This document shows positions 1 through 23,469 of a stretch of 23,469 nt of DNA, piece by piece. Below the pieces are notes generated by a model. The model saw only the letters and a list, made by a program, of their open reading frames with translations. It was not told the origin of the DNA and made no database searches. Position numbers and translations under genes: made by a program. Source of the stretch: a virus. How positions within the stretch are numbered: position 1 is the first letter of the stretch; the number at the start of each line of letters is the position of its first letter. Location of the stretch: positions 1-23,469 of IMG/VR virus record IMGVR_UViG_3300007276_000316, one strand, 5' to 3'.

Positions 1-551
1 AGTTGCTTAGCGGTTAAAAAATTATCGTACCACATACCATCTGTATCTTGTGGTGTTCCGCTTGTAGTTGTTCTTCTTGGTGTATCTGTATGTAATATAT
101 CGTTTCCGCCTATGAATATAATCTTATCTATTGGAAATCCTTTAGCTTTGCTTAAAATTCCATTAACACCCTCCTTAACTCTTTTAACTGCTATCTGTTG
201 ATTATACTCAGTTCCTGTTTCAAAGGATGTACAAAGCTTTCCTATATGTATATCAGCAGGGTCAATAACTAAACAATAACCTTCTTCGTTTTTTATTCTT
301 TTTAATTCAGGAAATTTAGGAGAGTAATTTTGTAGGTCTTTTATAAGTTCCTTTTGTAGTTTCTCAAACTTATAAACTTCTGGTGTTTTATAAAATGGAT
401 TTTTAAAATGTATCGAAGTATCTTTACTTTTTAACCAACCATGGTCTAGGTTTTGTAACCCTACACCATGTTCTTTACCTGCTGACCTAATTCCTTTAAC
501 TAATTCATATTCTTCTTCTGTAATTCTTGGTCTTACTTTGTTTTTGCTCAT
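1..551 (-). CDS. Metallophosphoesterase-like phage protein, 3' end cut by window edge
   Basis: About 183 codons are visible from the ATG at 551; the C-terminus lies beyond base 1. The N-terminal ~25 residues (RPRITEEEYELVKGIR) look like a small helical, possibly DNA-binding segment. A DPADIHIGKL stretch gives the Asp-x-His metal motif of calcineurin/Mre11-type phosphoesterases, and IFIGGNDILHTD gives a second metal-binding motif. It is followed by TTTSGTPQDTDGMWYDNF, a pattern I associate with a family of phage-encoded MPP-like proteins. The expected role is metal-dependent phosphodiester hydrolysis, perhaps as a DNA nuclease; the substrate is not known. There is no Shine-Dalgarno, only an A-rich leader, as is normal for this host group. 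It is the most downstream gene seen on the leftward transcript. The motifs are visible; the family call is from memory and the nuclease role is inference. Confidence 0.72.
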   Translation of the reverse strand, partial: MSKNKVRPRITEEEYELVKGIRSAGKEHGVGLQNLDHGWLKSKDTSIHFKNPFYKTPEVYKFEKLQKELIKDLQNYSPKFPELKRIKNEEGYCLVIDPADIHIGKLCTSFETGTEYNQQIAVKRVKEGVNGILSKAKGFPIDKIIFIGGNDILHTDTPRRTTTSGTPQDTDGMWYDNFLTAKQ

Positions 552-575
552 GTTTGTTTTTTTTGTTTGTTTAAT

Positions 576-992
576 TTAAAATAATCTCCACACTTTCCAA
601 CCGACTAATGCGGCTAGTGTTACTATTATAATATACCACCATGCCCAGGAAGGCGTTTTATATACTATTATTGTTTCCACGCTTGTAACCTCTTTAATCA
701 CTTCCTTGTCTACGTAAACGATTGAGTCGGTCTTTGATTGTACAAATAATTGATTGTCTTTTACGGTTACCGTTGTCTTTCCGTTTCCGTTGTCTATGGT
801 CTGGGTAAACTCTTTTGGTTTTCCTATTGAATCGCATAGTGTAGATATTTGCAATGTGTTCTTGGATTCTAATATGATATTCCTAACGGTTGAATCTTTT
901 ACCTTTTCTACGTATGTACTTTGCTTTTTTGCTTTGCAACCAAACAAAAAAAATACCAATAAGTAAAATAACACTACTTTAAATTTATTCAT
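576..992 (-). CDS. Candidate unimolecular spanin (lipoprotein with C-terminal TM)
   Basis: A 138-aa protein begins MNKFKVVLFYLLVFFLFGC, a lipoprotein signal with lipobox LFGC and Cys19 as the lipidated residue. A hydrophilic, Thr/Lys/Val-rich segment of about 95 residues follows, then a single C-terminal membrane segment (about 117-135, WAWWYIIIVTLAALVGW) with a short basic tail WRLF. An outer-membrane lipid anchor plus an inner-membrane C-terminal helix is the architecture of u-spanins such as T1 gp11 (131 aa), which fuse inner and outer membranes in the last step of lysis. I chose the ATG at 992 over an in-frame ATG at 1034 because 992 puts the signal peptide at the N-terminus and matches an 8-nt overlap with the upstream small ORF. 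A holin candidate and M15 peptidase lie upstream on the same strand. The topology is direct reading; the function is inferred. Confidence 0.72.
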   Translation of the reverse strand: MNKFKVVLFYLLVFFLFGCKAKKQSTYVEKVKDSTVRNIILESKNTLQISTLCDSIGKPKEFTQTIDNGNGKTTVTVKDNQLFVQSKTDSIVYVDKEVIKEVTSVETIIVYKTPSWAWWYIIIVTLAALVGWKVWRLF

Positions 993-1137
993 CGTTTCTA
1001 TCTTTAACGCACACACAAGACGCACACTTGACATTGTACTTATTACAGTATATTATACCTATGTCGCTTTGTTGGCTCTTAGTTCCTACGGCTGTACCGT
1101 TTCTAAGGCAATTTGAAAAGTATTGTCTAAAAGTCAT
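985..1137 (-). CDS. Small Cys-rich protein, 50 aa
   Basis: The ORF runs from the ATG at 1137 to a TAA overlapping the spanin start by 8 nt (the TAA lies inside ATGAATAAA), which suggests translational coupling. The product has five cysteines, Cys10, Cys31, Cys38, Cys41 and Cys43, with the last three in KCASCVC. That spacing could hold a metal ion, but no known zinc-finger pattern fits cleanly. It has no signal peptide or membrane segment. It is preceded by an AT-rich leader with no SD. The function is unknown. The coupling to the next gene is the best argument that it is translated; the short length leaves real doubt. Confidence 0.5.
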   Translation of the reverse strand: MTFRQYFSNCLRNGTAVGTKSQQSDIGIIYCNKYNVKCASCVCVKDRNDE

Positions 1138-1243
1138 TAGTATTAATATTCGTTAATTATTAATTATTCATAATTATCTCGCATTTTTACTTTGTCGTTT
1201 ATTTGTAGCATTTTACGCCTTTTTGCGTATAATAAGCGACATA

Positions 1244-1771
1244 TTAGATATTTTTTTCAATGGTTAATTTACATCCAAACATAGATAATACTGTAATTAG
1301 TCCTGACAAATTAATATTGTCTTTTCCTTGCTCTATTTTACGTATAACCGTTAAAGCTACTCCGCATCTACTTGCAAAATCATCTTGTTTTAATCCCGTT
1401 TTTCTTCTTTTTTCTTTTACAAAATTACCAATTAATTTTATTCCTGAATAATCAATTTCATCTAATTCTGGCGTTATAGATAAAGGATGCACTAAGTTTG
1501 AATTTAGTAATACAGAACCTTTTTCAAGGTGCTTTTTAATTAGCGTGTATTCAACAGCATCAATATCTTCCTGTTCAGAAACATAATATAAAACATCAAT
1601 TATAGGGGTATGCCCAAATGTTTTTAATTCTTCTACCCATATTTGTATTTTTTTTGAATGAGAGTTATTTAAATGCTGGCTAGGTCTCATCATTCCATTT
1701 GTTGATTTTCCTATATAATGAACCTCATTAGTAAAAGGACATCTTAAAGCATATATTAATCTATTTTTCAT
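1244..1771 (-). CDS. GIY-YIG nuclease domain fused to Xre-type HTH
   Basis: The 175-aa protein has two parts. Residues 1-92 read as a GIY-YIG domain: LIYAL (Tyr7), HYIGKS (Tyr19, Gly21), MRPSQHL (Arg29, His33), VEYTLI (Glu74) and LLNSN (Asn90), so all the residue classes used by GIY-YIG nucleases for catalysis and metal binding are present. Residues about 112-172 are an Xre/HipB-like helix-turn-helix: IGNFVKEKRRKTGLKQDDFA, then SRCGVALTVIRKIEQGK. The DNA-binding domain could target the nuclease or make it a regulator of its own or late transcription. It sits between lysis-region small genes, reads in the same direction and has no clear TAnnTTTG promoter in the 65 nt before the start. Both domain calls rest on visible motifs; the biological role (homing-type nuclease, defence, or regulator) is open. 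Confidence 0.75.
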   Translation of the reverse strand: MKNRLIYALRCPFTNEVHYIGKSTNGMMRPSQHLNNSHSKKIQIWVEELKTFGHTPIIDVLYYVSEQEDIDAVEYTLIKKHLEKGSVLLNSNLVHPLSITPELDEIDYSGIKLIGNFVKEKRRKTGLKQDDFASRCGVALTVIRKIEQGKDNINLSGLITVLSMFGCKLTIEKNI

Positions 1772-1836
1772 TACTTAAAATAATCATCATATTAGCTATT
1801 TTATATCCTTTCACTTATAATCGGATAATATGTTAG

Positions 1837-1998
1837 CTAGTTACCTACATTAATAGAGTTATCTAATACTTCAATTAAATGTCTGATTTCACTTCTTTCA
1901 AATCTACCTGTTAAAGCTTCTTTGTAAGTGCTAATATTTAAATCGTAGTAATCTTCTTTGTTTGGTACTTCTGTGCAGATTATTTTTTTTAAATCCAT
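1837..1998 (-). CDS. Small hypothetical protein, 53 aa
   Basis: The ORF is ATG at 1998 to TAG at 1837-1839. The product is mixed charged and soluble, starting MDLKKIICTEVPNKEDYYDL and ending in a likely amphipathic helix (RFERSEIRHLIEVLDNSI). I recognise no domain. It has no membrane segment or signal. The sequence has typical host-like codon use and a proper acidic/basic balance, which favours a real gene, and it fills an otherwise empty 295-nt gap between two same-strand genes. The function is unknown. Confidence 0.5.
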   Translation of the reverse strand: MDLKKIICTEVPNKEDYYDLNISTYKEALTGRFERSEIRHLIEVLDNSINVGN

Positions 1999-2066
1999 TG
2001 CTTATTGTTTTAATTTTAAGCAATTTACAAAAAATAACTATAAGTATTAAAATAAATGTGAATTAT

Positions 2067-2300
2067 TTAGTCGGTAAAACCAAAACCAGATAGCATTAAG
2101 TCAACCTTTATATCTATTTCTTCTTGTATAATAGAACAATATTCGTATAATTCCCTAACTTCAAAAGCTTTTAGCGTTTCTCTAAGGTCGTTAATAGTAC
2201 CACCTCTTAACCATATTCTAAAAGCCTCTTCTTCTGGAAAGTTCTTCATAAACATAATAGGGTCAATTAAATGTTCGTACTCTTCATCTATTGGTATCAT
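2067..2300 (-). CDS. Small acidic hypothetical protein, 77 aa
   Basis: The ORF starts at an ATG overlapping the stop of the upstream M15 peptidase gene by 4 nt (ATGA), so the two are probably translated as a coupled pair. The protein is strongly acidic and mostly helical (FPEEEAFRIWLRGG, then LRETLKAFEVRELYEYCSII). It has no signal or membrane helix and no catalytic motif I recognise. The coupling suggests a partner or modulator of the endolysin, but this is inference from position only. Confidence 0.65.
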   Translation of the reverse strand: MIPIDEEYEHLIDPIMFMKNFPEEEAFRIWLRGGTINDLRETLKAFEVRELYEYCSIIQEEIDIKVDLMLSGFGFTD

Positions 2301-2839
2301 ATCTTTATAGCTTTTTCAAAGTGCATTGTGTCGTAGTTTTTCTCTTTACCTAGATTAAGAAATCCGTACTTTTCAAAGATTCTAAACATCTCTTTATATT
2401 CAGTATTAGAAAACTTAGCCTTTTTAAATGGTGTTCTTAAACCGTTTCTTTCAGGGTCTAAATCAATCGCTATTCCCCAACTATGTCTTGACCAATCTGA
2501 ACCGCCTCGCATTTTCCTAAAGTTGAAACACCCGCCAAATAAATCTATACCTAATTGTTGTATCTTAATTATACCGTACGCCTCTTGTAGTTCGTAGAAT
2601 ATATTTAAGAAATCAGCAGCAACAGATTTGTGACACCTCATTTTATTTACAACAATATCAGTATCCCAAGATAAACGCATTGGATAAGGTAATTGAATTG
2701 TAGCAAGATAATCAGGGTTTTCTTGTGGGTTTCCATATATACGCTTTAATTCACTTGTAGTGGCAAACCTATATTTAGGTTCGTCTACTATTGGATTGCT
2801 ATCCAAAAACCATTTAATAAAAGGTGGTATGTATCTCAT
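2297..2839 (-). CDS. M15-family peptidase, phage endolysin
   Basis: The 180-aa protein carries the zinc peptidase signature of the VanY/L-alanyl-D-glutamate peptidase family: SRHSWGIAIDLDP (His119, Asp126) and the C-terminal DTMHFEK (His173). In this family these three are the zinc ligands, and the enzyme cuts peptide crosslinks or stems of peptidoglycan. There is no signal peptide, so release through a holin is expected. The length matches single-domain phage M15 endolysins, with an extra ~100-residue N-terminal part that may help wall binding. It overlaps the next gene by 4 nt and lies about 2.3 kb downstream of the holin candidate, with two structural genes and a PAS-like gene between. The family call is firm; exact bond specificity is not readable. 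Confidence 0.88.
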   Translation of the reverse strand: MRYIPPFIKWFLDSNPIVDEPKYRFATTSELKRIYGNPQENPDYLATIQLPYPMRLSWDTDIVVNKMRCHKSVAADFLNIFYELQEAYGIIKIQQLGIDLFGGCFNFRKMRGGSDWSRHSWGIAIDLDPERNGLRTPFKKAKFSNTEYKEMFRIFEKYGFLNLGKEKNYDTMHFEKAIKI

Positions 2840-2855
2840 TTACCTATATTTTAAT

Positions 2856-4148
2856 TTATCTTTCTTCAATAGACCAATCTGAATCTAATTCTAAAGTGCA
2901 ATCACCTACACCTGTTTTATTTGTTACTTTCCAATATACAAAATCATTTTGATTTAATGTTACCCTAAATTTAGAGTTAAAGTAAGCAACATCACGACCT
3001 CCAGCCTGATTTGCAATTCTTCTTAATTGAGTATTTACAACCGTTTCAGAACCTCCACTATCTTTAATTAATGATATTAAATATTCTTCGTTTGCAGTTC
3101 CCTCTAAAATGAAATTAAACAACACCCCAAAATCTCTTGGTGTATTACCTAAGTGCCTTAATTTACCATCGCTTGGGGAATCAAAATGCTGTAGGTCTGT
3201 ATTAACAAAAGAACCATTTAAAGTATATGCTGTATCAGTTAAAGCTATTGAAGTTAAAACCTCGGCTGATAGGTCTGAAATACCACCCACATAAGTATTA
3301 AACAATCCATTGTTTCCTTTCCACTCACAAGATAAATCACTTGCAGATATATTAGGTGTTAAATTAGCATCTTCTGAATCGTAAACCCCATCCCTGGTTA
3401 ATTCCACTCCTTTTAATTGTAGTGTGCTTGGATTAGGAAAGTTAGCAGGAGAAAAATTTAATAAAGGTTGTAATGTTCCTAAATCACAATTAATATCACT
3501 TAAAAATCTGCTATTCATCTGAAAGGCTGTGCCTTCCTTAAATAAAGGTTCTGTCGTTGTATCGCTTAAACTACGTACTATACTTGTAGCTATTCTATAA
3601 CCACCTCTCCAAAGACCATGCAAAGTTAAAGAAGGAGAACCGCCAAACCTACCAGTACCATTCTCTAATCCCTGTCTGTAGTTAAATATATCACCTAATG
3701 AAGTACAATTAATATAGTTTATCCTAACGAACTCAAAAGCATTAAATCCCGTATCATCATATAGCTCATATACCTTAGAATTTGTACCTGTCACCTCTAT
3801 GAAGTAATCCAAACCTAATAGATTCCCAGAACCATTACCATCTCCACCTGTTGATGCAGATATAAACATAGTGTAGTTATTAGCAGAAGATGTTAGCCCA
3901 GATATGTCAAAAGAATAACCTTTTAATGTCATACCAGTAGCAGGTACTGTTATTTGAGTTGTACCTATATCTATAATACCATCAATAAAATATTCTTTAG
4001 TTGAGTCTATTACACCTCCTAAAGTAGTAGCTACGTTATCTTGGTTTACTATAACTCTTTTAAGAAAACCACCACTAGCGTCTGTATAAACACTTATAGC
4101 TACATTTTCCGTAACCTCACTTACTGTAATACTTACTATTTCTGCCAT
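2856..4148 (-). CDS. Putative tail fibre or spike protein, beta-rich
   Basis: The 430-aa protein is rich in Gly, Asn, Ser and Thr with short alternating hydrophobic stretches, as in beta-structured phage fibre proteins. The N-terminal 65 residues (SITVSEVTENVAISVYTD, then GFLKRVIVNQDN) look like a compact virion-attachment segment. The centre (STKEYFIDGIIDIGTTQITV, TGMTLKGYSFDISGL) resembles turns of a parallel beta-helix, and the C-terminal ~90 residues (RRIANQAGGRDVAYF, FVYWKVTNKTG) look like a separate trimer-forming or binding domain. There is no signal peptide, unlike the three adhesin genes upstream. Its ATG overlaps the stop of the preceding gene by one base (TAATG). No enzymatic motif is seen. 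A structural role is well supported by context; host-receptor binding is inference. Confidence 0.62.
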   Translation of the reverse strand: MAEIVSITVSEVTENVAISVYTDASGGFLKRVIVNQDNVATTLGGVIDSTKEYFIDGIIDIGTTQITVPATGMTLKGYSFDISGLTSSANNYTMFISASTGGDGNGSGNLLGLDYFIEVTGTNSKVYELYDDTGFNAFEFVRINYINCTSLGDIFNYRQGLENGTGRFGGSPSLTLHGLWRGGYRIATSIVRSLSDTTTEPLFKEGTAFQMNSRFLSDINCDLGTLQPLLNFSPANFPNPSTLQLKGVELTRDGVYDSEDANLTPNISASDLSCEWKGNNGLFNTYVGGISDLSAEVLTSIALTDTAYTLNGSFVNTDLQHFDSPSDGKLRHLGNTPRDFGVLFNFILEGTANEEYLISLIKDSGGSETVVNTQLRRIANQAGGRDVAYFNSKFRVTLNQNDFVYWKVTNKTGVGDCTLELDSDWSIEER

Positions 4149-4486
4149 TATGTAGTTATATCTTTAAGGATTAATATTTGTCCTGCAATCCATGTTTTAA
4201 CATCGCCATTAGTAAAAGTAAATTCTATATCATAATTAGCTACACCATAATAACGGCTAATCTTAAAAGTTTGTATGGTAAAACCGTTAGTACCATCTAA
4301 TACTATACCATTACCTATTGATAGCTCTTTTAATAAATCACCTCCAGAACTTTGTATATGCATTTTTATTGCAACACCTGTTAAATCTATATCTACGCCA
4401 TCTATTGTTATAGGCTTAAATGTTTTAGCAAGAAAAGTATCTCCTCTTGTTTCGTTTTCCCAATTATATGTAGCTGGTATACTCAT
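4148..4486 (-). CDS. Small Ig-like baseplate or fibre-adaptor protein
   Basis: The 112-aa protein has the pattern R-GDTF near the start (residues 14-18), then DLTGVAIKMHIQS and a terminal run of beta strands (YDIEFTFTNGDVKTWIAGQI). This resembles the N-terminal Ig-like domain of BppU-type upper baseplate proteins, a domain often used to plug a fibre into the virion. It directly precedes the 430-aa fibre-like gene with a one-base overlap, which fits an adaptor or chaperone for that protein. The resemblance is by eye; no homology search was possible. Confidence 0.5.
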   Translation of the reverse strand: MSIPATYNWENETRGDTFLAKTFKPITIDGVDIDLTGVAIKMHIQSSGGDLLKELSIGNGIVLDGTNGFTIQTFKISRYYGVANYDIEFTFTNGDVKTWIAGQILILKDITT

Positions 4487-4501
4487 TTTTATATTATTTA
4501 A

Positions 4502-5068
4502 TTATAATTCAGTTTGTACCCCGTAAAGATACGTTCTTTCATTCTTTTTTACAATCCATTTAGCAAATCTACCTATACCCATATGTCCTTCTTTATTAAT
4601 ATAACGCTCAAAAAAGAATCTTACGGTTGGGCTTTTTAATGTTTCTCTATTATTTTCAGCCCATTCTTCACCAATATCACCCGAAACTTCTTGTGTCGTC
4701 TTTGCGAAATAATTACCAGGCTTATTGCCGTAAACCTCTTCATAGGCTTTATTAAACTTAACCATCCTAAAATCTTCAATAGCTTCATCATAAATTAAAT
4801 ACCATAACGGCAATTTAATATCATTTATATTATAGCTATCCATGCTTAAAGTTATAAGCACATTATTATAGGTGTTCATTAAATCATCATTTTCATCTCT
4901 TCGCTCGCTTAAAGAAGATTCTAATAAATCATTTAATGCTACTTCTGTTAAATATAAATGTCGATAATCTAAACTTTTATACGTTAGCAATCCAAAGCTA
5001 AATACTTGCGCTATACTCCTTGTATTTTTAACTATTAAAGCGTAAATTTTGCTTATTTGTATACCCAA
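4502..5068 (-). CDS. PAS-domain-like protein beside the holin
   Basis: The 188-aa protein has a C-terminal half (about 82-186) that matches a PAS fold in order: LPLWYLIYDEAIEDFRMVKF (first strands), NKAYEEVYG (the classic helix, residues 106-114), NRETLKSPTVRFFFERYINK (connecting helix and strand) and KEGHMGIGRFAKWIV followed by TYLYGVQTE (last strands). PAS domains bind small ligands, haem or flavin, or mediate dimerisation. There is no kinase, cyclase or DNA-binding domain. Residues 5-30 are moderately hydrophobic but broken by Lys14, Asn15 and Arg17, so a membrane anchor is uncertain; residues 40-75 are helical. Its position just downstream of the holin candidate in a late operon is odd for a sensor. 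The PAS call is by pattern; lysis-timing or redox sensing would be speculation. Confidence 0.62.
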   Translation of the reverse strand: MGIQISKIYALIVKNTRSIAQVFSFGLLTYKSLDYRHLYLTEVALNDLLESSLSERRDENDDLMNTYNNVLITLSMDSYNINDIKLPLWYLIYDEAIEDFRMVKFNKAYEEVYGNKPGNYFAKTTQEVSGDIGEEWAENNRETLKSPTVRFFFERYINKEGHMGIGRFAKWIVKKNERTYLYGVQTEL

Positions 5069-5076
5069 TTATTCTA

Positions 5077-5145
5077 TTATTTAAACTCACTATATTTAAA
5101 AAAAGACACTACAAATAAAACTGTTGAAATATAAATTACTATCAT
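5077..5145 (-). CDS. Candidate 22-aa membrane micropeptide
   Basis: A very short ORF (ATG at 5145, TAA at 5077-5079) encodes a single hydrophobic helix, starting MIVIYISTVLFVVSFF, with a polar tail KYSEFK. It fills most of the 85-nt gap between the holin candidate (8 nt upstream) and the PAS-like gene (8 nt downstream). A one-helix peptide here could modulate the holin, but AT-rich DNA yields hydrophobic ORFs by chance, so this is tentative. Confidence 0.3.
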   Translation of the reverse strand: MIVIYISTVLFVVSFFKYSEFK

Positions 5146-5153
5146 TACTATTA

Positions 5154-5399
5154 TTATTTACTATTCATCCACTTGTTTACAACCATTTTAACGCCTTCAA
5201 TCGCTAACAACAAAGAAAGACAGCTAAGCATAACCCAACCATCGTTAGAATCAAGGTAAACAGGTTCTTTATTAATTACAGGTAATATAATCCTGTAAAT
5301 CATATAAAACATAAGCGTAACCCATGCCATTAAACGAAGTGCTAACCTAATCCAATAGTTAATTGATTTTTCGCTTATAAACTCTTTTATCTCTCCCAT
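5154..5399 (-). CDS. Holin candidate, two transmembrane segments
   Basis: The 81-aa protein has a polar N-terminus (GEIKEFISEKSINYW), a first hydrophobic helix at about 16-42 (LALRLMAWVTLMFYMIYRII), a short loop with PVYLDSNDG, a second helix at about 55-72 (WVMLSCLSLLLAIEGVKMVV) and a basic C-terminus (NKWMNSK). The size and two-helix topology fit a class II-type holin, which makes the inner-membrane lesion that lets the endolysin out. The late position, with an M15 endolysin and a spanin candidate downstream, supports this. No family-specific motif is visible, so another small phage membrane protein remains possible. Confidence 0.62.
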   Translation of the reverse strand: MGEIKEFISEKSINYWIRLALRLMAWVTLMFYMIYRIILPVINKEPVYLDSNDGWVMLSCLSLLLAIEGVKMVVNKWMNSK

Positions 5400-5412
5400 A
5401 TTTAATTATCTT

Positions 5413-6915
5413 TTAAAGTTTATATTTAGTTGTTCCCAAGTAAAAATATGGCGTTATTGTTGTGCCTATTCTAAATTTTTTTGGATTTATAGAAGTTGAT
5501 GCCGTTAGTGTCCAACTACCATCTGGTACTTCTATGCCTGCTATCATCATATCAAAATCTTTTGCTAAATAGTTTAAATACATTTCAAGATTAGTATAAC
5601 CCGCAGTATTAGTTACGTTTGTTAATCCATCAAATACCCAATTAAGTTTGGTGTCATTTCTATCCGTAGCAAGATTTTTATCTAATCCATGTAAATCTTC
5701 AAAAGCATCGCTCATACCATCGTCATCAGTATCAGTAGGATAAGTTCCACTAGCTAAAGTTGGTAAAGTTCCATCAGTAACATAAGTACCCGTTCTACCT
5801 ACAAAATCAGATACCATAGATGCATCATGTGTATCTCTTTTGCTATCAAACCAAAAAGCACCTAAATATGGAAGTATATCTGTTTCTAAATCAGTAGCGT
5901 TTAAAAGTTGCCCATTTGCCGAAGTATAATCTGTTGCCACTAAAGCAGATGTTTCAATATAAGAGGTTAAGGCTGTTTGAATATTCCCAGGATCAAATTC
6001 ATTTACATTACCATCTAAAAAAGCATAAGTGTTTGCTGCTGTACCCGTACCATCAGACTCCCCTCTTATCATTTCGTTAAACGTAGGTGTAACCCCATCA
6101 GAATCGGTTAATATGTTGTTCAAAGCTGTGAATCTTGCTCCCAAACTTGGACTAATTGGAGGAGACACATGTCCATGCATGATATTATTAATAGATTCAA
6201 ACCCTATTAAGGAAGTTGGTATTGAATCGGGGTAGTTGTATCTTGGACTTCGTTGATTTGATAAAGCAAACATATTTCTAAGTAATGAAACACTATGCCC
6301 ATCTTTAAATATTAATATATTTCTATCTACTTCTCCCAATATGGAATATTGAACCGTTGTATTATAACTTTCATTAGTATCTTTACCTGAAATCTCTATA
6401 TTCATTTCGGTAGGGTCAGCCCATGAAAAAGAGCAATGGTCGATAAAATTATTAACATTATCTACTGCATTTGCATATATTCTTAATTGACTTCTTGCAC
6501 CCGCAGTCCCTCTAAATCTTAAATGCCGCCATATAGTATTACCCGTTCTTAATTCATTGCCGCCCGTCGTGCTATAAACAGCAACACCATCTCCTGGTGC
6601 TGATTGCCCCGCAATAGTAACATCCCCATTTTCCGCAAACATTACCGTTTCATAGTCTATATTACCACCTACTTCAAAAATTATTGTTCTTGCACCGCTT
6701 TCTACATCATAACCTTGTTTAAAAGAACCCGAACCACTCGCATTCGTATTTGTAACCTTGTAAACAGTTCCACCCCTACCACCGCTTGCGTAACGACCAA
6801 AGCCATGAGCAATAGGCGATGCCTTTAATTCAGTTAAATTAATAGTTGGTAATGTAGGGTCTTGACTTATTACCAAGGTCGAAAATAAAAGTGTTATGTA
6901 TATAAATATTCTCAT
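5413..6915 (-). CDS. Secreted-type pectate lyase-like beta-helix protein, probable tail depolymerase
   Basis: The 500-aa protein starts with a Sec signal peptide (residues 1-17, cut before Gln18). Residues 37-260 match the pectate lyase 1 pattern: HGFGRYASGGRGG (37-49), IAGQSAPGDG (101-110), WRHLRFRG (129-136), NNFIDHCSFSW (155-165), TVQYSILGE (187-195) and RNMFALSNQRSPRYN (213-227), where Arg222 and Arg225 sit where the catalytic arginine is expected. About 394-413 is a calcium-type repeat (DTDDDGMSDAFEDLHGLD), and YTNLEMYLNYL follows. The C-terminus (FRIGTTITPYFYLGTT) resembles short ladder motifs found in phage tail proteins and not a T9SS sorting domain. It overlaps the upstream gene by 4 nt. 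The likely role is cleavage of an acidic polysaccharide on the host surface. The signal peptide is the oddity. Confidence 0.8.
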   Translation of the reverse strand: MRIFIYITLLFSTLVISQDPTLPTINLTELKASPIAHGFGRYASGGRGGTVYKVTNTNASGSGSFKQGYDVESGARTIIFEVGGNIDYETVMFAENGDVTIAGQSAPGDGVAVYSTTGGNELRTGNTIWRHLRFRGTAGARSQLRIYANAVDNVNNFIDHCSFSWADPTEMNIEISGKDTNESYNTTVQYSILGEVDRNILIFKDGHSVSLLRNMFALSNQRSPRYNYPDSIPTSLIGFESINNIMHGHVSPPISPSLGARFTALNNILTDSDGVTPTFNEMIRGESDGTGTAANTYAFLDGNVNEFDPGNIQTALTSYIETSALVATDYTSANGQLLNATDLETDILPYLGAFWFDSKRDTHDASMVSDFVGRTGTYVTDGTLPTLASGTYPTDTDDDGMSDAFEDLHGLDKNLATDRNDTKLNWVFDGLTNVTNTAGYTNLEMYLNYLAKDFDMMIAGIEVPDGSWTLTASTSINPKKFRIGTTITPYFYLGTTKYKL

Positions 6916-7430
6916 AATTCTGTTATTGTAATAAGGTCAAATTGTGCTTTAAGACCTGCCCCCACATTAGTAGATGCGTAAAATCTCATTGTTACGGTTG
7001 TAGATGTAGCTTCGATTGTACCCGTAGCTTCTTCCCAAGTTGTAGAGTAAAAATATGTAGGAGAAGTAACCACACCTAACCACGATTTTATGGATGCTTG
7101 ACCACCCGTTAGTTCTCTACCCCAAATAGAATAAGAGTAAACAGTACCTATAGTTGCTGTAAAAGTAAAAATAGCCCTATCATTTGAACCCTCTAAAGAT
7201 GTTACCTCAATAACATTTGAACCACCACCAGGAGGAGTGTCTGTTGCTACCCATGAAACCGTAGTATCGGATTCGTTTGACCAACCCGAAGAACTTGCAA
7301 CATCATCTGAACTTGCGGCATTGCCTAATGGATAGAGATTTGTTACAGGTACGTCAAATCTATAGGAATCAATTATTAATTGACCGTAAGAAAATGAACT
7401 TATAAATAGTATTAAAATAAATCTAATCAT
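6912..7430 (-). CDS. Carbohydrate-binding-like beta-sandwich protein with signal peptide
   Basis: The 172-aa protein opens with a signal peptide (MIRFILILFISSFSYG, cut before Gln17). The rest is a beta-sandwich pattern of the CBM or galactose-binding type: a loop with SGWSNESDTTVSW, a strand FTFTATIGTVYSYSIWGREL, and a closing strand FDLITITEL. Overlaps of 8 nt with the upstream adhesin and 4 nt with the downstream lyase mean the three proteins are probably made together. A sugar-binding partner of the lyase-like protein is the simplest reading. The fold call is by strand pattern and composition only. Confidence 0.58.
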   Translation of the reverse strand: MIRFILILFISSFSYGQLIIDSYRFDVPVTNLYPLGNAASSDDVASSSGWSNESDTTVSWVATDTPPGGGSNVIEVTSLEGSNDRAIFTFTATIGTVYSYSIWGRELTGGQASIKSWLGVVTSPTYFYSTTWEEATGTIEATSTTVTMRFYASTNVGAGLKAQFDLITITEL

Positions 7431-9051
7431 AGTAAACTTTTAGTATTAATTGCGCTCCAGTAGCTGATGTTGGTACGGCATCAATATCAAATAAAAATTT
7501 ATCACCTCTTACAAACGTATAAGAAGAAAGAACAAAGTCTGTGGTTGCTGTATCACTACTAGGCTCGGTTGCATCTGTTGTTACATTAGTGGTTGCTATG
7601 TCAGCACCATTTTTATTAATATCTATATTTATCCCAGTAGCAGTTCCAGAAACATCCAAAACAATCGCTATACCATCATTTGCAGGGCTTTCTATAGTTC
7701 CATCAGCAGGTGCAATCCACATACCATTCTTAGTTCCTGTTGTTAATGTAGTTGATAAATCACTTAATGCTACTTGTATATATTTATAATCTTTTGCATC
7801 CGTTGGTATTGCTAATCTACCTGCATCCGCAGCCCATCCCTCAATATTTGCAGTTGTTCCCGTTACAATATTAGTAATAGCACCCGCTCCAGTAAGCCCT
7901 GTTATATCTGAATCTACACCACCACCAGAACCTAACATATCAACACCACCATAGGTTAAAGTAGTAGGTGTTGCAACTATTGATTTATCTGTGCCTGTTG
8001 CAAAATCAAAGTTTAGATTTATAATATTATCATCCGTTCCATTATGTTCTCTAAATGTTACATTTTCTCCTATATATCCATTACCTTCAGCCGCCCCTAC
8101 CACATTGCTTAATGTTTCAAACCAAGTTCTGCCGCTACTATCTTGCACTTCAATAGAACCACTTGCCCCACTTGATATTGTTCTAGTTGTTGAAGATGGT
8201 ATAGCCTGATTTGCTTTTTCTAAACTTAGATTTTCAGCTAATGCACCCTCAACATCTGTAGCAGTATAATTGCCCCCTGCATCTGTTATAGTCACCTCTG
8301 TTGCTGTTTGAATTTCATTAGTAACACTTCCATCAACTTCAATAAAAGATTGCAATGCCGTATCTGCTAAATCTAAACTTGCATTAACACTTACATCTAA
8401 ATCTAATTCGTCTACCGTTCCGTTTAGTATTTGAGTAGTTGTAATTTCACCAGTACCCACAACCGCCTCGTCTCTCACCTCTTGTATAGCTAATTGAGTA
8501 GTAATTGCGGCTATATCTCCATTAGGTGTAAAAGGTACTTCTGCGGCTGTTTGGTCGTCTGTTCCTATATCCTGTAAATCAAAAGTAAGACCTGATTGTG
8601 CATTTATGTATTTTAATTTATTACCATCCGATTGGTCATTAAATAATGTATTGGCATTTCCATTATTATCATTAAATTCAATAAAAGCATCTCCAGGTGT
8701 TGCATCGGGTCTTTGTAGCTGAATATTCCAAGCTGAAATTTCATTATTAGCACTAAAACTATCTACATTGGTTATAGATTGATTACCCGCATCACTACCA
8801 CTTGTTAATACTTCTGAAAGTGTTGGTGTTGAACCACCAAAAGCAGTCCAAACGTCATCACTTCCTGATGTTTCATATTGGCTTGTAGTTACATTGTAAA
8901 TTATCCAATTTTGACCTACAGGCACATCAAAAGTATCTCTTATAGCTGTAGTTACTTCACCCCTAAATTTAAGTGCATCAATTAAAGACCCACCTTGCCC
9001 GTAAGACAAAGCACCTACAAATAAAGATATTATTATAATTAATTTTTTCAT
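7423..9051 (-). CDS. Tail fibre/adhesin protein with signal peptide
   Basis: The 542-aa protein begins MKKLIIIISLFVGALSYGQ, a clear Sec signal peptide. Residues about 24-75 (ALKFRGEVTT, then VGQNWIIYNVTTSQYETSG) match the N-terminal module common in Bacteroidota phage fibres. The middle is a long Asp/Thr/Asn-rich region, with segments such as TDAGGNYTATDVEGALAENL that resemble repeated phage fibre units. The C-terminal ~125 residues (YIQVALSDLSTTLTTGTKNG, GINIDINKNGADI, FVRGDKFLFDIDAV) match a beta-sandwich domain found in many phage virion proteins. There are almost no cysteines. It overlaps the 57-aa membrane ORF upstream by 4 nt. The virion role is inferred from domains and position; the signal peptide conflicts with normal cytoplasmic assembly. 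Confidence 0.72.
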   Translation of the reverse strand: MKKLIIIISLFVGALSYGQGGSLIDALKFRGEVTTAIRDTFDVPVGQNWIIYNVTTSQYETSGSDDVWTAFGGSTPTLSEVLTSGSDAGNQSITNVDSFSANNEISAWNIQLQRPDATPGDAFIEFNDNNGNANTLFNDQSDGNKLKYINAQSGLTFDLQDIGTDDQTAAEVPFTPNGDIAAITTQLAIQEVRDEAVVGTGEITTTQILNGTVDELDLDVSVNASLDLADTALQSFIEVDGSVTNEIQTATEVTITDAGGNYTATDVEGALAENLSLEKANQAIPSSTTRTISSGASGSIEVQDSSGRTWFETLSNVVGAAEGNGYIGENVTFREHNGTDDNIINLNFDFATGTDKSIVATPTTLTYGGVDMLGSGGGVDSDITGLTGAGAITNIVTGTTANIEGWAADAGRLAIPTDAKDYKYIQVALSDLSTTLTTGTKNGMWIAPADGTIESPANDGIAIVLDVSGTATGINIDINKNGADIATTNVTTDATEPSSDTATTDFVLSSYTFVRGDKFLFDIDAVPTSATGAQLILKVYYD

Positions 9052-9221
9052 ATTACTTTATCACCGTTTATAACTATTTTACCTTCTCTATTCCTTATTA
9101 AAATGCCTTTGTCTGTGTATTCTATTTTAGGCATAGATTCTAAATTTACCTTATTCTTTTTGTATATTATTACATTTAATACCAAAAAAAATAATCCTAT
9201 TATTATTTCTAAGTATATCAT
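9048..9221 (-). CDS. Small single-pass membrane protein, 57 aa
   Basis: The ORF starts at an ATG overlapping the stop of the upstream gene (ATGA, 4 nt) and ends in a TGA overlapping the adhesin start by 4 nt. Residues 2-20 (IYLEIIIGLFFLVLNVIIY) form one membrane helix followed by KKNK, which suggests a cytoplasmic C-terminal part. Residues 32-57 (KIEYTDKGILIRNREGKIVI) form a small beta-hairpin-like domain. The double overlap makes it very likely a translated gene. Its place just ahead of three signal-peptide adhesins suggests a role in their handling at the membrane, but this is inference. Confidence 0.7.
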   Translation of the reverse strand: MIYLEIIIGLFFLVLNVIIYKKNKVNLESMPKIEYTDKGILIRNREGKIVINGDKVI

Positions 9222-9565
9222 AATGCAGCAGTCGTTTCTATGAAGTTTAAGAACTTTGTGGAATCTCTTAAATCAGAAGGATATGTATCACAAACACCTA
9301 TAGCCATGCCCATAATCATTAATTTATCCGTTCTGCTTATAAAAATTAATATATCTCCATCTTGTGCTATTCGACCAACACCACCTTCTTTATCTTTTCT
9401 AAATATTATAATTTCCGTATCTGATACAGTAGACCTTATTGGTAAATGAGGATTATTAAATAAAACAGATGCAGCCATTTTGTAAGAAGCCAAATCCCTT
9501 ACAATATGTACGGTATCTGTACTTCTTGACTCTGTAGTCAAACCCGTTCTTTCGCTTAATTTCAT
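9218..9565 (-). CDS. Hypothetical tail-region protein, 115 aa
   Basis: The protein starts MKLSERTGLTTESRSTDTVH and continues through strand-rich stretches (TEIIIFRKDKEGGVGRIAQD, DILIFISRTDKLMIMG) to a helical end (STKFLNFIETTAAL). It has no signal peptide, membrane helix or catalytic motif. It lies 3 nt after the second tail-tube paralogue and overlaps the next small membrane ORF by 4 nt. From position it may be a baseplate or fibre-attachment component. I do not recognise the family. Confidence 0.6.
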   Translation of the reverse strand: MKLSERTGLTTESRSTDTVHIVRDLASYKMAASVLFNNPHLPIRSTVSDTEIIIFRKDKEGGVGRIAQDGDILIFISRTDKLMIMGMAIGVCDTYPSDLRDSTKFLNFIETTAAL

Positions 9566-9568
9566 GTA

Positions 9569-10078
9569 TTAAAATTCAAATTGATATACTTGTGTATCTT
9601 CAAATGCAAATGGTTCTAAGTCTTCAAACTGATATAGCCCAGGCGTACTAGACGCTATGGGCATCCCAAAACCCACAATTTTACCACTAAACGTTAAGAC
9701 GCCCCCCACTTCATTACCTTCACCTATCTCTGTTATGTATCCGTAACCAACATCGATAAATTTTAAATCAGCATCCTCTATCTTCCATTGTACTTGTTCC
9801 CTATTCCTTTTTATCAACTTTAATCTATCATAAGATAGTTTAGTTGAATCACCACTAACACCTGCCGTTAATATTTGAATTCCATCGAATGTAATAAAAT
9901 AGCTTTGCTTAGTAGGTACTTCTGTTTTCCATCCGTTATTTTCTCTTGTGGTGGTTTCTATCGTTTCAGAAGATTCGCTAAGCGGGTTAGATGTTAGGCA
10001 GCCTATTGGCGTAAAGACTGTGTCTATAAGTATATAGAGTATTCTTTCATCACCTTGTATAAAACTTTCATTTGCCAT
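9569..10078 (-). CDS. Second tail tube-like protein (paralogue)
   Basis: The 169-aa protein is a diverged copy of the tail tube protein at 14502-14939. Both start MANE(S/T)FI-GD and share CLTSN followed by a Ser/Glu-rich loop, a YxIxxDG strand (here FITFDGIQIL), a KLK/RLK-L-R helix and a W-K core strand. This copy adds a C-terminal tail of about 25 residues (LYQFEDLEPFAFEDTQVYQF) absent from the other. Phage tail tube folds are reused in baseplates and tail tips, so a tip or hub ring is the likely role. It has its own copy of the late promoter element. The homology is direct from aligning the two; the placement in the virion is inference. Confidence 0.74.
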   Translation of the reverse strand: MANESFIQGDERILYILIDTVFTPIGCLTSNPLSESSETIETTTRENNGWKTEVPTKQSYFITFDGIQILTAGVSGDSTKLSYDRLKLIKRNREQVQWKIEDADLKFIDVGYGYITEIGEGNEVGGVLTFSGKIVGFGMPIASSTPGLYQFEDLEPFAFEDTQVYQFEF

Positions 10079-10102
10079 TATAAATAAAATCTATTATAAA
10101 TA

Positions 10103-10125
10103 CAAAGATAATAAATTATATCTAT
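10103..10125 (-). promoter_or_regulatory. Late promoter element P4, before second tube paralogue
   Basis: On the minus strand the element carries ATAGATA at its upstream end and TATCTTTG at its downstream end, the latter matching the Bacteroidota -7 box TAnnTTTG. The last G lies 25 nt before the start codon at 10078. It differs from the element at 14964-14986 by one base in 23. Its upstream end overlaps the stop codon of the tail hub gene. Confidence 0.78.
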
Positions 10126-12020
10126 CCTTTAATGGTAGGCTTGACAGTATTTCCATAATCAATCTCGTATTCATACTCTATATCAATTATTTCTTCCGTA
10201 TAGCCTTGTAGGTTAGTTAGGGTTGTTATATTTGAGAGTGTATCATAAGAGTAATATGTAGGCATAAAATCACCTGTAACCCCGCTTATTTGTATTTTTG
10301 ATAAGTAAGGTATATAACCGTAAACATCACCTGTAAATACCGTTTGAACGCCTGAATATAATCTTATTCTTTCTTCTGCTGTTAATTGTAATAAAGGCTT
10401 AGATTCTGCTACAAAATCCCTAGTCCAAAGGTTTGTTAGCGTTTCTCCATCTTCTTTATAAATACTACCTTCATAAATATTAGCTTCGTTATCACCGTTA
10501 TAAACTTCTAATACATCATCTACCCTATTACTTTTACTTATTGTTCTTTGTACTGAATGAAATTCACCATTTATTGAATTATCTTTAGATGGATACACCT
10601 TAAAGCTCTTTATTAAGGCTAAATTAACGGTTGCCACATAATCTCTAGGTTGCATAATAGTAACAGATAAAGTACCATCACCATACATTGCAGGAGTATT
10701 AATAGTAAAGTTATTTTCTGTATCAACATTAGCTCTTACACCTGTTAAATATATTATTTCATCACCTGTTCCAGATGCAATCCATCCGTTCTCTACGTCC
10801 AAATAATAAACAGCTCCTCCCGTATTTAGATATATTTTTACAAGAAAGGAATCAACAAACTTCTTTAAAATAGTGTCTATTTCAATGGTTAAAAATGTTC
10901 CTGCTATTACATCTATGTTATCAGATAAAAGAATAGATAAAGGCGTGTCACCTGCATAAATATCATCTGCGCCCCTGTAGCTTTTAAACGATAAATAATT
11001 AGCACCCTCGTAGGCTGTAAAACTAACTAATGTATCATCTAAATAACTCCAGCCCTCAATAGTGCCAGGGTCACCTAAAGCACCAACTAGCCTCATTTTT
11101 TCATTAACAAATACACTACCTACTAAACCATACTTGTAGTTAATCTTGAAACCTGCTAAACTGTTTCTTCGTTCTTTCCTTTGGTTAGCGTTACAATGAA
11201 ATAATGTAGCACCGTTTATTTGGCTTCCTATTTCAGTTAGCGTAGATATTGACCTAGTTTTCCTAAGCGTAGCGACACCTAAATAAGTGTATTCAAAGAA
11301 GGTAACTCCATCACTAGACCTAAGTATGTCAGAAGACTTAAATACCCACCATTCACCGTTCATTTGACAAATAGAGGCATTAAAGATATTTAGTATAGAT
11401 TCTAAAACCTCTTTACAGTCCATTATAGTATCATCATCCTCTCTAAAAAATCTTTCGGTTATAATACGTAATTCAGTAAGTATATTTATATCACCGAAAA
11501 CATCACTATCAACAAATCCATCGTATCTAAAATCTACATTGGTATTTATATTTAATTGTAAGCCTGTTCTTATTAAACAATTAGATATGATTTCTAACGG
11601 TGATTGTTTGCCTAAATATGGTAAGCCTGTTTCGTCAACATAGGAAAGGTTTTCTAAGTAACCTAGACCACCCGTAACAGATACATCCATTGCCCACCTA
11701 TCATTAACCCAATCTTCGTATATTCCTTCGGGGCTAATAAAGCCGACAAATATAATTACAGCATCCCTATATAAAGTTGTTTTATATACCCTTTCGTTTT
11801 CAGTCGCTAAATCATCAAAATTAAGGTCAATAGAAGCGTCTAACCGCATAACCATACCACAACCCCTAATAGGTGTAAAATGGTTTTGAACGTCAGCATA
11901 TTCTAATGTACAACGTCCATTTATTTCAGTAGATGCGCCTGCAAAAGAATCGCTTTCTATTTCACATCGATATTCGATATTCGTAGTATCAAAGTATTCA
12001 AAGAAATATTTTAAAGCCAT
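10122..12020 (-). CDS. Tail hub/baseplate structural protein
   Basis: The 632-aa protein follows the tape measure gene with no gap (TAA then ATG). It starts MALKYFFEYFDTTNIEYRCE and contains strand-rich segments such as WAMDVSVTGGLGYLENLSYV and ASICQMNGEWWVFKSSDI. In long-tailed phages the gene just after the tape measure usually encodes the distal tail or tail-associated hub protein, and the starting segment is a pattern I know from Bacteroidota phage tail proteins. No lysozyme or peptidase motif is visible. The structural role is well supported by position; the split between Dit-like and Tal-like functions cannot be read. Confidence 0.7.
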   Translation of the reverse strand: MALKYFFEYFDTTNIEYRCEIESDSFAGASTEINGRCTLEYADVQNHFTPIRGCGMVMRLDASIDLNFDDLATENERVYKTTLYRDAVIIFVGFISPEGIYEDWVNDRWAMDVSVTGGLGYLENLSYVDETGLPYLGKQSPLEIISNCLIRTGLQLNINTNVDFRYDGFVDSDVFGDINILTELRIITERFFREDDDTIMDCKEVLESILNIFNASICQMNGEWWVFKSSDILRSSDGVTFFEYTYLGVATLRKTRSISTLTEIGSQINGATLFHCNANQRKERRNSLAGFKINYKYGLVGSVFVNEKMRLVGALGDPGTIEGWSYLDDTLVSFTAYEGANYLSFKSYRGADDIYAGDTPLSILLSDNIDVIAGTFLTIEIDTILKKFVDSFLVKIYLNTGGAVYYLDVENGWIASGTGDEIIYLTGVRANVDTENNFTINTPAMYGDGTLSVTIMQPRDYVATVNLALIKSFKVYPSKDNSINGEFHSVQRTISKSNRVDDVLEVYNGDNEANIYEGSIYKEDGETLTNLWTRDFVAESKPLLQLTAEERIRLYSGVQTVFTGDVYGYIPYLSKIQISGVTGDFMPTYYSYDTLSNITTLTNLQGYTEEIIDIEYEYEIDYGNTVKPTIKG

Positions 12021-13829
12021 TTATCCTAAACTTAAATTACCGCCTAATCTTGCGTTTGCTCCTAACGTTCTGTTAAGTACCCCTACTAATTTTTGTCCTT
12101 GTATTTCAAATACTACCGTACCGCCTGATGAGTTTGACGCTCCAAAGTTAGAACCGCTATTAGATATATTACCTCCTGTTCCTTGACCTGCTACGCTTGA
12201 TGCTGAGCCGCTAAATCCAGTAACTCCAGCTGCACCACCACTTGCAGCCGATGAAAAAGCAGAACCTATTGCAGATATCGCTATACCTGCCGCTATTGCC
12301 GCTAATCCCGCACCTATCGCTACTGGTCCGCCTGCTAATATTGCTAAATCTAACTTACCTTTTAATACAGCTAAAGTTCCGTACTCAATAAGCAAACCAC
12401 CCATTTTAGATAAGAAAGAACCTATACCCGCTATTATCGTTTGACCTATAGCAGCGAATACATTACCACCTTGTATTAAAGATTCACCAATAGCAGCACC
12501 TAGTTGTTTAAACGTATCAGATAAGCTGCCCTCAATAAGAATACCTAAGTTAGTGTCAAATTCAATCATGAATTTTTCTATCTCGGATAAATAAGCCTTT
12601 ATAGGTTTTGCGCCGTCTTGCAATCCTTGATTTATTCCGCTACCTATCTTTAAACCAGCATCTAAGGCTTTTTGCTGTAATAAACCCTGTGCCTCTGGTG
12701 TAATTGCAAAAGCCTCTGCAAGAAAAGCATCACCAAATTTGTATTTACCAAATTCAGATTTTAACTTATCTGTGTCTATCTTTAGTTTGATTTCAGGCTC
12801 AACATCCACCTCTATGTTAGCCGTTAACCTAGCCGCTTCTGCTCCGATTGTTCCTAATTGACCTTGTAGCTTAGTTTGTTCTTCAAGTAAATTATTAACC
12901 TTTGAAACTTCTTCTGTATATCCTTTTGCGGCTGGATTAATTCCAAATAAATACGCTTGTTGAGTGCTTTTATTGAATTTATCCCTAGCTTTGCCTCTTT
13001 CCCTGTCGTTAGCCGCTATCTTAGAATTAATATCATCTAACTGTTGATTTACAGTTATTTCTTTTCTAGCGTTCTCTATTAATAGATTAGATACAGCAGT
13101 AGCTTTTGCTCTCTTTATTATAGATGTGGTTAACTTATCATAAGTACCTTGTAAAGTACCGTTTAATAACCCTTCATCTCTTACATCTTGAAAGTATGCA
13201 GGAAACTCTTTTCTAAGTTTCTTAATACCATCCTTTCTCTCTTCTTGCGAAAGGTTAGTATCTTCTATTTGATTTTTAAGCAACCTAAGTTTAACAAGTT
13301 CTTCTGCGGCTGAACGATTACCCTCTAATCTAGCCTTATTAACACCCGATAAAGATTCTCTATAATCATCTAATCCTTTAGCTAAATCCTTTTGTGCCTT
13401 TGCTAGTTTTTCGGTTGCCGTTAAAGATTTTCCTAATCCTTCGTTAGCAAAATATGTTAATGCAGACGTTACAACAGAAACCGCAAGTAATACACCTGCT
13501 GGTCCTGCTAAAGACGAAACCATTAACTTTAAAGCGTTCTTAGCCCCTCCAGCACTTGTAACTAGATATCCAAAATTACTAGTAAGTTGCTGAATGTTGT
13601 TAGCTACACCCTGTATTCCGAAAGGCGCATCTTGTATTACCCTAGAAAATTCAGTAACAGCAGGAACAGCATTTGCAGCTCCTTTGCCAACGGTCTTAAA
13701 TCCTTTAGCTCCTTTCTTACCGCCTTTGTCGGCAACGTCGCCAAACTCATCTAATGACTTTTTAGCCCTCTTTAGATTATCTTCTAGGTCTTTTATATTT
13801 GCCGATAACTTTACTTCTAATTCAGTCAT
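12021..13829 (-). CDS. Tail tape measure protein
   Basis: The 602-aa protein has the classic layout: a charged helical N-terminus (ELEVKLSANIKDLEDNLKRA), a Lys/Gly-rich stretch (GGKKGAKGFKTVGKG), a membrane-like helix at about 108-127 (AGPAGVLLAVSVVTSALTYF), long charged helices rich in Lys, Glu and Asp, and Gly/Ala-rich hydrophobic segments near the C-terminus (AIGAGLAAIAAGIAISAIGS). It sets tail length and is ejected with the DNA. At about 1.5 angstrom per residue it predicts a tail near 90 nm. It overlaps the chaperone frame by 8 nt. No peptidoglycan-cutting domain is visible. Confidence 0.9.
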   Translation of the reverse strand: MTELEVKLSANIKDLEDNLKRAKKSLDEFGDVADKGGKKGAKGFKTVGKGAANAVPAVTEFSRVIQDAPFGIQGVANNIQQLTSNFGYLVTSAGGAKNALKLMVSSLAGPAGVLLAVSVVTSALTYFANEGLGKSLTATEKLAKAQKDLAKGLDDYRESLSGVNKARLEGNRSAAEELVKLRLLKNQIEDTNLSQEERKDGIKKLRKEFPAYFQDVRDEGLLNGTLQGTYDKLTTSIIKRAKATAVSNLLIENARKEITVNQQLDDINSKIAANDRERGKARDKFNKSTQQAYLFGINPAAKGYTEEVSKVNNLLEEQTKLQGQLGTIGAEAARLTANIEVDVEPEIKLKIDTDKLKSEFGKYKFGDAFLAEAFAITPEAQGLLQQKALDAGLKIGSGINQGLQDGAKPIKAYLSEIEKFMIEFDTNLGILIEGSLSDTFKQLGAAIGESLIQGGNVFAAIGQTIIAGIGSFLSKMGGLLIEYGTLAVLKGKLDLAILAGGPVAIGAGLAAIAAGIAISAIGSAFSSAASGGAAGVTGFSGSASSVAGQGTGGNISNSGSNFGASNSSGGTVVFEIQGQKLVGVLNRTLGANARLGGNLSLG

Positions 13830-14124
13830 TTTCAGCTAATTTTCTTTTATATTCAGCCCTAGCATTTAAGAACGCTTGAGGCACTAATTTTGATGTTTGT
13901 GGTTTTACTTCTCCTATCTGCCAGAATTTATCTTTTCTAGGTGGTTTACCTTTAGCAAACGCATACTGCATACAATGTGCTTCGTAAGATATTTCCCTTG
14001 TCATCATCATATCAAATTCTCGTTTCTCCCTAAAACCAATCGAGCGAAGTACAAACTCCGCCCAACTCATATCTAAAACGTCTTGTAATGTCATGTTAAA
14101 ATTCTTAACGGCAAATAGTATCAC
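13822..14124 (-). CDS. Tail assembly chaperone T part, expressed by -1 frameshift
   Basis: This is the second part of a G/GT chaperone pair. The open frame extends upstream of the GTG at 14124 without a stop to the A9 run at 14144-14152 (residues KLDFDNDVILFAVKNFN precede MTLQDVL), so it is most likely made as a fusion with the upstream protein: 118 + 107 = about 225 aa. The sequence MSWAEFVLRSIGF and the basic C-terminus (FLNARAEYKRKLAEND) fit T-type chaperones that recruit tube subunits to the tape measure. The GTG start is probably not used. It lies between the tube and tape measure genes, as expected. Confidence 0.8.
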   Translation of the reverse strand: MILFAVKNFNMTLQDVLDMSWAEFVLRSIGFREKREFDMMMTREISYEAHCMQYAFAKGKPPRKDKFWQIGEVKPQTSKLVPQAFLNARAEYKRKLAEND

Positions 14125-14138
14125 ATCGTTATCAAAAT

Positions 14139-14498
14139 CTAACTTTTTTTTTCACCCTCAACCGCCTTATTTTCGTTCTTTGGCAAATACTTTATAACGC
14201 TATTAATACATCTTTCAGTTACCGAAACCATGTTAGCGTCGTTCATTGGGTTATCAATTTCTTCTACCCAATCTTCAACAGTAAATAATTTAAAATCTAT
14301 TGCACCACCTTTTCTAACTACATCATGATAATGACCATAGTAAAGAATTGCAGGTAATACGCTAAAAGGATTCTTAGAGATTAAGTCACCAAAGCCTATA
14401 ATATCAACATCGTAATGCTTTAATATATCGCCTAGAAAACCTATACCAAATTTAAACCCTCGGAGTTTACCCCCTATTTGAAACTCGATGTAATTCAT
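14139..14498 (-). CDS. Tail assembly chaperone G
   Basis: The 119-aa protein starts 3 nt after the tail tube stop and ends GEKKS-stop right at the slippery A run. It is mostly helical (FKFGIGFLGDILKHYDVDII, DDANMVSVTERCINSVIKYL-like segments) and has the size and place of phage G proteins. The short product binds the tape measure during assembly; the frameshifted GT product adds the tube-binding part. The position between tube and tape measure plus the -1 open frame make this assignment strong even without a family motif. Confidence 0.82.
   Translation of the reverse strand: MNYIEFQIGGKLRGFKFGIGFLGDILKHYDVDIIGFGDLISKNPFSVLPAILYYGHYHDVVRKGGAIDFKLFTVEDWVEEIDNPMNDANMVSVTERCINSVIKYLPKNENKAVEGEKKS
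14144..14152 (-). promoter_or_regulatory. Programmed -1 frameshift slippery run
   Basis: On the minus strand the G frame reads GGT GAA AAA AAA AGT TAG. The nine A residues allow the ribosome to slip back one base on A AAA AAA; the next codons are then AAG TTA GAT TTT GAT, which stay open into the T frame. The zero-frame stop follows at 14139-14141. Only the -1 frame leads into the T coding region. A downstream stem-loop was not clearly seen. Confidence 0.8.
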
Positions 14499-14501
14499 TT
14501 A

Positions 14502-14939
14502 TTATGCGTTAGGGTCTGTAGCAGATATTGTGCCTCTACCTAATATTGTAAATGTAAAGTTTGCGTTTTCACCTGCATTAGCTGATAAGGATACACTTGT
14601 TAAGATACCTGTGCCATATTCAGCAACAGAACCGGATAAACCTGTGTCCATTTTCCAAGTCAATACGGTCTTTGCCCTCAATAACGCTTTCAACTTAGCG
14701 TGTGATTGCTTAGCGGTATCTACAGACTCATCAATATAAAGACCGTCGCCAGATATCTCATAAGAATAAGCTCCAGCCGTTTGCACAACGTTTCCTGGGT
14801 CGCATTTAGTTTGTACTTCTTCGTTTGCTACGCTTTCATCAATACTGTTTGATGTTAGACATGCAATAGGCTCATATGCTGTGGTATCATATATGCTAAG
14901 CAATACCGCATCGCCTTTAATAAAAGTTTCATTAGCCAT
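14502..14939 (-). CDS. Major tail tube protein
   Basis: The 145-aa protein (MANETFIKGDAVLLSIYDTT, then CLTSNSIDES, YSYEISGDGLYID, KLKALLRAKTVLTWKMDTG, ANFTFTILGRGTI) has the beta-sandwich pattern of TP901-1-type tail tube proteins common in Bacteroidota phages. It lies directly before chaperones G/GT and the tape measure, the canonical tube position, and behind its own copy of the late promoter, as a highly expressed protein should be. It has a diverged copy at 9569-10078. The leader ends in AATTTATAATG with no SD. Confidence 0.85.
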   Translation of the reverse strand: MANETFIKGDAVLLSIYDTTAYEPIACLTSNSIDESVANEEVQTKCDPGNVVQTAGAYSYEISGDGLYIDESVDTAKQSHAKLKALLRAKTVLTWKMDTGLSGSVAEYGTGILTSVSLSANAGENANFTFTILGRGTISATDPNA

Positions 14940-14963
14940 TATAAATTTTATTTATTGTTATTA

Positions 14964-14986
14964 CAAAGATAATAAATTTTATCTAT
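14964..14986 (-). promoter_or_regulatory. Late promoter element P3, before tail tube
   Basis: The minus-strand element starts ATAGATA and ends TATTATCTTTG, containing the TAnnTTTG -7 box. Its last base is 25 nt before the start codon at 14939. It fills the whole gap back to the stop of the tail terminator gene at 14987. No TTG was found at the usual -33 position; the conserved AT-rich upstream half may replace it. Confidence 0.8.
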
Positions 14987-15409
14987 CTAATTTACGGTTG
15001 TTTCCAATCGTAAAATCTTAGTATAAAATATTTCGCTTTTAGTTTCTTCTACTATTTCGTTATCAATAGTTAGGTCATCTAAGTTAACTTTAAAACCTGT
15101 TATTGCAGGTAAACTAAATTCATCTAGTTCAACCAACACTTCATTAACCAAGTTGTCTAAGAATACTCTTGTACCTTCGTTTTTAGGTCTTCTAACGATA
15201 ATTTGTATTTCTGTTGAGTTAATCCATCCCCTACCACATTTAGTTCTATTAGGTTGGTTTAATTGAGTGCTAATTAAAAAGTATTGTTCTGGGTCGTTTG
15301 CCGTTACTCTTGAATCATAACACTTAACTACGATACCATCAACCTCTGCGTTGTGGATTCTATCATATATCTCTTTACGGATATACTTATCAGGGTTCAT
15401 TGTATTCAT
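14987..15409 (-). CDS. Tail terminator/completion protein
   Basis: The 140-aa protein begins MNTMNPDKYIRKEIYDRIHN and shows a mixed helix-strand pattern (EQYFLISTQLNQPNRTKCGR, STEIQIIVRRP, VNEVLVELDEFSLPAITGF, FYTKILRLETTV) like gpU/DUF3168-type tail terminators, which cap the tube and join it to the head. It lies between the gp10-like gene (4-nt overlap) and the tail tube promoter, the standard place for this function. The identification is mainly from order and length. Confidence 0.66.
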   Translation of the reverse strand: MNTMNPDKYIRKEIYDRIHNAEVDGIVVKCYDSRVTANDPEQYFLISTQLNQPNRTKCGRGWINSTEIQIIVRRPKNEGTRVFLDNLVNEVLVELDEFSLPAITGFKVNLDDLTIDNEIVEETKSEIFYTKILRLETTVN

Positions 15410-15771
15410 ATCTTACCGAATGTATCTTTAATTAACTTCTCTAAATCCTTTATCAGTCTAGGTCTTTGTGCAAAATAAGCAGGAAATAGAAAAGGTTGTT
15501 TTCTCATTTTTCTTGTACCGTATTCTAAGTAAATAGCGTATGGTGCTAAACCTGTTGAATTTGCGTATATCTTAAACTCTAATTTACCTATCTTAATACT
15601 CTTTATACTTTGTTGTAGCTTTCCTGTATCTACAGGCGCACGTTGTTTAGCTCCTGATTCTATTTCTCTTGCGTTAGCCTCTAAGATAATAGAAACTTTA
15701 TCATCCATCTCTGGAGGTATCTTCTCCAAAGTGGCAATTAGTTTCTTTAATCCTTTTACGGTTTCGCTCAT
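15406..15771 (-). CDS. HK97 gp10-like head-tail protein
   Basis: The 121-aa protein has the recognisable gp10 pattern: helical N-terminus (GLKKLIATLEKIPPEMDDKV), then GAKQRAPVDTGKLQQSIK, and IYLEYGTRKMRKQPFLFPAY, where APVDTGxLxxS and YxExGTxxxxxxPFLxPA are hallmarks of the family. It acts in joining or completing head and tail. It overlaps neighbours by 1 nt (TAATG) and 4 nt. Confidence 0.85.
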   Translation of the reverse strand: MSETVKGLKKLIATLEKIPPEMDDKVSIILEANAREIESGAKQRAPVDTGKLQQSIKSIKIGKLEFKIYANSTGLAPYAIYLEYGTRKMRKQPFLFPAYFAQRPRLIKDLEKLIKDTFGKI

Positions 15772-16091
15772 TATGATGAACTTGCTATAATTGTAATTTC
15801 TTCGTTAACTAGGTCTTTATTGAATATTCTAGTAGGATAAAATTTAACCCCATTATACACAAAATAAATTGCATTTGCAAAATAATCTATATCATCTCGC
15901 CACCTAGTTTTTATAGTTACCGCTTGTTGTGTAATATCTAAGCCGTAGTTAAGTAGTTTATCAGTAGGTATTGTAGCAATATTAGACCAGGAACTACCTA
16001 ATAGTGTTGGTGTATTTGTATTACCCCCAAAACCATCAGTAGTAGCTGTATTTTGCCATACCTCAACCTTAACTAAGTATTTGCGCCTCAT
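15771..16091 (-). CDS. Phage head closure protein
   Basis: The 106-aa protein has the small beta-barrel pattern of SPP1 gp16/HK97 head-closure proteins: VEVWQNTATTDGFGGNTNTP, then SSWSNIATI, AVTIKTRWRDDIDYFANAIY, YNGVKFYPTRIFN and VNEEITIIASS. It seals the portal-connector channel after packaging. It overlaps the connector gene by 4 nt and the gp10-like gene by 1 nt, in the usual order. Confidence 0.82.
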   Translation of the reverse strand: MRRKYLVKVEVWQNTATTDGFGGNTNTPTLLGSSWSNIATIPTDKLLNYGLDITQQAVTIKTRWRDDIDYFANAIYFVYNGVKFYPTRIFNKDLVNEEITIIASSS

Positions 16092-16537
16092 ATTATAAAT
16101 CTTCTATTGATGTTGATAATATCATCTACAGCATTAGGTATATTAGTCCTTGTACCCTCATTAAAGAAGTGGTCTATTAACATATAGGCAGCTTCTAACA
16201 AATCTTCATCAGGTGTGATACTACCAACGTTTAAAGTTAGTGTTTCTGCATCTATATTAGAATCGCTGTAAATAGAATAAGTGCCTTTGTTTACCCTTGT
16301 AACCGTAGCGTCTAATGCAGCATCTAATGTATTAATTGGGCTATCATAAACATAAACACAACTATTTTCATCTAAGTCATAGATTTTATCCCTAACATCA
16401 AATAAAATATTAGTGCTTTTCTCAACATACTTTAAAGCACTTGATATCATGCGAGTTATTTCAGCATCTCTAGAAGTATCATCTATACCAAGATAATCTT
16501 TAGCATCCCATAATGAAATTGTGTCTGTATATGCCAT
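16088..16537 (-). CDS. Head-tail connector (gp6-like)
   Basis: The 149-aa protein starts with SLWDAKDYLGIDDTSRDAEI, then ISSALKYVEKSTNILF, and ends in DEDLLEAAYMLIDHFFNEGT and DDIININRRF, the all-helical pattern of gp6/gp15-type connectors that bind below the portal. It starts 3 nt after the small gene upstream. Length and order agree with HK97-like head modules. Confidence 0.85.
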   Translation of the reverse strand: MAYTDTISLWDAKDYLGIDDTSRDAEITRMISSALKYVEKSTNILFDVRDKIYDLDENSCVYVYDSPINTLDAALDATVTRVNKGTYSIYSDSNIDAETLTLNVGSITPDEDLLEAAYMLIDHFFNEGTRTNIPNAVDDIININRRFII

Positions 16538-16540
16538 CTT

Positions 16541-16714
16541 TTATTTATCTTCTAAGTTCTTAGGTTTACCGTTCTTAGTTTGTTTCTTTATAGTCTTTGT
16601 TTTAGGTTGTTTAACTTCTGCTTCAACCAATCTTTTAGGCGCATCTTTAGGAGCATCAGAACCCGCTACAATAAACTCACCTTTCCAATAAAAATTTACT
16701 TTTGCTTTCGCCAT
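16541..16714 (-). CDS. Small Lys-rich protein between capsid and connector genes, 57 aa
   Basis: The ORF is ATG at 16714 to TAA at 16541-16543, 3 nt before the connector start. The first 20 residues (AKAKVNFYWKGEFIVAGSD) form a short strand pair resembling N-terminal segments of FluMu-type small capsid-region proteins. The remainder is very rich in Lys and Pro (KRLVEAEVKQPKTKTIKKQT) and likely disordered. It lies just after the capsid terminator hairpin and has no promoter of its own. Position suggests a minor head component or nucleic-acid-contacting factor; the family is not certain. Confidence 0.7.
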   Translation of the reverse strand: MAKAKVNFYWKGEFIVAGSDAPKDAPKRLVEAEVKQPKTKTIKKQTKNGKPKNLEDK

Positions 16715-16725
16715 TGTATTTAATT

Positions 16726-16754
16726 TAAAAAGCCCCGCCCAAACGGACAGGGCT
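16726..16754 (-). terminator. Hairpin terminator after capsid gene
   Basis: On the minus strand, AGCCCTGTCC pairs with GGGCGGGGCT around a GTTT loop: ten base pairs including two G-U, followed by TTTT. It starts 26 nt after the capsid stop codon. It is by far the most GC-rich structure in the neighbourhood. It probably limits read-through into head-completion genes, which have no visible promoter, so it would act as a partial terminator. The plus-strand side also ends in a T run, so it may work in both directions. Confidence 0.85.
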
Positions 16755-16779
16755 AATTGTTTTTAATCTATTTTAATAC

Positions 16780-17955
16780 TTATACAGCATCAGTATCACC
16801 GATAATTAAAGAACCTGGTTGCTTAACAGCTAAACCAACTTGTGCTTCGATACGTGCAACAATCTCATTCTTACTGAATCTCTCTTGGTCGCTAAACTCT
16901 AAAGAAAGACCTTCTGTAACAACTTTTTCAATCATTGACCAGTCACCTACATAATATTTAGTAGCGGCAACCCAATCAGCTTTGAATACTGGAATACCTA
17001 AACACCTCATTGAACCGTTTTCGTAAGACCATCCGAAAGGAAGACCGTAACCAGCACCAGTAGATTTTTCAGTATTTAGTATTGTGTACCAATCAGCTTT
17101 ATTGATAACGATACCGTTAGCAGAATACTTAGCAACATCTAAAGCAGCAACATCTGCCATAATCAATTCAGCGATGTTATCAAAACTAGCGATAACGTTA
17201 CTTGATACGGTAGCAGCCGCAGCTAATACAGTATTAAATGCAGCGTTTTCAGTAGCAAAGTATTTCTTTCTTAATGCCTCTGGCAAGAAAGATTGAAGAT
17301 ATTGTAAGTTGTTTCGCATTTTCTTAGAGTAGATTGTGCGCCCTGCAATGAAGTCTGTCGTTAAATCTATGTGAGAAAAATTGAAATCTACTAAAGCTTT
17401 ATCAGAACCTTCTGTTTGAGTAGCTACGCCACCTTCTCCAGCTGTTTCTCTGATATAAGTATAAGTACCACCATCGATAACTACCGAAGGTATAAGGTCA
17501 GCAACATTAATGCTATCACCAGGTAATGTAATTACGTTTCTATTGTAATCTCTAATATAATCACCAGTAACATGGTCACCTGTGGTTAACATATTAGCAA
17601 CCGCTTTCATTTCGGTCTTATCGAAATTAGCAGAACGCCCTTTAGTTACGCTACCAATTTTATCTAAGTTGCCTTCAATAAAAGATTTCATATTAGCAGA
17701 ATACCCTTTAGCATCCTTAACTTCACCTGATTTCTTTTCGTTTAGTTTTGCGCTAAACTCATTGAATTTTACAGTAAGAGCTTCTTCAGCACCTTTAACC
17801 TGTTCAGCTACTAGAGCTTTTACTTCTTTGCTAGAATTGCTTAGCTCATTGCTAAACTCATTCTTTAACGTTTCCAATGACTTCTCAATCATTTCTTTAT
17901 TTTCGCTCTTTACGCTAGTTTCCAACGCAATTAGAGCCTCTTTAAATTCACTCAT
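16780..17955 (-). CDS. HK97-like major capsid protein
   Basis: The 391-aa protein has a charged coiled-coil N-terminus of about 95 residues (the delta/scaffold domain: EFKEALIALETSVKSENKEM and onward, ending near KKSGEVKDAKGY), a linker, then the HK97 fold: DHVTGDYIRDYNRNVI, INVADLIPSVVIDGGTYTYI, the E-loop region, KKMRNNLQYLQSFLPEALRK, and the P-domain ending IVARIEAQVGLAVKQPGSLI. The protease gene lies 4 nt upstream, and that enzyme likely removes the N-terminal domain on maturation. A strong hairpin terminator follows. Promoter P2 before the protease should drive it. Confidence 0.93.
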   Translation of the reverse strand: MSEFKEALIALETSVKSENKEMIEKSLETLKNEFSNELSNSSKEVKALVAEQVKGAEEALTVKFNEFSAKLNEKKSGEVKDAKGYSANMKSFIEGNLDKIGSVTKGRSANFDKTEMKAVANMLTTGDHVTGDYIRDYNRNVITLPGDSINVADLIPSVVIDGGTYTYIRETAGEGGVATQTEGSDKALVDFNFSHIDLTTDFIAGRTIYSKKMRNNLQYLQSFLPEALRKKYFATENAAFNTVLAAAATVSSNVIASFDNIAELIMADVAALDVAKYSANGIVINKADWYTILNTEKSTGAGYGLPFGWSYENGSMRCLGIPVFKADWVAATKYYVGDWSMIEKVVTEGLSLEFSDQERFSKNEIVARIEAQVGLAVKQPGSLIIGDTDAV

Positions 17956-17959
17956 CTTT

Positions 17960-18649
17960 TTATTTATTTTTTAAATAGTTAATTATTGCTTTCGCTTCGT
18001 CGGTCATCGGCTCTTGATGAGTGACTATTGTCGGCTCGGTGAGTGATTTAATACCTAATTCGTAAGACTTTCGTTGTAATTGTTTTAATGCTATTTCTAA
18101 TAAACTAAAGGTTTCATCGGTATAACTACCGTTTCTAATAGCTTTATAGATTAGCTTTATTTCATCATCTATTTCCTTTATAGTAGACTTAAACCCTGTA
18201 AAAGGTGTATCACTGTTAGCCCCTAATGTAACTACAGAACCTTCATATAATTTAATCTCTTTAATGTATCTTATTTGCTCTTCCTTATTATAGTCAGACT
18301 TGATAGTTTGGAAACCTACACTATGCTCTTTCAGTACCCCCGCTTCATATAGTTTCATTACATCGTTACCGTAAGACGTATCAGGTAAAGGCATGGATTC
18401 AAAGTATAAACCCTTCTCATCTTCTTGCAATACGTTAAACTTAGTTAACGGTTGTTGCCAGTTATGTTGATTAAGGAAAAATATCTGATTCTTTCTTTCG
18501 GTTACAGATTTGTTATAAGCACCCTTCATGATAATATCTCCATCATGGTCTTTATTACCAAACGAAGATAAGTACCCTGTTATAATGCGTCCTTTAGTGT
18601 CAATATCCTTAACACTACCTGTAAAATCCTTTATTTCTAATAAGTCCAT
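17960..18649 (-). CDS. Prohead maturation protease (HK97/S78 type)
   Basis: The 229-aa protein shows the S78 prohead protease pattern: GRIITGYLSSFGNKDHDGDI, FFLNQHNWQQPLTKF with His62, LKEHSVGF with Ser110, and IKLYEGSVVTLGANSDTPF. His and Ser are the expected catalytic residues. The enzyme cuts the capsid delta domain, and itself, before expansion. About 75 residues beyond the core (to NYLKNK) are helical and may serve as an internal targeting or scaffold segment. It has promoter P2 24 nt before its start and is followed after 4 nt by the capsid gene. Confidence 0.88.
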   Translation of the reverse strand: MDLLEIKDFTGSVKDIDTKGRIITGYLSSFGNKDHDGDIIMKGAYNKSVTERKNQIFFLNQHNWQQPLTKFNVLQEDEKGLYFESMPLPDTSYGNDVMKLYEAGVLKEHSVGFQTIKSDYNKEEQIRYIKEIKLYEGSVVTLGANSDTPFTGFKSTIKEIDDEIKLIYKAIRNGSYTDETFSLLEIALKQLQRKSYELGIKSLTEPTIVTHQEPMTDEAKAIINYLKNK

Positions 18650-18672
18650 ATAGATAATATCTATTATAATAA

Positions 18673-18695
18673 CAAAGATAATAAATAATATTTAT
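18673..18695 (-). promoter_or_regulatory. Late promoter element P2, before protease and capsid genes
   Basis: The minus-strand element starts ATAAATA and ends TATTATCTTTG with the TAnnTTTG box. It matches the element before the second tube paralogue at 21 of 23 bases. The last G lies 24 nt before the start at 18649, in a 53-nt gap that holds no gene. Confidence 0.78.
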
Positions 18696-18702
18696 AGTTT
18701 AA

Positions 18703-19500
18703 CTATATAAATACCAAATCACCGTTTTCATCTCTTTTAGGTACTAATGCCGTTGTGCATCTGCAATTTATAACAGCTCCTGCTGGTGCTTTAGTATCAC
18801 CAGGAAAACGAAGGAAAGCGTTACCATCTTGAAACAATCCGTTTGATGGTACTTTAACACCGTTAAGCTCCCAATGGTCATACTTATCATCGGGTCTTCT
18901 ACGTGTTCTTGAATCCATTGCACTAATCCAAACCTTATCTAAACCAACCCCAGAAGATTCACCCGCTTTTATTGCGCCATAGTTAGCCGCTGCCGTTGTT
19001 TCGGTTCGTGCTATTCTTAACGCCTGCCACCTATAGAAGTTTCTACTATTGATTAGCTTTTGCATATTACGTGCAATCTCTCTAATATCTTTGCCCTCCG
19101 TTATTCCTTTTTGTATCTCTTCTATTAGATACCCAACCATACTTTGTCTAACAGATGTAATCTTTAAGCCCAGACTATCACCTACAAACATCTTTATAAA
19201 ATCCCTATATGCTTCAATGAATGAGTCTGGCAGAAATGCTTTAGATTCTTTATTAATACCGTTACCCACCCTTTTACCATGTAAAGAGCCTATTGTAAAG
19301 TATATATCAAAGAAAGCCTTTTGTATCTCTACATCGTTTATATTAAACTCAATCAACATTTGATAGTTGCCTTTGTCTAATTGCTCCCAAGGTACACGAT
19401 TAGCTGAATCCCTTAAAGAACGTATAAAGACTGTATAAGCCTTTTTTTCATATCCCTTATGTAATCTTAACCAAGTACTTCTATATTTGCGTAGATTCAT
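18703..19500 (-). CDS. MuF-like minor head protein
   Basis: The 265-aa protein ends with the Mu gpF/SPP1 gp7 signature: RIARTETTAAANYGAIKAG, WISAMDSRTRRRPDDKYDHW, and a C-terminal AGAVINCRCTTALVPKRDE with the paired CRC cysteines. The N-terminal half is helical and charged. Such proteins sit inside the head near the portal and may be ejected with the DNA. The gene overlaps the portal gene by 20 nt, as these two are often coupled. No toxin or enzyme domain is fused to its C-terminus. Confidence 0.86.
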   Translation of the reverse strand: MNLRKYRSTWLRLHKGYEKKAYTVFIRSLRDSANRVPWEQLDKGNYQMLIEFNINDVEIQKAFFDIYFTIGSLHGKRVGNGINKESKAFLPDSFIEAYRDFIKMFVGDSLGLKITSVRQSMVGYLIEEIQKGITEGKDIREIARNMQKLINSRNFYRWQALRIARTETTAAANYGAIKAGESSGVGLDKVWISAMDSRTRRRPDDKYDHWELNGVKVPSNGLFQDGNAFLRFPGDTKAPAGAVINCRCTTALVPKRDENGDLVFI

Positions 19501-20863
19501 TTATATTAAAGTCTTGCATTAATGCTTCGCCTAATGGTATAATATCATCTTTAACTGTATGCACATCCATATTAGGGTCGCTACTTATTGGGTAACTTAT
19601 AGCAGCCCTATATTCGTTTAGATTGATAGCACCATCAGCCCTAGCAATAGACAGCCAAGAAACCATAGAGGCAACATCAATCTGCATTTCAGACAATTCA
19701 CTATAATCGTGTTCGTAAACAGTACCTTCATAACCCTTGAACATTGGTAAGAATTGTTCGGTCATCATATCCTCCCACATCTTTAACGTAGGCATGACAG
19801 TATTTACTAAAACCCTTCTTTCAGCGTTCTGTATGTTGTCATACTTTGCGCCCTGGTCGTTATTAAGTAATTTATTATCCCAACCTAAAACGTTACATAT
19901 TTGTTTTTCATCAAACATTAAGTAATCGAACGGCTTTAGTTCGTCTGTAGTAAGTGAAATCCTAGTGAAGTTTAATTCAGCAGATGCACCAGCTATTTGT
20001 CCTAAAGCACTACTATCTGCTCTCATTTCGTTTAACCTATCCTTAACACCTTTAGCTTGGTCAGGGTTTAACGGAACGCCTTTACCTGTTATAAAGCCAA
20101 ATGCACCACTATTTAATAGAGTTCTATTATTGTTGTCTATTGCTTCATTTGAACTCTGTATATTTCTTAATGCAGCTTGTAACGGACTCATACCGTAAAG
20201 ATGCTCACCATTAGTGCCGTAATTAGGATTTGGCAATTTAAGGTGTATTACTTCATCAGCTCCAAACTCTATAAACTGATTACCCTCCGTTAATAGATAA
20301 TGGCTAACAGGGCTTTCCATACCCATTACATTAGAACCAGACTTTAATACTATATTCATTAAATGAGAAGGTAATACATAAACCTGCATAGGCTCATTAC
20401 TAAATTCACCCTTTAAACAATAAAGATAAAAGTTACCCGTTGTAAATAAGAATGTTTCGTATAACGCTTTTATATCTGCCCATGACTGCAACGGATTAGG
20501 TCGATTCATAGGAAAGTCATATATCTTCTCTTCAAAGGCTTTAGATTCATAGATAGACCTCTTTAACACTAATTGCGGGTGTGTTGCTCCTTTTAACTCA
20601 TTAGCCCTTTTCATAGAACGTTCATCAGCAACCTTCTTAATGTAGAAAGGAACTGATTTAGCTTTATCCGAAATAGACTTTATTACCGAGTAAACAACAG
20701 GGTTGTAGTTGTATCCTTTCTCGATATAAGTTGTTGAATTATCATCGTAAATCGCTAATGGTATCCCCGTTAAACCATAAAAAGCTTGTGAAAACTTATT
20801 ATAGGTCTTTCTTGTAGGGTCGATAAATTGAGCAATCGTACGCCTTAAACTGTTTTTTGGCAT
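19481..20863 (-). CDS. Portal protein (HK97 family)
   Basis: The 460-aa protein matches HK97 portals: YNYNPVVYSVIKSISDKAKS near the start, then PNPLQSWADIKALYETFLFT, GNFYLYCLKG, GADEVIHLKLPNPNY, YGMSPLQAALRNIQSSNEAI, and NVLGWDNKLLNNDQGAKYDN, with a helical C-terminal part. It forms the dodecameric DNA entry ring at one head vertex. It starts behind promoter element P1 and overlaps the MuF-like gene. Length agrees with the family. Confidence 0.92.
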   Translation of the reverse strand: MPKNSLRRTIAQFIDPTRKTYNKFSQAFYGLTGIPLAIYDDNSTTYIEKGYNYNPVVYSVIKSISDKAKSVPFYIKKVADERSMKRANELKGATHPQLVLKRSIYESKAFEEKIYDFPMNRPNPLQSWADIKALYETFLFTTGNFYLYCLKGEFSNEPMQVYVLPSHLMNIVLKSGSNVMGMESPVSHYLLTEGNQFIEFGADEVIHLKLPNPNYGTNGEHLYGMSPLQAALRNIQSSNEAIDNNNRTLLNSGAFGFITGKGVPLNPDQAKGVKDRLNEMRADSSALGQIAGASAELNFTRISLTTDELKPFDYLMFDEKQICNVLGWDNKLLNNDQGAKYDNIQNAERRVLVNTVMPTLKMWEDMMTEQFLPMFKGYEGTVYEHDYSELSEMQIDVASMVSWLSIARADGAINLNEYRAAISYPISSDPNMDVHTVKDDIIPLGEALMQDFNINESTQI

Positions 20864-20887
20864 TATAAATAAAATTTATATATTATA

Positions 20888-20910
20888 CAAATTTAATAAA
20901 TTAAAACTAT
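20888..20910 (-). promoter_or_regulatory. Late promoter element P1, before portal
   Basis: The minus-strand element begins ATAGTTTTAATT and ends TATTAAATTTG, with TAAATTTG matching TAnnTTTG. It agrees with the element before the second tube paralogue at 19 of 23 bases. Its last base lies 25 nt before the portal start, and the leader ends TTTTATTTATAATG, the same 14 bases as before the second tube paralogue. Confidence 0.72.
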
Positions 20911-20911
20911 A

Positions 20912-22315
20912 CTAAAAGAAAAACATTGCAGGTTGGTTCAATAACCTGTTTATTGATTGGGCTAAAGCATCCGCTAAATCATCATGTTCATTATTAGGAA
21001 ACAATAAAATACCTTGCTTTGCATCGTTATATAATTTATTTAGTATTGATTCTCTACAGTAAATCATTCCTGATTCTGCAAATGGAGTAGCTAACATTGC
21101 TCTAGCAACCTTATCACCACCATCTACTTTAACCTCTATTGCTGGAATACCTTGATTTGTTAATGTTTGTTTTGCACTCTTACCAGACGCCTTACCTTCA
21201 ATATAATGCGGATTAGCCTTAGACTTCATATATGGTATTAACTTAGGAAATTCTAACCAATCAAAACCAATATCATCGATATACATTTTATTATCATACA
21301 TTCCAGCCGTTACATAAGCACTTGCAGAATTAGTTTGTTTCTCTGTATATGCTAAATCCCAATCACTACCATAAGACCCTAACAACTTAGGAAAGTCAGA
21401 ATCAGGAACAGGAATTATCCATTTTTTCCATATACCACCATCTAAAGGAGCTGGTCTTTGTAATATTTGACCAGCATAACCATAAGAACCTAAATCAATA
21501 GCTAAATCTTTTAAATCCGTTCTACCTAATCTCACAACATCTAACAACCCGTCAATATAGTTATCTTTTAAATAAGCAGGCGCTATGTTATCAGATAATT
21601 CACCAGGTAGGCAAATGTGGCTTATTCTTTTACCCTTCTTAGATAGCCAATTACCAGTGCAGTCATTAACGTGTAGTCTTTGCATTACTAATATAGTTGG
21701 TGTAACACTTTTGCTAACCTTTCTTGTTGAAAGAGTTGTATCCATAAAACTATTTGCTGTAAGCCTATCGGCTTCACTACTAGCACCTTTTGGATTTAAC
21801 GGGTCATCAACTACAATTAAATGAGCATGAAATCCCGTAACTGTTCCTGTTACCGATGTAGCATATCTTTCACCTCCATGATTATTTTTGTAATGCGTCT
21901 TATTGTCTTGGTCTGATTTAATTGCTAAGTCAGGGAAATATGCTTTGTATTTATCGCTTCTTATTATATCCCTTGACTTAATTGCATGGTCAGTAGATAA
22001 TGATGCAGAATAAGACGCCGATAACGTTCTAATAGATGGGTCGATTGTCCATGCCCAAGCGGGTAACATAACCGTTACAATAGTACTCTTAGAGGTTCCT
22101 GGTGGTATATTGATAATTAAATCATAATCCTTAGCCTTTCTATACTTTACATTCTCAACTATCTTTTGTAACTCTTTACATAAATACTCTATATGCCAAT
22201 TATAAACAGGTTCATCTGGAATAATTACAGACCAAAACTCTTGCATAAAGTGAAAGAAATCCCTTTTACATAGTTCAGCATTTGCTTTATTTATATTAAG
22301 ATTTAAGTTTTGCAA
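20912..22315 (-). CDS. terL: Terminase large subunit
   Basis: The 467-aa protein has both motor and nuclease parts. ATPase: a deviant Walker A at about 71-78 (PPGTSKST), Walker B at 166-171 (LIVVDD) and a coupling segment at 208-215 (ILVMQRLH). Nuclease: GSDWD at 317-320, YIEGK at 371-375 and HDDLADA at 444-450 supply the acidic metal-binding residues of the RNase H-like fold. It drives DNA into the prohead and cuts the concatemer. The start overlaps terS by 20 nt. The packaging mode (cos or headful) cannot be read from this alone. Confidence 0.95.
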   Translation of the reverse strand: MQNLNLNINKANAELCKRDFFHFMQEFWSVIIPDEPVYNWHIEYLCKELQKIVENVKYRKAKDYDLIINIPPGTSKSTIVTVMLPAWAWTIDPSIRTLSASYSASLSTDHAIKSRDIIRSDKYKAYFPDLAIKSDQDNKTHYKNNHGGERYATSVTGTVTGFHAHLIVVDDPLNPKGASSEADRLTANSFMDTTLSTRKVSKSVTPTILVMQRLHVNDCTGNWLSKKGKRISHICLPGELSDNIAPAYLKDNYIDGLLDVVRLGRTDLKDLAIDLGSYGYAGQILQRPAPLDGGIWKKWIIPVPDSDFPKLLGSYGSDWDLAYTEKQTNSASAYVTAGMYDNKMYIDDIGFDWLEFPKLIPYMKSKANPHYIEGKASGKSAKQTLTNQGIPAIEVKVDGGDKVARAMLATPFAESGMIYCRESILNKLYNDAKQGILLFPNNEHDDLADALAQSINRLLNQPAMFFF

Positions 22316-22592
22316 TCTCGGATAGTGCTTTAGTGCTTAATTTAGAGTAATCAATATCTTCATCTTCGCTACCTTCTATCTGGACAATCTCTTTAGGTTT
22401 ACCAAAAACATACTCTTGTAATAACTTTAAATGTGGAAATGAAGACATAGATTCTTTTGCTATATGCTCATAGTAATCCTCTACACTTCCATATATTTTA
22501 GTGATAGCATCTAAACCCAAACGTCTTACTTGCTCCTCTTTTGCCTTAGACTTTCTACCAGCTCCTTCTCTAGCTCCTCCATGTTCAGCCAT
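22296..22592 (-). CDS. terS: Terminase small subunit
   Basis: The 98-aa protein begins with GGAREGAGRKSKAKEEQVRR, the Gly/Arg-rich opening typical of small terminases and related DNA-binding phage proteins, followed by helices (LGLDAITKIYGSVEDYYEHI) and a segment KLLQEYVFGKPKEIVQIEG common in this family. It recognises the packaging site and loads TerL. It overlaps terL by 20 nt and is the first gene of the packaging operon, behind a -7 box 24 nt before its start. Confidence 0.88.
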   Translation of the reverse strand: MAEHGGAREGAGRKSKAKEEQVRRLGLDAITKIYGSVEDYYEHIAKESMSSFPHLKLLQEYVFGKPKEIVQIEGSEDEDIDYSKLSTKALSEIAKLKS

Positions 22593-22615
22593 AACTTGAA
22601 ATACTCTTGTTTATT

Positions 22616-22623
22616 CAAAGATA
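22616..22623 (-). promoter_or_regulatory. Promoter -7 box before terS
   Basis: The minus-strand sequence TATCTTTG matches TAnnTTTG exactly, 24 nt before the terS start, the same spacing as the other phage promoters. The upstream half does not match the 23-nt element shared by the other four (it reads TCTATTATTTG instead), so this promoter may use a different activator or timing. Confidence 0.65.
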
Positions 22624-22666
22624 CAAATAATAGATAAATCTTATTGCATTATATTAAAAAATAGTT

Positions 22667-22761
22667 TATCTTTATAATCTAAATAAGATATTTTTTCTGT
22701 TCATAGTTTGTTTTAGTTTTTGATTAATTAAAGAGGGGTTGTTGGTTTCCCCTCTTTTTTT
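22667..22761 (+). ncRNA. Possible short plus-strand RNA with terminator
   Basis: TATCTTTA at 22667-22674 on the plus strand differs from the phage -7 box by one base and points away from the terS promoter. A strong plus-strand terminator follows at 22730-22761. Transcription from this site would give an RNA of roughly 80 nt with no ATG. Nothing else in the window is transcribed on the plus strand. The promoter is weak evidence in AT-rich DNA, so this is tentative. Confidence 0.25.
22730..22761 (+). terminator. Rho-independent terminator, plus-strand orientation
   Basis: AAAGAGGGG at 22730-22738 pairs perfectly with CCCCTCTTT at 22749-22757 across a 10-nt loop, followed by TTTT (seven T in a row counting the stem). 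On the minus strand the stem is followed by AATTAATC, so the orientation is clearly plus. It has no plus-strand gene before it in the window. Confidence 0.82.
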
Positions 22762-22774
22762 GTGTCTTATAATT

Positions 22775-22802
22775 AAAAAAGCCACCCTTTTACAGATGGC
22801 TT
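22775..22802 (-). terminator. Rho-independent terminator ending the upstream small-gene operon
   Basis: On the minus strand AAGCCATC pairs with GGTGGCTT (eight pairs, one G-U) around an 8-nt loop, followed by TTTT. It lies 45 nt after the stop of the 31-aa ORF and separates the small early-type genes from the late operons. Together with the plus-oriented hairpin next to it, it isolates the terS promoter. Confidence 0.8.
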
Positions 22803-22847
22803 AAAACAGATTAGACTCCTCCTTTCTTTAATTCAATACTAAGATAG

Positions 22848-22943
22848 TTAATTTAATAATTCAATTATAGCTAGAATAGGAATACTCGCAAGAGTTAATA
22901 ATTGAACTGTAATAATCGCTTTTAATTTTGTTTGTGTTTTCAT
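22848..22943 (-). CDS. Small hydrophobic protein, 31 aa
   Basis: The ORF (ATG at 22943, TAA at 22848-22850) encodes MKTQTKLKAI followed by a hydrophobic run (TVQLLTLASIPILAIIELL), a single membrane helix with a basic N-terminus. It lies 34 nt downstream of the 80-aa gene, 45 nt ahead of a good minus-strand terminator. That placement makes it a plausible last gene of its operon. It is too short to name a family, and chance cannot be ruled out. Confidence 0.42.
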   Translation of the reverse strand: MKTQTKLKAIITVQLLTLASIPILAIIELLN

Positions 22944-22977
22944 CTTATTTGGTTTTATATTATCGAATATAGTAATT

Positions 22978-23220
22978 TTATTGGATATTAACTAATTTAC
23001 TGTAAACAAATTCTAAAGCTTTTATCAAAGCCTTGTTTATTGTCGTGGTTGTGTGTTTAAACTCACCAGGATTAATTTTCTTTTGGTATATGATGTTTCT
23101 ATTATCTTCTATGATTACAGCCCATTGATGAGCCTTATTGAATTCAGGATATACTTTAATATCATTATCAAAGGCTTTCTTCATCATATCAGAAATAGTT
23201 ATTTCATTCTTCATCTTCAT
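22978..23220 (-). CDS. Small hypothetical protein, 80 aa
   Basis: The protein is soluble and lysine-rich: an N-terminal helix (ISDMMKKAFDNDIKVYPEF), a strand pair (HQWAVIIEDNRNIIYQKKIN), a Thr-rich turn (HTTTTIN) and a C-terminal helix (KALIKALEFVYSKLV). A small alpha-beta domain is likely. It overlaps the upstream 36-aa ORF by 17 nt. Two starts are possible (ATG at 23220 or the next Met two codons on). The family is unknown; position outside the late operon suggests an early or regulatory gene. Confidence 0.65.
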   Translation of the reverse strand: MKMKNEITISDMMKKAFDNDIKVYPEFNKAHQWAVIIEDNRNIIYQKKINPGEFKHTTTTINKALIKALEFVYSKLVNIQ

Positions 23221-23314
23221 CTTTCCATTTGTTCATTTGTCTTTTAGCTAATATCATTAATGCTACGAAACATAATAATACTATTACTTCACTTGTGTTT
23301 GGGTCTGGTGTCAT
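23204..23314 (-). CDS. Small single-pass membrane protein, 36 aa
   Basis: The ORF (ATG at 23314, TGA at 23204-23206) encodes a short polar start (MTPDPNTSE), one membrane helix (VIVLLCFVALMILA) and a charged tail (KRQMNKWKDEDEE). The helix-then-KRQ order suggests the C-terminus stays in the cytoplasm. The 17-nt overlap with the next gene supports translation. The function is unknown. Confidence 0.5.
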   Translation of the reverse strand: MTPDPNTSEVIVLLCFVALMILAKRQMNKWKDEDEE

Positions 23315-23355
23315 AGTTTACTATTTAAGTATTAATATTAAGTTTGATAACAGTC

Positions 23356-23384
23356 GCTAAAAAATCATTAAAACGATTCTTAGC
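23356..23384. other. Imperfect hairpin between small genes
   Basis: GCTAA at 23356-23360 pairs with TTAGC at 23380-23384 and AATC with GATT inside, with a small internal mismatch and an 8-nt loop. No T run follows on either strand, so it is not a typical terminator. It could be part of a 5' leader of the 36-aa ORF or an operator; evidence is weak. Confidence 0.3.
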
Positions 23385-23394
23385 TTAGTGTTAA

Positions 23395-23469
23395 CTACAA
23401 TACTATCTTTACGTCAATAATACCGTATTCATCCATTACCCTCTTGCAATTGTCACAGCAGTAAGAATG
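23395..23469 (-). CDS. C-terminal end of a Cys-containing protein, cut by window edge
   Basis: The last 24 codons of a gene entering from the right edge are visible, ending TAG at 23395-23397. The residues HSYCCDNCKRVMDEYGIIDV contain CC-x2-C, which looks like half of a zinc-binding knuckle. The frame is open to the edge. No more can be said without the upstream part. Confidence 0.45.
   Translation of the reverse strand, partial: HSYCCDNCKRVMDEYGIIDVKIVL

Follow-up and report, generated by a model that had tools for sequence, protein, structure and literature searches.

A divergent PAS-like protein encoded beside a holin candidate in a Bacteroidota phage, a possible modulator of lysis

What might a protein with a single sensor-type domain and no output domain do directly beside the holin gene of a phage? 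This question was raised by a virus record of 23,469 bases (hereafter the window, by which the whole analysed stretch is meant), in which the head, tail and lysis genes are placed on the minus strand. The window belongs to a phage of Bacteroidota and is probably a fragment of the virus genome. An earlier note on this DNA, made from the sequence alone, had described a PAS-like domain encoded next to a holin candidate, and had proposed that it could couple lysis timing to host physiology or, alternatively, that a PAS fold had been reused as a structural part. The reading favoured here, to which we assign a probability of roughly 0.4, is that the protein may be an accessory of the lysis cassette that modulates the neighbouring holin in a manner resembling that of RI in phage T4.

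The gene in question is a real open frame, as had been claimed in the note, in which the strand was not given. On the minus strand, from 5068 to 4502, the list of open reading frames contains a frame of 188 codons, encoding 188 aa, that starts with TTG and is immediately preceded by an in-frame TAA. From this TTG onward, the codon log-odds were above zero or near zero, and those of the other two frames were negative; the 63 residues ahead of the first internal ATG thus also look coding. The codon usage from the TTG matches that of the other genes, so that the N-terminus appears to belong to the protein. Its hydrophobic stretch is weak, with a Kyte-Doolittle maximum of 1.05, and the PAS-like domain corresponds to approximately positions 4505-4816 of the DNA. 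The segments NKAYEEVYG, ERYINKEG and TYLYGVQTE, on which the PAS proposal had been based, were all present in the protein, and nothing follows the PAS-like part, in agreement with the claim that a second or output domain is missing.

The resemblance of the C-terminal half to PAS domains was observed in different libraries. The trimmed domain matched the Pfam family PAS_4 (PF08448) with an E-value of 0.06 and 14.0 bits, short of the curated cut-off of 23.1, and the NCBIfam model sensory_box (TIGR00229) with an E-value of 0.037 and 14.2 bits against a cut-off of 22.9, most of the model being covered; its top PDB sequence was the PAS sensor 3luq (E 0.035). These matches are weak but specific and share one common register, and among the Pfam and NCBIfam models no PAS score of the ORF exceeded a curated cut-off. 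In a per-record search, PAS_4 and sensory_box matched this ORF only (E 0.002); in the other phage records covered, numbering more than 90 and including a late set of eight, the PAS models gave no match. The ORF shares with the PAS domains of PAS_4, sensory_box and 3luq the order of segments, a length of about 100 residues and an N-x-A-(Y/F)-E-x-x-(Y/F)-G motif following the first strands. It differs from them in its scores below the curated cut-offs, in lacking an output domain such as a kinase or a cyclase, and in that no cofactor-binding residue could be identified in the PAS-like domain.

It could be argued that this region is not PAS, but another small alpha/beta domain that resembles PAS by chance. 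All scores lie below the cut-offs, the structure model is poor, and shuffled copies of the ORF sequence reached a Pfam E-value of 0.0015 with unrelated families, so that no single E-value proves a PAS assignment. However, three libraries gave PAS as their top match, all in one register, and from targeted controls with shuffled sequences the probability of a chance match was put at about 1 in 150 to 1 in 2,000. For one of these controls, a PAS profile was built from 53 sequences (the PAS domains of four plasmids and the query consensus). When 2,000 shuffles and 12,266 phage ORFs were scored against it, the window ORF came first, although its absolute score was poor (E 2.3) and its lead over the second-placed ORF was just 0.1 bit; in the profile comparison with PAS, 1 of 150 shuffles beat the ORF. 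The ORF thus stands above chance in both tests, with weak absolute scores, and these targeted tests are not fully independent since PAS had first been picked, in the earlier note, from the same sequence. Structure prediction, which the note had recommended, was performed with AlphaFold2 on the ORF alone as a single sequence: the order of strands and helices in residues 89-185 was compatible with PAS, but the model was uninformative at a pLDDT of 39, and a PDB fold search with it gave a meaningless result. On the sequence comparisons, the C-terminal half is quite probably a very divergent PAS domain, and a chance resemblance is rather unlikely. The PAS proposal is probably right, given several weak matches in the same register and above-chance controls, but no match passed a cut-off and no usable model was obtained.

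The gene lies directly after the holin candidate, on the same strand, and upstream of the endolysin and of a spanin candidate (Table 1). The gap of 85 nt that separates the PAS-like ORF from the holin candidate had been correctly stated, and is filled by a short hydrophobic ORF that had been missed; this putative gene is the positional counterpart of gp089 (33 aa) of Cellulophaga phage phi13:2. A frameshift fusion of this small transmembrane (TM) ORF with the PAS-like ORF was excluded by the stop in the PAS frame immediately before the TTG. Against the phrog_16200 profile, 1 of 5,000 shuffles scored above the holin candidate, a result that is not significant at database scale. The tail spike-like protein of the window showed 47-49% identity to those of the Pseudoalteromonas phages H105/1, HS1 and H103, unlike the portal, which points to Cellulophaga and Flavobacterium phages. 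For the spanin candidate, the likely start is an internal ATG (MNKFKVV...).

Table 1. Positions of the features discussed, in the window and in other phage records.
Feature	Record	Positions	Strand	Remarks
PAS-like ORF	window	4502..5068	-	N-terminus weakly hydrophobic at ~residues 10-30; linker ~35-80; PAS-like ~85-188
TM-like ORF	window	5077..5145	-	22 codons, hydrophobic; putative coding
Holin candidate	window	5154..5399	-	81 aa, two TM segments; similar to Cellulophaga phage family phrog_16200 (alignment)
Protein of phrog_1084	window	4148..4486	-	weak BppU_N (baseplate) resemblance; between PAS-like gene and tail spike
Tail spike-like protein	window	2856..4148	-	phrog_16509
Endolysin, M15 peptidase	window	2297..2839	-	Pfam PF13539, E 3.7e-11; PHROG phrog_17001, E 1.3e-54
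GIY-YIG nuclease joined to helix-turn-helix	window	1244-1771	-	GIY-YIG 24.3 bits, above cut-off; HTH_3, E 1.8e-07
Unimolecular spanin candidate	window	576..1034	-	lipobox (FLFGC) near N-terminus; C-terminal TM
Two-TM protein, 67-70 aa	L169	622-828		after the same holin-like family, in the place of the window's PAS-like gene
Two-TM protein, 67-70 aa	L176	6266-6478		as above
Two-TM protein, 67-70 aa	L178	6291-6494		as above
TM-anchored GAF-like protein	L069	4588-5214	+	just upstream of endolysin, one small TM gene between
TM-anchored GAF-like protein	L257	1432-2073	-	beside endolysin
TM-anchored GAF-like protein	L259	3447-4085 (NC_018271 8556-9194)		beside endolysin

Since no sequence homologue of the ORF was found in 50,697 phage records, IMG/VR and the GTDB genomes, relatives were sought by gene position. 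The portal of the window pointed to Cellulophaga phage phi10:1 (50% identity), in which the small membrane proteins gp096-gp098 and the protein gp099 (240 aa, with a TM segment and a coil; YPWWKKQASDGYFIIVDLNDAYEEELG) are encoded between the pectate lyase and the endolysin. A TM/coil/PAS-like protein following holin-like membrane genes was found in six Cellulophaga phages (phi10:1, phi19:1, Nekkels_1, phi13:2, phi3:1 and Ingeline_1), in all of which it carries no annotation; an annotated endolysin or lysozyme lies further downstream in five of them, and none is annotated in Ingeline_1. Besides the group of phi10:1 gp099, a second group of counterparts comprises phi13:2 gp090, phi3:1 gp11 and Ingeline_1 gp36, and the two groups (phrog_10199 and phrog_31932) are related with a profile probability of 89%. 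AlphaFold2 on Ingeline gp36 and five other rows yielded a long helix at low confidence (pLDDT 45); a BFVD search with this model re-found only Cellulophaga counterparts, at low E-values, which supports the kinship of both PHROG groups. In phi13:2 and Ingeline, the counterpart gene follows the two-TM protein that the window holin candidate resembles, and a small TM ORF lies between this gene and gp090 in phi13:2; in phi3:1, gp11 is placed directly between a TM gene and the M15 endolysin. The N-terminus of these Cellulophaga proteins is basic ahead of the TM segment (15 K/R and no D/E in phi13:2), which suggests an N-in topology with the domain outside.

The proteins of both groups (phi13:2 gp090, phi3:1 gp11, Ingeline_1 gp36 and phi10:1 gp099) are like the ORF in their place after holin-like genes, in length, and in layout, a hydrophobic N-terminus and a coil being followed by a C-terminal domain that carries the motif N-(D/K)-x-Y-(E/D). 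The position of the ORF fits theirs, with the holin candidate directly upstream and the endolysin downstream, beyond two tail genes. However, they have a clear TM segment and a very basic N-terminus, both weak in the window ORF, they gave no match to PAS models, and the similarity is not significant, the ORF ranking between 38 and 942 among shuffles and ORFs against the Cellulophaga family profile. What ties the ORF to the Cellulophaga proteins is its position, its layout and a short motif; it is not filed as a member of their family.

The position inside a run of tail-fibre genes, with the BppU-like protein and the tail spike as the next two genes downstream, could also indicate that the ORF product is a virion part, such as a baseplate or tail-fibre accessory. 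Yet in phi10:1 and phi19:1, notes of detection in virions by MS/MS are attached to the tail proteins and not to the positional counterparts of the ORF (gp096-gp099, gp105-gp108), which makes a virion role less likely and disfavours the structural alternative of the earlier note; the TM segment of the Cellulophaga counterparts also speaks against it. A place in the virion is thus regarded as very unlikely.

The pairing of the PAS-like gene with the holin is not obligatory. In a close relative of the window, record G001 (71% identity in the endolysin and 43% in the portal), the holin-like gene is followed by another small membrane protein, without a PAS-like gene, and this same small membrane protein also follows the holin-like gene in records L176 and L178. 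Co-occurrence with the holin, suggested in the earlier note as a check, was found in part: six Cellulophaga phages have a similar neighbourhood, but the same holin family also occurs in three records that have no PAS-like gene. The absence of this gene from G001, where holin and endolysin are kept, is compatible with a late-operon accessory unrelated to lysis, involved for instance in superinfection exclusion or host takeover, that came to lie between tail and lysis genes by chance. The failure to find homologues in the phage records, IMG/VR and GTDB genomes agrees with this proposal, as does fast turnover, which is typical of accessory genes of the superinfection-exclusion or host-takeover type. 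On the other hand, PAS-like and GAF-like membrane proteins recur at the holin or endolysin genes of otherwise different phages, and a function unrelated to lysis is considered unlikely.

A positional search for TM proteins near homologous endolysins returned no further PAS-like protein, and led to the GAF-like protein of record L069. In the Nonlabens phage P12024S, gp12 (53% identity) lies directly before the annotated endolysin and holin; in G050, a GAF-like protein that was found by the GAF model regardless of position has an M15-like peptidase and a holin-like gene as neighbours. Of the four aligned proteins, three matched GAF, weakly and below the Pfam cut-off (best E 0.009). All three GAF hits in the searched records (G053, G050 and P12024S) fall in lysis cassettes; lysis genes or similarity had played a part in the choice of G053 and P12024S, so that G050 is the only unbiased case. 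Like the ORF, the proteins of P12024S (gp12), G050 and G053, three other phages of Bacteroidota, have one sensor-type domain and no output domain; they have one TM segment and are encoded beside the endolysin. They differ from it in being GAF-like instead of PAS-like, and were not seen to be related to it in sequence. Judging from these arrangements, a sensor-type fold may have been placed next to lysis genes repeatedly by phages.

If the ORF product modulates the holin, as favoured here, it would be membrane-associated, with a short hydrophobic and coil N-terminus and one very divergent PAS-type domain. This domain would bind a signal or a partner and would shift the moment of holin triggering, comparable to the action of RI on holin T in phage T4. 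RI is a periplasmic antiholin that binds holin T (PMC8385771, PMC11413866); its signal is believed to be phage DNA in the periplasm (PMC8385771). The comparison concerns only how the protein would work: RI is a small holin-binding protein, whereas binding and inhibition are proposed for the ORF product. As regards the export or membrane anchoring expected of an RI-type antiholin, the ORF product has a weak hydrophobic segment (maximum 1.05). For the window phage, we infer membrane association, the membrane side, ligand sensing, holin binding and the effect on timing; putative membership of the lysis cassette is backed by position and recurrence.

The PAS-like fold could also sense nothing and serve a membrane lysis accessory as a passive module for dimerisation or scaffolding, in holin assembly or holin-spanin coupling. 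PAS domains can serve dimerisation only, and such a module would agree with the TM segment and helical coil ahead of the domain in the Cellulophaga counterparts, with the long helix of the low-confidence model and with the lack of an identifiable cofactor-binding residue. However, the fast divergence from phage to phage and the GAF-like domains in a similar place elsewhere suggest, by way of argument only, a ligand or partner that changes and not a fixed scaffold, and a purely passive role is judged improbable.

Few phages are known to time lysis by reading their surroundings, and lysis inhibition, known from T4 and later from a Vibrio cholerae phage (PMC7182436), is one of these cases. Among the papers searched for PAS or GAF together with holin or endolysin, none was, judged by title and abstract, plainly about such phage proteins. 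In a study of flavobacterial phages, TM proteins were mentioned in the vicinity of endolysins, along with a unimolecular spanin for Ingeline and a potential one for Nekkels; the term PAS is absent from its main text (PMC8776804). If PAS-like or GAF-like domains in lysis cassettes do time lysis in response to the surroundings, what Bacteroidota phages sense before lysis could be tested on a defined domain, and phi10:1, phi13:2, Ingeline and P12024S would be at hand as isolated phages. A broader and rather doubtful generalisation would be that Bacteroidota phages repeatedly equip the lysis cassette with a single sensor-type domain anchored in the membrane, PAS-like in the window and perhaps in Cellulophaga phages and GAF-like in others. 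It would read a signal and set holin firing, such proteins being environment-reading lysis regulators without a kinase or other output domain.

A role of the ORF as a spanin was also considered. An i-spanin of the Rz type would have an N-terminal TM segment with a periplasmic coiled coil and an outer-membrane lipoprotein as its partner; in the ORF the TM segment is weak, and no paired lipoprotein gene adjoins it. This role is unlikely since the window has a unimolecular spanin candidate elsewhere, at 576-1034, and does not require the ORF for it. In phi13:2 (L155, 7788-8340) and phi3:1 (L163, 6255-6807), a small TM gene overlapping a lipobox-like gene was observed after the endolysin, and this overlapping pair is likely a two-gene spanin.

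Follow-up and report, generated by a model that had tools for sequence, protein, structure and literature searches.

Tailed phages are, in the textbook account, assembled in the cytosol until lysis. The filamentous phage M13 has coat proteins (pIII and pVIII) that depend on export by the host and on its signal peptidase, and in this respect they resemble the proteins of the route proposed here, but they are assembled in the inner membrane during extrusion, unlike an addition to a tailed particle released by lysis. We know of no tailed phage that adds Sec-exported subunits after lysis. Export signals on tail proteins would point to a route for which textbook assembly makes no room.

In Bacteroidetes, Sec signal peptides are cut by signal peptidase I before Gln, the so-called Q-rule (PMC5837995, PMC10653852). 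The substrates described by Bochtler (2018, PMC5837995) have a signal peptide, a small residue at -1 and Gln at +1, as do the proteins considered here, but they are cellular proteins and phages are unmentioned in that text. Phage genes with Q-rule signal peptides have been described in Nixviridae phages of Porphyromonas gingivalis (PMC10367356); unlike ours, they are genes of unknown function that were read as surface modifiers and not tied to virion proteins. The lyases of phages Nekkels and Ingeline, which belong to the same families and the same module as those of the present locus, were mentioned in passing as "also carrying signaling peptides" (PMC8776804) and were not connected there with virion assembly or the adjoining fibre genes. 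A literature search, with most subscription journals outside its reach, turned up no paper that connects Q-rule signals with virion proteins of tailed phages.

A comparable module is gp087-gp095 of Cellulophaga phage phi10:1 (Assiduviridae, KC821618), whose genes are in the order seen in our locus: a tape measure, a tail-tip protein, small tail proteins, and adhesins and a pectate lyase with a signal peptide cut before Gln (SP-Q). It shares with our locus a homologous N-domain of the first adhesin, a CBM-like domain and the lyase, but it has five SP-Q genes instead of three, lacks a small membrane protein gene present here, and its record is silent on signals. Our main reading, to which we assign a probability of roughly 0.58, is that the three proteins described below belong to the tail of a flavobacterial siphophage as adhesin/depolymerase subunits, and that they pass through Sec, lose their signal, stay in the periplasm and dock at lysis.

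Three Overlapping Genes with Signal Peptides

The window, that is, the whole 23,469-nt stretch of virus DNA analyzed (IMGVR_UViG_3300007276_000316, positions 1-23,469), comes from a virus infecting marine bacteria and contains 29 genes; all those discussed here lie on the minus strand. The first signal-bearing gene (7423-9051) encodes a 542-aa adhesin, the second (6912-7430) a 172-aa protein with a putative carbohydrate-binding (CBM4/22-like) domain and the third (5413-6915) a 500-aa predicted depolymerase resembling PL1-type pectate lyases. The first two overlap by 8 nt and the last two by 4 nt; recomputation gave the same coordinates, strand and overlaps as the initial annotation, and also bore out its claim of a Sec signal peptide with a Gln cut site on all three proteins. 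These predicted signals, called by a rule-based script and not by SignalP, are MKKLIIIISLFVGALSYG (8998-9051) followed by QGGS, MIRFILILFISSFSYG (7383-7430) followed by QLII, and MRIFIYITLLFSTLVIS (6865-6915) followed by QDPT. Each has a basic n-region, an uncharged hydrophobic core and a small residue at -1, and Gln stands at +1 in 3/3. By the same caller no other gene in the window is SP-Q, and the sole other envelope signal is that of a lipoprotein/spanin-like gene (576-1034).

When the N-terminal residues of each protein were shuffled, SP-Q was called in 1.0%, 0.54% and 0.54% of cases, jointly about 3e-7. The next in-frame starts (TTG15 and GTG43; GTG120; TTG14 and ATG92) lie inside the signal or far downstream, and an alternative start avoiding the signal was rejected for all three genes, no usable one being found. 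The signals thus exceed chance, and other starts cannot avoid them.

Pfam matched no family for the three proteins, but the adhesin and depolymerase labels given earlier hold. The first protein is a fibre whose mature N-terminal domain (FRGEVTTAIRDTFDVPVGQNWIIYNVTT..W) is conserved in phi10:1 gp091. The second protein has its homologue in the C-terminal part of phi10:1 gp094; Foldseek matched it to a CBM4/CBM22-like jelly roll (1e-5, TM 0.55) from a model with a pLDDT of only 55, and we provisionally regard it as a putative carbohydrate binder of this fold. The third matches 9buj by sequence (1e-14) and, from a model of low confidence, also by structure (2.8e-6). With its right-handed beta-helix and DHCSFSW motif it is by fold and motif a PL1-type pectate lyase, with predicted activity on pectate or another polyuronate, and it corresponds to phi10:1 gp095 and to the lyase domains in phi39:1 gp26 and phiSM gp09. 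Signal-bearing lyases are also found in the high-GC contigs L094 and L100.

Signal-Bearing Virion Proteins of Cultured Phages

In phi10:1, gp091 and gp094 are homologous to the first and second proteins of the window, and gp091-gp094, all SP-Q, are annotated as "structural protein, experimental MS/MS." Together with phi39:1 gp25-26, phiSM gp08, phi19:1 gp101-104 and phi18:3 gp85-87, they make up 14 of the 81 MS-annotated proteins of five cultured Cellulophaga phages, a label that is taken from the GenBank records and that co-purified secreted proteins could also carry; every time the genes are contiguous tail-fibre genes. Because these 14 are annotated as virion proteins, an export signal and virion membership coexist. 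Both the export of the adhesins and their presence in virions are well supported. A lipoprotein reading of phi19:1 gp101 and Nekkels gp53 proved to be an artefact of an early "LLSC" ahead of the cut between INA and Q. Bacteroidota phages do not carry such signals in general: B124-14, 11b, phi18:1, crAss001 (first half), FCL-2 and phi14:2, which lack the module, each have none or one SP-Q gene of 90 aa or longer.

The initial annotation had also offered a set secreted to act outside the virion. The exported proteins would then bind and cut polysaccharide of the capsule or matrix surrounding the host or debris, or coat the surface, and their detection in virions would reflect co-purification. 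Lyases of the PL1 kind and CBM-like proteins typically belong to the secreted enzymes of Bacteroidota, phi10:1 gp095 and phiSM gp09 carry a signal but no MS/MS annotation, and the Porphyromonas phage proteins were interpreted as modifying the host surface (PMC10367356). Against this stand the 14 annotated proteins, which come from five phages of different families and include a pectate lyase (phi39:1 gp26), and the interchange of the adhesin bodies with anchor-fused fibres described below. Moreover, no type IX C-terminal sorting domain, which could serve exit from the cell before lysis, was matched by NCBIfam in 10 proteins, and type IX export was rejected. As a whole the free secreted set is unlikely; the lyase, whose counterpart gp095 has no MS/MS annotation, still fits it, whereas homologues of the other two proteins are annotated. 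The main rival to our reading is that some members, above all the lyase, act as free secreted enzymes that co-purify.

Separate and Fused Adhesins in Environmental Loci

A survey of 68 environmental tail loci was queried with a different tail gene, that of the conserved 632-aa tail-tip protein (10122-12020), which served as an anchor independent of the signals. Across 66 related loci, SP-Q genes account for 37/604 ORFs downstream of the conserved tail gene, 0/757 upstream and 2/685 on the other strand. In the 68 loci one and the same kind of adhesin body may be either fused to a cytosolic anchor domain or encoded as a separate protein, and the signal is present in 0/20 loci with anchor-fused adhesins versus 15/16 with separate ones (Fisher 3e-9). 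One adhesin with a signal peptide (L068) shares 78% identity over 243 aa with another (L075) that is fused and has no signal. Fibres of Flavobacterium phage 11b (gp45-46) and phi18:1 (gp60-61) occupy the same tail position as the signal-bearing set, and 11b gp46 has an adhesin body in common with signal-bearing relatives; unlike the window proteins, they are fused to or begin with cytosolic anchor domains and lack a signal peptide. A first prophage scan of genomes with A1 gave no match; in a second, three loci of Chryseobacterium were recovered, and their fibres lack the signal.

The Q-rule signals are conserved across phage families: the SP-Q tail pattern recurs in unrelated flavobacterial phages, and Gln is found at +1 in 43/45 distinct signal-bearing tail proteins while the hydrophobic cores diverge, which is expected only if cleavage by signal peptidase I is under selection. 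This bears on three further readings. The signal might stay uncut, the hydrophobic N-terminus being kept on the virion protein for docking or trimerization, or for membrane association only, with cytosolic assembly. Detection in virions as such agrees with this, and short hydrophobic N-termini can have structural roles, but in a segment that stays uncut an almost invariant Gln following a small residue would serve no purpose, and in L025, a homologue without a signal, a stop codon is followed immediately by a start that lies only a few residues from the mature Gln of related proteins; we consider an uncut signal improbable. Dual targeting, in which one fraction is exported for surface masking, superinfection block or matrix lysis at release and another assembles in the cytosol, would reconcile secretion with virion presence, and the signals are short; the conserved Gln suggests efficient processing, however, and no internal-start feature was seen in the three genes, so that this is rather more of a long shot. 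Least credible are the functionless relics of recently acquired host secreted-enzyme genes suggested earlier. The lyase is akin to bacterial PelZ/PL1 enzymes and its NCBIfam match takes in the signal region, but diverged signals keep their function in dozens of phages, with virion components in five, and signal loss, though easy (L025), is rare (1/16 separate adhesins). The operon position is also shared, and L015, the closest relative, has the same arrangement down to identical 4, 4, and 8 nt overlaps.

A Possible Route of Tail Completion

How would exported subunits reach a tail built in the cytosol? The third suggestion of the initial annotation, tails finished in an unusual way, gives the best fit, as homologues are MS/MS-annotated and the signal appears only without anchor fusion. 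Because purified particles contain relatives of the three proteins, viruses of this kind may complete their tails outside the interior of the cell. The subunits would leave the cytosol by the host Sec pathway during late expression and be cut before Gln by signal peptidase I; the host would cyclize the N-terminal Gln to pyroglutamate, protecting the adhesins, which would build up folded in the periplasm. Cytosolic tail assembly would stop at a signal-less docking protein, probably, judging from synteny, the 115-aa tail protein (9218-9565), which is homologous to the MS/MS-annotated virion protein phi10:1 gp090. Opening of the envelope by holin, endolysin and spanin would let the mature adhesins reach the tails and attach through their conserved N-terminal domain. 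That the signal is in fact cleaved, that a pool forms in the periplasm and that docking takes place at lysis are inferences.

The adhesin set lies directly behind the tail-tip genes, beyond which is a 602-aa tape-measure-like protein (12021-13829; positional counterpart of phi10:1 gp087), and, in favor of this route, it shares a strand-wise block with lysis-type genes: an 81-aa membrane protein (5154-5399), a possible holin from its hydrophobic stretches and position, an M15 peptidase without a signal peptide (2297-2839), probably the endolysin, and the 576-1034 lipoprotein, whose C-terminal TM segment resembles a unimolecular spanin. A 57-aa single-TM protein (9048-9221) overlaps each neighbor by 4 nt. 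Its proposed membership of the set is partly sustained: phi10:1 lacks one, but in L015, phi19:1 (gp100), Nekkels (gp52), phi18:3 (gp84) and phi13:2 (gp83) a single-TM protein of 47-70 aa immediately precedes the first gene with a signal.

It is about an even bet that a class of tailed phages completes its tails outside the cytosol, with Sec-exported receptor-binding proteins and depolymerases that mature and are pyroglutamylated in the periplasm self-assembling on released tails at lysis and adhesin cartridges swappable without anchor fusion. If host-recognition parts do cross the periplasm, they would fold in an oxidizing, chaperoned space, be common to every particle of a burst (phenotypic mixing) and be able to work on the envelope ahead of release; annotators of Bacteroidota phages should then not take a signal peptide as proof that a protein is secreted and absent from the virion. 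Harmless cultured models exist in the Cellulophaga baltica phages. The predicted mature N-terminal peptides are QTTDVVK (phi10:1 gp091), QTVEGTVGSDGSLIPYNVSGGLDETAVDTK (phi10:1 gp094), QVEQVEAVVLAK (phi39:1 gp25), QNPTSFR (phiSM gp08) and QVLVPENTGYGYDNLTTVQLNALTK (phi18:3 gp85).

Signal Peptides on the Three Adhesin Genes

The window, a complete IMG/VR record, is a 23,469-base siphophage fragment with all its real genes on the minus strand. From 22.3 kb these run in the order terminase, portal, protease, capsid, tail, tape measure (12021–13829), 632-aa tail-tip protein (10122–12020), tail proteins of 169 aa and 115 aa (the latter at 9218–9565), 57-aa membrane protein, the three genes under study (7423–9051, 6912–7430 and 5413–6915) and lysis-type genes: a possible holin (5154–5399), an M15 peptidase (2297–2839) and a protein with a lipoprotein signal and a C-terminal TM segment (576–1034), which looks like a unimolecular spanin. 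The initial annotation had described Sec signal peptides cut before Gln (SP-Q) on the three genes, and such N-termini are indeed present on all of them. A caller working by fixed rules (a basic n-region, a hydrophobic core of 8 residues, small residues at −3/−1 and Gln at +1) selects only these three among the 29 window genes; with shuffled N-termini they pass at rates of 1.0, 0.54 and 0.54%. No usable later in-frame start was found in the three genes, each lying inside the signal or costing part of the mature protein.

The 542-aa protein is 45% identical to gp091 of Cellulophaga phage phi10:1 over 74 residues comprising the signal and mature N-domain, and in a loose alignment a pattern like TTA.RD...P..G..iYN.TT...W occurs at the mature start of the first adhesin in several other phages. 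For the 172-aa protein, a match (2e-10) was found in the C-terminal part of phi10:1 gp094, and its weak structure model is similar to CBM4-type modules. The 500-aa protein is a PL1-type pectate-lyase relative by its matches to PHROG pectate lyase (5e-28) and 9buj (1e-14) and a Foldseek match (2.8e-6) of a low-confidence model.

A second fibre-like pair, without signals, lies beyond this module at 2856–4486 (112 aa, PHROG 1084; 430 aa, PHROG 16509), so the phage may have two kinds of receptor-binding apparatus. A 175-aa protein (1244–1771) looks by eye like a fusion of a GIY-YIG nuclease domain with an XRE-like helix-turn-helix domain.

Signal-Bearing Proteins Annotated as Virion Proteins

In phi10:1, five consecutive genes (gp091–gp095) each open with SP-Q, and gp091–gp094 are tagged "structural protein, experimental MS/MS proteomics", a status taken here from GenBank record annotation, not spectra. 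The same combination is found in the Cellulophaga phages phi39:1 (gp25 and the pectate lyase gp26), phiSM (gp08), phi18:3 (gp85–87) and phi19:1 (gp101–104, gp104 without Gln). Signal-bearing proteins make up 14 of the 81 MS-annotated proteins as listed for six phages, all 14 encoded by contiguous fibre genes; phi18:1, whose fibres open without signals, has none. The phages with signal-bearing virion proteins differ in family and gene order (Assiduviridae, Pachyviridae and one sheath-bearing phage). Signal and N-terminal modules are near-identical between phi10:1 gp093/gp094 (Assiduviridae; L001 13254–16545) and phi13:2 gp086/gp087 (Pachyviridae; L007 11160–15474), which by sequence points to recent cross-family exchange of exported adhesin modules.

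Of the 45 distinct tail proteins with a signal across all loci, 43 have Gln at +1; phi19:1 gp104 lacks it, and one protein of L032 is ambiguous. This figure depends on a caller favouring Gln sites, with few Gln-less rivals, and on removal by eye of non-credible candidates such as 'MLKKRTRLSEMEAIALGLA'. About 71% of signal peptidase I substrates of the host Bacteroidetes have Gln at +1 (PMC5837995), and protein levels drop when this Gln is replaced (PMC10653852). Real cleavage by signal peptidase I is the best explanation of the conservation.

Fused or Exported Adhesins in Environmental Loci

A survey independent of the signal, with an alignment of the 632-aa tail-tip protein as query, yielded 68 environmental tail loci, of which 66 were used. 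Downstream of the tail-tip gene, 37 of 604 ORFs are SP-Q genes; upstream there are none among 757 (Fisher 5e-14), and the opposite strand has 2 among 685. Many loci encode a cytosolic anchor domain (RVGELP..HEVG), whose profile divided the complete loci into two clear groups. The large adhesin never has a signal when it forms one protein with the anchor (0 of 20 loci); when the last anchor is a protein of its own (205–234 aa), the separate adhesin carries a signal in 15 of the 16 loci that could be assessed (p = 3e-9; three further loci stop short of the adhesin). The adhesin bodies are the same in both arrangements: the signal-bearing adhesin of L068 shares 78% identity over 243 aa with the fused, signal-less one of L075, and the match between L024 and phage 11b gp46 extends over 352 aa. 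The exception, L025, starts MADAPNLQNPT directly behind a stop codon where signal-bearing relatives read Q|TLQNPT, so both signal-bearing and signal-less forms of the protein can exist and the mature start is close to a natural start.

Downstream of the tail-tip gene in L062, L064, L068 and L071, several small unrelated genes part the separate anchor from the adhesin with its signal, as if this spot were an insertion hot spot. Related tail loci with signal-less fibres in Chryseobacterium genomes (L112–L114), probably prophages, provide named hosts for this tail family. Tandem SP-Q genes also occur in lyase-bearing viral contigs, four in L102 (3184–7620) and three in L100 (1993–4689), whose GC content of 58.5% makes a host beyond the usual AT-rich flavobacteria possible. 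In Flavobacterium phage FCL-2, a single SP-Q gene (L110 45363–45806; 147 aa, QVGIATTTPTETLDVNGTARVR) lies apart from the tail genes.

A Possible Export Route

Earlier work noted Q-rule proteins of phages (PMC10367356) and flavophage lyases that carry signal peptides (PMC8776804); a link of either to virion proteins or tail assembly was not found in the literature searched. The component parts are known, and the novelty would lie in the proposed export route and the fused-or-exported rule. As no NCBIfam type IX sorting domain was found in the 10 proteins scanned, the adhesins should remain periplasmic until lysis. With the tail cytosolic, contact would be possible only once the envelope opens. 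We infer that the mature N-terminal domain of the adhesin would then bind the last signal-less tail protein; in the window this would be the 9218–9565 protein, which is about 40% identical to the MS-annotated phi10:1 gp090. Export might let the proteins fold oxidatively, attack capsule and debris early and avoid binding intracellular glycans too soon, and it might make adhesin cartridges easy to swap. The signal-bearing phi10:1 gp095 and phiSM gp09 lack MS/MS virion annotation, and so the lyase may act partly as a free enzyme. In six phages including that of the window, a small TM protein precedes the first signal-bearing gene, perhaps as a membrane tether for the adhesin pool or for the tail tip.
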